From positions 1 to 58,385 of the forward strand of contig QZIL01000034.1 of the NCBI GenBank assembly GCA_003599025.1: a stretch of DNA of 58,385 bases, given 5' to 3'. Positions 1 through 58,385 of the stretch are shown piece after piece; the stretch's first letter is position 1; each line of letters opens with the position of its first letter. Both the position numbers and the translations under genes were made by a program. This stretch comes from Nitrospiraceae bacterium. Its GTDB lineage: Bacteria; Nitrospirota; Thermodesulfovibrionia; UBA6902. The notes beneath the pieces were generated by a model. It made no database searches, was not told the origin of the DNA, and saw nothing but the letters and a program-made list of their open reading frames with translations.

Positions 1-278
1 TGTCCATCTTCGAATTCACGGGCAGCCACATAAAGCAGCCTCAGGGGTTCTATCGCAAAGCTCCTGAACCTGCTACGGGGGGCAGCATCTATTTCCCTGA
101 TCTTCCGGACGAGATAGCCTGTTACTTTTTCTGAGGCGCCTGATATCATTCCTGCTACAATTCTATCATGAATTAATATGATAAGCTTGCGGCCTGACGG
201 ATTTTCATCGAATCTCTTGTGGTAATATTGCAGTGCATCCGACATATAAACATGCCGCACTGCTTTTAAGTCAATCAT
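1..278 (-). CDS. Hypothetical protein, 3' end outside the window
   Basis: An open frame runs from an ATG at 276-278 leftwards to the edge without a stop, giving at least 92 residues. It starts MIDLKAVRHVYMSD and includes GRKLIILIHDRIVAGMISG. The composition looks like a real alpha/beta protein, but I recognise no family. No clear Shine-Dalgarno sequence is visible. The frame stays open upstream into the divergent neighbour, so the start is uncertain. Only about 35 bp separates it from the divergent gene at 314, which would make a very compact divergent promoter. Confidence 0.45.
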   Translation of the reverse strand, partial: MIDLKAVRHVYMSDALQYYHKRFDENPSGRKLIILIHDRIVAGMISGASEKVTGYLVRKIREIDAAPRSRFRSFAIEPLRLLYVAAREFEDG

Positions 279-313
279 TAGTAAAAGAGTGCTGTATGGA
301 TCGGTAAACTTAG

Positions 314-1081
314 GTGACAAATATTCGCAAGCCGATAGACCTTTACAAAAAACTCCCGCGCACAAATTGTGGAAGGTGCCCTTCCGGCAGCTGTATGGCA
401 TTTGCCGTGCAGGTGCTGAGGAAGATGACACCGCTTTCCGGGTGCAGGGAGCTGAATGAGACTTTAAAAATGCAAATTGAGGAAATGCTCTCTGATTCAG
501 GGGACTGGAAGGAGATAAGGTTTAAAGAGTTGCTTGATGAAATTTCAGCATCAGGGTTCTCAACCATGCCCCGAGGCACAGGCGCCCTTGTTAAGGATGA
601 CACGCTTAAGATTTATTATATAGGCAGGGAAATAACATTGGGCTGGTCCGGATTTAATGTGCCTCTTGATATAATGGACAGACTCCTGATTCTCATGTAC
701 CTGAGGCAGGCCGGCAGCGGGGCCCTGTCCGGTATGTGGACTGCATTCAGGGATTTCAAGGACGGCCTGATCAGGTCCGAAAGTTTTCACGAAGCATGTG
801 AAATCCCGCTCGCAAAGATGTTTGAACATAATGAAGACCTGGTACTAAAAAGTCTGACTGAAGCAGGTGCTGAAAAGGTAAAAGGATTTTCCACAGATTA
901 CAGTTATGTCATAAATGCTCTTCCAAATCTTCCCATGCTTGTCCTCATGTGGCCTGCGGATGAGGAATTCGGGGCAGACTGCAAAGTGCTTCTGGACTCA
1001 AGCGCTACTGAATTTCTTGATATTGAAGCGTTGCTTTATCTCGGAATGGCGCTGGTGAGGCATGTAAGAGGAAGAGGCTGA
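314..1081 (+). CDS. 4Fe-4S domain plus DUF3786 protein
   Basis: This is a 255-residue soluble protein. Residues about 8-45 carry CGRCPSGSC followed by a fourth Cys in LSGC. That Cys spacing resembles the 4Fe-4S domain of the large subunit of the corrinoid iron-sulfur protein. The remainder (about 60-250) resembles DUF3786, a domain of unknown function found in anaerobes next to such clusters. An in-frame TAG directly precedes the GTG at 314, and the next Met lies after the first cluster Cys, so the GTG start is effectively forced. The ribosome binding site is weak. A role in corrinoid or one-carbon metabolism is inferred only from the domain pairing; no such pathway genes are nearby. Confidence 0.75.
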   Translation: MTNIRKPIDLYKKLPRTNCGRCPSGSCMAFAVQVLRKMTPLSGCRELNETLKMQIEEMLSDSGDWKEIRFKELLDEISASGFSTMPRGTGALVKDDTLKIYYIGREITLGWSGFNVPLDIMDRLLILMYLRQAGSGALSGMWTAFRDFKDGLIRSESFHEACEIPLAKMFEHNEDLVLKSLTEAGAEKVKGFSTDYSYVINALPNLPMLVLMWPADEEFGADCKVLLDSSATEFLDIEALLYLGMALVRHVRGRG

Positions 1082-1101
1082 TTTGTGTTTGCTTTTAACT
1101 T

Positions 1102-1167
1102 GTCATTCCCGCAAGCGCAGCGCGTCGGGAAACTTCTGGAAAAAGATTCCGGACAAGCCGGAATGAC
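1102..1167. repeat. GTCATTCC-type intergenic palindromic repeat
   Basis: GTCATTCC at 1102-1109 is matched by its inverse GGAATGAC at 1160-1167, enclosing further short palindromes. It lies between the ends of convergent genes and may also act as a bidirectional terminator. Related elements with the same outer ends lie at 23122-23231 and inside the elements at 31459 and 42821. Confidence 0.7.
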
Positions 1168-1175
1168 GTGCTCTT

Positions 1176-1874
1176 CTATATCCCGAACTCCAGAAAATAC
1201 TGATACTCCAGCAGGTCATGGGTCTTTAGCAGTCGATAGCCCGCCTCCTGCAGTTCTTCTATGACCACTTCTTCGGCCATTTTATGGTCACGCGGAGGTC
1301 CGAAATCCGTGTCCTTTATAAAATCAACGACAACTAACCTGCCACCCGTCTTTAAGCTCGGGATGACATTCCTGAAATACTCCACCCTGTTTTCAATATG
1401 GTGGTATGTGTCACAGAGAAAGATTACATCTACAGAATCAGGTGCCAGTTCCGGATCATCAGTCCTGGACACTCGCGCTTCATAATTGCTGAGATTAAGC
1501 TTTTTCGCGTCTTCTTCCATATATTTCACCATCCCCGGCTCGATGTCCAGACCGATCGCCTTCCCTGACGGTGATACTGCAGCAGCTATATGTCTTGTAA
1601 AATATCCAGTGCCTGCCCCTATGTCTACAACAATATCACCAGGCCTCAGGTTCATTGCCTTTACCACTTCAGCTGGTTTCTGCCATTTGTCACGTTCAGG
1701 GTCCTCAAACCGTTTGACCCATAATTCAATATCATCGAATCTCTGCTGAGTTGCCGGAGCATGGTGTTCTTTCTGGTGTTCCCGGTGATGGAAACAGCCG
1801 GTCAGCATGGTCGCTAACACGAAGAAAACAAAGATTTGATTAATAAGGCTGTTCCCGAATGGCCTGATTCTCAT
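1176..1874 (-). CDS. SAM-dependent methyltransferase, predicted lipoprotein
   Basis: This is a class I methyltransferase with the SAM-binding motif VVDIGAGTGYFTR, then GLDIEPGM and the motif IV region DVIFLCDTYHHI. The chosen ATG at 1872-1874 is preceded by a strong GGGGAGGAAT ribosome binding site. From this start the N-terminus MRIRPFGNS... leads to a hydrophobic stretch ending in the lipobox-like LTGC, so the protein is probably a lipid-anchored envelope enzyme, unusual for this fold. The frame stays open upstream, but that part translates a tRNA fragment and is not coding. The substrate is unknown. Before the island inserted, this gene probably lay directly behind the tRNA-Arg gene. Confidence 0.85.
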   Translation of the reverse strand: MRIRPFGNSLINQIFVFFVLATMLTGCFHHREHQKEHHAPATQQRFDDIELWVKRFEDPERDKWQKPAEVVKAMNLRPGDIVVDIGAGTGYFTRHIAAAVSPSGKAIGLDIEPGMVKYMEEDAKKLNLSNYEARVSRTDDPELAPDSVDVIFLCDTYHHIENRVEYFRNVIPSLKTGGRLVVVDFIKDTDFGPPRDHKMAEEVVIEELQEAGYRLLKTHDLLEYQYFLEFGI

Positions 1875-1883
1875 AATTCCTCC

Positions 1884-1945
1884 CCTTTTAAAAAAAATGG
1901 CGCGCCCAGGAGGAGTCGAACCCCCAACCTCCTGATCCGTAGTCA
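1884..1945 (-). repeat. Left attachment-type repeat: displaced 3' half of tRNA-Arg
   Basis: These 62 bp are an exact direct copy of 7691-7752. They contain the CCA end, acceptor 3' strand, T arm, variable loop and most of the anticodon arm of tRNA-Arg(ACG), plus 14 bp beyond CCA. The copy breaks off at the 5' side of the anticodon stem, so this is not a functional tRNA. A displaced tRNA 3' end plus an intact tRNA at the other boundary is the standard footprint of tyrosine-recombinase integration into a tRNA gene. Confidence 0.85.
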
Positions 1946-2393
1946 ATTCGCCTTGATCGAACTTTCAATAACTTACCATAAATCCACATTATTTTAAATT
2001 GGATTATTTGTGCCCAGTGGATAAAATCCATTCTTTTGTACCTGGTTCACCTATAAAATTCACCCATATGGAAAAAGAAGAAAGACTGTAAATCCCACCA
2101 ACTATCCTCAGTTTTGCAAGCCCGTATGTATGGATACATACGGGCTTCCCTCATACAAATCAATAAGTACCTTTGAAAGCCACTCACTAAATAGTAACGC
2201 GCTGCAGGGTGTGACGCAGATAGTAGACATGTCGATTTTTGCACAGTTTTACAGCGGCATATAGTATACTTTTTGTATCAGAGTTTCTTCCTTGACCGAA
2301 AGATATTGAGTATGTTGCTCACTGAGTATCTCCGGTCTTTCTCTATAGGCACATGACTTTTAAAAACTTATTTTTTCAAGTGAGGTATAAGGC
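1946..2393. other. Gene-free left island margin with a perfect hairpin
   Basis: There is no convincing gene in this 450-bp stretch. It holds a perfect 14-bp inverted repeat at 2118-2131/2134-2147 (AAGCCCGTATGTAT and its inverse, 2-base centre) with no T-run on either side. A sequence at 2055-2090 closely resembles 7655-7689 at the other island margin. A possible promoter for the toxin-antitoxin pair, TTGCAC with TAGTAT about 17 bp downstream, lies around 2238-2275, but it is weak. Confidence 0.5.
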
Positions 2394-2582
2394 ATGGAAA
2401 TATTAAAATCAAAACTGGAAAGTCTTTTAAAGGAACTTCCTGAAAAAGTGGATATCGAAGATGTTATTTACCGTATATATCTTTTACAGAAAATAGAGGA
2501 AGGGGAGATAGATATTAAGGAAGGCAGGACACTTTCTCATAAAGAAGCTCTTGAAAGGCTGTCCAAGAAATGGCAGAACTGA
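2394..2582 (+). CDS. Probable antitoxin of a ParE-type module
   Basis: This is a 62-residue, highly charged, helix-rich protein beginning MEILKSKLESLLKEL. It directly precedes, and overlaps by 13 bp, a ParE/RelE-family toxin, the usual antitoxin-first order. Size, charge and position support antitoxin function. I cannot assign it to a named antitoxin family. A GAGGT-like ribosome binding site lies about 10 bases upstream. As in other such modules, the product would be expected to bind its own promoter and neutralise the toxin by direct contact. Confidence 0.65.
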   Translation: MEILKSKLESLLKELPEKVDIEDVIYRIYLLQKIEEGEIDIKEGRTLSHKEALERLSKKWQN

Positions 2583-2875
2583 TTTGGTCTGAAAGAGCGA
2601 TATCCGATATTGAGAACATTTACGATTACATAGCACTTGATTCACTTATGTATGCCCGGTTGACGTCAGAGAGTATTATTGACTCTGTCGAAAGATTGCA
2701 GGGCTTTCCTGAATCAGGACGTCATCTTCCGGAATTTTCACAGATGCCTTATAAGGAGGTAACAATTGGCAATTACCGGGTAATTTATAAATATGATTCG
2801 GGAACGAATGAAGTAAAAATTGTTACTGTTGTACACGGTAGCCGTCTTTTAACAAAAGAGATTCTTTCAGAATAA
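2570..2875 (+). CDS. ParE/RelE-superfamily toxin
   Basis: This 101-residue protein has the typical ParE pattern: an N-terminal LIWSERAISDIENIYDYIA helix region, the mid-protein LQGFPESGRHLPEF, and the C-terminal beta-strands NYRVIYKYD and VKIVTVVHGSRLL. ParE members poison DNA gyrase while RelE members cleave mRNA. The helix and R-x-I-Y pattern favours ParE, but the target is not provable from sequence. The start lies inside the antitoxin gene, implying translational coupling. The module may stabilise the tRNA-associated island. Confidence 0.85.
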   Translation: MAELIWSERAISDIENIYDYIALDSLMYARLTSESIIDSVERLQGFPESGRHLPEFSQMPYKEVTIGNYRVIYKYDSGTNEVKIVTVVHGSRLLTKEILSE

Positions 2876-2904
2876 AGTTATTATTTCTTCAAGAAGGGGA
2901 CGTT

Positions 2905-5900
2905 ATGGCTCGCAAGATTATATTTCTATTTTTTCTGCTGTTACCCTTTTTGACTCCTTCATATTCAAGCGCCGCAGCATTCGGAACAGATCTCGGAGAT
3001 TTCAACGGGGTCACTGCATATTCAAATGGCAGTACTTCCTATTACAGCGGTCAGCAGAACTATTATAACGGCTCGTATACCGGGATTAAGTGGCAGTGTG
3101 TGGAGTATGTAAGAAGGTACTATTTAAGCTGGTATGGAATAAACCTGTATAACGGATCTGGCATGAATGCGAATGAGTTTTATAGCAGGGCATCCGAGAT
3201 GGGACTGGACAGCTACCCCAATGGTGGGACTACAGCTCCGCAGGTCGGAGACATCCTTGTTTCAAACGGCGGGTCTTACGGACACGTTGCTATTGTCAGA
3301 AGTGTTTCGGGTAATCAAGTTTGTACAATTCAGCAGAACTTTTCTAATGATTCGGGAGATGTTAACAGATGTCTTGCGTTGACTGAATCAAATGGCAGCT
3401 TTAGTGTAAGTGGGTCTAGCGGGAGCTATCCGGTTCAGGGATGGCTGAGGGCAGGAGGTTCATTGCCTATCACTGGATTGAGAGTGGGCCTTTTAGTTAG
3501 GAATGCTGCTTCCGTTGATGCTGACGAAGGCAATATTCAGCAATTTCTAAATTCCAACTTTTTCGAATATGATATTGTTGATGCGTCTATGATCAAAAAT
3601 GGAACAGTCGATTTGTCAATTTATAATGTCCTTTATATGAGGACGGCCTCAGAACCTACTTTATACAACGACGCTTATGTTATTTCCAGGGTCAAAACCT
3701 GGATTGAGCATGGCGGAAAATTAATTATCGAATATAATGGGGTCTATTTAGCCCAGTATTTGGGCGCCGGTAGTATTTCAGGTTCATGTTGGGGACCGGC
3801 TGTTATTGATGCATCGTTTTATGTAGAAAATATAACAACAAGTCCTTTGTTTACAAATATTGATACATGGTCTCCTCCTAGCTTACCTGATGATGATAAT
3901 CAGTTGATCGCTAAGCTTGCCAGCACCGGAGGTTATTGCTACCCGGTATTAGATTTTGCTTCGGAGAGTACCCTTGTTTTATTTAAATTTTTATATACGA
4001 CTTATGGCTGGTATGGTCAAAGTACAACCAGTGATTACTGTATGCAACATACAGGTCTATGTACACCCGACAGATCAGTTTATGATGAAAGTAATATGTC
4101 ATGGTTCTGGCCTAACGGTGTAGATGATAGACAAATTGAAATTGCAAGGGTTGGTAATGGCGTTATTGTGAGACTGGGAATGATCTTGCTTCAAATGGTA
4201 CCAGCAAATAGTTTAATAGTTGGCCCAGCAACAGATCAAATCAGAAATAATGCAATTAGGTTTGATCTCTTGTCTGGGTCATTTGGTACATTGGATCATT
4301 TTGATATTACTGCGCCAGACGGAAGCTCTATTGGCGAGCAAACAGTGAACGGTCAATTCCCGATTAAAATAACTGCCAGAGATGCCAATGGAAGCATTGT
4401 GAATTACAATGGGGAAGTATCATTGTGGAGTAATGCAGGAAAAGTCAAACCTACAACCATATCTTTAACAAACGGAACTTGGTCCGACAATGTAAAACTT
4501 TATGAAAAAGGGACAGGTATCAACATTGGAGCAAGCGGAGGTGGGAAGTCGGGAACGAGTAATGATTTTCAGGTAACAGGTTCTGGGTCAGGTCTCGGAC
4601 GTATATTCGGTAATGTTGATGATAATAGAGGTAATTCCTTAGCAGGTGCAATAGTATACCTGCAAGATTATAACAGGAACAATACTTATTCAAGAACAAC
4701 GGATGCATGGGGCCACTATGAATATGGCAAGACTATTCCCTGCGGATATTACTTCTTGAGAGCTGAGCATAATGGAAAGTCCAGCGATGAAATAAAGATT
4801 TTCATTCCTGAAGACAAAGCACTATATTTATGGCCGATAAAAATCCCTATTCATGTTGATGATGCTCATGATCCCGTGATATTAATTCCTGGGATAGCAG
4901 GATCAAGTAAAAAAAGCTCGACAAATGTATTTCCCAGACTACCGAAACAATATCCTACTGAAATCGATAAACTTGAAATCCATGATCCAGGAGGTTGGTT
5001 AGGGCCAGGCTGGGAATCCTTAGTATCTGAGCTTCAAAATATTGGATATGAAGATGGCGATACAATTATACAATGTCCATTTGACTGGCGTATGCCGGTT
5101 GAGGACGTTGCTAAAACATATTTAAGGGATTGTATTAATAAAGGTAAACAGAAGACCGGGAAAGTAAATATAATTGCACATAGCACGGGAGGTCTTGCAG
5201 TACGTGCTTATATTCAGAGTAATAGCTATTCTAATGATATAAACAAGTTTGCAATGGTTGGCGTACCAAATCAGGGTTCTGCAAAAGCATACTATATGTG
5301 GGAGGGGGGAGATCCAGTCATTGTTGATACAATGGAGGGAGTTGCTGCATTTTATACAAAAACAACTGAAAAACTATATGAAACAATGACTGGTAAACGG
5401 TTCTCTATAGATATGAATAAGAAAATCATCAATAAATTTTACCACGAGCATGTTCCAGAATTAGGGGATCTTCTTTATTCTGAAGATTTTTTAATAACAA
5501 AGGATAGCCCGTATCCCTTGAAAGTCACATCATCGGACAGAAACACTTTTCTTGAATTATTAAATGCTGATCCAAACAAATATAGAATGGGAAACGGTAC
5601 AGCGTCAGTTGATACAGCTGTTTTTGTTGGTACGGGGCAAAAGACTATGAATGATATTAGGGTGCAATCGCCAAACAATTTATATCTGGATGGAGTTCCA
5701 GAAAAAAGGAGTGACTCACAGCCTGTCTATTTAAAAAATGGTGATACAACTGTCTTAGAGAGCAGTGCACTGTTTCCCTATTATGATGGATGGGCACGCC
5801 CCCCTATTTCAAAAGCTGGTGGACACATGCAACTAATTTACAAGTTTAGAGATGAATTAATTCAGTTTCTTGAAGGAACACTTCCGGTGCAGAACTCAGT

Positions 5901-7413
5901 TGTAGCTTCAAAAAGTATTTCAAATATACAACAAATGTCAGCCAGTGTGAGCAGCAATACGCTCATACTCTCTATTGATGGCAACGTACAGCCATATATC
6001 ATTAACCCTGATAGTCAGGCTATTGGTATAAATCCAAACACAGGAGATGGAGAAAATGATATTCCAGGCTCTGAAATATCATTTGTAGCTGATTCTGCAA
6101 GTATTGTCATACGCAATCCAGTTAACGGATCATATACGGTATATATTAAAGGGACAAAAAATGAAGACTATGATTTAAGTGTAGAGTATATGTATGACAC
6201 AGATACTGCAAGTCACGATTACAGAGGGTTTAACCACGCCAATACAACCTCCCTCACATTCGACATCAATTCCAGTTCAGTAGAACAGATTACAGTAAAC
6301 CATGCACCTTTGCCGACGACAGGTCTTCAAGCTGATGCTGTAGATTCAGGAGGTCTTATGACAAGACTTACTTGGAATGCGAGCATTGATCCCGAAGTAA
6401 CAGGCTACAACATCTATTCAAAAGAGATAGGTGAACCTTATCTGACGCAGATAGGAACTTCAACATTAAACACGTTTGATACAGGACATCGGTGGGCAGC
6501 TAATTCCTCAATAAAGACAAGGACATATGCTGTATCCGCTGTCAAAGCCGATAATACAGAGAGCTTTTTATCCAACATGGTAGAAAATAATGACCGTGAT
6601 CACGACGGGTTATCTGATGAAGAAGAAATTAATTACGGAACGTACATCAATAACTCTGATACAGATGGTGACGGACTTAATGATTCCGAGGAATTAAATA
6701 GAGGAACCAATGCACTGCTTACAGACACAGATGGAGATGGACTTTCGGATTTTGTCGAATCCCAAAATGGAACCGATCCCTTAAATAGTGATACAGACGG
6801 AGATGGCACCAACGACTTATCTGATACATGTCCGACCATCCCGCCTGCGAATATTCTCGATGAAGTACCTTTTTATTACACTTCTCTACAAGCGGCTTAT
6901 GATTCAGCGCTTGATGGGGACACTATCCAATGTCAGGATTTATTAATATACGGAAATCTTCTTCTTGATATTAATAAATCAGTCACCTTGCAGTGTGGAT
7001 ATAATTGTGATTATACAGCCATCACAGGAAATACGAAGATTCATGGAGATATGATAGTAAGTGACGGGCTGGTTACCATAGAAAACGTTACTCTCATGCC
7101 CCCAGATACTATTCCGCCTGGACCACCAAGCGAAATTGATGGCGCAGTTATTTCGTCAGATCAAATAGACCTATGGTGGACTGCGCCGGCCACAAACGCT
7201 GACGGGTCACCATTAACTGATTTTTCAGGTTATTTCATATATTACGGGTACAGTTCTGGGTATTACACTACTTATATTGATGCGGGCAATGTAACGTACT
7301 TCCCAGTTACTGGGCTTACAAGTGGAGTAAACTATTATTTTTCTGTTGATGCATATGATATATCAGAAAATCATTCAAATTATGGTAGCGAGGTTAACTT
7401 CACGACTCCTTAA
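2905..7413 (+). CDS. Giant secreted CHAP / lipase-like / FN3 / calcium-repeat protein
   Basis: This 1502-residue protein has a Sec signal peptide (residues 1-24). Domains as I read them: a CHAP-type amidase/peptidase (about 40-185; Cys65 in KWQCVEYV, His127 in YGHVAIV); a glutamine-amidotransferase-like region (about 190-290); an Ig-like segment (about 465-560); a carboxypeptidase-regulatory-like beta-sandwich (about 565-635); and an LCAT-like alpha/beta hydrolase (about 655-985). The hydrolase nucleophile elbow is AHSTGG (Ser760), with Asp947 in NGDTTV and His974 in GGHMQL completing a plausible triad. An FN3-like domain (about 1136-1225), thrombospondin type 3 calcium repeats (DTDGDGL, about 1230-1310) and a C-terminal FN3-like domain (about 1400-1502) follow. 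It would be exported and could cut both peptidoglycan and lipids. No C-terminal anchor is evident. It is the main cargo of the island. Confidence 0.8.
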   Translation: MARKIIFLFFLLLPFLTPSYSSAAAFGTDLGDFNGVTAYSNGSTSYYSGQQNYYNGSYTGIKWQCVEYVRRYYLSWYGINLYNGSGMNANEFYSRASEMGLDSYPNGGTTAPQVGDILVSNGGSYGHVAIVRSVSGNQVCTIQQNFSNDSGDVNRCLALTESNGSFSVSGSSGSYPVQGWLRAGGSLPITGLRVGLLVRNAASVDADEGNIQQFLNSNFFEYDIVDASMIKNGTVDLSIYNVLYMRTASEPTLYNDAYVISRVKTWIEHGGKLIIEYNGVYLAQYLGAGSISGSCWGPAVIDASFYVENITTSPLFTNIDTWSPPSLPDDDNQLIAKLASTGGYCYPVLDFASESTLVLFKFLYTTYGWYGQSTTSDYCMQHTGLCTPDRSVYDESNMSWFWPNGVDDRQIEIARVGNGVIVRLGMILLQMVPANSLIVGPATDQIRNNAIRFDLLSGSFGTLDHFDITAPDGSSIGEQTVNGQFPIKITARDANGSIVNYNGEVSLWSNAGKVKPTTISLTNGTWSDNVKLYEKGTGINIGASGGGKSGTSNDFQVTGSGSGLGRIFGNVDDNRGNSLAGAIVYLQDYNRNNTYSRTTDAWGHYEYGKTIPCGYYFLRAEHNGKSSDEIKIFIPEDKALYLWPIKIPIHVDDAHDPVILIPGIAGSSKKSSTNVFPRLPKQYPTEIDKLEIHDPGGWLGPGWESLVSELQNIGYEDGDTIIQCPFDWRMPVEDVAKTYLRDCINKGKQKTGKVNIIAHSTGGLAVRAYIQSNSYSNDINKFAMVGVPNQGSAKAYYMWEGGDPVIVDTMEGVAAFYTKTTEKLYETMTGKRFSIDMNKKIINKFYHEHVPELGDLLYSEDFLITKDSPYPLKVTSSDRNTFLELLNADPNKYRMGNGTASVDTAVFVGTGQKTMNDIRVQSPNNLYLDGVPEKRSDSQPVYLKNGDTTVLESSALFPYYDGWARPPISKAGGHMQLIYKFRDELIQFLEGTLPVQNSVVASKSISNIQQMSASVSSNTLILSIDGNVQPYIINPDSQAIGINPNTGDGENDIPGSEISFVADSASIVIRNPVNGSYTVYIKGTKNEDYDLSVEYMYDTDTASHDYRGFNHANTTSLTFDINSSSVEQITVNHAPLPTTGLQADAVDSGGLMTRLTWNASIDPEVTGYNIYSKEIGEPYLTQIGTSTLNTFDTGHRWAANSSIKTRTYAVSAVKADNTESFLSNMVENNDRDHDGLSDEEEINYGTYINNSDTDGDGLNDSEELNRGTNALLTDTDGDGLSDFVESQNGTDPLNSDTDGDGTNDLSDTCPTIPPANILDEVPFYYTSLQAAYDSALDGDTIQCQDLLIYGNLLLDINKSVTLQCGYNCDYTAITGNTKIHGDMIVSDGLVTIENVTLMPPDTIPPGPPSEIDGAVISSDQIDLWWTAPATNADGSPLTDFSGYFIYYGYSSGYYTTYIDAGNVTYFPVTGLTSGVNYYFSVDAYDISENHSNYGSEVNFTTP

Positions 7414-7690
7414 GTCAAATAAAAAATAAAGCTGCCCTCATAAGAGGTATTGGTTTCGGTCCACAAATACTTAACGATCGGAAGATAATTAGGAGTAGTT
7501 GCCAATTTTATTTATTGCCCTATCACAGTGAGGAAAAAACCTGGAATTCCACAACACGATTATTACCAACCCTCTGACTGACATAAGAATGGACTTATAT
7601 TGACGCTTATTGAAAATAATGATAAATTGAATAGTTAACAAAATATGAGTGGAAAAAATTCACGCATACGGAAAAAACAAAAAGCTGTAA
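7414..7690. other. A+T-rich right island margin, no gene
   Basis: No coding frame or terminator is convincing here. The last part (7655-7689, beginning AAAATTCACGCATACGG) resembles 2055-2090 at the left margin in the same orientation, at about 30 of 36 positions. It could be a recombinase arm-type site or a trace of an earlier insertion. Confidence 0.4.
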
Positions 7691-7752
7691 CCTTTTAAAA
7701 AAAATGGCGCGCCCAGGAGGAGTCGAACCCCCAACCTCCTGATCCGTAGTCA
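7691..7752 (-). repeat. Right attachment-type repeat inside tRNA-Arg
   Basis: This is the partner of 1884-1945, identical over 62 bp. It comprises the 3' part of the intact tRNA-Arg gene and 14 bp beyond its CCA end (T8 followed by AAAAGG on the minus strand). Recombination between the two copies would excise the island and leave one tRNA directly upstream of the methyltransferase gene. Confidence 0.85.
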
Positions 7753-7781
7753 GGCACTCTATCCAATTGAGCTATGGGCGC
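7705..7781 (-). tRNA. tRNA-Arg(ACG)
   Basis: Read on the minus strand, GCGCCCA pairs with TGGGCGC as a 7-bp acceptor stem. The D arm contains GCTCAATTGGATAGAGT. The anticodon stem CCTGA/TCAGG encloses loop CTACGGA, with anticodon ACG templated at 7745-7747. The T arm is GGGGG/CCTCC around TTCGACT. The discriminator base is G, and CCA is encoded at the 3' end. All arms fold, so this copy is functional. A34 would be deaminated to inosine to read CGN codons. Confidence 0.95.
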
Positions 7782-7971
7782 TGTCTTTTGATAACTGACT
7801 GCTGCAATTAATCAGAGCACTATTATACTTAATTCGGTCAGATATTTTCACTCACGCCCCGGTGGTGAATTGTCGGGACGCTTAAAAGGGGAGAATTGTA
7901 AAAAATATCATATTACTGTTTCCTGAGGTATACTCTGAATTATAAATATAGAAGCCGGTCAGAGACACGCG

Positions 7972-9045
7972 ATGGGACCATTTATCAGGAGTGCAGTCAG
8001 CACTGTCATCATCTTCTTGTTTACCGTAAGCTGCGCGTCAACCGCAGAAGAAGGGACACCGGAGCACCATCGGGACGGGAATTTCAGAAACGTATATCTT
8101 CAGGAAGACCACGGTTTTTTCGAATTCGTTAAATGGCGCTGGGAGCGCTTGTGGAAAGAAATTCCATCAGCTGACTCATACAGCTTTCCCCTCGCAAAAA
8201 ACGATCCCCCTTTTCTCCGTTCCAACCACAACCACACAACCCTGACATGGATCGGGCACGCGACCCTGCTTATTCAGATGCACGGGAATAACATCCTCAC
8301 TGACCCGCAGTTTTCAGAGCGCGCCTCTCCTGTCCAGTGGGCCGGGCCCAGAAGGGTAGTCCCTCCCGGCATAGCGATGGAGGATTTGCCTGATATTGAC
8401 ATTGTCATTATCTCTCATGACCACTACGATTCCCTTGATGTCAACACTGTACGAGGATTGCATGCCCGAACAGGAGGCGATAAGACAAAGTTCTTCGTGC
8501 CGCTTGGACTCAAGGCATGGTTTCAGAAGCTGGAAATAACCAATGTAGTTGAAATGGACTGGTGGGATGAGCAGGAAGCTGGCAGCCTGAAAGTCATTGC
8601 CGTGCCTATGCAGCACTGGGGCAAGCGGACGCCCTTTAACCGTAATGACCACCTGTGGGCAAGCTGGGTAATTATCGCCGATGATTTCCGCTTCTACTTC
8701 GGTGGCGATACCGGATTCTCGTCGCATTTTAAGGAAACAGGTGACCGCTTCGGTCCCTTTGATCTGGCAGCACTGCCTATCGGCGCATATGAACCGAGGT
8801 GGTTTATGAGAAATCATCATATCAATCCTGAGGAAGCTGTTCAGGGACATATAGCCCTGCGTTCAAAAAAATCTGTTGCAATGCACTGGGGCACATTCAT
8901 GCTAACTGACGAACCTCTGGATGAACCGCCGGTGAGACTCAGAAAGGCATTGAAAGACGCGAGCGTCCCGGAAGAAGCGTTCCGGGTCCTTCAGCACGGA
9001 GAGACGATCATTATTGAACATGATAAACAGAATGAAACAGACTGA
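7972..9045 (+). CDS. Metallo-beta-lactamase-fold hydrolase (NAPE-PLD/UlaG-like), lipoprotein
   Basis: This 357-residue protein begins with a signal peptide ending in the lipobox-like TVSC. The metallo-hydrolase core is clear: WIGHATLLIQ, ILTDPQFS, the zinc motif ISHDHYDSLD, then QHWGKRTPF, YFGGDTGFS and a C-terminal MHWGTF. This arrangement is characteristic of the N-acyl-phosphatidylethanolamine phospholipase D-like subgroup, so an envelope phospholipid-type substrate is possible but unproven. It is monocistronic by position. A repeat-containing hairpin follows the gene. Confidence 0.85.
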   Translation: MGPFIRSAVSTVIIFLFTVSCASTAEEGTPEHHRDGNFRNVYLQEDHGFFEFVKWRWERLWKEIPSADSYSFPLAKNDPPFLRSNHNHTTLTWIGHATLLIQMHGNNILTDPQFSERASPVQWAGPRRVVPPGIAMEDLPDIDIVIISHDHYDSLDVNTVRGLHARTGGDKTKFFVPLGLKAWFQKLEITNVVEMDWWDEQEAGSLKVIAVPMQHWGKRTPFNRNDHLWASWVIIADDFRFYFGGDTGFSSHFKETGDRFGPFDLAALPIGAYEPRWFMRNHHINPEEAVQGHIALRSKKSVAMHWGTFMLTDEPLDEPPVRLRKALKDASVPEEAFRVLQHGETIIIEHDKQNETD

Positions 9046-9070
9046 CATAAATTTACCCTGAACCTGAGAT

Positions 9071-9121
9071 CAGTGTCGGTGTGTGTTTTTTTTACTGACA
9101 CTGACACTGACTACTGACACT
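9071..9121. repeat. Hairpin with TGACACTGAC tandem units
   Basis: CAGTGTC at 9071-9077 pairs with GACACTG at 9097-9103, the loop containing a run of eight T. The right arm is followed by further CTGACAC copies to about 9120. It follows the hydrolase stop at 9045 and may be its terminator. The tandem copies would allow alternative pairings. Confidence 0.45.
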
Positions 9122-9146
9122 ATTAAGCACAGAGAGGTGACCAAAA

Positions 9147-9317
9147 ATGGATTATGACATCATTAAAGTTCAGTTAGACGGAGAGTTTAAAATCTGTCCT
9201 TCATGCGGGTACAAGGACGGGTTCCATTCCATGTTCAGGAAAGAGGGGGGCATAACCAGATGGCTTTTTATATGCCCTTCTTGCCACAGCGTCTTTGATA
9301 TCGGTTTTACGGTTTAG
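9147..9317 (+). CDS. Small zinc-ribbon protein
   Basis: This is a 56-residue protein starting MDYDIIKVQLDGEFK. Two CPSC knuckles (CPSCGYKDGF near residues 17-20 and CPSCHSVF near 43-46) form a classic four-cysteine zinc ribbon. An AGAGAGGTGA ribosome binding site lies upstream. The stop at 9317 is followed after only a few bases by the DUF454 gene, so the two are probably co-transcribed. Function is unknown; such stand-alone ribbons may bind nucleic acid or be metal-binding accessory proteins. Confidence 0.75.
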   Translation: MDYDIIKVQLDGEFKICPSCGYKDGFHSMFRKEGGITRWLFICPSCHSVFDIGFTV

Positions 9318-9320
9318 AGT

Positions 9321-9701
9321 GTGATGCACAAACCTCTGCTCATTGTTCTGGGAATTTTTTTTGTAGGTCTGGCTTTTCTCGGCATATTTCTCCCTGTGCT
9401 GCCGACCACCCCGCTGCTGCTGCTGGCCCTTGCGTGCTTTGCGAAATCTTCAGAAAGGCTCCATAACCGGCTTCTTGCAAACAAAACGTTCGGCCCGCTC
9501 ATCAGGCAATGGCATGAGACAAGGAGCATGCCCAGAAAGGCCAAGGTCTATGCCATAATCTCTATTCTTGTTGGCGGGGGGATATCGATTTATTCTGTGG
9601 ATGAGGTCCTGCTTAAGCTCATTTTGACAGCAGTGCTTATCATTCCTGTTGTAATAATACTTAAGATAAAGACCGCTGACCGGCGGCAGGACAAACTATA
9701 A
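9321..9701 (+). CDS. DUF454 (YbaN-like) inner-membrane protein
   Basis: This is a small membrane protein of about 126 residues. The family signature FLGIFLPVLPTTPLLLLAL(A) near residues 18-37 is followed by a cytoplasmic loop with FAKSSERLHNRLL, LIRQWHETRSMP, and two further hydrophobic segments near the C-terminus. Translation may begin at GTG 9321 or ATG 9324. The gene is packed directly after the zinc-ribbon gene. YbaN family function is unknown. Confidence 0.85.
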   Translation: MMHKPLLIVLGIFFVGLAFLGIFLPVLPTTPLLLLALACFAKSSERLHNRLLANKTFGPLIRQWHETRSMPRKAKVYAIISILVGGGISIYSVDEVLLKLILTAVLIIPVVIILKIKTADRRQDKL

Positions 9702-9830
9702 TATTGTTTGAATGTCTCTGAACAGGCAATCACACAACGTTACCCCCCGATTGACATTTTCCCTGGCAGTGATAAGCTTTATTCATGTACATCTGATGTA
9801 CAGTGGACCCTCATGAATAGAGGTAATGAA

Positions 9831-10121
9831 ATGGAAAAGAACGTCGGAGGAATTGACAGGAACATAAGAATTATTCTGGGAATTGTGCTTATGGTTGCAG
9901 GACTGTTTATTCATGGCGGAGCAGCCCTGAAAACATTGATATTTGGAGTAGCTGCGATTGCATTCGTGACCGCCTTTACCGGCTTCTGACCCCTCTGGAA
10001 GGTGCTCGGGATCAGCACCAGCAAGGTAGACAAGGCAGAAGGAACTGAAAAAACATCAGGAAAGTCTTCCGGACAGAAGGAGAAGTCAGAAGGGAAGGAG
10101 GAACGGCCTTCAGTACATTGA
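9831..10121 (+). CDS. DUF2892 membrane protein, probable selenoprotein (in-frame UGA)
   Basis: The frame begins at ATG 9831 behind AGAGGT and reads MEKNVGGIDRNIRIILG, the usual DUF2892 start. Two hydrophobic segments follow, then TGF. Here DUF2892 proteins normally have Cys (TGFCPLY; the equivalent Cys in E. coli YgaP ends the second membrane helix). This gene has TGA at 9987-9989, then continues in frame with PLWKVLGISTSKVDK and a Lys/Glu/Ser-rich tail to a TGA at 10119-10121. The conserved family sequence resumes in the same frame after the UGA, and a hairpin fitting a bacterial SECIS follows it. The simplest reading is selenocysteine at residue 53 of a 96-residue protein. A conventional caller would truncate it at 52 residues. 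Confidence 0.75.
10001..10019 (+). promoter_or_regulatory. Candidate bacterial SECIS hairpin (DUF2892)
   Basis: GGTGCT (10001-10006) pairs perfectly with AGCACC (10014-10019). The loop is CGGGATC. It starts 11 bases after the UGA, and the apical loop begins 18 bases after it with G at the second position. These values fall within the known bacterial SECIS geometry for SelB recruitment. Confidence 0.65.
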
Positions 10122-10166
10122 ACTGAATATCGCTTGCAGAACAAATTTATAAGGAGGTAATGCATC

Positions 10167-10694
10167 ATGTCAAAATGGGTCGTGGATCCTGATCACTCTG
10201 TAGCAGCTTTTTCTGTTCGTCACATGATGGTCGCTGATGTTCATGGTCAGTTCAATAAAATTACCGGGACTGTCGAATTTGATCCTCTGGATGCAGCCAG
10301 GATATCAGTAGCCATTGAGATAAGCGCTGAGAGTATTTTCACCGGTATTAAGAAACGTGATGACCATCTAAGGAGCCAGGACTTTTTTGACGTAGAGAAA
10401 TATCCCGGGATAACGTTTAAGAGCAAGAAGGCAGAACGGACCGGTTTCAGCAGCCTTAAAATCACAGGAGACCTGACCATGCACGGTATTACACGGTCTG
10501 TAACTTTAGATGTGAGTTATTCAGGTCCTGTGAAAAGTCCTTTTGGCGAGACCTGCCTGGGATTTGCCGGCCGTCTAAGAGTAGACCGCGAAGAGTTCGC
10601 AATGATCTGGAACCAGCAATTGGATCTCGGCGGGATGATGGTGGGAAAGGATATTGATATTCTCATCAATTTAGAGACCGATATGGTCCCTTAA
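10167..10694 (+). CDS. YceI-family lipid-binding protein
   Basis: This 175-residue protein has YceI hallmarks: an N-terminal WVVDPDHSVAAFSVRHMMV, then VSGQFNK-like HGQFNKITG, DDHLRSQDFFDVEKYPGITF and GDLTMHGITRSVTLD. YceI members form a beta-barrel that binds polyisoprenoids or amphiphiles. No signal peptide is present, so this copy is probably cytoplasmic, unlike E. coli YceI. AAGGAGGT precedes the ATG with good spacing. It follows the DUF2892 gene by 45 bp. Confidence 0.92.
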   Translation: MSKWVVDPDHSVAAFSVRHMMVADVHGQFNKITGTVEFDPLDAARISVAIEISAESIFTGIKKRDDHLRSQDFFDVEKYPGITFKSKKAERTGFSSLKITGDLTMHGITRSVTLDVSYSGPVKSPFGETCLGFAGRLRVDREEFAMIWNQQLDLGGMMVGKDIDILINLETDMVP

Positions 10695-10748
10695 TCCTGG
10701 CACCGGATAACCTGAAGGGTCCCTGACGTCTGAGGCTTATCTTCTTAT

Positions 10749-12098
10749 ATGATGACTGATAATAGGGCACGGCTTGTTCAGGAAGGAAAAACCATTGAAG
10801 GTCCTGTCCTTTACTGGATGAGCCGCGACCAGCGCATGCAGGACAATTGGGCACTCTGTTCTGCACAGCACCTCGCATTGAAGCAAAAGGTCCCCCTTGT
10901 TGCAGCATTCTGCCTTGTGCCGCAATTTCTTGGCGCAACCATTCGTCAGTATGGATTTATGCTCAGGGGGCTTGAGGAACTTGAAGCAGGGCTGGGTAAA
11001 AAACTCATCCCTTTTATCCTGTTAACCGGAGCACCTGATAGAGAAATTCCCCGGCTTGTTAAGAAGATAGGGGCTTCCTGTCTGATCACGGATTTCGACC
11101 CTCTTAAGATCAAGAGAGAATGGAAGCAGACGGTGGCTGACAGAATAGATATACCCTTTTATGAGGTGGACGCCCACAATATCGTGCCCTGCTGGACAGC
11201 ATCCCCCAGGCAGGAGTATGCAGCTTATACGTTTCGTCCGAAGATGCGAAAGCTGCTTCCTGAATTTCTTCAGGATATTCCTTTGCTCATAAATCATCCC
11301 TTTGCATTTAAAGGGATGCGGGAGATAATTAACTGGAAGAAAGTTCGGTCATCTCTAAGAGTCGATAATACCGTTGAAGAGGTCGATTGGCTGAAGCCCG
11401 GGGAAAAGGCGGCAAAAACAATGCTGCGTGATTTTGTGAAGAAGAAATTGCCGGGCTATGATAAAAAGCGCAATGATCCTACTGTTGACGGCCAGTCAAA
11501 TCTTTCCCCATATCTGCACTTTGGACAAATCTCTGCTCAGAGGATAGCCATTGAAGTCCATTCAAGCCCGGCACCCGGGAACGATAAAGACGCCTTCCTG
11601 GAAGAACTCATTGTCAGACGTGAATTATCGGACAATTTCTGTTTCTATAATACTGATTATGATTCTGTAGAGGGATTCCCCTCATGGGCCAGAGAATCTC
11701 TTGACAAGCACAGCAGGAAACCACGCGAATATATATATTCAACAGAACAGTTTGAACATGCTTTAACTCATGACGAGTTATGGAACGCTGCTCAGCTGGA
11801 AATGGTGACAAAGGGAAAGATGCATGGTTACATGAGGATGTACTGGGCAAAGAAGATACTGGAGTGGACCGGGTCACCTGAGAAGGCAATGGAAGTTGCA
11901 ATCTATTTAAATGACAGATATGAACTTGACGGCAGGGACCCCAACGGTTATACCGGCATTGCCTGGAGTATAGGCGGTGTACATGACAGGGCATGGAATG
12001 AGCGGCGCGTATTCGGCAAGATCAGATATATGAGTTACAATGGATGCAAAGGGAAGTTCGATGTCAAAAGGTATATCGAATTATGCAGGTCTCCATGA
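10749..12098 (+). CDS. Class II CPD photolyase
   Basis: This 449-residue FAD enzyme repairs cyclobutane pyrimidine dimers using light. The class II type is indicated by YWMSRDQRMQDNWAL near the N-terminus, the NAHNIVP-like EVDAHNIVPCW, and the C-terminal block MHGYMRMYWAKKILEW, then DPNGYTGIAWSIGGVHDR. Two ATG codons stand at 10749 and 10752. No strong ribosome binding site is visible. It begins a photolyase-SDR-DUF523/DUF1722 gene group. Confidence 0.93.
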   Translation: MMTDNRARLVQEGKTIEGPVLYWMSRDQRMQDNWALCSAQHLALKQKVPLVAAFCLVPQFLGATIRQYGFMLRGLEELEAGLGKKLIPFILLTGAPDREIPRLVKKIGASCLITDFDPLKIKREWKQTVADRIDIPFYEVDAHNIVPCWTASPRQEYAAYTFRPKMRKLLPEFLQDIPLLINHPFAFKGMREIINWKKVRSSLRVDNTVEEVDWLKPGEKAAKTMLRDFVKKKLPGYDKKRNDPTVDGQSNLSPYLHFGQISAQRIAIEVHSSPAPGNDKDAFLEELIVRRELSDNFCFYNTDYDSVEGFPSWARESLDKHSRKPREYIYSTEQFEHALTHDELWNAAQLEMVTKGKMHGYMRMYWAKKILEWTGSPEKAMEVAIYLNDRYELDGRDPNGYTGIAWSIGGVHDRAWNERRVFGKIRYMSYNGCKGKFDVKRYIELCRSP

Positions 12099-12123
12099 TT
12101 ATAAGTTGTGATATGATTTCTTT

Positions 12124-13092
12124 ATGGAACGGCTTGAATTAAAAGCGGATGACAGGGTCCTGATACTCGGGGCAACAGGCTTTATCGGACGGAGGCTTGT
12201 CACAGCGCTTGCGGGCATGGACATCAAACTCAGACTTATGGCCCGTTCACCTTCCAAAACAAGGGGGATGCTGCCGGAAGGAAAAGACATCGAGGTACTG
12301 CAGGGCGACCTCATGAAGAACCAGGACATAAGGGCAGCTTTAGAGGGCATCTATTGCGCCTACTATCTGGTGCATTCCATGGGCGGCAAAAGCATTGCAA
12401 GGGGTCCAGGGTTCGCGGACCAGGACAAAAAAGCAGCCGGCAATTTCAAAGATGCTGCCGGAGAAGCGGGATTAAAACGGGTAATTTACCTCGGTGGTCT
12501 TGGTGAAAAAGGGCAGGGCCTGTCAGAACACCTGAGCAGCAGGGCTGAGGTGGCTGACATACTGTCATCAGGAAAAACAGCTGCCACTATTCTGCGGGCA
12601 GCTGTCATTATAGGGGCCGGGGGCGCCTCATTCGAAATGCTCAGGTACCTTGTCGAACGCCTTCCGGTCATGATATGCCCTAAATGGATCAACACCCGCA
12701 TTCAACCCGTTGCAGTCAAAGATGTTATAGCCTACCTGTGTGGATGCCTTGTTAACCCTGATACAGCGGGAAAGACCTATGATATAGGCGGACCGGAGGT
12801 CCTTACATACAGGGGCATGATGGATCAGTATGCAGAAGCGCGCGGCCTTGCAAAACGGATAATTATTGATGTACCGTTGCTCACTCCATCACTTTCCTCA
12901 TACTGGGTCGATCTTGTGACCCCTGTTCCAGCGGGTATCGCTCATCCTCTTATTGAAGGGCTGAAAAACGAAGTCGTATGCCGGGACAGCTCTATTGATA
13001 CATATGTGCCCATTACAAAAACACCATTTAAGGAAGCGGTCAAAATTGCATTCTCTGAGGAGACCTCAGGTCCCGGGGTCACCGGTTTCTGA
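12124..13092 (+). CDS. Atypical short-chain dehydrogenase, NAD(P)-binding
   Basis: This 322-residue Rossmann protein has the nucleotide motif ILGATGFIGRRL at residues 15-26 and the strand/loop LQGDLMK, YYLVHSMGG and RVIYLGGLGE. It matches the complex I 39 kDa/NmrA-like atypical SDR group, which often lacks the catalytic Tyr-Lys. Relatives of about 480 residues carry an extra DUF2867 domain, absent here. Its stop overlaps the next start by one base, indicating translational coupling. The substrate is unknown; position suggests a photolyase-associated function. Confidence 0.85.
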   Translation: MERLELKADDRVLILGATGFIGRRLVTALAGMDIKLRLMARSPSKTRGMLPEGKDIEVLQGDLMKNQDIRAALEGIYCAYYLVHSMGGKSIARGPGFADQDKKAAGNFKDAAGEAGLKRVIYLGGLGEKGQGLSEHLSSRAEVADILSSGKTAATILRAAVIIGAGGASFEMLRYLVERLPVMICPKWINTRIQPVAVKDVIAYLCGCLVNPDTAGKTYDIGGPEVLTYRGMMDQYAEARGLAKRIIIDVPLLTPSLSSYWVDLVTPVPAGIAHPLIEGLKNEVVCRDSSIDTYVPITKTPFKEAVKIAFSEETSGPGVTGF

Positions 13093-14042
13093 TGAGCGAT
13101 ACGATTAAACTCGGAATCAGCTCCTGCCTCCTCGGCGAAAAGGTCCGCTATGACGGCGGGCACAAGCAGGACCATTACCTGACTGACACACTCGGCAGAT
13201 ATGTTGAGTGGCTACCTGTCTGTCCCGAGGTTGAATACGGGCTTCCTGTTCCCAGAGAAGCCATGCACCTGGTGGGCAGTCCTGATGGACCGCGCCTTGT
13301 TACCATACGAACAGGAACGGACCACACGCAAGGAATGAAAGAATGGGCGCAGAAAAAACTGGATGCACTTGAGAATGAAGATCTTTGCGGATTCATATTC
13401 AAAAGCAGGTCTCCCAGTTCCGGATATTCAGGGGTGAAAGTATATTCACCGTCAGGCATGTCAGCGAGAAAAGGGATCGGCATATTCGCAGGCGCATTTG
13501 TGAGGCGGTTTCCGCTCATTCCTTTAGAGGACGAGGGAAGGCTCCACGCCCCGGAGCTTCGTGAAAACTTCATCGAACGCGTTTTTGTCTTTAAGCGGTG
13601 GAAGGAATTCATCACCAATGACGGGACAGCCGGAGGACTGGTATCGTTTCATACAGACATCAAACTTCTGCTTATGTCTCACAGTCAGAAGCATTATTCA
13701 CTGCTCGGCCGGATGGTGGCCGGAGAAAAGAGGAGGAAGCTCAGGGAAGTGCGTGACCGGTATATCAGCCTGCTTATGGACGGGCTCAGACTCATTGCCA
13801 CGGTAAAAAAGAACACGAATGTCCTGATGCACATCGCGGGATATTTTAAAAAGGAACTCACCCCGGCTGAGAAAGCGGAATTGCTTAAGACCATCGAGAC
13901 CTACCACAAAGGCCTCGTCCCCCTCATAGCGCCACTTACCCTCATAAATCATTATGTCCGGCTTTATGATGAGCCGTATTTAAAGAGACAGTACTATCTG
14001 AATCCCCATCCGCTGGAACTTATGCTTAGAAACCATATTTGA
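13092..14042 (+). CDS. DUF523-DUF1722 protein (YbgA-like)
   Basis: This is a 316-residue two-domain protein. The N-terminal DUF523 (about 5-150) has LGISSCLLGEKVRYDGGHK, CPEVEYGLPVPREAM and FKSRSPSSG. The C-terminal DUF1722 (about 190-310) has FHTDIKLLLMSHSQKHYSLLG and a conserved HPLELMLRN ending. In E. coli ybgA, which carries the DUF1722 domain, sits next to the photolyase gene phr, so the linkage here fits a conserved functional association whose biochemistry is not established. Confidence 0.9.
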   Translation: MSDTIKLGISSCLLGEKVRYDGGHKQDHYLTDTLGRYVEWLPVCPEVEYGLPVPREAMHLVGSPDGPRLVTIRTGTDHTQGMKEWAQKKLDALENEDLCGFIFKSRSPSSGYSGVKVYSPSGMSARKGIGIFAGAFVRRFPLIPLEDEGRLHAPELRENFIERVFVFKRWKEFITNDGTAGGLVSFHTDIKLLLMSHSQKHYSLLGRMVAGEKRRKLREVRDRYISLLMDGLRLIATVKKNTNVLMHIAGYFKKELTPAEKAELLKTIETYHKGLVPLIAPLTLINHYVRLYDEPYLKRQYYLNPHPLELMLRNHI

Positions 14043-14502
14043 ATTTCTCGCTTGAATCCGGATAGACCATAAAAGCATTGTCAGAGAAGAGTGGTTATCA
14101 CTAATAGGCTTCCTCCCCACCGAATATGAATTCATAGTCATTATCCAGCGAATCACATGTACCTTAAGTATTACGATAGGTAACTCCTGGTTTGATTGAG
14201 AAAGCAAAACCTTCCTGCAATCCCTTTTGAGTAGCAAGGTTCTTAATATAAATGAAATTCAGCTTCATTATACAGTTTAGAAATTAATCGTCTTTTGCAC
14301 TCGAACTCTTCAGCTTTATTCGAAAGAACTGCCCTGCCCAACAGCCCAATGTTGTGAGGAAACTCTGCGATATTCATTCAACAAACTCATAAAATGTGCC
14401 ATGCAGGTTTTACGTTATATGTACGCATAGCCCCCTATTCTTTATGGATTTCAATATCCATGGTCTTGTATCCCCCATCCCCTATCCTGTATCATTTAAA
14501 TT
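14043..14502. other. Gene-free interval before dnaG
   Basis: In 460 bp I find no conserved product in any frame. Short open stretches exist on the minus strand around 13980-14237 but look non-coding. It probably contains the dnaG promoter; I cannot point to a convincing -35/-10 pair. Confidence 0.4.
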
Positions 14503-16209
14503 ATGCCTCCCCACGACAGCACCCTTGAAGAGATAAAAGACCGGATAGATATCGTTGACCTGATATCGGACTATGTCCAGTTGAAGAAGGCAGGCCAGAA
14601 CTGGAAAGGCCTCTGCCCGTTCCATGCTGAAAAGACCCCGTCATTCACTGTCAGCCCTGCAAAACAGATATTTCACTGCTTCGGCTGCGGGAGCGGAGGT
14701 GATATATTCACATTTCTGGCCCGGAGCGAAAACCTCTCATTCCCGGAGGTGCTGAAAATACTTGCCAAGAGGGCCGGGGTCACTCTCAAAACCTCCCCCA
14801 GGGAGGCTGCAGAGACAGGCGAGAAAGAGCCCCTGTTTAATATAAATAAGGATGCTGCATGGTTTTTCGAGCAGAACTTACCGAAACATGCACAGGCCGC
14901 AGGATATCTCAAAGGGCGGGGGATCAGCGGTGACATTCAGAAACGGTTTGTTCTCGGGTATGCCCAGAATTCATGGAACAGCCTGCTCAATTTTCTTGGA
15001 CGCAAAGGCTATAAACCGGAGATGGTAAGAAAGGCCGGACTCGCGACCCAGGGGCCAAAGGGTATTTATGATGTATTCAGAAACAGAATAATGTTCCCCA
15101 TATATGATCTCAAGGGAGATGTCATCGCCTTTGGCGGAAGGGCGATCGACAATTCCGAGCCCAAATATCTGAACTCACCGGAAACACCGGTATTTAACAA
15201 GCGGAAAATCCTGTACGGGATTAACCATGCCAAAGATTCTATAAAAGACACAGGACAGGCCCTGCTCATGGAGGGTTACCTCGATGTAATTACCGCCCAT
15301 ACATTCGGCTTCACAAATGCGGTGGCCCCTCTTGGAACAGCCTGCACGCAGGAACACGGGAAATTGATAAAGAGGTTCGCGGAGGAGGCCATCATTGTAT
15401 TTGACAGTGATGAAGCCGGAAACAAGGCCGCTAAAAACTCTGCCGGCATACTTCTGGAAAGCGGTCTTAATGTGAAGATACTTTCCATTCCGGGAAAAGA
15501 GGACCCTGACAGTTTTTTGCGCAAGAAGGGGAAAGAGGCATTTCAGGCCCTGCTCGAAAATCCGTTGTCGGTCATAGATTTTTTTATGCTGCAGAAGGGA
15601 GACAAGCGGATAATGGCCCGTGAGGCGATAGAAGCCATATCAAAGGCACCGGACAAAATACTACAGGGGACATACATAAAAATGCTCTCTGAGAAGCTCA
15701 ATGTGGAGGAGCGTTATGTAAGAGAGGAGTATCAGCGTATTAAGAAACAGCAGCAGGGGCATAACAGGTCCGCTCCATCTCCTCAGCCAAAACCAAAAGC
15801 CAAGCCTAAAAATGAACTATACATAATCAAGCTGCTGCTGCAGCGGCCTGAGAGAGCGGCAGAAGTATGTGTAACAATAACGTCCGAAGACTTCAAAGAT
15901 CCTGTTGCCCGATCAATATTCAACAGAATTAAAGAAGGGACGACCGAACTGAAACAGCTTTTGTCAAAGTGTGATGGCGAAGAAAGGAATTATCTTACCG
16001 GACTCTCATTAAATGAAGATCTTGAAAATCCTGAATTTGAAGATCCGGAAAAAGCGATGAACGATTGCATTAAGCGTATGAAAGTTAATGAACGGAAGAT
16101 GTTATTGCAGGAGCTTCAGGGAAAGATAAAAGAAGCGGAACAGAAAAAGGATTTTGCCCTGTTAAAACAGCTCCAGATAGAACAGCAGAAGATATCAAGG
16201 AATGGGTGA
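14503..16209 (+). CDS. dnaG: DNA primase DnaG
   Basis: This 568-residue primase makes RNA primers for replication. The N-terminal zinc ribbon is complete (CPFH at 38-41, CFGC at 59-62). The catalytic core follows, with FRNRIMFPIYD and a TOPRIM domain with MEGYLDV and FDSDEAGNKAA. The C-terminal part includes a Pro/Lys-rich linker (QPKPKAKPK) and a helical DnaB-interaction-like domain. Many bacteria encode rpoD directly downstream, but here a non-coding repeat follows, so the usual macromolecular-synthesis linkage is broken. Confidence 0.96.
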   Translation: MPPHDSTLEEIKDRIDIVDLISDYVQLKKAGQNWKGLCPFHAEKTPSFTVSPAKQIFHCFGCGSGGDIFTFLARSENLSFPEVLKILAKRAGVTLKTSPREAAETGEKEPLFNINKDAAWFFEQNLPKHAQAAGYLKGRGISGDIQKRFVLGYAQNSWNSLLNFLGRKGYKPEMVRKAGLATQGPKGIYDVFRNRIMFPIYDLKGDVIAFGGRAIDNSEPKYLNSPETPVFNKRKILYGINHAKDSIKDTGQALLMEGYLDVITAHTFGFTNAVAPLGTACTQEHGKLIKRFAEEAIIVFDSDEAGNKAAKNSAGILLESGLNVKILSIPGKEDPDSFLRKKGKEAFQALLENPLSVIDFFMLQKGDKRIMAREAIEAISKAPDKILQGTYIKMLSEKLNVEERYVREEYQRIKKQQQGHNRSAPSPQPKPKAKPKNELYIIKLLLQRPERAAEVCVTITSEDFKDPVARSIFNRIKEGTTELKQLLSKCDGEERNYLTGLSLNEDLENPEFEDPEKAMNDCIKRMKVNERKMLLQELQGKIKEAEQKKDFALLKQLQIEQQKISRNG

Positions 16210-16213
16210 ACGG

Positions 16214-16337
16214 TTTTAATCCGAATAATGCAGACATTAAAAAACAACTTGTTCAACTCGATAATTTTATGATCATATAATGCATGAGACGTTGAATATA
16301 AATATGCAACTTAACCTTGATTGAAAATGCGTCTAAC
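16214..16337 (+). repeat. 124-bp dispersed intergenic repeat, copy A
   Basis: This starts a few bases after the dnaG stop. It aligns without gaps to the reverse complement of 29145-29269 at roughly 80% identity by eye; shared blocks include AATGCAGACATT, AACTCGAT and ACCTTGATTGAAAATGCGT. It has no coding content. Both copies begin at the 3' end of a gene and point away from it, as expected for a structured 3' element or a decayed miniature element. Confidence 0.75.
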
Positions 16338-16396
16338 GTACCTGCCTACCGGCAGGCAGGTCGTAAATCAAATTATTTCCTCCCGACATGTCGGGA
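16338..16396. repeat. Two short palindromes after the dnaG-distal repeat
   Basis: ACCTGCCT and AGGCAGGT flank a six-base centre at about 16339-16361. TCCCGACATGTCGGGA (about 16381-16396) is a perfect 16-bp palindrome. Either could terminate dnaG transcripts, though neither has a T-tract. Confidence 0.5.
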
Positions 16397-16485
16397 TATT
16401 ATGTTAAACGCTTTGTTGGCTCAAAGATGATATCATTTTCATCTGTCTGCTTTGCATTGCTTGAGGATTAAGATAAAATAATTGT

Positions 16486-16695
16486 ATGAAAAAAGACTCT
16501 CTGATGCAGAAAACCTACGCTGTGGAAACCGGTAAACTGCATTTGTCCTGTCCTCACAAGGACAGAACAGGGATCAATGTGCATGTTGTAATAAAGGACG
16601 GCTTCTGCTACCGCTCAGAGCAGTGTATGGTTATCTGGTGCAAGTTCAACCGTCTGCAGACCGACCTTGATGCCTTCCTGTCCCTGATCTGGTAA
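16486..16695 (+). CDS. Hypothetical small cysteine-containing protein
   Basis: This 69-residue frame begins MKKDSLMQKTYAVETGKL. It contains CPHKD, FCYRSEQCMVIWC and the ending FNRLQTDLDAFLSLIW. Four Cys and one His could bind a metal. No clear ribosome binding site is present and I know no family. The stop lies 7 bp from the convergent UspA gene. Confidence 0.5.
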   Translation: MKKDSLMQKTYAVETGKLHLSCPHKDRTGINVHVVIKDGFCYRSEQCMVIWCKFNRLQTDLDAFLSLIW

Positions 16696-16701
16696 TAATT
16701 T

Positions 16702-17154
16702 TCAGTTAACTATCACAAGAACATTGCATGGAGTATGGCTGAGGACCTTTGCGGTCACGCTTCCCATTACAAACTTGGTCAGGCTCTTTCTTGAGCCGTG
16801 CTTGCCCATAACAATCATGTCCGCATTCAGTTTTTTGGCTTCTTCGACTATAAACTGGGCAGGGTCTTCTCCGGTATGAGATATAACGCTGCATCTGATA
16901 TTTTCCTTCTTTGCACGTTCCGAGATGGAATCGAGTAATTTCTTTACAGCCCCGCTCTTCCTTTCTACGGCCTCCGGAGCAAGCGACGCAAACTCCTCAT
17001 TGATCTCAACTACTGAAAGTGCATATAGCTGTGTGGAACACGCTTTTGCGAGGCTTAATGCCTCAATTAAGGCTTTCTCGCTGTGTGCGGAATTATCAAC
17101 AGCAACAACGATGGTCGACAGTTTTGTTATGGGGCAGTCACTTTTTTCCATCAT
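16702..17154 (-). CDS. Universal stress protein (UspA family)
   Basis: This 150-residue single-domain protein has IVVAVDNSAHSEKAL at the first strand, ADMIVMGKHGSRKS, and the ATP-binding type signature G-x2-G-x9-G-S spanning GKHG to GSVTAKVL. It therefore probably belongs to the nucleotide-binding Usp subgroup. It is monocistronic, divergent from the msrA gene and located among other stress-response genes. Confidence 0.93.
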   Translation of the reverse strand: MMEKSDCPITKLSTIVVAVDNSAHSEKALIEALSLAKACSTQLYALSVVEINEEFASLAPEAVERKSGAVKKLLDSISERAKKENIRCSVISHTGEDPAQFIVEEAKKLNADMIVMGKHGSRKSLTKFVMGSVTAKVLSHTPCNVLVIVN

Positions 17155-17343
17155 GATCTTTACCTCTCATAGTTAAAGGTGTTATGTATTCAGGTCAGCT
17201 AAAAAATATTCTCATATTTTATAAGTGATATAGCACGAAACCGGGACGCTGTCAAATTTCGGGCTACGGCTCATGTATATATGCTGTGAGTACCATTAAA
17301 AAGACTTCATAATTAATTCACATTATGCGCATATTCTTAAAGC

Positions 17344-18138
17344 ATGAAGACCGTATTTATTGTCATGCTATTGGTCGGATTATCAGCAGGAGCATTCGGC
17401 CTGATTTCTATAACAGTAGACAAGCACATGAGCACAGATAAAAAACATACACCTTATACAGGAGCCGTACCGTCAATCGACTCGGATATTCCTGTCGGTA
17501 TTGAAACAGCTACCTTCGCCCTTGGCTGATTCTGGGGCCCTGACTCCCGGTTCGGGAGTATACCCGGCGTGATTCGCACGCGCGTGGGCTATGCAGGAGG
17601 TACAACCGGCAGTCCGACTTATCATAATATCGGTGACCACTCAGAGGCAGTACAGATTGATTTTGACCCGTCCCGTATCTCATATAATGAATTACTGGAT
17701 ATCTTCTGGGAGAGCCATGAACCGACACATGGGTCCTGGTCACGACAGTACCGGGCTGCAGTGTTCTATCACAATGATGAACAAAAACGGCTCGCAAAAG
17801 AGACAGGGGCCAGTGTTGCGTCTGCGACAAGAGTCAATTTAAAAACAGCGATAGAACCTTTTTCAGGATTTACCCTTGCCGAAGACTACCACCAGAAGCA
17901 CACTCTGCGAATGTATCCTGATATTCTGGAGGAACTGAAAGCGCTATATCCTGACATGAAAGGTTATCTCAGCTCGACTGCAGTTACGCGCATCAATGGC
18001 TACCTTGGCGGATACGGCACATGCGATGCAGTTGAAAATGAGGCAGACAGTCTTGGCCTTTCAGTAACAGCCATGAAAAAACTTATTGATGCTGTCTGCG
18101 GTCACAGAACATCATTGACTTGTCCTGTCCCGAAATAA
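17344..18138 (+). CDS. msrA: Exported peptide methionine sulfoxide reductase A, selenoprotein
   Basis: The frame is 264 residues if UGA at 17527-17529 (codon 62) is read as selenocysteine. The N-terminus MKTVFIVMLLVGLSAGAFG is a signal/anchor sequence. The MsrA signature then reads ATFALG-U-FWGPDSRFG, with UGA exactly where the catalytic Cys of GCFWG normally stands. The rest of MsrA continues in the same frame: GVIRTRVGYAGGTT, YHNIGDHSEAVQIDFDP, SHEPTHGSWSRQYRAAVFY and FTLAEDYHQKH. A hairpin of SECIS geometry follows the UGA. The enzyme reduces methionine-S-sulfoxide in envelope proteins. Ordinary callers would split it into two fragments. Confidence 0.92.
17543..17559 (+). promoter_or_regulatory. 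Bacterial SECIS hairpin of msrA
   Basis: ACTCCC (17543-17548) pairs with GGGAGT (17554-17559) around the loop GGTTC. The stem begins 13 bases after the UGA, and the loop starts 20 bases after it with GG. This agrees with the known requirement for G in the first loop positions and the 16-37 base spacing. Confidence 0.85.
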
Positions 18139-18143
18139 TAAAA

Positions 18144-18171
18144 GCCGGGGCTCATAGCAATGCACCCCGGC
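18144..18171 (-). terminator. Intrinsic terminator of the electron-transfer operon
   Basis: GCCGGGG (18144-18150) and CCCCGGC (18165-18171) form a 7-bp G+C-rich stem. On the minus strand it is followed by CTTTTATTATT, placing a U-rich tract after the stem just beyond the last gene of the operon. It can also slow transcription arriving from msrA. Confidence 0.75.
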
Positions 18172-18180
18172 ATTAACATA

Positions 18181-20664
18181 TCACACCGTCTCAACCCTCA
18201 CAGCATCAACCGGAATCCCCTTATAAAAGGAAAGATGCGTAAGGGCGCTTACCCCGCTATGGGGGAAATTTGACGGCACATAGACTGTGCCTGACGGTAC
18301 ATCATCAGAGACAATGGCCTTAAGGTAAGCGCTGCCGCGTCTTGAACTTACCCTGACATGACAGCTGTCTGATATGCCGAACCTTTGGGCATCATGTCCA
18401 CTCACCTCAAGGAGCGCCTCTGAAGAAACGAGACCGAGTGTTTTTGACCTTGTCGAACTGCTGCCTGCATGCTGTAATATGTCCCTGACCGCCATGTTCA
18501 GGGGATACTCTGCATCCGGTTCTTCCCCCGGACTGTAATGAACGGGCATGAAAGACGCAGAGAGAACAGGCAGCTCACTGAATATCTCACAGAGCGTTTC
18601 TATCTCTTTCTCTATGTCTTCCCTCTTTCTTATGCCCATGTCCCTTCCCATGGCTGTTGCAAGCCTGCTTATAATCTGCCAGTCAGGCAGTGACTGCCCT
18701 GTCGGCTCAATGACTTTGCTGAGCCTCTGTGCAATACCTTCTGCATTGGTATATGTACCTTCCTTTTCCGCCCAGCTTGCAGCAGGCAGCACGACATGGG
18801 CCAGTTTTGCAGTCTCTGTCATAGCAATGTCCTGCACTACCAGCAGGAACAGCGATTTCAGTGAGTGGGTAATGTTTGCCTTGTCAGGGAAAGTGGCAGC
18901 AGGATCTGCCCCCATTATATACAGGGCCTTGAGCGAATAGGGTTCATAAAGCATTTCAGAAAGGCCTGTTCCGGCAGTCCCTGATGTCTGCTGAAACGGT
19001 CCGGGGTCAGGCCTGACGCCCATCTGGTAAAGCCCGAAGGTATTTGCGTATTCAGCCGGTATCTGCAGTGCCTCCGGAGACTCCCCGAGGAGGTTGATAA
19101 GGTTTGCCGCTGCCAGTACAGTATCAATTCCCTTTGTATTATCAGAAACGCTGATTGAGAGAGTAAGCATACGCGTTTTAGCCCCGGCAAATGTCTCTGC
19201 CGCAGTAACGAGTTCTTCGGCCGTAAGCCCTGTTATTTCAGATACCCTTTCAGGTGTGTAGACTTTTACCGCCTCCACAAGGTCTGAATATCCGCTGATC
19301 TTTGAAGTGGTTTCTTTATCATAAAGCCCGCTGTCTAATATGACCTTAATTATCCCGTTAAGAAATGCCACCCCGGTCCCCTGCCTTATCTTCGACCACT
19401 GTGTGCTGTGCCTTGTAAGCTTTGTCTCTCTGCTATCTGCAACGAGGAGCTTTGCCCCCTGCCTTTTTGCCTTCAGGATGTTGAGCCCGAATACAGGATG
19501 AGAAGTGCACGGATCTGATTCAAGGACAAGGACAACCTCTTTGCCGAGCGGGAACTTCATGTCAATCTTGTGGCCCCTCAGGCCAAAGGCCATGTTCCAG
19601 GCCTTCTCCGCAATCCCATAGCCAAAAGCGGCGGAGGAATCAACATTGTCCGTTCCTATATTCCGACGCATAAATTTCTGCAGGACGTAATTATCTTCAT
19701 TTGTACATCTGGGTGAGCCTATGGCCCCCACTGAAGAGGGTCCGTGAGAGTTAATCAGGTATTTAAGGTTGTCACTGATATAACCAAATGCCTCGTCCCA
19801 TGAAACCTCAACAAACTCATCTCCATTCTTTATCATCGGTGACTTCAGGCGATTTTCGCTGTAGATATAATCCACGCCGAACCTACCCCTGCCGCAGAGG
19901 TCCCCGTCATTTATTCCATGGCCCTGCCTGCCCTTTGATCTCACTATCTTCCCGTCCATAGTCCCGATTGTAAGGGTACAGCCGCAGCCGCAGAAGGGAC
20001 ATAACGTGTCCTTTTCCTCGAGCGACCATGGCCGGGCTTTAAATTTGAAAGGCTTGCTCAGTAGCGCGCCGGTAGGGCAAACATCAATACACTGCCCGCA
20101 GTAATCACATTCAAGCGCTTCTCCAAATGCCGGCTGCACCACTGTCGGGAAGCCCCTGCCGATAAGTCCCAGAGCCCCCTGTCCCTGATATTCGGAACAG
20201 AGCCGTACACACTTGCCGCAAAGGATACATCTGTTGGCATTTAATTCAACAAGAGGCCCTTTTATATCAGGCGGCATATGCTTTCTCTCTCTGAAAAAGC
20301 GGCCCTCAGGCTTGCCGTATTCATACACCAGTTCCTGTATATCGCACTCTCCGGCTTTATCACATACAGGACAGTCAAGCGGATGGTGCACCAGCAAAAA
20401 CTCAAGCACATTCTGACGTATCTTCCGGACCTTTGGAGTATTTGTATTAACTACCATTCCTTCACCCGCAAGTGTAGCGCATGACGCCTCAAGTTTCCTC
20501 TGCCCCTCTATTTCTACAATACATAACCTGCAGCCGCCGTACACCTCAATCCTCTTGTCATAACAGAGATTGGGTATCTTGATCCCGTTGGCCAGCGCAG
20601 CCTGCAAAATGGTGTTCCCTTTTTCAGTCCCGACCTTTTTCCCGTTTATGGTCAGCTCTATCAT
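18181..20664 (-). CDS. NuoG/FdhA-like iron-sulfur molybdopterin-fold subunit, probably not a catalytic oxidoreductase
   Basis: This 827-residue protein is the last gene of the operon. Residues 1-75 form a 2Fe-2S ferredoxin (C34, C45, C48, C62). HHPLDCPVCDKAGEC (93-107) is the His/Cys-liganded 4Fe-4S site. Two further 4Fe-4S sites follow (C146/149/152/156 and C186/189/192/196), then CPFCGCGC with C257. The remainder is a molybdopterin-dependent fold with SPRCTNEDNYVLQKF. In formate dehydrogenases the metal-binding Cys/Sec lies in CARxCH/U; here the segment reads DSSAAFGYG (342-350) with no Cys or stop codon. The Mo/W ligand is therefore missing, and the subunit more likely serves electron transfer like NuoG. 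Confidence 0.85.
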   Translation of the reverse strand: MIELTINGKKVGTEKGNTILQAALANGIKIPNLCYDKRIEVYGGCRLCIVEIEGQRKLEASCATLAGEGMVVNTNTPKVRKIRQNVLEFLLVHHPLDCPVCDKAGECDIQELVYEYGKPEGRFFRERKHMPPDIKGPLVELNANRCILCGKCVRLCSEYQGQGALGLIGRGFPTVVQPAFGEALECDYCGQCIDVCPTGALLSKPFKFKARPWSLEEKDTLCPFCGCGCTLTIGTMDGKIVRSKGRQGHGINDGDLCGRGRFGVDYIYSENRLKSPMIKNGDEFVEVSWDEAFGYISDNLKYLINSHGPSSVGAIGSPRCTNEDNYVLQKFMRRNIGTDNVDSSAAFGYGIAEKAWNMAFGLRGHKIDMKFPLGKEVVLVLESDPCTSHPVFGLNILKAKRQGAKLLVADSRETKLTRHSTQWSKIRQGTGVAFLNGIIKVILDSGLYDKETTSKISGYSDLVEAVKVYTPERVSEITGLTAEELVTAAETFAGAKTRMLTLSISVSDNTKGIDTVLAAANLINLLGESPEALQIPAEYANTFGLYQMGVRPDPGPFQQTSGTAGTGLSEMLYEPYSLKALYIMGADPAATFPDKANITHSLKSLFLLVVQDIAMTETAKLAHVVLPAASWAEKEGTYTNAEGIAQRLSKVIEPTGQSLPDWQIISRLATAMGRDMGIRKREDIEKEIETLCEIFSELPVLSASFMPVHYSPGEEPDAEYPLNMAVRDILQHAGSSSTRSKTLGLVSSEALLEVSGHDAQRFGISDSCHVRVSSRRGSAYLKAIVSDDVPSGTVYVPSNFPHSGVSALTHLSFYKGIPVDAVRVETV

Positions 20665-20682
20665 GTTACACCTCCGTTCATT

Positions 20683-20729
20683 AAATAAGTCATATACGCG
20701 TAATAGGACTTATTTGACCTGTTACGCGT
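20683..20729 (-). promoter_or_regulatory. Overlapping hairpins / possible pseudoknot before the NuoG-like gene
   Basis: Two inverted repeats interlock in the 57-bp spacer. ACGCGTAATAGG (20696-20707) pairs with CCTGTTACGCGT (20718-20729). AAATAAGTC (20683-20691) pairs with GACTTATTT (20707-20715), which is essentially the loop of the first hairpin. In RNA this is the layout of an H-type pseudoknot or of two exclusive hairpins. It ends about 10 bases before the GGAGGTG ribosome binding site and includes the stop codon of the preceding gene. Confidence 0.5.
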
Positions 20730-22602
20730 TACTCTCAACAAGTCCCTCCCCCGCGTTTGCATAGTACTGCAAGTCAGCCTCATTCGCACTCCGTGCTGAA
20801 AGGGGAAGTATCTTTATCGCATCGAATTTACAGGTATCAACACAGGTCCTGCAGTGAAGGCAGGCGTCCTGAAGTATCTTATGAGGCTTTTTCTTTTCTC
20901 CCTCAATGGCATTCGAAGGACATGCCCTCATACACGCGCCGCATCCCTTGCAGAGCTGTTCATTGATACAAAATGTGCTGATGTCACGGCACACACCCGC
21001 AGTACACCATTTGTCTTTTATATGCGACTCATACTCCTGCCTGAAATGCCTTATCGTTGAGAGCACGGGATTGGGCGCTGACTGACCGAGTCCGCAGAGA
21101 GAAGCAGATATGATCGTATCGGACATCTCTTCAAGCAGTTCTATGTCCCCTTCCCTGCCCCTGCCTTCACAGATATCGATGAGCAGGTCATGCATCAGTC
21201 TTGTCCCGATCCTGCAGGGCGCACATTTGCCGCAGGATTCGTCCGCAGTGAATTCGAGAAAAAACTTTGCCGTGCTGACCATGCAGGTACTTGTATCCAT
21301 TACAACCATCCCGCCCGAGCCTACGATAGCACCGCTCTGCTCGATTGCCTCATAAGTCACCGGGATATCGAGGTATGCTTCCGGAATGCACCCGCCTGAA
21401 GGACCGCCCAGCTGGACTGCCTTGAACTTTCTCCCCTTCCTGTCGATCCCGCCGCCTATATCAAAGATGATCTTCCTGAGTGTTGTATCCATCGGGACTT
21501 CAACGAGTCCTACATTATTTATTGCGCCCGTAAGTGCAAAGACCTTGGTGCCCGCGCTTTTTTCAGTGCCAAGGCTCCTGTACCATCCCGCGCCATTTAA
21601 TACGATCTGCGGGATATTGGCCAGTGTCTCGACATTATTCAGGACTGTGGGCTTGTCCCAAAGTCCCTTGACTGCTGAGCGCCACAGCTTAGGTCTTGGC
21701 ATGCCGCGTTTCCCTTCAATAGAACGCATCAGGGCAGTGGCCTCCCCGCAGACAAAGGCTCCTGCTCCCTGGTAAATCTCAAGATCGAAATCAAATCCGG
21801 TGTTGAGAATGTTTTTGCCTAACAGTCCAGCCTCATAACACTGGTCTATGGCGATCTGGAGACGTTTCACTGCCAGCGGGTATTCAGCCCTAACATAGAT
21901 ATAGCCTTTATGTGCTTCAGTCGCAATGCCGCAGATAATCATCCCTTCGATTACCGCATGAGGGTCTGCCTCCATGACCGACCTGTCCATGAATGCACCG
22001 GGGTCGCCTTCATCGCCGTTGCATACAACAAATTTCTCATCTGAGCTGATCTTACGGCCAAGCTCCCATTTTTTCCCTGTTGGAAAACCGGCCCCTCCCC
22101 TTCCGCGCAGGCCGGAGTCCGAGACCACCTTTACTATATCTTCAGGCTTCATCAGTGTCAGCGCCTTTGAAAGCGCCTTATACCCGTCCATCATTATATA
22201 GTCTTCTATCCTCTCAGGGTCGATAAGCCCCTTGTTTTTCAGCACCACAAGCACCTGGTGTTTGAAAAAGGGGATATCGTGTATTGACGGGATGGATGTT
22301 TTTTTCTCCTGCTCTTTGAATGTAAGTTTCTGATATGGTCTCCCTTTGAGAAAATGCTCTTCAATAAGTGCAGGTACATCTTCGGTCTTTATGTCCTGAT
22401 AAAATGTCTCATCCGGATACACTGCCATAACAGGTCCTTTGGCGCAAAAACCATTACATCCCGAGAGCACCACCTTTGCTTCATCCTGAATTCCCTTTTT
22501 CCTGAATTCCTCTTCCATGGCTGCCTTGACCTTCATCGTCCCGCTCGCCATACAGCCTGTGCCTCCGCAAAGCATTGCATGTGTACGTACTGCGGTTTCC
22601 AT
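20722..22602 (-). CDS. hndC: NADH-binding flavoprotein subunit, HndC/NuoF type
   Basis: This 626-residue subunit has the HndC/HydB architecture. A thioredoxin-like 2Fe-2S domain (about 1-95; LCGGTGCMASG, LSGCNGFCAKGP) comes first. The NuoF core follows, with FMN and NADH sites GLRGRGGAGFPTGKKW, CNGDEGDPGAFMDRS and GAGAFVCGEATALMRS, and 4Fe-4S ligands ESCGKCAPCRIG. A C-terminal two-cluster ferredoxin (CKGCGACMRACP, CLHCRTCVDTC) ends the protein. It would oxidise or reduce NAD(P)H via FMN and pass electrons to its neighbours. In electron-bifurcating hydrogenases and formate dehydrogenases this subunit type is the flavin site. Confidence 0.92.
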   Translation of the reverse strand: METAVRTHAMLCGGTGCMASGTMKVKAAMEEEFRKKGIQDEAKVVLSGCNGFCAKGPVMAVYPDETFYQDIKTEDVPALIEEHFLKGRPYQKLTFKEQEKKTSIPSIHDIPFFKHQVLVVLKNKGLIDPERIEDYIMMDGYKALSKALTLMKPEDIVKVVSDSGLRGRGGAGFPTGKKWELGRKISSDEKFVVCNGDEGDPGAFMDRSVMEADPHAVIEGMIICGIATEAHKGYIYVRAEYPLAVKRLQIAIDQCYEAGLLGKNILNTGFDFDLEIYQGAGAFVCGEATALMRSIEGKRGMPRPKLWRSAVKGLWDKPTVLNNVETLANIPQIVLNGAGWYRSLGTEKSAGTKVFALTGAINNVGLVEVPMDTTLRKIIFDIGGGIDRKGRKFKAVQLGGPSGGCIPEAYLDIPVTYEAIEQSGAIVGSGGMVVMDTSTCMVSTAKFFLEFTADESCGKCAPCRIGTRLMHDLLIDICEGRGREGDIELLEEMSDTIISASLCGLGQSAPNPVLSTIRHFRQEYESHIKDKWCTAGVCRDISTFCINEQLCKGCGACMRACPSNAIEGEKKKPHKILQDACLHCRTCVDTCKFDAIKILPLSARSANEADLQYYANAGEGLVESNA

Positions 22603-22621
22603 GTCTGCCTCCTTTCAAAAG

Positions 22622-22712
22622 AAAAGTGAGAAGTCAGAAGTTAGAAGTGAGAAGCAAACGACTCAAAGTTGTCTAATTTATTTCCTACCTCCCACTTCCT
22701 TCTTCTTACTTA
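22622..22712. repeat. Inverted array of degenerate AGAAGTN units
   Basis: The left side repeats AGAAGTC/AGAAGTT/AGAAGTG several times. The right side (about 22690-22710) carries the inverse, CTTCTTCTTACTT. The two halves can fold into a long imperfect hairpin in the spacer between the hndB-like and hndC-like genes. The same type of array occurs at 24050-24137, and a GAGTTA version at 54770-54852. Confidence 0.6.
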
Positions 22713-22715
22713 AGT

Positions 22716-23099
22716 TTAAAAAATTGTTTCACTTCCCAGAGCGAGCGCATATTTCTCTGCGGGTTGTCCGCTTAAAATATGCTCCCTGAATATCTCCCTT
22801 ATCTTCTCTTCATTCAGCTCTCCGTAAATGACCGGTGGATGTTCAGGCAACTCAATAACAGCCATCGGCTCCCTTGCACACAGCCCGCCGCAGCCTGTGG
22901 TCTTTACCAGTATGTCCTCCCTCCCGGAAAGGACAATCTCATTCATCAGGGCTGTCATGACACCCCTTGCCCCGGCTGCGATACCGCAGGTCCCCATGTG
23001 TACTGTTACCTTGGCCCTGGATTCACCTTTTCTCAGGGTAAACGTCGCTCTATTTTCATCCCTGATCTTTTGAAGCTCATCTATGGTTAGTTTTGTCAT
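22716..23099 (-). CDS. hndB: Thioredoxin-like 2Fe-2S ferredoxin, HndB type
   Basis: This is a 128-residue protein. The start is the ATG at 23097-23099, preceded by AAGGAG at 7-base spacing and giving MTKLTIDELQKIRDENRA, a typical HndB beginning. Four cluster Cys occur in MGTCGIAAGA and TTGCGGLCAREP. Sequence upstream in the same frame is a palindromic repeat, not protein. HndB-type proteins are small electron carriers between NuoE/NuoF-like subunits. Here the receiver-NuoE fusion next door lacks the 2Fe-2S half of NuoE, so this protein may supply it. Confidence 0.88.
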   Translation of the reverse strand: MTKLTIDELQKIRDENRATFTLRKGESRAKVTVHMGTCGIAAGARGVMTALMNEIVLSGREDILVKTTGCGGLCAREPMAVIELPEHPPVIYGELNEEKIREIFREHILSGQPAEKYALALGSETIF

Positions 23100-23121
23100 G
23101 TTGCGGCTCCTTCTTTTTACT

Positions 23122-23231
23122 GTCATTCCGGCTTGCCTGTGCCCGATGTTTGGGTATCCGGAATCTTTTCTTGAAACCGATTCCCGGCACGCAAAGCCTG
23201 TCCCGACTTGTTCGGGGCTTGCGGGAATGAC
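23122..23231. repeat. GTCATTCC-type palindromic repeat inside the operon
   Basis: GTCATTCC (23122-23129) and its inverse GGAATGAC (23224-23231) bound a 110-bp element with further internal palindromes. It sits between the receiver-NuoE gene and hndB. Such repeats can modulate transcript stability and so the ratio of upstream to downstream products. Confidence 0.65.
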
Positions 23232-23269
23232 ATACATTTGTGCGCTCACAATATGTTATAAATAGACGT

Positions 23270-24028
23270 CTATCCTCTTGCCTCTTCCAGCTGTCTCATC
23301 CTGATAAATTCATTTACCGCGCTCTCAACTTTCTTTCCCTTCTTTAAGGGCATGCCCCTCCAGACTTTCTGGCTGCCCATTATGTGGCATGGGACACGAT
23401 CTTCTTCCGGTCTCGTTCTGAAATAGGGATAAAAAGAAACGATGCTGTGTATTTCGGACGGATACATGTCAAGTCCCTGTGCAACGCGCTTCTGTATCCC
23501 CGGGGGGAGATATCCCAGTATGTCCTGGCAGCGGAGCAATGCCCGGATTGTATGGCCGGGATTCCCTCTGTACTGCATTGCCACCTCATCTACTGCTTTG
23601 AGTATTACTTCCGGGAACTCTTCTTTGAGCCTGCTGTTGAGTTCAACCTCTTTCATCCATGCCAGAGTCTCGGCTGTCGTTTCTTTCAGCATGGCCGGGG
23701 TAAAAGGCTTCCTCATGTGTGTGATTATCCCGAGTTTGTGCGCTTCCTTTATGGTTTCCATTTCCTGTATAAGGTGGCCTGTAATGACCACAATCCCTAT
23801 GGTTGGCCGGACCTGTCTCAGCCACCTGATGAAGGTAATACCGTCAATCCCCGGCATCATAAGGTCAGTAAACACAAGATCGTAGTGGTTCTGCTGGATC
23901 CTGTTCATCGCCTCTTTTGCGCTGAGTACGCCTTCGACGATATATCCCTCAGGTTCAAGCGCCCTCCATGCACTCTTGATGATAATCGGGTCGTCGTCTA
24001 CGACTAAAATGTTTATATAGTCTTTCAT
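23270..24028 (-). CDS. Response-regulator receiver fused to NuoE helical domain
   Basis: This 252-residue fusion has an intact CheY-like receiver at residues 1-115: D12/D13, phospho-acceptor D55 in FTDLMMPG, T83 and K107 in RKPF. Residues about 130-225 match the N-terminal helical domain of the 24 kDa NADH dehydrogenase subunit (NuoE/HndA): VDEVAMQYRGNPGHTIRALL, ILGYLP, SEIHSIVSFYPYFRTRP. It ends just as the NuoE thioredoxin fold would begin (VPCHIMGS), so the 2Fe-2S half is missing. There is no DNA-binding domain. AGGAGGAAAGAC precedes the ATG. Phosphorylation may control assembly or activity of the NADH-linked complex encoded in the same operon; that is inference. Confidence 0.85.
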   Translation of the reverse strand: MKDYINILVVDDDPIIIKSAWRALEPEGYIVEGVLSAKEAMNRIQQNHYDLVFTDLMMPGIDGITFIRWLRQVRPTIGIVVITGHLIQEMETIKEAHKLGIITHMRKPFTPAMLKETTAETLAWMKEVELNSRLKEEFPEVILKAVDEVAMQYRGNPGHTIRALLRCQDILGYLPPGIQKRVAQGLDMYPSEIHSIVSFYPYFRTRPEEDRVPCHIMGSQKVWRGMPLKKGKKVESAVNEFIRMRQLEEARG

Positions 24029-24049
24029 TGTCTTTCCTCCTTTTCTAAG

Positions 24050-24137
24050 AAGTTAGGAAGATAAGAAGTTGTGAAGTTAATAAAAGGAATAAGCTAACTG
24101 CTTCTCATCTTGCCAACTTCCCGGCTTCTCAACTTCT
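24050..24137. repeat. Inverted array of AAGAAGTT units
   Basis: The left half contains AGAAGTTAGGAAGATAAGAAG and GTGAAGTT. The right half (about 24100-24135) carries the inverse CTTCTCATCTTGCCAACTTC and CTTCTCAACTTCTT. A long imperfect stem is possible in the spacer between nfnB and the receiver-NuoE gene. Confidence 0.6.
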
Positions 24138-24138
24138 T

Positions 24139-25581
24139 TTATTTGAACTCCCAATACTTCCACTTAAGGTACTCGTTGACTGCATTCGCTGCCCTCCTTC
24201 CTGCCCCCATGGCGAGAATAACAGTTGCAGAGCCTGTAACAATGTCTCCGCCTGCAAAGACCCCTGGCTTCGAGGTCATTCCTGACCCTTCCTCTGCAAC
24301 TATATAGCCCTTTCTGTTGATCATTAAATCCGGCACTGTCTTTGTCAGTATCGGATTGGCCCTGGTCCCGAGTGCCGGGATTGCCACGTCTATTTCAATC
24401 TGGAACTCGCTCCCTTTTACCGGGACCGGCCTTCTCCTGCCTGTTTCATCAGGCTCACCGAGTTCCATCTTTATACACTCAACTGCACAGACATTCCCCT
24501 TGCCATCATCAACGAATCCTGCAGGATTTGTGAGCAGTACGAACTCTATTCCCTCCTCATGCGCGTGGTGCACCTCTGCCTTCCTTGCCGGCATCTCTGC
24601 CTCGGAACGCCGGTAAATGAGATAGACCTTCTCAGCTCCAAGCCTTAAGGCCACCCTTGCAGAATCCATTGCCACGTTGCCGCCACCCAGGACCGCCACC
24701 CTTTTGCCCACCTTTATAGGGGTGTCATACTCCGGAAAGAGATAGGCCTTCATTAGATTGGCCCTGGTCAGATATTCATTCGCAGAACAGACCCCGTTGA
24801 GGTTCTCCCCCGGTATCCCGAGGAACATGGGCAGCCCTGCGCCAATACAGATAAAACATGAATCATATCCCCGTCCGTTCATCAGTTCGTCAATCGTATA
24901 GAGTTTCCCTATCACTGCATTCGGCACGAATTCCACACCAAGTTTTGTTATATACTCAACCTCCCGTTCAACGATCGCCTTGGGAAGCCTGAACTCCGGG
25001 ATGCCATAGATCAGCACCCCACCGGGTTTGTGCAGGGCCTCAAATAAAGTGACATGATGCCCGGACTTTGCCAGGTCAACAGCACATGTCAGGCCGCCGG
25101 GACCTGATCCTATTACAGCCACTTTTCTGCCGGTGGACCTCGGTCTTTCCGGAATTTTCATGTCGCCGTTTGCGGCCTCATAATCAGCAACAAACCTCTC
25201 GAGATTCCCTATCGCAACCGGCTTGCCCTTTTTCCCCATGAGACAGCGGGACTCACACTGGAGTTCCTGGGGACATACCCTTCCACAGACCGCAGGCAGT
25301 GCGTTCCGCTCCTTGACCTTGTAGCAGGCATCAAGGTACCTCCGCTCTTTTATGAGACCGATAAAGCCGGGGATGTCCACTCCGACCGGGCAGCCCTCCC
25401 TGCAGGGGCCGTTTTTGCAGCTCAGGCATCTGCCCGCTTCTTCAAATGCCTCTTCAGGAGAATATCCATAAGGGACCTCCCTGAAATTCCTTGCCCTGAC
25501 CAGAGGCGGCTGCTCCCTCATCTCCACTCTCTCTTTTGTTTTACTCTCCTCTGTCATAGTTGCCATTTTACTTACCCCCAT
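24139..25581 (-). CDS. nfnB: NfnB / GltD-like NADPH-binding flavoprotein
   Basis: This protein of about 480 residues has two N-terminal 4Fe-4S clusters (CLSCKNGPCREGCP; CGRVCPQELQCESRC). Two Rossmann folds follow: FAD site VAVIGSGPGGLTCA, second dinucleotide site VAVLGGGNVAMDSARVA, and a final FAGGDIVTGSATV. This is the glutamate-synthase small-chain fold, and pairing with nfnA identifies NfnB rather than GltD. NfnAB couples NADH, NADPH and ferredoxin by flavin-based electron bifurcation. ATG codons at 25581 and 25566 are both possible; the first overlaps nfnA by 14 bp, and the second has GGGGGT upstream. Confidence 0.88.
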   Translation of the reverse strand: MGVSKMATMTEESKTKERVEMREQPPLVRARNFREVPYGYSPEEAFEEAGRCLSCKNGPCREGCPVGVDIPGFIGLIKERRYLDACYKVKERNALPAVCGRVCPQELQCESRCLMGKKGKPVAIGNLERFVADYEAANGDMKIPERPRSTGRKVAVIGSGPGGLTCAVDLAKSGHHVTLFEALHKPGGVLIYGIPEFRLPKAIVEREVEYITKLGVEFVPNAVIGKLYTIDELMNGRGYDSCFICIGAGLPMFLGIPGENLNGVCSANEYLTRANLMKAYLFPEYDTPIKVGKRVAVLGGGNVAMDSARVALRLGAEKVYLIYRRSEAEMPARKAEVHHAHEEGIEFVLLTNPAGFVDDGKGNVCAVECIKMELGEPDETGRRRPVPVKGSEFQIEIDVAIPALGTRANPILTKTVPDLMINRKGYIVAEEGSGMTSKPGVFAGGDIVTGSATVILAMGAGRRAANAVNEYLKWKYWEFK

Positions 25582-26398
25582 TCATTTTCCCGCCGCACAT
25601 GGCCGTATGTTCCTCCGGAATATAGGCCTGCAGCCTCTTCATAAGCAGATCAAAATCCACCAGATGTCCATCAAATTCAGGACCGTCCACACATGTGTAC
25701 TTTGTCTCTCCCCCGATTTCCACCCTGCACCCGCCGCACATCCCGGTTGCATCGATCATGATGGAATTCAGACTGACTATGGTTTTGACATTGTATGTTG
25801 CAGTCGTCCTGCATACGAACTTCATCATGACTGCAGGCCCTATTGCTACTACCAGGTCAACCTTCTCACTGCTCAGGATATCTTCAAGCGGGACGGTTAC
25901 TACCGCCTTTGTACCGCAGGATCCGTCATCCGTAGTGATAATCAGATCATCTGATACGCGTCGCATCTTTTCTTCCCAGAACAGGATTGATTTTGACCTC
26001 GCGCCGATGATGGATGTGACCTTGTTGCCTGCCTCTTTCAGCGCCCTTGCTATCGGATAAACAGGTGCGATGCCAACACCGCCGCCCACACATACGACCC
26101 TGCCGAAATTATCAATGTGAGAATGATTGCCGAGAGGTCCGATGACGTCGGTTATATAATCCCCCTCGTTAAAGGTCCCCAGGTGATGCGTGGTCTTGCC
26201 GACCTTCTGAAAGACGGTTGTAATCGTGCCTCTGCCTCTGTCGAAATCAGCGATGGTCAGAGGTATCCTCTCTCCCTGCTCATGGGTCCTGAGTATGAAG
26301 AAATTGCCCGCCCTCGCCTTTTGAGCGATATCTCCTGCTTCGATATCGAACAGGGTTATCTGCTCTGACAGGTCTTCTTTTTTCAAGATCTTATACAT
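25568..26398 (-). CDS. nfnA: NfnA, NAD-binding ferredoxin reductase subunit
   Basis: This 276-residue protein has an FAD-binding beta-barrel (about 1-100, ERIPLTIADFD), a nucleotide domain with VVCVGGGVGIAPVYPIARAL, and a C-terminal 2Fe-2S segment (MIDATGMCGGCRV with a third Cys in KYTCVDGPEFDGH). In NfnA that cluster is held by one Asp and three Cys, and the Asp is present. The chosen ATG at 26396-26398 gives MYKILKKEDLSE and the family's usual length; the longer frame adds an unrelated N-terminus. It is the first gene of the electron-transfer operon. A regulatory element lies 98-147 bases upstream. Confidence 0.88.
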   Translation of the reverse strand: MYKILKKEDLSEQITLFDIEAGDIAQKARAGNFFILRTHEQGERIPLTIADFDRGRGTITTVFQKVGKTTHHLGTFNEGDYITDVIGPLGNHSHIDNFGRVVCVGGGVGIAPVYPIARALKEAGNKVTSIIGARSKSILFWEEKMRRVSDDLIITTDDGSCGTKAVVTVPLEDILSSEKVDLVVAIGPAVMMKFVCRTTATYNVKTIVSLNSIMIDATGMCGGCRVEIGGETKYTCVDGPEFDGHLVDFDLLMKRLQAYIPEEHTAMCGGKMNGGK

Positions 26399-26495
26399 TC
26401 CCTTATGCCTCCTCTCCCGGTTATGTTTACCCGCCTGTTTTAAACCACTGACAGCTATCTTCCTTAGCTTGATTGTCAGATAATTGCACTGCACT

Positions 26496-26545
26496 GTAAA
26501 TCGAAGGAAAAATGAAGGTTTTGATGAAGAGATTTCTTATCCCGG
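26496..26545 (-). promoter_or_regulatory. Upstream element shared with the NarL-type regulator gene (operon copy)
   Basis: These 50 bp align gap-free with 27411-27460 at 36 of 50 positions. Both start GTAAATCGA and end ATTTCTTATNCCGG. The core AAGAGATTTCTT is a near-palindrome. It lies upstream of nfnA in the same orientation as its partner, so a shared regulator or promoter architecture is likely. Confidence 0.6.
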
Positions 26546-26628
26546 CCTAGGATGTTTTTCTTATGGAAGATATAGGGAATTTACTTATGGTTGGAATTTG
26601 CCTGTTCTTGAATCTTGACGCCTAAATC

Positions 26629-26658
26629 ATGTGGGGGCGGGATGACCCCGCCCCTACA
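26629..26658 (-). terminator. G+C-rich hairpin after the NarL-type gene
   Basis: GTGGGGGCGGG and CCCCGCCCCTAC surround a four-base loop ATGA, forming a very stable stem adjoining the stop codon of the regulator gene at 26659. There is no long U-tract, so termination efficiency is uncertain. Confidence 0.55.
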
Positions 26659-27339
26659 TCAGTAAATCGCCTTGACCGCATGGATGAACACATCGTGCGT
26701 GCCCTTTAACTGCAATTTGATCTTGATGTGCTCTATATACGTTTCAACGGTCTTGACGCTGAGGTTCAGGCGCTCCGCTATCTCATGTTTTTTCAGGCCC
26801 TGTCCTATAAGCTGATAGACTTCCAGCTCGCGGTTGCTGAGCGGCTTTGCAGGAGCGTCAATGCCTTCAAATCTGTTTCTGGCAAATTTGTGGAGTAGCT
26901 GTACATTTAATTTATCACTGACATAAATGTCCCCGTTCAGGACCGTCCTTATTGCCGACAGCAGTTGCCTGGAGGACTCCTGCTTCATTATATAGCCCCT
27001 TGCCCCGGCTTTGAGGCAGCGTTCGGCATATGTGGCTTCATCATGCATTGAGAGCACCAGCACCATTATACCCGGATTTGAATAAGTAAGGTTCTCTATA
27101 AGCCTGATGCCGCTGCCGTCTCCAAGGCTGATATCAACTATCGCAATATCAGGTTTCCCCTCTGAAACAGCATGAAATGCATCCGTAACATTGTCCGCCT
27201 CCCCGCATATCAGCAGGTCTTCTTCACTATTAATAAGGTGTGAAAGCCCTTCTCGCAATATTGCGTGGTCGTCGACTATAAAGACACTGTGCTTTTTTAT
27301 TCTGTTCTCCACCTCGATTGCGACCATGGCGTTGTCCAT
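26659..27339 (-). CDS. NarL/FixJ-type response regulator
   Basis: This 226-residue protein has a receiver domain (about 15-130; VDDHAILREG, phospho-acceptor Asp in IVDISLGDGSG, Lys in IMKQESS) and a LuxR-type helix-turn-helix (about 160-220; LSNRELEVYQLIGQGLKKHEIAERLNLSVKTVETYIEHI). It would bind palindromic sites on phosphorylation. No partner kinase lies beside it. A perfect palindrome ATAAGAAATTTCTTAT occurs about 100 bases upstream of its start, and a related site precedes nfnA, suggesting autoregulation plus control of the electron-transfer operon. AGGTGG precedes the ATG. Confidence 0.92.
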   Translation of the reverse strand: MDNAMVAIEVENRIKKHSVFIVDDHAILREGLSHLINSEEDLLICGEADNVTDAFHAVSEGKPDIAIVDISLGDGSGIRLIENLTYSNPGIMVLVLSMHDEATYAERCLKAGARGYIMKQESSRQLLSAIRTVLNGDIYVSDKLNVQLLHKFARNRFEGIDAPAKPLSNRELEVYQLIGQGLKKHEIAERLNLSVKTVETYIEHIKIKLQLKGTHDVFIHAVKAIY

Positions 27340-27410
27340 TGCGCCACCTTTCCCCCGGAGTTGCCGGGGTCATTTACCTCAATTAAATTGTGGGACAAAT
27401 CCGGGGCCAT

Positions 27411-27460
27411 GTAAATCGATAGAAGATGGTAGGATTAATATAAGAAATTTCTTATGCCGG
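27411..27460 (-). promoter_or_regulatory. Palindrome-containing element upstream of the NarL-type gene
   Basis: This contains the perfect 16-bp palindrome ATAAGAAATTTCTTAT at 27440-27455. The whole 50-bp block is homologous to 26496-26545. It lies 72-121 bases upstream of the regulator's start codon, a plausible operator position. Confidence 0.6.
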
Positions 27461-27496
27461 ATTAAGTAATATTCCCTACACCAGGAGTCTATAACC

Positions 27497-27919
27497 CTAA
27501 ATGAAAGTTACTTTTCTGGTTGCGGAGGTTACAACATAAAAACGCTCATTGTTGCTTTGTGTGTCTGCAGGGATCACAAAAAAGCCAGGGCGGTTCGGGG
27601 AAAAGCCCTGAGAAAACCCGATGACAGTCTCACCGTCAGCAAACTCTATCCGGACCTTCCGCCCCCCTCCGGGAACAACGTCAGTATATTCTTCCTTTCG
27701 GTCCCTATTGCCCTCGAAATCCTTGACAAAAAAGAGGGCCTTCAAATCCTCAACATCAATTGTAACTATATCTCCATCGAGCAATGTCAGATGAAAACTC
27801 TTCTTGTTGGGGAAAAAATCAGCAGTTGTACCCTTCTTTAAAGTACCGTCCTTGAACCTTGCCACTACCTTATTGAGTATCAATTCGCCCCTCTTATTGA
27901 AATTTAAGACTCGTTGCAA
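27497..27919 (-). CDS. Conserved hypothetical beta-rich protein
   Basis: The longest reading is 140 residues from a TTG at 27919. A second TTG at 27883, four bases behind GAGGGG, gives MILNKVVARFKDGTLKKGTT and looks the better start. The sequence VVARFKDGTLKKGTTADFFPNKKSFHL is typical of small proteins that occur alone or behind PilZ-like domains in anaerobic bacteria (I recall DUF6982, not certain). Later segments IVTIDVEDLKALFFVKDFEG and VRIEFADGETVIGFSQGF also look conserved. No catalytic motif is visible. Confidence 0.7.
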   Translation of the reverse strand: MQRVLNFNKRGELILNKVVARFKDGTLKKGTTADFFPNKKSFHLTLLDGDIVTIDVEDLKALFFVKDFEGNRDRKEEYTDVVPGGGRKVRIEFADGETVIGFSQGFSPNRPGFFVIPADTQSNNERFYVVTSATRKVTFI

Positions 27920-28035
27920 GACACATGTTGCTTCTCTGCACTTATTTTACATATATTTTCGGAATAAACTACTCAATCTTTAGAAATAGAGTTTATGCAG
28001 ACACACCACGAAACCTGCAGAACAGGACAGCAAGG

Positions 28036-28410
28036 TCAATATATAGACCTCATCCTTCCGGTCCTTCTGTCAATAATTACTTTGTCTATCAGATTGCCCC
28101 GCCTGTCCCTGATCTCAGCCTCAAAATAAAACCTTCTCTCTCTGAGATTGCCTATTTTAACGTCGCCCTGAAAATAATCCCTTAGCATCCTGTGCGCTTC
28201 TGCTTCATCCATGACAGTGCTCTTCTCTCCGTAGCGTCCTTTCCCGGGTCGTCCGTAAGGATTCCTTTCATCACCTGCAAAAGCCTCTGATTGTGTCAGG
28301 ACATCAAAGGGAACAGAGTGCACGCGGTCCCGGCTCCCTGCTTCCGCGCTCATGTATGCAGTAAGAATTATGGCAGTTGTCAGATTCCATATAAATACCT
28401 TTATAGTCAC
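28036..28410 (-). CDS. Exported PepSY-like protein
   Basis: This 124-residue protein has a signal sequence (about 1-24, ending MSAEAGS). The C-terminal half reads EAEAHRMLRDYFQG, then KIGNLRERRFYFEAEIRDRRGNLIDKVIIDRRTGRMRSIY. That resembles a PepSY-type fold, with one helix and strands ending in a D-x-x-T-G turn. It probably acts in the periplasm. The neighbour upstream also encodes a small exported protein. Confidence 0.65.
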   Translation of the reverse strand: MTIKVFIWNLTTAIILTAYMSAEAGSRDRVHSVPFDVLTQSEAFAGDERNPYGRPGKGRYGEKSTVMDEAEAHRMLRDYFQGDVKIGNLRERRFYFEAEIRDRRGNLIDKVIIDRRTGRMRSIY

Positions 28411-28504
28411 CGGTGACTGCCTCCGTTCCCTTTTTCAGTGTTATGTCCTGCTGATATTCATTCAATTATAGAATGCGCCGTATCTCAGGTCAATGCAGCC
28501 GCTC

Positions 28505-28885
28505 CTACCTGCGCCTGTCATCGTTATGATGCCGGCGTGAATCCCTGTGAGAATCCCTATGACCCCGTCCATCATTATGGCGGTCCCAACCATGACGGCA
28601 ATCTCTGTCATGATCTCTGTGTCTGTGCATTCTCTTATGCTTCGGCTGAACATAGACCACCTTTGTCCTTTCAATATAACGAGGAGGAAAAGCATAATCA
28701 TAGGCCCGGGCATGGTGTGCCGCCTCATGTGCTATAGCATGCATAACAGGTATCCCCATCAGGACCATGCCAGCTGTCAGCGCTACCGCTGACTCCCTGT
28801 TCATGGCCTCGGCCCCGGTGTTGCCAATGACCAGAAAAGCAGCGGCCACCATTATAATGACAGTTATTGTTATCAACTTTTTCAT
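28505..28885 (-). CDS. Exported His/Arg/Asp-rich protein
   Basis: This 126-residue protein has a signal/transmembrane start MKKLITITVIIMVAAAFLVIG and a second hydrophobic stretch (ALTAGMVLMGIPVMHAIAH). The C-terminal 45 residues are almost only His, Arg, Asp and Gly (HRHRDHDRDCRHGWDRHN). The tail may bind metal ions. AGGAGAT-type ribosome binding sequence precedes the ATG. No family is recognised. Confidence 0.65.
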   Translation of the reverse strand: MKKLITITVIIMVAAAFLVIGNTGAEAMNRESAVALTAGMVLMGIPVMHAIAHEAAHHARAYDYAFPPRYIERTKVVYVQPKHKRMHRHRDHDRDCRHGWDRHNDGRGHRDSHRDSRRHHNDDRRR

Positions 28886-28912
28886 ATCATATCTCCTTTC
28901 ATTTGTCTGATG

Positions 28913-28946
28913 GACCTGACAGCCTCAATAAGGCTGCATGCAGGTC
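28913..28946 (-). promoter_or_regulatory. Two-tier hairpin in the leader of the His-rich gene
   Basis: GACCTG (28913-28918) pairs with CAGGTC (28941-28946). Inside, CAGCCT (28920-28925) pairs with AGGCTG (28931-28936) around a CAATA loop. It lies 28-61 bases upstream of the start codon at 28885, so it may be a leader RNA structure or an operator. Confidence 0.4.
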
Positions 28947-29144
28947 ATACATCATTTGCATACAATGTGCTCTATGGACACCCCCTTTCTTTTGCTTCGT
29001 GGACTTTTTTCTGTTCGTCATGATTAAAGGGTACACAATCGATATGAACTGACAGTGAAGGGATTATGAACAATTGTGAAGGGATTAATGGATAAAATCT
29101 ATTTTAAATAATGCGGATGTTGAATAATTAATTGTTTTTCGAAT

Positions 29145-29269
29145 CATTAAACGCATTTTCAATCAAGGTCAGGATGCATATTATAATTCATAATCATATG
29201 CATAATATGATAATAAAATAATCGAGTTAAATAAATTATTTTTCAATGTCTGCATTGTTTGGATTAAAG
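29145..29269 (-). repeat. 124-bp dispersed intergenic repeat, copy B
   Basis: This is the inverted partner of 16214-16337, with about 22 mismatches by eye. Its beginning overlaps the stop codon of the histidine kinase gene (CTT TAA TCC). The two copies face each other across 12.8 kb and could support inversion of the intervening block. Confidence 0.75.
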
Positions 29270-30610
29270 AGGTAGAATTACAGTGAATGAAGAACCCCTG
29301 CCATATACACTCTGCACATCCACTTGCCCTCCATGCGCCTCAACGAGTTCCCGCACAATGGTGAGTCCGAGTCCGAGGCCGCCGTCTTTGCCTTTATAGA
29401 ACCGTTCAAAGACAAACGGGAGGTCCTTATGTTCTATTCCGCAGCCGCTGTCGATGACTTCTATAGCTGCGTCCTCATTTCTCCTCTCCGACTTGATAAG
29501 GACATGGCCTCCCTTTGAGGTTGCCTTTAAAGCATTACTGAGGAGATTCATGATGATCTGGCTGAGCCTGTCAGGATCGGCACTGGCAGCAAGACCGTCC
29601 TCACACCGGATTTCAAGGTCGACTCCTTTTTCTTCAAAAGTCTGCCGGAATCTCCCGGCAATGTTGCCCAGAAACGCAGCCAGCTCAACCTCCCGCTTAC
29701 GCAGTGTCAGGCTGCTCGCCTCCGCCCTTGCAAGTTCCTCAATACCTTCCAGTATGGTCATCAGCCTTTTTATCTCCGCATACAGCGAGTCGAGATGTTC
29801 CCTGTCTGCCGGTATAAGACCGTCCATCATACCCTCAAGCTCTCCGCGAATAATACTCATCGGTGTCCTAAGTTCGTGTGCGATGTTTGATGTGATTTTC
29901 TTTCTGAGGGATTCCTGCGTTTCAAGGGTCTGCGCCATCCTGTTAAAGGCGTCGGAAAGCATGCCGATTTCGTCTCTGCCCGGAATTGCCACCCGTTTCT
30001 TCAGGTTCCCCTCACTGATTGCGGTAACACCTTCAGTGAGCCTCTGCACCGGCCTGGTAAGCTTCTTAGAGAATACAAGACTCAGGAAAATTGCACTTCC
30101 GCCAAGGAGCAGCAGCGAGAGCAGAAGCATCATGTTTGATCGGTGTATGAAAAGAGATTCTTTTGCCGGACGAAGCAGGCTAACTTCCAGCTGACCGATT
30201 TCATTGCCTCCCAGAAAGAGGGCATAAGGGACAAATCTGCCGCCGGTCTCCTGCTTCCGGGGTTCGGACAGTGCTGCCACCCTCTTTTTTATCAGAGGAG
30301 AGAGGGAGTCAACTGCCAGGCCGGTATCAATTACAAGACTGCCATCTTTATCATAGAGCCTCACATCAAATCCAAGCATCAGTGCCCACACAGTGTCCTC
30401 AATCACCCTGTCCCGCTCCCAGCCTGAATATTTCTCATAGGTGCTTTCAAGTGAGGCGGTTACCCAGTAGACCCTGTCCTCCATTTCACCCTCAAGATAC
30501 TTCCTGAAATCAGATATCATCAGCTCACGTAAAAGCAGTGCTGATGAAAGTGCTATGAGAGAAACCGAGGCAAGGAGAAGAAAATATTTTATCCAGAGGC
30601 TTCTAAACAT
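29264..30610 (-). CDS. Membrane sensor histidine kinase (HAMP type)
   Basis: From ATG 30610 the protein is 448 residues. It has an N-terminal membrane helix (WIKYFLLLASVSLIALSSALL), a periplasmic sensor of about 120 residues, and a second helix (MMLLLSLLLLGGSAIFLSLVF). HAMP (TRPVQRLTEGVTAISEGN), HisKA with NIAHELRTPMSIIRGE, and a catalytic domain with N-box NLLSNALKA and GLGLGLTIVRELVEAHGG follow. The ATG overlaps the regulator's stop by 8 bp (ATGTTTAG), showing translational coupling and a true pair. Confidence 0.93.
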   Translation of the reverse strand: MFRSLWIKYFLLLASVSLIALSSALLLRELMISDFRKYLEGEMEDRVYWVTASLESTYEKYSGWERDRVIEDTVWALMLGFDVRLYDKDGSLVIDTGLAVDSLSPLIKKRVAALSEPRKQETGGRFVPYALFLGGNEIGQLEVSLLRPAKESLFIHRSNMMLLLSLLLLGGSAIFLSLVFSKKLTRPVQRLTEGVTAISEGNLKKRVAIPGRDEIGMLSDAFNRMAQTLETQESLRKKITSNIAHELRTPMSIIRGELEGMMDGLIPADREHLDSLYAEIKRLMTILEGIEELARAEASSLTLRKREVELAAFLGNIAGRFRQTFEEKGVDLEIRCEDGLAASADPDRLSQIIMNLLSNALKATSKGGHVLIKSERRNEDAAIEVIDSGCGIEHKDLPFVFERFYKGKDGGLGLGLTIVRELVEAHGGQVDVQSVYGRGSSFTVILPL

Positions 30611-31301
30611 CTTTCTTACCCGAAAATCTGTATCCCACACCGTATATGGTAACAATGAATGAAGGCTCCCTGGGATCGTCTTCTATCTTCTGCCGGATGT
30701 TTTTGATATGGGCATCAATGCTTCTCTCATATCCCTCAAACTGGTACCCCAAGGCCTTTTCAATAAGCTCTTCTCTTGTAAATACCTTGCCCGGATAAGA
30801 CGCAAGAGTATTTAATACCCTGAATTCCGTTGGGGTGAGTTTTAATGAGAGCCCTTTCTTTTTCGCTTCATAAGTCTGTCCATCGATGAGCAGGGCCCCG
30901 CTGTTGTAACTCGCCGGGACAGCTGAAGCCATGTCTTCTTTCTTTGCCCTTTTCAGTACGGCCCTGACTCTGTAAACCAGTTCCCTTGGACTGAAGGGCT
31001 TGACAACATAATCATCAGCACCAAGGGCAAACCCTGCCACCCTTTCCTCTTCCGAGGACTTGGAGGTGAGCATGATAATAGGGATATCAGCGATATCTTT
31101 CAGGTCCTGACACACCTCCTCACCGGAGGTGTCAGGCAGCATCAGGTCAAGAATTACTGCTGCGGGGATTTCTTTCATCACCGCATCCACAGCGTCCCTG
31201 CCTCTTTCAAAATGCATGACCCTGAACCCGGCACCTTCAAGGTATGCCTTTACCACACGGGCGATTTTCCTGTCATCTTCAACAAGAAAGATTGACTGCA
31301 T
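30603..31301 (-). CDS. OmpR-type response regulator
   Basis: This 232-residue protein has a receiver (LVEDDRKIARVV, phospho-acceptor Asp in VILDLMLPDTSG, Lys in VVKPFSPRE) and a winged-helix DNA-binding domain (LTPTEFRVLNTLASYPGKVFTREELIEKALGYQ, IDAHIKNIRQKIEDDP, IYGVGYRFS). It is first in a two-gene operon with the histidine kinase. The signal and targets are unknown. Confidence 0.95.
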   Translation of the reverse strand: MQSIFLVEDDRKIARVVKAYLEGAGFRVMHFERGRDAVDAVMKEIPAAVILDLMLPDTSGEEVCQDLKDIADIPIIMLTSKSSEEERVAGFALGADDYVVKPFSPRELVYRVRAVLKRAKKEDMASAVPASYNSGALLIDGQTYEAKKKGLSLKLTPTEFRVLNTLASYPGKVFTREELIEKALGYQFEGYERSIDAHIKNIRQKIEDDPREPSFIVTIYGVGYRFSGKKDV

Positions 31302-31458
31302 CAGCCGTCCTCCTCTTTCCCGCCAATAAGATTTTTCTCCTCTACATCATATCATTCATTATCAAAATCTGAAAGTTTAATAAATCATGGGCCGGCCTTT
31401 TGAACTTCATTGATAATTCAGGCCCGGGCCAAACGAATAAATGACTTACAGGTATTGC

Positions 31459-31639
31459 AGAACCTGTCTTAAAATTGATCTTTATAATAAGAAGACCGAA
31501 TGTCATTCCCCGACTTGATCGGGGAATCCAGTATTTTTAAAATTATAGTTCTCTGTTTTCACTGGGACAACGTCTGGATGCCCGCTTACTACATGCGGGC
31601 ATGACAGTCTATAGTATTTCAATTATGAGATCGGTTCCC
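31459..31639. repeat. MITE-like element, copy 1 (degenerate)
   Basis: The ends AGAACCTGTCTTAAAATTGA and, inverted, TCAATTATGAGATCGGTTCC are degenerate terminal inverted repeats. Internally it contains the GTCATTCCCC/GGGGAAT and TGCCCGC/GCGGGCA hairpins found, in inverse order, in the element at 42821-42975. It encodes nothing and occupies the gap between the OmpR regulator and the next gene. Confidence 0.65.
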
Positions 31640-31768
31640 GATATTTTATTTAATACGTTCTGTTATACTCGAAATAACTACATACGGTATAACTAACCGC
31701 ACTATAAAAAACTATTTTCTGGAAGGTTATTTCCCGCAACTTATAAAAGTCGGATTTAACATAACGCA

Positions 31769-34765
31769 ATGGAAGTAAAATCAGACAGGAAACTTACAGC
31801 TTTTTTTCTGATCTTTACACTTTCAGGATTTTCCGGTCTTATTTATGAGTCGATCTGGACCCACTACCTGAAGCTTTTTCTGGGGCACGCGGCATATGCC
31901 CAGACCCTGGTGATGGCTATCTTCATGGGCGGCTTGACTATAGGGTCCTGGCTCTGCAGCAGATATTCCGCCAGATGGAAAAACCTTCTCATCGGCTATG
32001 CAGTGGCAGAGGGGGCCGTCGGCCTTTTCGCGCTGGTCTTTCACAATGTATTTGATCAGGCCACTCAGATCTCTTATACAACCATTATACCAGGCCTTCA
32101 GCAGGCAGCAGTTGTCAATGCATACAAATGGACGCTGTCGACCCTGATGATACTGCCACAGTCGGTCCTGCTCGGCATGACCTTTCCTTTGATGAGCTCG
32201 GGTATCATCCGTCTCTCTCCGCAAAACCCGGGCAGGTCCATTTCATTGCTTTACTTTACCAACAGCATTGGCGCTGCAGCAGGGGTACTTGTAAGCGGTT
32301 TCATTCTCATCCGTCTGATCGGCCTTCCGTGGACCATGAGAACCGCCGGAATAATCAATATCTTCCTTGCAATTTCTGTATGGCTGCTTGCGAAAGGGCA
32401 GACTGCGGAAGTCCAGGCCATTGAAGCTGAAAAGGATGGAGCGCAGGAATATTCGGGTAAAAAATGGTATCTGATTCTTCTATTCGCCTCACTGGTCACC
32501 GGAGCAGCATCATTTATATATGAGATCGGATGGATACGCATGCTGAATCTTGTGCTGGGAAGTTCGACTAATGCCTTTGAACTTATGCTCAGCGCCTTTA
32601 TCTTTGGCCTCGCACTGGGGGCATTATGGATACAGCGCCGGATCGACAGGATCTCTGATCCATTGCGTTACCTCATCACAGTCCAGATTGCGATGGGCCT
32701 TTTCGCCCTTTTCACGCTGCTTCTCTACGGCAGCACTTTTGAGGTCATTGAACAGATATCAAAGACAATCAGCAGAACAGATACTGGCTATATCATATTC
32801 AATCTTTCGATGAGCGCTATTGCCCTGGCGGTTATGCTCCCGGCAACATTCTGCGCCGGGATGACCCTGCCGCTTATCACGTATATATTGATCAAAAAGG
32901 GCCATGGAGAACGTAGCATCGGTGCAGTGTATGCGGCAAATACGATAGGCGCCATTGCCGGGGTCTTCTTTGCAGTACACTTCGGAATGCCCATACTGGG
33001 TTTGCGAAAGCTTATAACTTTCGGTGCTGCGCTTGATATGACGCTCGGACTGGCGCTTATGTGGGGGGCTGCAAAATATAGCAGTAAACGCGTACCTGCT
33101 GTTGTGACCTTTCTATCTATTTGCGCTATTACCTCAGTCCTTTTTTTAGTGAGGTTCGATTCATATAAAATGGCGTCCGGCGCTTATCGAACTGGTAAGC
33201 TCCTTACATCCAAAGACTGCGAACTCATATTCCACCGGGACGGCAAGACAGCCACCGTCAGTTTATTTAAGTATCAGAACGGCGAGATAACCGTAAGTAC
33301 AAATGGAAAAGTGGACGCGGGTCTCAACATGAGCACTCTTACTGACGCCAAACCATTCCCTGATGAACCCACCATGGTCCTTTTAGGGGCCCTACCTATG
33401 GCGCTCCATCCTCAGGCAGCCGAGGTTGCTGCCATCGGCTTTGGTTCAGGCCTGACCACTCATACCCTGTTAAGTAATCCCGGGATCAGACTGGTCGATA
33501 CTGTGGAGATTGAAAAATACATGATTGAGGCGTCAAATATCTTCCGCCCCCGTGTTGAGCTGGCCTACAGTGACCCGCGAAGCAGGATCTACATTGATGA
33601 TGCCAAGACTTTTTTTTCAGGCCATCACAGGAAATACGATATCATCATTTCCGAGCCGTCAAACCCCTGGGTCAGCGGAGTCGCCGGACTTTTTTCTGAA
33701 GAATTTTACCGTCAGATCAATAACCATCTGAAAGAAGACGGATTGTTTGTACAGTGGGTCCAGCTATACGAAATAGACGTAAAGCTCGTCATTTCTGTAT
33801 TAAAGGCAATAGCATCGAGTTATTCTGATTTTGCAGTGTATGCAGCCACCGAAGGAGACATGATAATCATCGCTAAAAAAGCCGGCATGATCTCCAGGCC
33901 AGACCATAATATATTTGAAATCCCAGACATTGCCGGGGCATTAAAGCGTATCAGGGTTGAGGGCATGCAGGACATTGATATCAGAAAAATAGGCGATAAG
34001 CAGTTTCTGGGAGAACTGCTTGCAGCCTTCCCTGTCAGGGCAAATTCTGACTATTACCCTGTCCTTGATCAGAACGCGGCCCGCACCAGATTTCTCAGGG
34101 CCAATGCGCAGGACCTGCTCGACCTCTCTCATTTGCTTCTGCCTGCTATGGAGCTGCTGAACAGAACTGCCCCTTCACATGAGGTCACAAATGTCACCCC
34201 CTCGGAAGTTTTCTATCCATCTAAATTTTCCTATGCATCAATGGCAATGCGTGATCTTTGCGTCAGCGGTCGCTTTGATAAGCCTGAGGAGATTATCCCA
34301 TTTGAGATAAGGGAGAACATTTCTAAATTTAAAGAGACATTTTGCGACTGCCGGTCCGCACCTGACCAGACCGAAAGGTTCTTCACTCTTTACAATACAT
34401 CGATTATGATTACATCCTATTTAAGTCCGCAAGACCTCAATGCTGTCTTGAACAGATTGGGATCAGTCCCGTGCGCCGACTCACTTTCAGCCGGTGAACA
34501 AAACTGGATCAGGCTGTTTAAGGCAATAGGGGACCGGGATGCGCAGGCCATGGTCAGCATGGCAGAGTATATTCTGGAAAATGAAATGCTGATGACCCTG
34601 ACTTCTGAAAAATACCTTGTTGCCGCTGGTATGGCAGGCTCGCTTATCCAGGGGGACAGGCAGGGTGCATACAACTTCTGGACCACCTACCAGTCAGATA
34701 TATTTGAGACAGGACCGGACCTGTTATTTCAAATGCTCGTGGCCAAAAGCACCATTGCTGACTGA
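31769..34765 (+). CDS. Fused multi-membrane-span / spermidine synthase-like protein
   Basis: This is a 998-residue protein. The first half has about 10-12 hydrophobic helices in two similar blocks (FSGLIYESIWTHYLKLFLG near the start; GAASFIYEIGWIRMLNLVLG near residue 245). Around residues 530-720 comes a spermidine-synthase-like Rossmann domain (VDTVEIEKYMIEASNIF, IYIDDAKTFF, DIIISEPSNPWVSGVAGLFS). A C-terminal helical region of about 250 residues follows. This fused family is widespread, but its substrate and whether it makes polyamines are unclear. It is monocistronic, with a hairpin after the stop. Confidence 0.85.
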   Translation: MEVKSDRKLTAFFLIFTLSGFSGLIYESIWTHYLKLFLGHAAYAQTLVMAIFMGGLTIGSWLCSRYSARWKNLLIGYAVAEGAVGLFALVFHNVFDQATQISYTTIIPGLQQAAVVNAYKWTLSTLMILPQSVLLGMTFPLMSSGIIRLSPQNPGRSISLLYFTNSIGAAAGVLVSGFILIRLIGLPWTMRTAGIINIFLAISVWLLAKGQTAEVQAIEAEKDGAQEYSGKKWYLILLFASLVTGAASFIYEIGWIRMLNLVLGSSTNAFELMLSAFIFGLALGALWIQRRIDRISDPLRYLITVQIAMGLFALFTLLLYGSTFEVIEQISKTISRTDTGYIIFNLSMSAIALAVMLPATFCAGMTLPLITYILIKKGHGERSIGAVYAANTIGAIAGVFFAVHFGMPILGLRKLITFGAALDMTLGLALMWGAAKYSSKRVPAVVTFLSICAITSVLFLVRFDSYKMASGAYRTGKLLTSKDCELIFHRDGKTATVSLFKYQNGEITVSTNGKVDAGLNMSTLTDAKPFPDEPTMVLLGALPMALHPQAAEVAAIGFGSGLTTHTLLSNPGIRLVDTVEIEKYMIEASNIFRPRVELAYSDPRSRIYIDDAKTFFSGHHRKYDIIISEPSNPWVSGVAGLFSEEFYRQINNHLKEDGLFVQWVQLYEIDVKLVISVLKAIASSYSDFAVYAATEGDMIIIAKKAGMISRPDHNIFEIPDIAGALKRIRVEGMQDIDIRKIGDKQFLGELLAAFPVRANSDYYPVLDQNAARTRFLRANAQDLLDLSHLLLPAMELLNRTAPSHEVTNVTPSEVFYPSKFSYASMAMRDLCVSGRFDKPEEIIPFEIRENISKFKETFCDCRSAPDQTERFFTLYNTSIMITSYLSPQDLNAVLNRLGSVPCADSLSAGEQNWIRLFKAIGDRDAQAMVSMAEYILENEMLMTLTSEKYLVAAGMAGSLIQGDRQGAYNFWTTYQSDIFETGPDLLFQMLVAKSTIAD

Positions 34766-34767
34766 AA

Positions 34768-34788
34768 TATGGAGGTTCAACCTCCATA
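34768..34788. terminator. Perfect palindrome between convergent genes
   Basis: TATGGAGGTT and AACCTCCATA flank a single C, a perfect 10-bp inverted repeat between two converging stop codons. It lacks a T-tract. It is probably a bidirectional transcription barrier. Confidence 0.5.
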
Positions 34789-34791
34789 GGA

Positions 34792-35685
34792 TCAGACCAG
34801 TCTTCTGCTGATCAGGGGTTCGAGAGCGGCTATCATGCAACCATTACTGAAGATCGTGACCTTCCCGGTGCTCTCTGAAACTACGATGGCCACGGCCTCT
34901 GTCCGCCGTGAAATTCCTGCTGCTGCGCGATGACGTGCGCCCAGTCCGCGGAGGGTCTTTGCTGATGCACCGCCTGCATCAAGATGACGGCCGGCAGCCT
35001 CAACGTAACCGTCTCCGGAAATTATAATGGCCCCGTCGAGCTTGGCGAGCTCTTTCATGCTCTCCACGACTTCAGGCCTGGAGATCTTTCTCTCTCTGCG
35101 GGCATATCCCCTGAACGGATTGAACACAGCCTGGTGAGAAAGCTTCATCACGTTTACGTGGTCTCCTATTACAAAAACTGTCCCTACTGATTTCCCCTCT
35201 CTTCCAAGCGCCCCTATATCAAGGGCTATATCGGCAACAGCCATGATGGTGTGAAACGCCCTGTTATTTATAAGACCTTTGACATCAAAGGGATAATCTT
35301 CGCTCCATGACAGTGAAAGATCGTGCACAGTGATCGTATCGAGATGGTTTTTACCTGATGGCCCCAGTACACACACAACCCTGCTGCCTGAAGTAATAAG
35401 TCCCTGCATTACACCATGGAGAAATGCGTACTTGATCCTTGAGAAACGGCTCTGGTTACCGGACCAGCTGCGTATAACAGCCCTGCAGGACTTCCTTATA
35501 CCGGACTCTGAGATTTTCAGGTCACTGGGAAGTACAAGTATTATCTGTCCGCTGTAAGTTCTCCCGGAGCGAAGCCACCAGCGGTATTCACTTTGTGATG
35601 CGAGAAAAACAAAGATGGACCCGCTGTCTGTCTGCTCAGCAATCCTGATTGCATTCTCTATTATTATGTCCTTCTGGTCAGTCAT
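34792..35685 (-). CDS. Diadenylate cyclase with N-terminal pyruvate-kinase-C-like domain
   Basis: This 297-residue protein has a C-terminal DAC (DisA_N) domain with both active-site motifs, LDGAIIISGDG (DGA at 217-219) and GARHRAAAGIS (RHR at 251-253). It should make c-di-AMP from two ATP. The N-terminal 130 residues (SIFVFLASQSEYRWW, QIILVLPSDLKIS, GSRVVCVLGPSG) resemble the alpha/beta PK-C-like domain of archaeal DacZ-type cyclases rather than the membrane helices of CdaA. The start lies 6 bases after the upstream hypothetical gene, so the two form an operon. Confidence 0.88.
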   Translation of the reverse strand: MTDQKDIIIENAIRIAEQTDSGSIFVFLASQSEYRWWLRSGRTYSGQIILVLPSDLKISESGIRKSCRAVIRSWSGNQSRFSRIKYAFLHGVMQGLITSGSRVVCVLGPSGKNHLDTITVHDLSLSWSEDYPFDVKGLINNRAFHTIMAVADIALDIGALGREGKSVGTVFVIGDHVNVMKLSHQAVFNPFRGYARRERKISRPEVVESMKELAKLDGAIIISGDGYVEAAGRHLDAGGASAKTLRGLGARHRAAAGISRRTEAVAIVVSESTGKVTIFSNGCMIAALEPLISRRLV

Positions 35686-35691
35686 GTGATC

Positions 35692-36156
35692 TTATTCCTC
35701 AATTTTTGATATCCAGCTTTTCAACTCTTCCTTCACATCCTGTGGAATATCGGGGCGTGACTTCCAGTCCAGAAATTTATCTTTTAAAGAATTTAATATT
35801 GCCTGGCTGTTAAAGCTTTTTAATTCAATATGGGACGACGGTTTAGTAATTTTTGATAAATCGATGACCGGAATATCACCTGTATCCTCAAATGTATCAA
35901 AAAATCTGTCGATTTGCTCTTGATGTTCAGGAAACCGCCTGATAAGAAAATTCCTGAAATTAAAATCATTCTTGGATTCCAGAAAATAATTGAATTTTTC
36001 TCCACTTATATTCAAGTCCTTTGCGCATGAAAACAATAAATCCGTATAGTCAATATTTCTCTTCTTCCCCACTTCCCGTGCTGCATCATCCGGCGTATAA
36101 TGCTTTTTCACTACAATCTTATATATTTCTAAAATATTTGATATTGAATTTTTCAT
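35692..36156 (-). CDS. Hypothetical helical protein
   Basis: This 154-residue soluble protein begins MKNSISNILEIYKIVVKKHYTPDDAAREVGKK. It is rich in charged helices and ends DIPQDVKEELKSWISKIEE. It is more A+T-rich than its neighbours. I recognise no domain. It is cotranscribed with, and 6 bases upstream of, the diadenylate cyclase gene. Confidence 0.7.
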   Translation of the reverse strand: MKNSISNILEIYKIVVKKHYTPDDAAREVGKKRNIDYTDLLFSCAKDLNISGEKFNYFLESKNDFNFRNFLIRRFPEHQEQIDRFFDTFEDTGDIPVIDLSKITKPSSHIELKSFNSQAILNSLKDKFLDWKSRPDIPQDVKEELKSWISKIEE

Positions 36157-36248
36157 GTATCAGAGTTATAGCAAAATTGAGATCAGCTATTACGAAATAA
36201 TCACGATATTTTAAATAATCCTGTTATAAATACAAACCGTTTCTTCCT

Positions 36249-36521
36249 TCACACCGCTGGTTTCAAAAACCGCTCCAGCGTCTTATATGGCTGTGCCGGC
36301 CAGTCTGTCTACATTCAACACGGTAGCGGGAACTGCCGTTATACCGTTCTTTTGCGAAAGCTCCATGTACTCATCAGCCTTTGCCTTAAAAGCTTAAAAA
36401 GGACCCCCTCCGATTTTTCGCGGTAAAGCCCGACTGACAATGTAATATCCGCAAGTTCAGAAATCGTTGTAATATTTGTACGCTTCTGCAAAGCTGGAGT
36501 CGAACAACGCTGTGAAGTCAT
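36249..36521 (-). pseudogene. Decayed thioredoxin-fold gene
   Basis: On the minus strand one frame gives KADEYMELSQKNGITAVPA, then TVLNVDRLAGTA (cis-proline type VPATVLN ending of thioredoxin-like proteins). It hits a stop, while the neighbouring frame continues QPYKTLERFLKPAV and stops at 36249. Together they read as one thioredoxin-like C-terminus broken by a single frameshift. Upstream to about 36521 other frames have remnants (FDSSFAEAYKYYNDF) but no continuous domain. The parent gene cannot be named more precisely. Confidence 0.45.
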
Positions 36522-36535
36522 AATATTGCCTGATG

Positions 36536-37081
36536 CTATGAGGCCATGAGAATCATTACCATCTGGCGGCCTTCCATCTTCGGGTGTGACTCAATTTTTG
36601 CGACATCCGCCAGTTCAGAAGCCAGCCTGCTCAGGACATCCGCGCCAAGTTCTTTATGTGTAAATTCCCTGCCTCTGAAGCGCATGGTCACTTTGACCTT
36701 GTCACCGTGATCAATGAACTTCCGTGCATTAAGTTTCTTGAACTCGTAATCATGGGTATCTATGGAAGGGCGCATCCTGATTTCCTTCAGGGTTACAGTC
36801 GCCTGCTGTTTTTTGGCCTTACGCGCTTTCTTGGCCTGCTCGAATTTGAACTTCCTGTAGTCCATAATCTTGCAGACCGGCGGCTCGGCCTGCGGGCTGA
36901 TCTCTACGAGATCCAGGTCCCTTTCTCTGGCGATCTTCAATGCCGACTCAATATCCATTATTCCGATCTGCGCTTCCTCATCAACGACCCGGATCTCTTT
37001 TGACTTGATAAGCCTTATCTGGTTATTGATGCGGGTCTTGTCAATGACCCTCCTGGGTGATGTTCGTCTTTGATTAGTTAT
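36536..37081 (-). CDS. infC: Translation initiation factor IF-3, apparent AUA start
   Basis: This is a 181-residue IF-3. It has the N-terminal domain (RINNQIRLIKSKEIRVVDEEAQIGIM), the linker (YRKFKFEQAKKARKAKKQQ) and the C-terminal domain (KEIRMRPSIDTHDYEFKKLNARKFI, MRFRGREFTHKELG). The strong AAAGGAGGA at about 37087-37095 is correctly spaced only for ATA at 37079-37081 (ITNQRRTS); no ATG is near. E. coli infC uses AUU, and IF-3 represses its own non-canonical start, so AUA fits that autoregulation. A GTG at 37129 in frame lacks a comparable site. Unusually, rpmI and rplT do not follow. Confidence 0.9.
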   Translation of the reverse strand: MTNQRRTSPRRVIDKTRINNQIRLIKSKEIRVVDEEAQIGIMDIESALKIARERDLDLVEISPQAEPPVCKIMDYRKFKFEQAKKARKAKKQQATVTLKEIRMRPSIDTHDYEFKKLNARKFIDHGDKVKVTMRFRGREFTHKELGADVLSRLASELADVAKIESHPKMEGRQMVMILMAS

Positions 37082-37129
37082 GGTGTGTCCTCCTTTTTTA
37101 TAGTTATTTTTCAGCGGTCCCGGTCTCAC

Positions 37130-37519
37130 ACAATCTGTGCAAATCTACCGGTATGCATATGTAGTGTAACATGTTTGCATGATAAGACTGTGTTAATGAA
37201 ATATCAGGGGCAATCTGAAGGTTTCTTTTCATTCTTTAAATATCTAAAACAAATCACCTAGGGAGAGAAGTTCAACGGGCAATAATTTATTTGTATATGA
37301 ATTTACACTGAGAAGTCGTAGCCTGTAGCATTTAGAATGAGACTTATTTTTAATAGTTTTTTCTTTATCCATATTATTGTAAAGTACTTAATATGGCATT
37401 ATATACATAACCGGGTCTTCTCAAAGAGGCAATGATTTTTTCACCCTTGATCCCTGGTTTCAGTGTCTGGAGATACGCGGTACTGATTCCCCGGTGTGTG
37501 TAAATAAAAGGAGTTTATT
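37130..37519. other. Divergent intergenic region between infC and the MscS gene
   Basis: In 390 bp I see no gene. It must hold the infC promoter (minus) and the MscS-type promoter (plus). AAAAGGAGT just before 37520 is the MscS ribosome binding site. No known riboswitch or leader fold was recognised. Confidence 0.5.
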
Positions 37520-38416
37520 ATGGATATTCACGAATATATCAAGCCCCTGTGGGGATGGACACTGACAAGCGGAGTAAGAATCATCTTTATCCTGATACTG
37601 GCCCTGCTGGCCTTAAAAGTCGCCACAATAATCTCGACACGCCTGCTTACCGGATTCAGTGAGCGTCAGAAGGACGCGGAATTCCAGAAAAGGACCGAAA
37701 CTCTCAACTCTGTTGTGCGTTACATAATGAAGGTCCTTATTCTCATTATCGCTGCCATGATGATACTGAGGGAAATCGGACTGGATATCGGGCCGGTGCT
37801 TGCTGCAGCCGGTGTTGTGGGACTGGCGGTCGGCTTTGGTGCTCAAAACCTTGTGCAGGATGTAATAAGCGGTTTTTTTATCCTGCTTGAAGACCAGATC
37901 CGCGTCGGTGACGTAGTGCAGATCGCTGGCAAGGGAGGTCTCGTGGAGAAGGTAAACCTGAGAATGACGATACTGCGCGACATGTCAGGCAATGTCCATT
38001 ACGTCAGAAACGGCAAGATAGACCTGGTTACCAACATGACAAAGGAATTCTCACGTTATGTTTTTGAGATAGGAGTGGCATACCGAGAAGACGTGGATGA
38101 AGTAATTAAAGTTATCAAGCAGATAGATGAAGACCTGCGCAGTGACGCGGAATATAGGGACAATATACTCGAACCAATCGAAATCCTCGGACTGGACCAG
38201 TTCGCCGACTCAGCAGTTGTAATAAAAGCGCGTTACAAGACAAAGCCCAGCGAGCAGTGGAAGACAGGACGTGAATTCAACAGGCGGATGAAAAGGAAAT
38301 TTGACGAGCTTAATATTGAAATACCCTTCCCGCATTTGACCCTGTACATGGGTCAGGACAAGGAAGGCCGGACCCCGCCGGTCAATGTTGAGGTAAGAGA
38401 ACGTCAGAGTTCGTAA
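37520..38416 (+). CDS. MscS-family mechanosensitive channel
   Basis: This 298-residue protein has three membrane helices: IIFILILALLALKVATIIS, VLILIIAAMMILREIGLDI, and the pore helix GPVLAAAGVVGLAVGFGAQNL with the Gly/Ala packing typical of MscS TM3. The cytoplasmic beta domain follows (DQIRVGDVVQIAGKGGLVEKVNLRMTILRD; VRNGKI), then the alpha/beta vestibule. It opens under membrane tension to release solutes during hypo-osmotic shock. Confidence 0.93.
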   Translation: MDIHEYIKPLWGWTLTSGVRIIFILILALLALKVATIISTRLLTGFSERQKDAEFQKRTETLNSVVRYIMKVLILIIAAMMILREIGLDIGPVLAAAGVVGLAVGFGAQNLVQDVISGFFILLEDQIRVGDVVQIAGKGGLVEKVNLRMTILRDMSGNVHYVRNGKIDLVTNMTKEFSRYVFEIGVAYREDVDEVIKVIKQIDEDLRSDAEYRDNILEPIEILGLDQFADSAVVIKARYKTKPSEQWKTGREFNRRMKRKFDELNIEIPFPHLTLYMGQDKEGRTPPVNVEVRERQSS

Positions 38417-38447
38417 TTTCCGGGGATTGCACCTGACAACAGATTAA

Positions 38448-39842
38448 TTAATCATGCCCGTTCTTTTTTGACGGTGATTCAGAAGACCCGTTGATGTTTG
38501 ACTTCTCAAGCCGATAGAGGAATGCCTTGTAGCTCATCCCCAGAAGTTTAGCGGCCTTTGTCGCAACACCTCCTGCCCTTTCCATGGCCTTGCGGATAAG
38601 TTCATTCTCCATCTTTTCAAGATCAAGACCTTCAGGCGGGATATCAAATGCGGACGCCCTGCCGCCGGGCTGAAGTATTTCGAGCTCACCCTGGATGTCT
38701 TTCATGTTTATTGTCCCGGTGTCATTTAAAAGCACGGCCCTCTCTATGACGGACTCCATCTGCCTTATGTTACCGGGCCAGTTATATTCAACAAGTGCCT
38801 TCATGGCAGCCGGCTCGATCGCCCTGATCCTTTTGCCGAATTCCTCGTTGTATTTCTTCATAAAGAAATTAACCAGCTCAGGGATGTCAGCGGACCTTTC
38901 CCTCAGAGGAGGTAGAGCTATGGTCACAACCTTCAGCCGGTAATAAATGTCCTCCCTGAATTTGCCTTCGGCCACTTCCTTTTCAAGGTCCTTGTTTGTC
39001 GCTGCAATGATTCTTACATCTATTTTTATTGAGTCCTTGCCCCCTATCCTACGTATCTCCTTGTCCTGCAGGACCCTGAGAAGTTTTGACTGTAATGGAA
39101 GCGGCAGGTCGCCTATTTCATCCAGGAACAGGGTGCCGCCGTTTGTCAATTCAAACAGGCCCTCTTTTCGCGAGGTGGCCCCTGTAAATGCCCCTGGCTC
39201 ATACCCGAAGAGCTCGCTCTCAACCAGATTTTCAGGGATCGCAGCACAATTAAGCGCGGTAAAGTGTCTTGTCCTCCTGTTGCTGTTATAATGGATCGCC
39301 CTCGCCACCAGTTCCTTGCCGGTACCGCTCTCTCCCCTGATAAGGACCGTGGCCCCTGACGGTGCTACTTTCTTGACGATCTCCATCGCCCTCTGCATCC
39401 TGTCGGACTTCCCGACTATCCCTTCGATCTTGAACTTGTCATAAAGTTCCCTCTGAAGATGCAGGTTTTCCTTAAGAAGGTTAACGCGCTCAAGGCCGCG
39501 CCTGACAGTCAGAAATATAGTGTCCTTGTCGAGCGGTTTGGTAAGATAATCAAAGGCCCCTTTTTTCACCGCCTCAACAGCAGACGATATGGTGCCGTGT
39601 GCTGTAATAATAATAACTGACGGCTGAAAGGGTTCTTCAGGGACTGACTCCATGAACTCTATTCCATCCATACCCTCCATCCTCAGATCAGTAAGAATAA
39701 TATCAGGATGGAACTTCTTTATTAACTCAAGTGCTTCCTCACCCGAAGCAGCAGCATAAGTCTCATATCCTTCTCCGTCAAGTATCGTCTTGAGAATGTC
39801 ACGCTGAAGAGGTTCGTCATCTACAACGAGGATTACCGGCAT
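38448..39842 (-). CDS. NtrC-type sigma-54 response regulator
   Basis: This 464-residue protein has a receiver (VDDEPLQRDILKTIL, phospho-acceptor Asp in IILTDLRMEGMDG), an AAA+ domain (Walker A GESGTGKELVA, sigma-54 contact loop GAFTGA, FLDEIGDLPL, ATNKDLE) and a C-terminal Fis-type helix-turn-helix (GGVATKAAKLLGMSYKAFLYRLEK). The intact GAFTGA shows it activates sigma-54 promoters. It starts one base after the kinase stop, so the pair is a tight operon. Confidence 0.95.
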   Translation of the reverse strand: MPVILVVDDEPLQRDILKTILDGEGYETYAAASGEEALELIKKFHPDIILTDLRMEGMDGIEFMESVPEEPFQPSVIIITAHGTISSAVEAVKKGAFDYLTKPLDKDTIFLTVRRGLERVNLLKENLHLQRELYDKFKIEGIVGKSDRMQRAMEIVKKVAPSGATVLIRGESGTGKELVARAIHYNSNRRTRHFTALNCAAIPENLVESELFGYEPGAFTGATSRKEGLFELTNGGTLFLDEIGDLPLPLQSKLLRVLQDKEIRRIGGKDSIKIDVRIIAATNKDLEKEVAEGKFREDIYYRLKVVTIALPPLRERSADIPELVNFFMKKYNEEFGKRIRAIEPAAMKALVEYNWPGNIRQMESVIERAVLLNDTGTINMKDIQGELEILQPGGRASAFDIPPEGLDLEKMENELIRKAMERAGGVATKAAKLLGMSYKAFLYRLEKSNINGSSESPSKKNGHD

Positions 39843-39843
39843 G

Positions 39844-41277
39844 TTAATATCCCCTGCCCACAGGTAAAAATACAGTCATAATACTTCCTTTTCCTTCCGT
39901 GCTTTCAAATGATATTTTGCCGCCGTGTTCTTTGATTATCCTCTGGGTAAAGGAAAGCCCGAGGCCCAGCCCCCTGGTCTTTGTAGTAAAAAACGGTTCA
40001 AATATCTTTGCCATCTTGTCCTGCGGTACCCCGGACCCGGTGTCCTCGACCTTAAGGAAGAACTTCGTATCAGCTTCGCCGGTCGTGATCGACAGTATGC
40101 CACCGCTATGCATCGCCTCCAGTGCATTGATGATTATATTATAAATGCAGGTCTTGATAAATTCGGGGTCTACATGCAGCTTCGGCATGGTCTCGTAATG
40201 TTTGCGTATGTGAATATTTTCCTGCCGGGCCTTTGCCGATACAAGCTCAACAACGTCATCTATCAGTTTTTCCATGTCAGTCTCACGGCGGTTCAGTTCA
40301 AAGGGCCTGCCGAATTCAAGAAAACTTTCAGTAAACCTGCTGACACGCTGTATCTCACCCTTCATATTATGAATAAGAGAATCAAACTTCTCAGCCTTGT
40401 CCGGGTCTGAAGGCCTTGACACCTCCTTTATATGGTCTATCGAAAGGTTGATGAAATTCAGGGGGTTTTTGATTTCATGAGCGATGTTCTGGGCAAACTG
40501 TCCGATGCCTGCAAGATGCTCGGCCTTCCTGAGCTTTTCGGTCAGTTCCCTTTCCTCCTGCAGCTTCTTGACCATGTAGTTGAAGCTTCGTGCCAGCTCC
40601 CCTATCTCATCCTTCCTGTTGGTGCGGAGTTCCTGGTTCAGGTCTCCGAGGGCCACCCTCTGGGCCGCAGTCACAACCTCCTCAATAGGTTTGGTATATC
40701 TGCCTGCCAGAAAAACAGCCAGGACTATACCTATACCAAATATGATTGAGGCTGCAACGATCCTTCTTATAGCACTTGTCTGAAGGAAAACAGAGAAGTC
40801 TTCCGTGTTCAATGTAAGATATATATAACCCATATGCTTTTCACCTGAAACAACAGGGATCATAACATTATATCCGCCCTTCTCTTCGCCTGTAACCGGC
40901 TGTCCCAGCTCCGCCTTGAATATAAGTTCCTTCTTGCTTTTTGTTATCCACTTTCCAACATCTTTCGGGTTTGTACTCGAAATAATCCGGTCGGACGTGC
41001 TTATAACAGATATCTCCTTTACGCCTTTAGGATTGAGCTTGTTAAGAAAACTCTGCAGACGTTTTTCATCAGTCAATCCTCCGCTTGTCGCCTCCTTCAG
41101 TCCGATCTGGATGGATTTTGAAAGCTCAGACGTCTGCCTTTCAAACTCGTTGTAAATCAGTTTCTCAGATTGATAATAAAGGAAGACAAGTATCGAGATG
41201 AGGCTGAGGCTGAGAAACAGCATCATTGCTATCAGCTTCTTGTATAGGGTCAGCTTAAAGATTTTGTCTCTGAGCAT
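39844..41277 (-). CDS. NtrB/ZraS-type membrane histidine kinase
   Basis: This 477-residue protein has helix 1 (LIAMMLFLSLSLISILVFLYY), a periplasmic sensor of about 130 residues (SKSIQIGLKEATSGG, Cache-like), helix 2 (RIVAASIIFGIGIVLAVFLA), HAMP (VTAAQRVALGDLNQELRTNRKDE), HisKA with HEIKNPLNFINLSIDH, and a catalytic domain with NIIINALEAM and GLGLGLSFTQRIIKEHGG. It phosphorylates the sigma-54 activator encoded next. The signal is unknown; the architecture resembles envelope-stress or metal sensors such as ZraS. Confidence 0.93.
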   Translation of the reverse strand: MLRDKIFKLTLYKKLIAMMLFLSLSLISILVFLYYQSEKLIYNEFERQTSELSKSIQIGLKEATSGGLTDEKRLQSFLNKLNPKGVKEISVISTSDRIISSTNPKDVGKWITKSKKELIFKAELGQPVTGEEKGGYNVMIPVVSGEKHMGYIYLTLNTEDFSVFLQTSAIRRIVAASIIFGIGIVLAVFLAGRYTKPIEEVVTAAQRVALGDLNQELRTNRKDEIGELARSFNYMVKKLQEERELTEKLRKAEHLAGIGQFAQNIAHEIKNPLNFINLSIDHIKEVSRPSDPDKAEKFDSLIHNMKGEIQRVSRFTESFLEFGRPFELNRRETDMEKLIDDVVELVSAKARQENIHIRKHYETMPKLHVDPEFIKTCIYNIIINALEAMHSGGILSITTGEADTKFFLKVEDTGSGVPQDKMAKIFEPFFTTKTRGLGLGLSFTQRIIKEHGGKISFESTEGKGSIMTVFLPVGRGY

Positions 41278-41359
41278 GCGGTTAGTCTTCCGTAATCATT
41301 TTCATTGGACAAAAGGCATATAGTTGTTTCGAATTACATTATAAAGCATTTGACGCTGA

Positions 41360-41527
41360 TTAGTTTAGCAGTGACTTTTTGCCCTCTAAAATGCAGGCTT
41401 TTGCAGGAGGATAGAAGCGAGCGCTGAAATCTTCACTCATAACCGGCCTGTCTCCGATGATTTCAACGGCAATTCTGGCAGCCTGCCGGTATTCTTCGAA
41501 GTCTCATATTACGGAGCTAATGAACAC
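41360..41527 (-). pseudogene. DUF4062 domain relic with nonsense codon
   Basis: Reading from GTG 41525-41527: VFISSVI, then TGA (41504-41506), then in the same frame DFEEYRQAARIAVEII, GDRPVMSEDFSARFYPPAKACILEG, and a stop at 41360. Intact DUF4062 proteins begin nearly identically, with VFISSVI-x-DFEEYR where x is often Arg (CGA to TGA is one step), and continue for a further 50+ residues before effector domains. DUF4062 is common at the N-terminus of large NTPase-type defence proteins. This copy is therefore a truncated, inactivated fragment, directly downstream of dinD. Confidence 0.65.
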
Positions 41528-41536
41528 TTTTTTTAT

Positions 41537-42385
41537 TTATTTCAGTCTCTTGGGGTTAGCTGTCTTTTTTACAATCTTCTTTTCTTCAGACTTGACTCTG
41601 CGTTCCAGTTTTTTGATATCTTCGGCAGGCGGGAGTTCTTCCGGCTTGATACCGCGATTAGTCAGCACCTTACGCACATCGAGATTGTTTTTCACATGTT
41701 CGCCGGTAATCTCTCCCTCCTGGCACAGGTCGTCACGTTTGATATTGAAATTTGTAATCTCAGTTGCAAAGTCTTTGGCCTTGATAGTAATGGTCGGGAG
41801 GAAATCAGCCAGTGCACGACTATCAGGGATGCTTAGACGATCTTTCATCTGCTGGGTGGTCTTGCCGCCGAACAATGCTGCATCGCCTTTGCTTCGTATA
41901 CGGGCAAATCCGCTATTGTCACCGATACGTTCGAATATGAGACCGGACAGTTCTTTCTCGGAAAGAGATAGTTTGTGTCTGGCAGTGAGCCGTTCCTGAT
42001 CGACAAGACGCTTCTCGATTATCTCTATCCGTCTAGTCTGTACGGCAAAATAGGTCTGGGCAAAGGCTATCTCAACCTTGCGCGGGTCACCGTTCTGGGC
42101 AACAAGATAGCAGGCATAACGGGTAAGCATGAAATCATCAATCTCTTTTTCCGCGCCCTTCGGCATAGGGATCGTTTTCCTGACGTCAGGAAAATGATCG
42201 GCAACAGAATGCCCGGCTGTATGACAGGATTGTTTTGCCTTGTCTATTACCTTGGCAAAGTTTTCCCATTTGGTATAACCCAATAGTCCCATCAGATCGC
42301 GGGCAAACCAGAATTCTTCCCCGTCGATTTCGTGGGCGTAATCTTCAAAATTCTTGTGCAACTGGATGATGATTTCGCTTTTCAT
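41537..42385 (-). CDS. dinD: DNA damage-inducible protein D (DinD family)
   Basis: This 282-residue protein has an N-terminal BRO/KilA-N-like segment ([41 protein letters not shown] in parts), then [48 protein letters not shown] in parts, typical of DinD. E. coli DinD is SOS-induced and antagonises RecA filaments. I see no LexA box of E. coli or Gram-positive type upstream. AAAAGGAGGG precedes the ATG. It is flanked by defence-gene debris, the usual setting of dinD in accessory regions. Confidence 0.9.
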
Positions 42386-42485
42386 TAAGCAGCCCTCCTT
42401 TTAGCTATGTCCCCTGTTTGTTGGATATATATTATTCATTCGTTCCTATTAATAATATTGGTCATCTGATTGTTTATGTTCGTAT

Positions 42486-42746
42486 TCACTTTCCCTTCCC
42501 CTCCACAATCGCAATCTCTTCCGGCGTGAGGTCATACAGCTTATAAACAAGCTGGTCTATCTCTTTTTCGAGGTGCGGTACATCAGGGCTGTCGGGATCG
42601 GCAAGGATTTTGTTGAGTCGTTCGATGCTTGTGAAAAAATAACCAACCAGAACATCGAAGAATTCCGTGTCCTTGAACAGCACCTGAAATCTGTTCAGCA
42701 GGTTTCCATTCTGTTCATTGGTTATCAGGGTAAGGTCAGAGCTCAT
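42486..42746 (-). pseudogene. Chimeric relic: helicase N-terminus joined to restriction-enzyme C-terminus
   Basis: The 86-residue frame has two unrelated halves. Residues 1-40 (MSSDLTLITNEQNG, LLNRFQVLFKDTEFFDVLVGYF) match the start of large PLD-like/SNF2 helicases of defence islands. Residues 42-86 (ERLNKILADPDSPDVPHLEKEIDQLVYKLYDLTPEEIAIVEG in parts) match the C-terminus of Eco57I-like type II restriction-modification enzymes. An in-frame deletion of the several kilobases between them would produce this. It may still be translated but should have neither activity. Confidence 0.65.
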
Positions 42747-42820
42747 TTTCCCCTTTTTTTTATAACTCTGCGATAAAATTTGTAAATTATAACACTTGCA
42801 GGGGATTTCTGTGAAATAAT

Positions 42821-42975
42821 TAGAACCTATCTCAAAATCAAAATATTATAGACTGTCATGCCCGCATGTAGTAAGCGGGCATCCAGATCATCTTGAAAAT
42901 ACTGGATTCCCCGATCAAGTAGGGGAATGACATTCAGTGTTCTTATCATTCAAATCAATTTTGAGATAGGTTCTA
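42821..42975. repeat. MITE-like element, copy 2, with TA target duplication
   Basis: GAACCTATCTCAAAAT at 42823-42838 is exactly inverted at 42958-42973, and both ends are bounded by TA. The 150-bp interior encodes nothing and carries the same hairpins as the element at 31459-31639, in inverse orientation. Size, perfect terminal inverted repeats and TA flanks are typical of a non-autonomous DNA transposon; no transposase source lies in the window. Confidence 0.75.
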
Positions 42976-43064
42976 GTTGAAATGACGATAAGCCGAAATG
43001 AGTTCTAATTAATGATGTTTGATTTACTGCATAATAGATAATTATTGCAGAAAAACAGGGGTGC

Positions 43065-46061
43065 CTAAACTTCAGGCACAACCATCGGTTTCAGTTCCGG
43101 AGCGAGCAGTTTCAGCACCTGGACCGGCAGGGAACTGGTAAAGGCATAATCAGCAGCTTCCTTGCCCGGCATGAATGCAGTCACAACTCCGAAATAACGG
43201 TCTCCTATGTAAAAGACAAATGTGGCTGTCCTGTTGACGACCCTTGAGCTGATAAGCTTTCCGCCCTTTGCATAGGTCTCAAAGCGGTTGTCACCTGTCC
43301 CGGTCTTCCCGCCTATGACTACATGTGTCCCGTCAGGCCATTTCAGTACACCGTGGACACGGCGGGCCGTGCCGCCCTCAACAACCCCGGCAAGTGCCTT
43401 TTTTAAGACCCGGGCCACTTCAACAGTCATGACCCTTTCTCCCTGATCTGTCTTCAGCTGGAGTTCGGTCTCGTAGGGGGTGTCCTTTGCAAACAGAAGT
43501 GATGTTACCTTCAGAGAAGGCATAAGGACCCCGTCGTTTACTATGATCCCCATAAGCTCAGCAAGGGCACTGGGACGGTCTGCGGAACTGCCAATTGAAG
43601 TGGCATACGAAGGGACCAGAGAGTTAAATGGATACCCGAGCTTTTTCCAGTCCCTGTGCATTTCCTGAAAGGCCATTTTCTCAAAGACTATCTTCAGCCT
43701 GAGGTCCTGGGCCCTTTTGTTGCGTGGCTGAAACAGCCACTTCCCGGTCTGCTCTCTTGCATCAGCGCTCAATTCGACCAGCTGTTCCCATTCAACCTTC
43801 GGGTCCTTCTGCAGCTGCCCTATAGTCCAGAGTTCAAGGGGGTGTCTTGAGAGCAGATAACCGTAATCGGACAGGTTCAACTCAGGTTTGCCGTATGCCT
43901 TAACAAGCTTTGCTATCGCCTTCTCCGACAGGTCCGGCACTTCCGGTTTACGCTCTCTCAGCCACTGATACAGTTCATCAGGAGAGGCTGAAGGGTGAAG
44001 GGAATAGAAAAGGATCGCGAGATGCCTCTGTGACGTTCTTTTGGTCCCTAAAAGTTTTTCTATCGACTGATCAAGGGTGAGCCCCCTGTATTTAATAACG
44101 AACCTCGAAAGGAACTCGCGGGACTCGCCGTCAGCAATCTGCCAGAGGAGTTTCCTGCGTTCAGGATGTTCCTGGTCCTCCATTATGGCCTTTGTATCCA
44201 CATCCAGACGGGCCATGTGATAATATACCAGGTCTCTCATAAGGCGGATAAAAACGAGATTGACCGAGTTCTGCAGCCCTTCATACAGCGTCATTGTCCT
44301 GTTGTCCGACTTCTTGAAATTTACAAAGGTGTGCTGACCACCTCCAGTAAAAAAGACTTCCCCGGGGTTACCCGAGTATTTCCTCTCCATGGACGCCTCA
44401 AGAAGTTCAGCAAGCGTCATTTCAGGATTTGCAGTCATCTGATCGACTATCCATCTGGTTATGGGGTCCCTGTCAAGCAGAGGGTCATTCTTCAGGGTCT
44501 CCCTGTCCCGTCCCTCCAACTGCTCATATGTCCCGGCAATTATCTGCAGGTAATGGGCCAGGGTCCTGAGCTTGGCAGTAGAGCCCATATCCAGCTTCAC
44601 ACCTTCATTGATGTTTAGTGGTTTATCGAGATTGTCCGCCTGAACACGAAGGGCGTTGCCTGAAGCGGTTTTTTCATACAGGACAAAGCTGTAGATCATT
44701 TCTTTGGGGTCCCCTTGTTCCAGCATCCTCTCCTGCAGAAGGCCTGCAGACTTAACGTACTCCGGGTCCCTGAGCTGGTTAAGCATCTGGGCGACTTTTT
44801 TCTGTACCTCCGAATCCAGTGTACTATGCACAGTCAGGTCAAGGCGATCAAGGTCGTAAAACCCCGGCAGGTCGAACACCTTGAGCAGATGGTATCTGAC
44901 TGAATTCGGGGCCTTTCGCTCCATTGGAGATGGTGCAGGCATATTGACCCACCTTGTCCGTAATCTGAGAGGAGCAGACTTGAGCGCCTCACGGAATTCT
45001 GCGCTGATCTCGCCTTCCTTGACCATCAAATCCGTAAACAGGTCCGCCCTTTTCATAAGTGCCTGTCTGTTATTTACAAGATAAAATGTAGGGGCCTTTA
45101 CTGAAAGGAAAAGCACCATCACCTTTTTAAACGCCTCTGCCCTGATTTTCATGCCCTCGGGAGAGGCATCTTCTGAGCGCAATACTTCCGACAATGCCTT
45201 TATGTCAGTATCAAGCCAGGCCCACAGACCCTCACCCAGGCCATGGACCTCTCCATACCCAGGCACAGAAGCAAGCGGTACCGTATTTATATAGTCGGTT
45301 ACAATCTCTTTCCTCGAAACAGTGGTGTCCCTTCCTGCCCGGTATACCCTGAGACTCGCTGAAGTAATCTGGCGGATCTTGTCCCTGGCCCCTCCAGTGC
45401 GTCCCCCCTCTGAATGCTGATATTTCTCAAGCTGTGTAGCGAGGGTGCTCCCGCCCTCTATGGAAGTAGGCAGTCCTATCTTGCTGCCGACAAACTTGAT
45501 ACCCGCCTTTGCCATACGGTCCCATTCAAGCACCGGGTTCTGGCTCTCATCCATCGGGGAGAGAAGTTCCCGGTTTTCAATAAACAGCAGTATCTTGATC
45601 ACATCCTCGGGGATGTCCTCGAAGGACGGATAGACCCTCTCGTTAGGTATACTTTCATAAAGTGGAAGTTCCTGCCTGTCAAGTATTGTCAGGCCTGCAA
45701 CGCTCTTCTCTTCGTAAGGCGGAGAGATCCCCTCCCGCACAGCCCTTGCCAGTTCAGGGCTGAAACGGGCCTGCCGGGTTATCTTATAATTATTTTTCTT
45801 CAGATTTTCGATGAATGCAGGGATGCGTATATAACCCCGTCTCTTGTTAAATGGTCCTTCTTCCGGAAAGACAATACTGGGGCTGGGACCACTCTCAACT
45901 GTAAACTGCAGTTTTTTGGCATAATTGGAATAGACCCACGACTGGACAATTGAAGTGCGCCATTCGATCAGAAGCAGAATGAGAAAAAGAATTATAAGAT
46001 ATGCCAGCAGACGATCACGACGCGATCGTCTGAAATGTTCCACCAATTTATTTGACGACAT
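43065..46061 (-). CDS. Class A penicillin-binding protein (divergent bifunctional)
   Basis: This 998-residue protein has one N-terminal membrane anchor (LLAYLIILFLILLLIEW, about 18-34). The transglycosylase (GT51) region is at about 125-300, with FIENRELL (160-167) and GGSTLATQLEKY (203-214). The usual E-D-x2-F-x2-H motif is altered. The transpeptidase has S-T-A-K at Ser494/Lys497 and K-T-G at Lys919 (IGGKTGTGDNRFE). More than 400 residues separate these motifs, longer than usual, with helical insertions around 600-760. It would polymerise and crosslink peptidoglycan in the periplasm. It is the last gene of a wall-synthesis operon with two L,D-transpeptidases. Confidence 0.85.
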   Translation of the reverse strand: MSSNKLVEHFRRSRRDRLLAYLIILFLILLLIEWRTSIVQSWVYSNYAKKLQFTVESGPSPSIVFPEEGPFNKRRGYIRIPAFIENLKKNNYKITRQARFSPELARAVREGISPPYEEKSVAGLTILDRQELPLYESIPNERVYPSFEDIPEDVIKILLFIENRELLSPMDESQNPVLEWDRMAKAGIKFVGSKIGLPTSIEGGSTLATQLEKYQHSEGGRTGGARDKIRQITSASLRVYRAGRDTTVSRKEIVTDYINTVPLASVPGYGEVHGLGEGLWAWLDTDIKALSEVLRSEDASPEGMKIRAEAFKKVMVLFLSVKAPTFYLVNNRQALMKRADLFTDLMVKEGEISAEFREALKSAPLRLRTRWVNMPAPSPMERKAPNSVRYHLLKVFDLPGFYDLDRLDLTVHSTLDSEVQKKVAQMLNQLRDPEYVKSAGLLQERMLEQGDPKEMIYSFVLYEKTASGNALRVQADNLDKPLNINEGVKLDMGSTAKLRTLAHYLQIIAGTYEQLEGRDRETLKNDPLLDRDPITRWIVDQMTANPEMTLAELLEASMERKYSGNPGEVFFTGGGQHTFVNFKKSDNRTMTLYEGLQNSVNLVFIRLMRDLVYYHMARLDVDTKAIMEDQEHPERRKLLWQIADGESREFLSRFVIKYRGLTLDQSIEKLLGTKRTSQRHLAILFYSLHPSASPDELYQWLRERKPEVPDLSEKAIAKLVKAYGKPELNLSDYGYLLSRHPLELWTIGQLQKDPKVEWEQLVELSADAREQTGKWLFQPRNKRAQDLRLKIVFEKMAFQEMHRDWKKLGYPFNSLVPSYATSIGSSADRPSALAELMGIIVNDGVLMPSLKVTSLLFAKDTPYETELQLKTDQGERVMTVEVARVLKKALAGVVEGGTARRVHGVLKWPDGTHVVIGGKTGTGDNRFETYAKGGKLISSRVVNRTATFVFYIGDRYFGVVTAFMPGKEAADYAFTSSLPVQVLKLLAPELKPMVVPEV

Positions 46062-46087
46062 ATTAACCAGGATTTATACAGATTATA

Positions 46088-46777
46088 CTACTGGTCCTGG
46101 GGATTGTATATCAAAACACGTGAGCCTTCATGTATTGACCAGTAAAGCGCGCGCGCGTCAGTCTCATCCAGAACCAGATTCAGGGCCCCATACGGTCCGT
46201 TTTTTATAGCATACCATACTGTAAGCATAGGTTGTGATATATACCAGTTTATTGAACGGGCGACTGAATAAAGTCCGTTAATTATTCCTCCGCTGTCCGG
46301 TCTTACAGAGATGACAAGTCCATTGTCAAACTTGAGCCGGTAGCTTGACGGCATGTCTTCAAGCTCCAGTGCCTTGATATCAACAGTGGCGGGGGTTGCA
46401 GGAGTGGCAGGTGCAGCTGAGGGCTGCGGGTCCTTTTTATCCTTGTTTGCATTTTCAGGTATTATCTCTTCTCTGCGCGGTTCAGAGAACGCGGCCTTGC
46501 CGGCCAGTGTATAGAGCTTCACTTTATCATGGCTTCCCCAGAATTTAACCGCTTTTAATCCCAGGCCCCTTAATACAACTCCCCGCGCCTTAATGTATAT
46601 TTTCCTGTCTTCCAAGTTCAGAATGAAATATATCTGTGTCTTTTGAGCAAGTGTGAGCTCTGACTGGAGCAGCAGTCGTTCTTCATCTGAATTTTTCAGT
46701 GTTTCTGAATGGACTTCAGCACTTACAAAGAGGACAACAAAAACATGTATCAGAAGGAAAGTTTTCCAGAAACGCAT
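46088..46777 (-). CDS. Hypothetical exported protein of the wall operon
   Basis: This 229-residue protein has a signal peptide (MRFWKTFLLIHVFVVLFVSAEVHS). A conserved-looking segment LAQKTQIYFILNLEDRKIYIKARGVVLRG is followed by a Pro/Ala-rich linker (PQPSAAPATPATPATV, about 120-135) and ends DETDARALYWSIHEGSRVLIYNP. The first and last parts recall the strands of YkuD-type domains, but no catalytic His/Cys motif is present, so it may be a non-catalytic partner. It starts one base after the stop of the upstream L,D-transpeptidase. Confidence 0.65.
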   Translation of the reverse strand: MRFWKTFLLIHVFVVLFVSAEVHSETLKNSDEERLLLQSELTLAQKTQIYFILNLEDRKIYIKARGVVLRGLGLKAVKFWGSHDKVKLYTLAGKAAFSEPRREEIIPENANKDKKDPQPSAAPATPATPATVDIKALELEDMPSSYRLKFDNGLVISVRPDSGGIINGLYSVARSINWYISQPMLTVWYAIKNGPYGALNLVLDETDARALYWSIHEGSRVLIYNPQDQ

Positions 46778-46778
46778 C

Positions 46779-47423
46779 CTAAAAAATTATCACCTTTGAC
46801 CCTATCGGAGTATTCCTGAAGACATATTCAAGGTCCTCGTCTCCGACCCTGATGCATCCATGCGTAACATTCCTTCCAAGCAGTCTTTTATATAATGTAC
46901 CGTGAATCAGATAGCCGTTGCCGATTGACAAGGCATAATCCCCTAACATCCCGCTTTCAATGCGGTCCCCGTAATTACTCGGTATTTTTTCACCTTCCTC
47001 AACAAACGCCCAGTCAGGTTTTATCCAGTCTGGGTTTTCAATCTTTGACCTGACCGAATGCTCCCCTCTCGGGGTGTCAAACACCCAGGTCCTGTTGCCT
47101 GAAGGATCTGTAAGCATATTGCCGCTGCCGCTTGATATCACGGCCTCGCGCAAAGTAACGTCACCCTTTTTGAGATAGAGCCTGTTTCTGGCTGTGTCAA
47201 TTACTATATATACGCCCTTTGGAGAAAGTGCGCTGATTTTCTTTTTGAGGGTTGTGGAGTTCCCATTGGACACAGCCTTTCCGGCCTTCTGCCCGCTCAC
47301 ATTACCGCTGGAGGGTTCTGTATTAATACTGCTTCTGCCGGCAAGATAATAGCCCAGGCACTCCAGTGAAAGGAATAATACAAGTATTACAGATAATATG
47401 ATATATTTGCTGTTTCTTAACAT
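46779..47423 (-). CDS. L,D-transpeptidase (YkuD), membrane-anchored
   Basis: This 214-residue protein has an N-terminal hydrophobic anchor (YIILSVILVLFLSLECLGYYLAG). The YkuD domain (about 75-214) begins GVYIVIDTARNRLYLKKG and contains HGTLYKRLLG and the catalytic THGCIRV (Cys190). It makes 3-3 crosslinks between meso-diaminopimelate residues or attaches lipoproteins to peptidoglycan. It is four bases from the preceding L,D-transpeptidase gene. Confidence 0.9.
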   Translation of the reverse strand: MLRNSKYIILSVILVLFLSLECLGYYLAGRSSINTEPSSGNVSGQKAGKAVSNGNSTTLKKKISALSPKGVYIVIDTARNRLYLKKGDVTLREAVISSGSGNMLTDPSGNRTWVFDTPRGEHSVRSKIENPDWIKPDWAFVEEGEKIPSNYGDRIESGMLGDYALSIGNGYLIHGTLYKRLLGRNVTHGCIRVGDEDLEYVFRNTPIGSKVIIF

Positions 47424-47427
47424 TTTT

Positions 47428-48525
47428 CTATAACTTTTTCATTGCGGATGTGACGCTGTTTTCATATTCAATGGCCCCTACTATAGTTACAGGGGTCCCT
47501 ACGTCAACGATCCTGAAAAGCTCCTCTATATGGTGGTTTTCCATAGCCACGCATCCTAATGTCATTCCGTCCTTGCCTCCACCGTGTATCTCAATGAGAC
47601 CTCCGATAGCGGCCCTTTGGGGAATCAGGCCCTTTTTCTTAGCAATGGCAAACTGTCTCCTGTCCTCTTCATTGGGATAATTTATCAGCAACGCCCTGTG
47701 AAAGCGGCTCCCCGGCACTTTCTTGATTACCTGGTATTTACCTTCAGGTGTTGCCTTGTCCCCTGCGTACATTTTATGATTGGACCCGTTTGTGCCCAAC
47801 TCGACATCATACGTTTTGTAAGACCTGCCGCCTTTATAAAGATAAAGCCTTTTATCAACTTTACTGACAACAATTGAGTAAGACTGATTTCTTTTTGAGG
47901 ACTCAACCGTCTCGTTCACCCAGTTACGCCATTTGGTTATTTTACTATTATCAGCATACCTGTTCAGTATCGGCAAAATCGAGTTTGCAGCCTTCTCTGT
48001 ATGCTTTGAAATGACTTTGAGCTTTTCCTCAGCTTCTGTATAACAGCCTCTATCACTCAGGGCGCATGCCTCTGCCAGTTGCAGTTCAGCCTGTGTCAGT
48101 GATTTACTGGAGAGTCTGCCCTCGTTTATCAGAGAGGCAAGTTTTCTGATGGTCTCTATCCTGTTACGGAGAAAATCGATCTGATTTGCTACAGTTACCG
48201 ACTTGCTGCGCTTCTGCTCCTCTACCTTTGCCTCAATCAGTTTCCCCTGTGCAAGGATACCGGTGAATTCAACCTTGATGTCCTTATATTTCCTGAACCA
48301 GATAAACCGGTTATTTTCGCTCGCCAGATGGATCTGGCCGTCCCGCAGACTTCTTTTGTATATCTTGTATTCCTCTGGTGCATATATTTCTGCACCAGCC
48401 TTCCGGAGGTCAATCCGCTGTTGTTCAGCTTCTCTGACCTCCGGAGGGACTGGTGCACTTTTGCATCCGGTCATAATACTTAACGCTATTAAAAGTAAAA
48501 CCGTCTTTATCAAGCCGTGAATCAA
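47428..48525 (-). CDS. L,D-transpeptidase lipoprotein with helical N-terminal domain
   Basis: This 365-residue protein has a lipobox (LSIMTGC, Cys at about 21). A helical/coiled-coil domain (about 30-205; EEYKIYKRSLRDGQIHLA, TQAELQLAEACALSDRGCYTEAEEKL) precedes a YkuD domain (about 215-350; YSIVVSKVDKRLYLYKGG). Catalytic His (IEIHGGG, about 314) and Cys (LGCVAMEN, about 325) are present. The helical domain may sense or span the periplasm to place the enzyme on peptidoglycan. Confidence 0.88.
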   Translation of the reverse strand: MIHGLIKTVLLLIALSIMTGCKSAPVPPEVREAEQQRIDLRKAGAEIYAPEEYKIYKRSLRDGQIHLASENNRFIWFRKYKDIKVEFTGILAQGKLIEAKVEEQKRSKSVTVANQIDFLRNRIETIRKLASLINEGRLSSKSLTQAELQLAEACALSDRGCYTEAEEKLKVISKHTEKAANSILPILNRYADNSKITKWRNWVNETVESSKRNQSYSIVVSKVDKRLYLYKGGRSYKTYDVELGTNGSNHKMYAGDKATPEGKYQVIKKVPGSRFHRALLINYPNEEDRRQFAIAKKKGLIPQRAAIGGLIEIHGGGKDGMTLGCVAMENHHIEELFRIVDVGTPVTIVGAIEYENSVTSAMKKL

Positions 48526-48552
48526 AACCGGATATCTCCAGACATTCTTATT

Positions 48553-49158
48553 TTACCTCTTTTTTGATGCCTTTACTTTTTCAAGCGCTTCAGTTACCTG
48601 TGTTGAAATCTCTGATGCCTTGTCCTTTATGCCATTGGCCTTGTCCAAAGCAACAAAATAATCTTCACTGGTCATCAGGCCCTGTGCCTCGGTGATTGCG
48701 CTCTCAAGACCCTGAACATCTGCATTGAAGGCCTCGATGTCAGCCATAGAACCTTTACCCCTCGGGGCCTTTGCCAGAAGTGCCTTTGCATCAGTTACAG
48801 CCATTGTTGCTGCATCAAGTGCGGCCTGTGCATCTGTTCTTGCCTTTTCCTTCCTTGCAGGTATTTCTGCCTTAAGGGCTTCAGACTTTGCCTTTACCTG
48901 AGCAAGCATTTCCTTTGTCTTGTCATAGTTTTTGAAAAACTTTCCATCCTGAACTGCCATTTCATCCAGTGCTGCAGTCATTTCGCTCTGAATAACATCC
49001 AACTCCTCTTTTGCGTACTTCTCTCCACCCTCAGCAGCTACTGCCTCCAATACAGCCTTTGAATCTGCCAATTCAGCCTCAGGCTTCTTGGAGCAGCCGA
49101 GTAATAATGCCATCATCATTACTCCAAGCAACACATACATCAATCTCTTCTTGTTCAT
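48553..49158 (-). CDS. Coiled-coil lipoprotein, first gene of the wall operon
   Basis: From the ATG at 49158 (AAAAGGAGAAAGAA upstream) the protein is about 201 residues. The signal peptide ends in LLLGC (lipobox), followed by an Ala/Lys/Glu-rich helical region (EAELADSKAVLEAVAA; AQAALDAATMAVTDAKALLAKA). It resembles small DUF4398-like or Lpp-like helical lipoproteins, so it may tether or space the outer membrane and serve as partner or substrate of the L,D-transpeptidases next to it. The frame extends 11 codons upstream, but that region contains the ribosome binding site. Confidence 0.8.
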   Translation of the reverse strand: MNKKRLMYVLLGVMMMALLLGCSKKPEAELADSKAVLEAVAAEGGEKYAKEELDVIQSEMTAALDEMAVQDGKFFKNYDKTKEMLAQVKAKSEALKAEIPARKEKARTDAQAALDAATMAVTDAKALLAKAPRGKGSMADIEAFNADVQGLESAITEAQGLMTSEDYFVALDKANGIKDKASEISTQVTEALEKVKASKKR

Positions 49159-49191
49159 TTCTTTCTCCTTTTTGATTTTACACATTCTCAT

Positions 49192-49526
49192 GTTAAATTT
49201 TCCATGAGAGGTTTTTATTTACCGGGCTTATGCCGGTTTTCCTGCCTTCTATATAAGGCCGGTAGTATGTTTTTTCTCTTGTTACGAATATCCTCCTTTC
49301 AAAAGTAAATAGAATTGCAATATTTATGCCTGACGAAAAACATGATAAAATTGGCACTTGCAAACCAGATGATTTCCGTTTTCGGGAATGATATCCCCTT
49401 TTAGGGATAGCGTTGGATCTGTGGCGACTTTATCCACAATGTATGCACAGAAAGCAGACAGAAAACCTTAACAACCTTGAATGTAACAGGAAATAACTAT
49501 GTGATTTCTTTTTTTTACGTCAATAA
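49192..49526. other. Promoter region of the wall operon, no gene
   Basis: This 335-bp interval has no coding frame. It should hold the promoter for the operon starting at 49158. TTGGCACTTGC near 49353 looks like sigma-54 but has too short a spacer. Nothing else stands out. Confidence 0.4.
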
Positions 49527-50729
49527 CTATAAATAAAGCTCCGGCCTTAAGTTCCACCTCTCGGACACTTCACAGCAACTGATTACGTCCTTTGCTGACC
49601 TGGAGAGGTCAAGATCATAAGTGGGAATAACATGCATGGCCTTTCTCGTGTCATAAACTATCCGGACAGAGGGCTGCAGCAAATTTTCCCTGCCATGATC
49701 AAGCACAACACCCAGCAGACCACTTTCAAGCCTCACAAGAGAACCTACTGGATATATACCCACACACCTGATAAACTGCTGAACAAGGTCTTTATTGTAA
49801 GAATCACACCATTCATAAAGTTTTTTCAGCACCTCAGTCGGTTCATATCTGCGCTGGTAACAGCGCTGCGATGTCATGGCATCATAAACATCTGCAATTG
49901 CCGCTGCCTGGCCGTAGATACTTATATCATCACCCTTCAAATTATTGGGGTAACCTTTTCCGTCCATTCTTTCATGATGCTGGGAAGCGATAGTGACAGA
50001 CAATTCAGAAATCCCCTCGGTTTTTTCGAGCAATAAATGGCTATACTCAACATGCTTCTTCATAATCTCATATTCCTGATCATTCAATGTGTCCTTCCTG
50101 TTCAGGATTTCCTCCGGCACCTGCATTTTGCCTACATCATGCAGCATCGCCCCTATCCCGATCTCTTTCAGCTGCCTTTCATTAAATCCCAGTTGCCTGC
50201 CAAATGATATCATAAGCACACACACACTTAATGAGTGCATATAGGTATATTCATCAACCCTCTTGATCCTTCCGATAGTTATCAGCGCGTCCTGATTACG
50301 GAATATTGAATCGACCATTTTATCGACCACTCTTTCGACCTTTTCAGTCCTGATCGGCCTGCCGAACCTCACTTCCTCCATTATGTTGCAAACAGCCTGC
50401 TTTGCCTCTTTTCTGATCTCCCTGGCCCGTAAGATCTCTTTTCCCAATGGCTCTTTTTTTATTGAAGAATATTTTGTCTCAGCAATCCTGTCCAGTTCCT
50501 TCCGGATGTCCCTGTCGAGAGTCTGCCGGTTTGGACTGTGATCAACATCCGGGCCTTTGTCAGTGTCAATGTAGACCTCACGGATCCCGTATTCAGAAAT
50601 TTTCCCGATTTCCTTCCTGTCTTTTATTCTTATGCTGTTTCTGAGGAAGGGATGCCGGAGCCACCCGCAATTAATGTGATGGATGTACATACCAGGCCTC
50701 AGCTGTTTAACATTAATTTTTTTTATCAT
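49527..50729 (-). CDS. HD-GYP cyclic-di-GMP phosphodiesterase (DUF3391-HD-GYP)
   Basis: This is a 400-residue protein. The N-terminal DUF3391-like region (IKKINVKQLRPGMYIHHINCGWLRHPF) is followed by an HD-GYP domain (about 165-340). Metal ligands are HSLSVC, MLHDVGK, KHVEYSH and SQHHERMDGKGYP, with ADVYDAMTSQRCY. HHE and GYP motifs are intact, so it should hydrolyse c-di-GMP. A diguanylate-cyclase-type gene lies just upstream, suggesting opposing roles in one signalling circuit. Confidence 0.93.
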   Translation of the reverse strand: MIKKINVKQLRPGMYIHHINCGWLRHPFLRNSIRIKDRKEIGKISEYGIREVYIDTDKGPDVDHSPNRQTLDRDIRKELDRIAETKYSSIKKEPLGKEILRAREIRKEAKQAVCNIMEEVRFGRPIRTEKVERVVDKMVDSIFRNQDALITIGRIKRVDEYTYMHSLSVCVLMISFGRQLGFNERQLKEIGIGAMLHDVGKMQVPEEILNRKDTLNDQEYEIMKKHVEYSHLLLEKTEGISELSVTIASQHHERMDGKGYPNNLKGDDISIYGQAAAIADVYDAMTSQRCYQRRYEPTEVLKKLYEWCDSYNKDLVQQFIRCVGIYPVGSLVRLESGLLGVVLDHGRENLLQPSVRIVYDTRKAMHVIPTYDLDLSRSAKDVISCCEVSERWNLRPELYL

Positions 50730-50904
50730 AGCTTCATTACATAGTCACATGCTGATAATGATTATTTCGGAAAAACCTGCTTTAAACTGTACCATGCAGC
50801 ATGTTATTGCCTGATGGAAAGATAATTGAGAGGCCAGGATGACGGGAGATGGAGATATCCTCTTACAGGGGGCCGGCTTTTTTCACAAAGCAGTGCACTC
50901 TTTA

Positions 50905-52254
50905 CTATTTGCCCTTCTTGTTCGCGTACATCAATTTATCGGACTGTGAAAGCAGTTCGTCAATGGAGCAGGGATTATCGGGATCGAAGCGGACTATCCC
51001 CATACTTATTAATAACAGGTACCTCCGGTCTTTACGGATGTTGACGGCCGAAAGCCTGTCCTCAAGGCGTCTTTTGATTACCAGTTCGCTGTCCGGCTCC
51101 GCTACTTCAACGACCACGGCAAATTCATCCCCTCCAAGTCGGGCGATTATGTCCGATTCTCGGAATGTGTCTCTGAGCAGGTCGGCAAATTCAGTCAGGG
51201 CAGCGTCTCCTTCTTTATGTCCCAGGGTGTCATTTATTTCTTTCAGACCATCAAGGTCAGCATAAATTACTGACAGGTATCTCTTGTTGCGCTCTGCGGC
51301 CTTCAGCTGTTTCTGGGCAAGAGAGAAGAAGCCCCTTCTGTTCAGAAGCCCGGTAAGTTCATCAGTGACAGACATTGCGCGGAGGATCTCTTCCATCTTT
51401 TTGCGTTCAGAGATATCGCGCACAACATGGAGCAGGCCTGCCAGCTTTTTATTGGAATCAAATCTCGGTATGGACTGTATTTCGAGATACATGTTCAGAT
51501 ATGGTTCAAACATTTCGAAACTGACCGGCATGCCTGTCTTGATACAGTCGCAGCTTGGACATCCCTCCATCGGGTCGTCTTTGCCGTGATAATATTTATA
51601 GCACTTGGTCCCCGGCAGCAAAAAAGGCAGACCGAGCATTTTTTCAGCTGCTTTATTGGCCCTTATAATATTAAAATCCCTGTCATGTATGGTGATCATG
51701 TCAGTTATGGAATTAAATGTGTCTTCCCAATCCTGTATGGACTGAAGTATCACTTCCGAGGTCTTCTTCCGTTCAGTAATGTCTTTGGAGACGATCGTCA
51801 CTGCCGTTATATTACCGTCAGGCTCTTTGACCGGACTGAACGTCTGCAGAAAATACCTGTTGTCCCTGCGGCTGTTGTATTCATACATGGAGGACTTGCC
51901 GGCCTTGAATACCTCATTAATTTTTTTCATGAACTCATTCGTTTCTTCAGGAGAATGAAATGAGCTGTATTCCCTCCCCAGTACCTGCCTCTCGATCAGG
52001 CCGAGTCTCGACAAATGCTTTTTATTCATATAAAGATATCTGTAATGCCTGTCCACCAGATAAATGGAATCATCTGTTGAATCTACCAGTGACCGGAACT
52101 TCTCTTCACTTTTCTGCAGGGATTCCTCCGCCTTTCTGCTTCCTGCCTCAAGCCTTTCGAGTTCGGCAATCCTCTGCTGTAATTTCCTGACCTTATCTAT
52201 CAGCTGCTCTTTTGTTTTGTCCTGATCGTCCATAATTTTTATTATACTTTTCAT
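50905..52254 (-). CDS. PAS-PAS-GGDEF diguanylate cyclase
   Basis: This protein of about 449 residues has an N-terminal coiled coil (DKTKEQLIDKVRKLQQRIAEL), PAS 1 (about 45-165), and PAS 2 (about 170-285, with CPSCDCIKTG). The GGDEF domain (about 290-445) has DELTGLLNRRGFF, YADLDGLKEINDTLGH and ARLGGDEFAVV. The active site is intact. No upstream RxxD inhibitory motif is obvious. It should make c-di-GMP in response to a ligand or redox state sensed by the PAS domains. A second Met at residue 8 is an alternative start. Confidence 0.92.
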   Translation of the reverse strand: MKSIIKIMDDQDKTKEQLIDKVRKLQQRIAELERLEAGSRKAEESLQKSEEKFRSLVDSTDDSIYLVDRHYRYLYMNKKHLSRLGLIERQVLGREYSSFHSPEETNEFMKKINEVFKAGKSSMYEYNSRRDNRYFLQTFSPVKEPDGNITAVTIVSKDITERKKTSEVILQSIQDWEDTFNSITDMITIHDRDFNIIRANKAAEKMLGLPFLLPGTKCYKYYHGKDDPMEGCPSCDCIKTGMPVSFEMFEPYLNMYLEIQSIPRFDSNKKLAGLLHVVRDISERKKMEEILRAMSVTDELTGLLNRRGFFSLAQKQLKAAERNKRYLSVIYADLDGLKEINDTLGHKEGDAALTEFADLLRDTFRESDIIARLGGDEFAVVVEVAEPDSELVIKRRLEDRLSAVNIRKDRRYLLLISMGIVRFDPDNPCSIDELLSQSDKLMYANKKGK

Positions 52255-52321
52255 TCTGTATCGTCGTTTTTTTACTATCGGATTTTACTGGAGAAATCCT
52301 GAGTACTGAGGGGAAACAGGG

Positions 52322-53659
52322 TCAACCCACGGCAGGCAAAATGATCCTGACTGCTGTCCATTCTCCTTCTTTACTCTCAACATCAACAGTACCACCATGA
52401 GAAACTATAATCTTCTGAACAAGGGCCAGGCCGAGGCCTATCCCTTCCTCTTTTGTTGTATAAAAAGGCAGGAAGATTTTTTCCATAATACTTTCCGGGA
52501 TCCCTGCCCCTGTGTCCTTTACAATCATTTCCGCCTTGCCGTGATGACCGCGAACAGCAATCTCGATGCTTCCGCCTTCAGGCATTGCCTCAACAGCATT
52601 AACAAGCAGGTTGGTCAGCGCCTGTCTTAAAAGCACTTTATCAGCCTCGACAGACACGGGAACTGCAGCATTGACTGTTACTTTAATTGCGCCCTGACTG
52701 CCAGTCACCATATCGACCGTGTCCATTATAACATCATTTAAAACAACCTGCTCTTTATTTAGAAAAGTGGGTTTTGCAAAGGCAAGAAGCTCGGAGATTA
52801 TTTTGTCCATGACCGTTATTTCAGACTGAATAGCGTCAACAGTCCCTTTATTCGGAGGCTCCACCTTTTTACTGAGAAGTCTGGCATATCCGGAGATTAC
52901 CGACATGGAGTTCCGCAACTCATGAGAGATACCGGCAGACATCTCACCAAGCTGGCTCAGCCGCTGCTGCAATTCTACCTGTGACTGGAGCGCCTTAATG
53001 TCCGTCAGGTCCGTGAAGACAAAGATAAGCCCTATTTTCTCACCTGCTGAATTTTTCAGCTTTGAGGACGTAATGCCAAGCCAGATATGCCTGCTGTCAT
53101 CAGAAACATATGAATATTCGGCCCTTGAAACAGTCGTGTCTTCATGTATAAGCATTGCCAGAGGTTCCCTGAAAACATCATCAAAGCGCTTTCCAACGGC
53201 TGCCCTTGCGTCTATTCCCAAAATCCTCCCGGCTGCCTGATTTACACTTCTTATCACAACGGAATTATCAATGCTTATTACCCCGCTCGGAACACTCTGC
53301 AGGATATTTTCATTATAGGCCTCCATCCTGACTGCCTTCTCCTCGGCAAAAGACTTCAGCCGCTCAAGCTCCTTTTCCTTCTCTTTCAGTTTTGCCATAA
53401 GATCATGAAAGGTATCGACGACAAAACCCACTTGAGAACCTTCCCCGCCTGTTCCTTTTGTGTCCATGACCTTGCGTCCTCTCTGAATATATGCCCTGGC
53501 AGATATAATTAATATTGCCATGAATATAATTCCCCCTGCACCCAGAAGGTACTTCATATCGTTTTTCTCCACAGCATTGACCAGAAGGACCCCGACAAAG
53601 GACCCGACAAGCAAAAATAATACTATAGATACGCCTCTCACAAATGAACGCTCATGCAT
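52322..53659 (-). CDS. PAS-domain membrane histidine kinase (NtrB/AtoS-like)
   Basis: This 445-residue protein has two N-terminal helices (VSIVLFLLVGSFVGVLLVN; YLLGAGGIIFMAILIISARAY), a coiled coil (DLMAKLKEKEKELERLKSFAE), a PAS domain (about 120-220), HisKA (GISHELRNSMSVISGYARL) and a catalytic domain (NLLVNAVEAM, GIGLGLALVQKIIVSHGG). There is almost no periplasmic loop, so it likely senses a cytoplasmic or membrane signal. No response regulator is adjacent. The ATG overlaps the pilD stop by 8 bp, hinting at a link to type IV pili. Confidence 0.92.
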   Translation of the reverse strand: MHERSFVRGVSIVLFLLVGSFVGVLLVNAVEKNDMKYLLGAGGIIFMAILIISARAYIQRGRKVMDTKGTGGEGSQVGFVVDTFHDLMAKLKEKEKELERLKSFAEEKAVRMEAYNENILQSVPSGVISIDNSVVIRSVNQAAGRILGIDARAAVGKRFDDVFREPLAMLIHEDTTVSRAEYSYVSDDSRHIWLGITSSKLKNSAGEKIGLIFVFTDLTDIKALQSQVELQQRLSQLGEMSAGISHELRNSMSVISGYARLLSKKVEPPNKGTVDAIQSEITVMDKIISELLAFAKPTFLNKEQVVLNDVIMDTVDMVTGSQGAIKVTVNAAVPVSVEADKVLLRQALTNLLVNAVEAMPEGGSIEIAVRGHHGKAEMIVKDTGAGIPESIMEKIFLPFYTTKEEGIGLGLALVQKIIVSHGGTVDVESKEGEWTAVRIILPAVG

Positions 53660-54437
53660 GGAAATACCACTGTAAAATGTCCCTGCCCCAGAAAAGAGTG
53701 ATAAGAGCTCCTGTCGCTAGATAAGGGCCGAAGGGTATCCTGGAGCCCCATTCCCTTCCCTTTAACATTATTAGTGACACCCCGATTACCGAACCTAACA
53801 GACTTCCCATAAATGTTGTAAGTATGACGCCCTTCCAGCCAAGGATCCCGCCGGCCATCGCCATCATCTTGATGTCCCCTCCGCCCATCGCGTCCTTTTT
53901 AAAGACTGCCTTGCCCAGTACCGCGACTAAATAAAAAAAGCCGCCTCCTGCAGCAAATCCGGCAAGCGCCCCCTTGAGTCCCAGCATTTCATATGCGGAA
54001 AAGGGGTCAGGCAGTATAGTGGCACCAAGGATAGTTGCTATGGGAATACCCGGCAGGGTTATGCTGTTTGGAATTATCTGATGGTCAAGGTCGATAAAAA
54101 AGATGACCAGCAATACAGAAACAAAAACAAAGTACACTGCTACTACCCATGGAGAATCAGGACCGAATCTTTTCAGTACCATCACGTAAAGAACGGCATT
54201 GAGTAATTCTATCAGAGGATACCGGACAGACAGCTTCGTCTTACAGCTTCTGCATCTGCCCATAAGAATGAAATAACTTAATACAGGGATGTTGTCGTAG
54301 AATTTGACCGGCGTGCCACAGGACATGCATCTGGATGAGGGCCTTACAATCGATTCATCTTTAGGCATGCGGTAAATGCAAACATTCAGAAAAGAGCCGA
54401 TAATTGCACCTAAGATGAATACAGGGATATAGATCAT
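53652..54437 (-). CDS. pilD: Prepilin leader peptidase / N-methyltransferase
   Basis: This 261-residue polytopic enzyme has the N-terminal motif GSFLNVCIYRMP, a zinc site (CMSCG...CRSCK) and the aspartic-protease residues in FIDLDHQIIPN and GGGDIKM. It cleaves and N-methylates type IV pilins and type II secretion pseudopilins at the inner membrane. The start overlaps the upstream coiled-coil gene in ATGA fashion. Pilus structural genes are not in the window. Confidence 0.95.
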   Translation of the reverse strand: MIYIPVFILGAIIGSFLNVCIYRMPKDESIVRPSSRCMSCGTPVKFYDNIPVLSYFILMGRCRSCKTKLSVRYPLIELLNAVLYVMVLKRFGPDSPWVVAVYFVFVSVLLVIFFIDLDHQIIPNSITLPGIPIATILGATILPDPFSAYEMLGLKGALAGFAAGGGFFYLVAVLGKAVFKKDAMGGGDIKMMAMAGGILGWKGVILTTFMGSLLGSVIGVSLIMLKGREWGSRIPFGPYLATGALITLFWGRDILQWYFHA

Positions 54438-54751
54438 TCTTCACGGAGTTTTATTATCTTGTCTGCCTGCGTTTTATAATTATTGGCCGACTCCCGCAAA
54501 TCCTTCAACTCGCTCAGGGCGTGTTTAACGGTAAAATCCTGAAAAACATCTGTCTCCCCTTTTTCCCTGAGGTCTACGACCCTCTTGCCGATGTCCCTTA
54601 ACAGGTCATCGATTTTATCGTCAACTTTGCTCTTTTCATAAAAAAGCTTTGCTATGGCTGTCTCGGCCCTGGTCCTTTCTGCGAGGAATGATGCAAGCCA
54701 CTTGATGCGGTCAATGCCTGTCATAAGATTCTTTCTTATTATGTCTATCAT
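54434..54751 (-). CDS. Hypothetical coiled-coil protein
   Basis: This 105-residue, wholly helical protein (MIDIIRKNLMTGIDRIKWLASFLAERTRAETAIAKL in parts; KHALSELKDLRESANNYKTQADK) has no membrane segment. It overlaps pilD by four bases and is probably translated with it. I recognise no family. Size and composition suggest a small scaffold or assembly protein. Confidence 0.75.
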   Translation of the reverse strand: MIDIIRKNLMTGIDRIKWLASFLAERTRAETAIAKLFYEKSKVDDKIDDLLRDIGKRVVDLREKGETDVFQDFTVKHALSELKDLRESANNYKTQADKIIKLREE

Positions 54752-54769
54752 TTCTTCCTCCCCCTGTTC

Positions 54770-54852
54770 AGAGTTACGAGTTATGGGTTATGAGTTATAG
54801 AATTTAATGATTAAATTAATTCACTCTTAACTCCTAACTCTTAACTCTTAAT
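54770..54852. repeat. Inverted array of GAGTTATG units
   Basis: The left side has GAGTTACGAGTTATGGGTTATGAGTTATAG in consecutive degenerate 7-8-base units. The right side (about 54822-54852) has ACTCTTAACTCCTAACTCTTAACTC in pieces. The halves can pair as a long imperfect hairpin directly after the recG stop region, possibly acting as terminator or processing site. Confidence 0.6.
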
Positions 54853-56982
54853 TAGTTCAAGCCTTCCCATCCATTTTCTCTGCAGCATTTTTTTCAGCAA
54901 AGGATACCGGTCCAGTTCAGGATCGGATTCAATTAAACCAAAGGCCTCTTTCCTGGCGGCCTCAAGCACTACAATATCCCGTATTATATTAGCAATTTTC
55001 AGCTCAGGAATTCCCGACTGCCTTGTACCGAAGAAATCACCCGGTCCTCTTATGGCAAGGTCTTCTTCCGCAATCCTGAACCCGTCGACAGTAGACTCCA
55101 TCGCCTTAAGCCTTCTCTCTGCATCCTCGCTAAAGGGAGGATAGGCCATAAGCAGGCAGTAGGATTCATGTCCCCCTCTTCCTATTCTCCCTCTTAACTG
55201 ATGAAGCTGCGCAAGCCCGAACCTCTCGGAATGTACAATAAGCATCAGTGAAGCATTGGGCACATCTATTCCGACTTCGATGACGGTTGTAGCCACAAGC
55301 ATGTCAATGCCCCCTGCTTTGAACATTGCCATAACAGATTCCCTTTCGTCATGGTGCATTTTACCATGAACAAGCCCGATCTTCCTGTCCGGGAAGATCC
55401 TTTTCAGGGCCTCTGCCCCGTCAATTGCAGACTTGAGATCGAGTTTCTCTGATTCCTCAATAAGAGGATATACAATGTAAACCTGCCTGCCCAGAGACAG
55501 CTCCCTCCGTATTATAGAATATACTCTGTCTTTCTGGGACTGGAAAAATATCTTTGTTACAATCGGCTTCCTTCCCGCCGGAAGTTCCTCTATTACTGAA
55601 ATATCAAGGTCCCCGTACAGGGTCATGGCCAAAGTCCTCGGTATGGGTGTTGCAGTCATAATCAGTATGTCCGGATTAAAGCCCTTCTGTCTCAGGGCCG
55701 CACGCTGGACCACTCCGAACCGGTGCTGTTCGTCTATTATCGCGATACCCAGCTTTTTAAACCGCACAGTCTCCTGTATCAGGGCATGGGTCCCTATTAT
55801 GATCTGGGCACCACCTTCAGAAATATCGTCCACAGGCTTGTCTTTTATACCTGAAGTAAGCAACACCACCCTTATCCCCAACGCTTCAACCATCCTGTGA
55901 ATATTGATAAAGTGCTGTTCTGCAAGGAGCTCTGTCGGTGCCATCAGACACGCCTGATAACCGTTTTCTGCAGCAATAAGCATTGAGACAAGTGCCACGA
56001 CAGTCTTTCCGCAGCCCACATCACCATGCACGAGCCTGTTCATCTGCAGGGGCCTCTGCATATCGGCCTTTATTTCCTCAATTACCCTCTTCTGGGCCTC
56101 TGTCAGCTCAAATGGAAGACTTTTGATAAACCTGTTAACAAGACCGTCCTTGACACTGAAGCTGGTCCCCTTTTCGAGTGTCTCCCTCTTTTTAAGGACC
56201 GCCAGTCCAAGCTCAAGGAGAATAAATTCATCAAACACCAGCCGCCTGTGTGCCGGGCCGGAGTTCCTGTTCAGGACAGCCACATCGGTAAATTCTTCGG
56301 GGAAATGGGCTTCTCTTACCGCCCATTGCAAGGGCCTTAATTTGTTCCGGTCCAGGACCTCTTCAGGCAGATAATCTTCTAAAACAGATATATGGGCCTT
56401 CACTGTATTAAACATCAGTGTCCGGATCTGTTTCGGGGAGAGTCCTTCAGTGGCCTTGTATACAGGAACAATCCTTGAAGTGTGTATCAGGGAATCCTCA
56501 TTCCCGAACAGCTCGAAGTCGGGGTTTTCCATTTCAAGACCAGCACTCGCATACGGATTGCCTTTTACAACCCCGCTTAGAATGACCTTCTGGCCTTTTT
56601 GAAAATATTTTTTCAGGAATGGCTGGTTAAACCATTTTGACTTCAGATAACCGGTATCGTCCCTAAGAGCGAGTTCGAATATTTTCATTTTTTTCCGGGG
56701 GGTGGTTATAATCTCTGCAGAAACTACTTCACAAAGGACGGTTTCATGGTTTCCGTATTTCAGGCTGCTGATCTTTCTGAGGTCCTTGCGGTCTTCATAC
56801 CGCCAGGGGAAATGAAAAAGGATGTCTTCAAGGGTTTCAATGCCGAGCCTTTTGAGAAGTCTGGCACGGGCCGGGCCGACCCCCTTCACATACTGGACAG
56901 GGGTGTCTCCTGATAACTGCGGTTTATGATCAGAATCATCAGCCCTTGCGAGGTCTTTATTCTTCTTCATCCTCAGAGGCAT
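54841..56982 (-). CDS. recG: ATP-dependent DNA helicase RecG
   Basis: This protein is about 713 residues from the ATG at 56982, which has GGGAGG just upstream. It has a wedge domain (VQYVKGVGPARARLLKRLGI, FPWRYEDR), Walker A GDVGCGKTVVA, DEAD-type box IIDEQHRFGVVQR, MTATPIPRTLAMTLYGD and motif VI QLRGRIGRGG, followed by the RecG C-terminus (EEDLAIRGPGDFFGTRQSG). It remodels stalled forks and recombination intermediates. It overlaps the 3' end of nusA, so it is translated from the nusA transcript. Confidence 0.96.
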   Translation of the reverse strand: MPLRMKKNKDLARADDSDHKPQLSGDTPVQYVKGVGPARARLLKRLGIETLEDILFHFPWRYEDRKDLRKISSLKYGNHETVLCEVVSAEIITTPRKKMKIFELALRDDTGYLKSKWFNQPFLKKYFQKGQKVILSGVVKGNPYASAGLEMENPDFELFGNEDSLIHTSRIVPVYKATEGLSPKQIRTLMFNTVKAHISVLEDYLPEEVLDRNKLRPLQWAVREAHFPEEFTDVAVLNRNSGPAHRRLVFDEFILLELGLAVLKKRETLEKGTSFSVKDGLVNRFIKSLPFELTEAQKRVIEEIKADMQRPLQMNRLVHGDVGCGKTVVALVSMLIAAENGYQACLMAPTELLAEQHFINIHRMVEALGIRVVLLTSGIKDKPVDDISEGGAQIIIGTHALIQETVRFKKLGIAIIDEQHRFGVVQRAALRQKGFNPDILIMTATPIPRTLAMTLYGDLDISVIEELPAGRKPIVTKIFFQSQKDRVYSIIRRELSLGRQVYIVYPLIEESEKLDLKSAIDGAEALKRIFPDRKIGLVHGKMHHDERESVMAMFKAGGIDMLVATTVIEVGIDVPNASLMLIVHSERFGLAQLHQLRGRIGRGGHESYCLLMAYPPFSEDAERRLKAMESTVDGFRIAEEDLAIRGPGDFFGTRQSGIPELKIANIIRDIVVLEAARKEAFGLIESDPELDRYPLLKKMLQRKWMGRLELIKS

Positions 56983-58108
56983 TATCCTCCCGGGACCGGT
57001 TTTCATTCTCTTCGTTTATCCGCTGTTCCTCCTGAAGCTCACCAAGCTGGCTCTCAATCTCTCCCTTTCTCATCTTGCCGTACTCTGTTTCGCTGATGAT
57101 ATCTATGTCCCAGCCGGTGAGTTTCATGGCCAGTCTTACGTTCTGGCCCTTCTTGCCGATGGCTATCGAGAGCTGCTGGTCATTTACAACAACCATAGCG
57201 GTTTTTTCCTCTTCGTTGATTCCGATGCTCTCTACAGACGCAGGGCTTAATGCCTTTGCTATAAGCACCCTCGGATCTTCTGTCCAGGGTATAATGTCAA
57301 TTCTTTCGCCTCTTAATTCCCTCACAATCGACTGAACACGGGTGCCCTTCATGCCGACACAGGCCCCGACCGGGTCTACCATCGAATTTTTGGAATAGAC
57401 CGTCAGCTTTGTCCTGTCCCCAGCCTCTCTTACAATATCTTTTATGACAACAAGTCCCTCATAGATTTCAGGTATCTCCATTTTAAAGAGCTCTGCCACA
57501 AAATTAGGATGGGTCCTTGAAAGCATAATTGCCGGGCCCCTTGGGGTGACCTTGACGTCTTCTATATAGGTCCTGATCGTTTCGCCCCTCTTGAGGCTCT
57601 CGGTAGGAAGTGTGGCCTTTATCGGCAGAGTGGCCTCAGCCCTGCCGAGCGCCACAAAATAACACCCTTTTTCCTTGCGGATAATAACTCCGCTCACAAT
57701 CTGCCCTGCCTTGTCCTTGTATTCCTCGAAGATGGCCTCCTTTTCAGCCTCCCTAACACGCTGAAACAGCACCTGTTTGGCTGTCTGGGCTGCAATCCTT
57801 CCGAAGTCATCAAGAGGTACAGGGGAATCAACCGTATCATCCACAGCCTTTGACGGGTCGATCTTCTTCGCGTCCTTCAGGGATATTTCACCCATAGGGT
57901 CTTCAACTTTTTTCACAACCTTCTTCTGTGCGGTAGCTATAATCTCCCCTGAGTCCGTATCGATCCTTACATTTATTTCAGCTTCAAGTCCATATTTCTT
58001 CCTGACTGCGGACAAAAGGGCTGATTCCAGGGTCGCAAGAATCGACTCCTTGGGTATGCCCCTTTCTTTGCTCATCTGCTCGATAATATGAATAAGCTCA
58101 CGATTCAT
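56957..58108 (-). CDS. nusA: Transcription termination/antitermination factor NusA
   Basis: This 383-residue protein has the N-terminal RNA-polymerase-binding domain (MNRELIHIIEQMSKERGIPKESI), an S1 domain (about 130-200; GQIVSGVIIRKEKGCYFVALGRAEATLP), and two KH domains (VDPVGACVGMKGTRVQSIVRELRGERIDII; SIAIGKKGQNVRLAMKLTGWDIDI). It has a short acidic tail in place of the C-terminal repeats of E. coli NusA. GGAGGTATAACAT precedes the ATG. It follows rimP, the usual order, but recG takes the place of infB downstream. Confidence 0.96.
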   Translation of the reverse strand: MNRELIHIIEQMSKERGIPKESILATLESALLSAVRKKYGLEAEINVRIDTDSGEIIATAQKKVVKKVEDPMGEISLKDAKKIDPSKAVDDTVDSPVPLDDFGRIAAQTAKQVLFQRVREAEKEAIFEEYKDKAGQIVSGVIIRKEKGCYFVALGRAEATLPIKATLPTESLKRGETIRTYIEDVKVTPRGPAIMLSRTHPNFVAELFKMEIPEIYEGLVVIKDIVREAGDRTKLTVYSKNSMVDPVGACVGMKGTRVQSIVRELRGERIDIIPWTEDPRVLIAKALSPASVESIGINEEEKTAMVVVNDQQLSIAIGKKGQNVRLAMKLTGWDIDIISETEYGKMRKGEIESQLGELQEEQRINEENENRSREDNASEDEEE

Positions 58109-58112
58109 TATG

Positions 58113-58385
58113 TTATACCTCCACTTCCAGTCTTGCTTTGGAAATATTTTTGTACGCTATAGTCACCTGCCTGTCGTGAGGCAACATAAGCTCTATTTCA
58201 CTATCCCCGGCCGCTGCAATTGTCCCTGTAAAAAAAGTCTGTTTGTCAATCGGCTCCAGTGTAACGACCCTGATATTCCTGCCTGCAAAACGCCTGAAAT
58301 CTCCAGGCACCTTTAAAGGCCTGTCCAGTCCGGGCGACGACACTTCCAGTACATAAGTACACGGGATCGGGTCTTCCACATCAAG
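58113..58385 (-). CDS. rimP: Ribosome maturation factor RimP, C-terminal part
   Basis: The frame enters from the right edge and ends at 58113, four bases before nusA. The visible 90 residues include [20 protein letters not shown], the diagnostic RimP motif, and the C-terminal SH3-like domain ([15 protein letters not shown]). The gene's start lies outside the window. RimP assists 30S subunit assembly. Confidence 0.93.

Follow-up and report, generated by a model that had tools for sequence, protein, structure and literature searches.

Introduction

Electron-bifurcating enzymes of the Bfu type and complex I share a 24 kDa subunit (BfuC, HydC or NuoE) that sits beside BfuB or NuoF and combines a helical bundle with a domain in which four cysteines hold the [2Fe-2S] cluster C1, or N1a. 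The C1 cluster is described as conserved in all Bfu enzymes (PMC9304861), and a histidine of the B2 cluster of BfuB is reported to be absent from non-bifurcating HydB homologues. Bfu-type modules are also found combined with Nfn-type modules, as in StnABC of Sporomusa and NfnABC (9n5u), where BfuA includes the NADP domain and BfuC retains its cluster (PMC9304861). A link between response regulators and NADH oxidation has been described in mycobacteria, in which the orphan response regulator Rv3143 / Msmeg_2064 is reported to be a component of the Nuo complex via NuoD (PMC9274095). Here we describe a gene in which a receiver domain is fused to the helical bundle of NuoE, the cluster domain being absent.

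Results

The window analysed here, contig QZIL01000034.1 of a Nitrospiraceae bacterium (58,385 nucleotides), encodes a 252-residue protein (Table 1) with a match to Response_reg (PF00072) at residues 7–117 (E 3e-25). The initial annotation had taken all of the receiver residues to be intact, which is true of D55, T83 and K107, but the acidic pair is D11/D12 rather than D12/D13 (residue 13 is also an aspartate). It had also seen no DNA-binding domain in the fusion and a C-terminal half that stops where the 2Fe-2S fold of NuoE would begin, and both observations hold: Pfam found no DNA-binding domain in the 252 residues, and the match to 2Fe-2S_thioredx (PF01257) at residues 147–226, which is above the cut-off (E 2.5e-11), covers only positions 2–88 of the 145 in the profile. 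The C-terminal half matched the BfuC/HydC/NuoE chains 8oh5_A, 7p5h_C and 7t2r_C in a phmmer search of the PDB, and the GYLP and VSFY motifs are still present in the bundle. In the AlphaFold2 model the receiver and the four bundle helices (140–199) are confident, and residue 200 is followed by a low-confidence tail of two helices with no strands or sheet; the further strands expected of a 2Fe-2S thioredoxin fold do appear in the model of the full-length paralogue. The C1/N1a domain with its four cysteines is thus missing. When the model was used as a Foldseek query the top matches were all receiver proteins (target TM up to 0.93), so the identity of the bundle rests on sequence.

Table 1. Features of the fusion gene and of the genes around it, in minus-strand order (positions in the window).
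Feature	Position	Strand	Remarks
LuxR/NarL-type response regulator	26659..27339	minus	directly upstream; homologue at the equivalent place in two sister species
NfnA/SudB-like FAD/2Fe-2S protein	25568..26398	minus	start by homology; ORF extends to 26494
NfnB/SudA-like flavoprotein	24139..25581	minus	family models
Receiver-NuoE(bundle) fusion	23270..24028	minus	252 aa; C1/N1a cluster domain absent; ORF boundaries exact
Receiver domain, residues 7-117	23678..24010	minus	D11/D12, D55, T83, K107 intact
D55 codon of receiver	23864-23866	minus	
NuoE/BfuC N-terminal four-helix bundle, residues 140-200	23429..23611	minus	Pfam, PDB matches, model
Basic tail of 40 aa, residues 213-252	23273..23392	minus	replaces 2Fe-2S fold
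HndB-like thioredoxin-fold protein	22716..23099	minus	three conserved Cys; start at MTKLTIDELQ by homology
HndC/BfuB (NuoF-like)	20722..22602	minus	all B1-B5 cluster ligands, including H527
NuoG/FdhA-like molybdopterin-fold subunit	18181..20664	minus	BfuA position; lacks Cys/Sec of formate dehydrogenase active site

The spacing of the genes in Table 1 suggests a single operon. Two sister species show an identical order over the part that their contigs cover. The two genes preceding the fusion scored above the cut-offs of NfnAB/SudAB family models (405 bits against 220 for NF004862; 566 against 472 for TIGR01316), and the gene that follows it is of the HndB type, as first annotated, with HndC after it. 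The subunit at the BfuA position has the expected 2Fe-2S and 4Fe-4S domains (PF13510, PF10588 and PF22117). Full-length fusions elsewhere often have an HK530-like kinase as a neighbour; none was found adjoining the window operon, where the immediate upstream gene is that for the LuxR-type regulator.

The BfuB of the window has kept the histidine of B2 along with every other B1–B5 ligand. In a tree that included two complete sequences from operons with the truncated fusion, these BfuBs lay on a long branch of their own, nested among the BfuBs of full-length operons. The BfuB of the window has also lost near-invariant residues, with E288A and RPPFP replaced by KLWRS at residues 305–309. By alignment offset these positions correspond to E185 and 202–206 of Thermus Nqo1 and are probably in the nucleotide pocket. 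A change in NAD(P) preference is possible on the strength of these substitutions, and it stays at that grade because the solved HydB 8a6t carries similar changes.

Where formate dehydrogenases have the DNCARV-U/C-H motif, the NuoG/FdhA-like subunit reads DSSAAFGYG, and since it thus lacks the Sec or Cys the operon is probably not one for a formate dehydrogenase, an assignment we rejected. The same combination, of retained Fe-S domains and a missing Sec/Cys, was seen in all of the FdhA/NuoG-like homologues linked to receiver-NuoE that we inspected. Elsewhere in the same genome, two formate dehydrogenase genes have an in-frame TGA at the active site (L043:2936-2938 and L044:5785-5787) that probably encodes selenocysteine.

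A search for the receiver-NuoE pair and its neighbourhood across genomes, as the initial annotation had proposed, covered 296 genomes sampled from the phylum. By a count of the match table 75 of them have such a fusion, every one within the window's own class; named records with the fusion are from Nitrospirae/Nitrospirota, some being labelled Thermodesulfovibrionales or Thermodesulfovibrionia. In the phylum of the Syntrophaceae genome G303, no receiver was found ahead of NuoE in any of 247 genomes despite strong NuoE matches, a count that took only matches below E 1e-45; on this sample we rejected the idea that the fusion is common outside Nitrospirota. A NuoE match in that Syntrophaceae genome (G303:C33:11254-11688) lies within an open frame of 292 residues and is possibly another fusion. 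Two matches across both domains in Desulfobacteraceae were rejected as fusions, since receiver and NuoE turned out to be encoded by separate genes; at these loci (L153:8995-10107 and L155:2682-3679) a free single-domain receiver lies shortly upstream of the free NuoE, beside DRTGG and BfuB genes.

Among 67 distinct fusions that were aligned, D55 is intact in 63, and all four cluster cysteines are kept in every one of the 64 full-length proteins. The C1 domain is missing from only three (the window gene, G209:C17 and G297:C172), all from one genus. A few members of the class (L075, L136 and L074) have degenerate receiver active sites fused to an intact NuoE. The usual neighbours of receiver-NuoE genes are BfuB/HndC and a NuoG-like subunit, and histidine kinases and further receivers are frequent beside them. 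For 53 of them with at least 4 kb of flank on each side, the neighbours include an HK530-like (HisKA) kinase at 26 loci, a REC-GcvH protein at 37, a HATPase at 29 and a PHP protein at 24, which makes control of the ancestral complex plausible. The REC-GcvH protein combines a receiver with a glycine-cleavage-H-like domain (GCV_H, E 5e-5, in L041:9891-10658) and is encoded just upstream of the full-length receiver-NuoE at those 37 loci. A complex I (nuo) cluster often lies divergently from the operon of the full-length receiver-NuoE, as at L039 (the C82 locus of the window genome, with a HisKA kinase at 7797-9401) and at many related loci.

The two other species with the truncated architecture encode proteins 73% and 78% identical to that of the window. 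A pseudogene or an assembly error was rejected as an explanation, given three separate genomes and purifying selection. Nei-Gojobori estimates of dN/dS among the three genes, which are rough because synonymous sites are near saturation, were 0.05–0.10 for the receiver, 0.08–0.19 for the bundle and 0.07–0.24 for the tail, so that all parts of the truncated gene, the tail among them, are under purifying selection. The tail core IMGSQKVWRGMP is the same in two species, and the third has V for I within it and I for L just past it; the single cysteine of the tail is not conserved across the three. In the sister species G209 the phospho-acceptor aspartate is replaced by glutamate (D55E), the active site being intact in the other two, so that not all of the truncated proteins can depend on phosphorylation. 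In a tree built from receiver and bundle the three proteins group together with full support, and their long branch arises from among the full-length fusions. Since both the fusion and its BfuB nest among full-length counterparts, the truncated form represents loss of the C1 domain and not an ancestral half.

Discussion

The window gene is derived from a class-wide receiver-BfuC(NuoE) fusion; the C1 domain has been lost, the receiver and bundle have been kept and a conserved basic tail has been gained. The reading that we favour, with a probability of roughly 0.6, is that the product is a cluster-less, receiver-bearing paralogue of BfuC that docks on the BfuB of an Nfn-Bfu-type NAD(P)H oxidoreductase, which it regulates or scaffolds. 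Conservation of the bundle argues that the fusion still docks on BfuB, and that of the receiver speaks for a role in signalling or, at the least, in structure. Because the switch and the docking part have been kept while the iron-sulfur cluster has been lost, the protein probably serves as a regulator or scaffold rather than as half of a split enzyme. We infer docking, phospho-control and all later steps as follows. The bundle would bind BfuB as in other BfuBC cores, in a subunit that itself carries no electrons. Where D55 is kept its phosphorylation, and otherwise the fixed glutamate, would then shift the seating of bundle and tail on BfuB at a site near the normal swing of C1 between FMN and the B2 cluster, and the electron path would comprise BfuB, the NuoG-like subunit and NfnAB. 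Counting against this reading are the published Bfu mechanism, which requires C1 and offers no account of how a BfuB with an intact B2 would work without it, the D55E substitution in one of the three truncated species and the lack of an adjoining HK530-like kinase. A BfuB with all its ligands beside a BfuC that lacks C1 leaves three options: a complex that works without C1, one that takes its C1 from a different NuoE, or one that has ceased to bifurcate.

That the receiver of the truncated clade is vestigial, or a purely structural pseudo-receiver in a protein that is a plain scaffold, is possible if rather doubtful. The glutamate at position 55 in G209 fits such a role, as do an altered β4–α4 loop with a two-residue insert and the degenerate receivers found in a few other members of the family; however, the receiver is the most constrained part of the protein, and its active site is intact in two of the three truncated species, as is D55 in nearly all of the aligned fusions. 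A bolder proposal, to which we give a similarly tentative standing, would have the receiver gate electron bifurcation directly throughout the class, with a receiver-driven, redox-inactive subunit having replaced the moving C1 domain in the window's genus to yield a C1-less, phospho-controlled Bfu core. The initial annotation had already suggested a coupling of two-component signalling to NADH-linked electron flow. With a fusion that is real, old, class-wide and often found amid two-component genes, this coupling is a fair hypothesis.

The same annotation held that NuoE had been split, with HndB supplying the cluster half in trans. HndB is indeed thioredoxin-like and encoded next after the fusion, but it is not confined to truncated NuoE: it follows 35 of the 53 receiver-NuoE genes with usable flanks, nearly all of which have a complete cluster domain. 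It has three conserved cysteines where the [2Fe-2S] thioredoxin fold has four, and the gap before its gene held no remnant of a lost half, whether frameshifted or as a separate downstream piece. We therefore rejected HndB as the missing half, and a split NuoE is very improbable. A full-length NuoE elsewhere that serves this complex had been named as evidence against the split. The operon itself has no C1-bearing BfuC, and five full-length NuoE-type genes do lie elsewhere in the genome, namely a receiver-NuoE on contig C82 and four others, any of which may serve this complex; the objection thus applies in part. With the BfuB cluster ligands intact, the complex could borrow one of these (the C82 protein, for example) for C1, leaving the truncated fusion to act in another place, as in signalling only; yet a single bundle site is expected per BfuB, and purifying selection on the bundle suggests that the truncated fusion occupies it, making borrowing distinctly unlikely. 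Somewhat less unlikely is a competitor or assembly brake, in which the cluster-less fusion displaces the full-length receiver-NuoE of the other operon on BfuB and keeps some BfuB non-bifurcating. Both forms are encoded in the window genome and in two sister species, and a conserved bundle without C1 would suit a competitor, but diverged BfuB, HndB and NuoG-like genes of its own accompany the fusion and that BfuB is on a long branch, so a dedicated complex, as in our preferred reading, fits better.

If the receiver acts, an electron-bifurcating NADH oxidoreductase would be under two-component control at the post-translational level, the receiver being fused to just that subunit in which movement of a domain is the proposed gate of bifurcation. 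The class-wide family offers many homologues with which to test such control. The essentiality of C1 is assumed in the Bfu literature, and the truncated clade offers a direct test of it, being a natural deletion of the gate in which the BfuB ligands are kept. The initial annotation knew of no described example. In the open-licence literature searched we found no description of a receiver-NuoE fusion or a C1-less BfuC, and in that respect nothing contradicts it, although there is a description of an unfused response regulator that acts on Nuo (PMC9274095). The domains and the enzyme family are thus known, and the fusion with its lineage-specific loss is apparently undescribed.

Compared with known systems, the window fusion resembles BfuC/HydC/NuoE in its bundle, in its place beside BfuB and in its sequence matches, and differs in having an N-terminal receiver and no C1 domain. 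It shares domain order and operon with the full-length fusions of the class, among which its clade is nested, but lacks the C1 domain, whereas they keep all four cluster cysteines. As in the Nfn-Bfu enzymes, Nfn-type and Bfu-type modules are combined; here, however, NfnA and NfnB are separate genes and a NuoG/Fdh-like protein occupies the BfuA position. Rv3143, likewise a response regulator without an effector domain and reported as part of an NADH dehydrogenase complex, is a free protein on NuoD of the membrane complex I rather than one fused to NuoE, and is the nearest described functional precedent.
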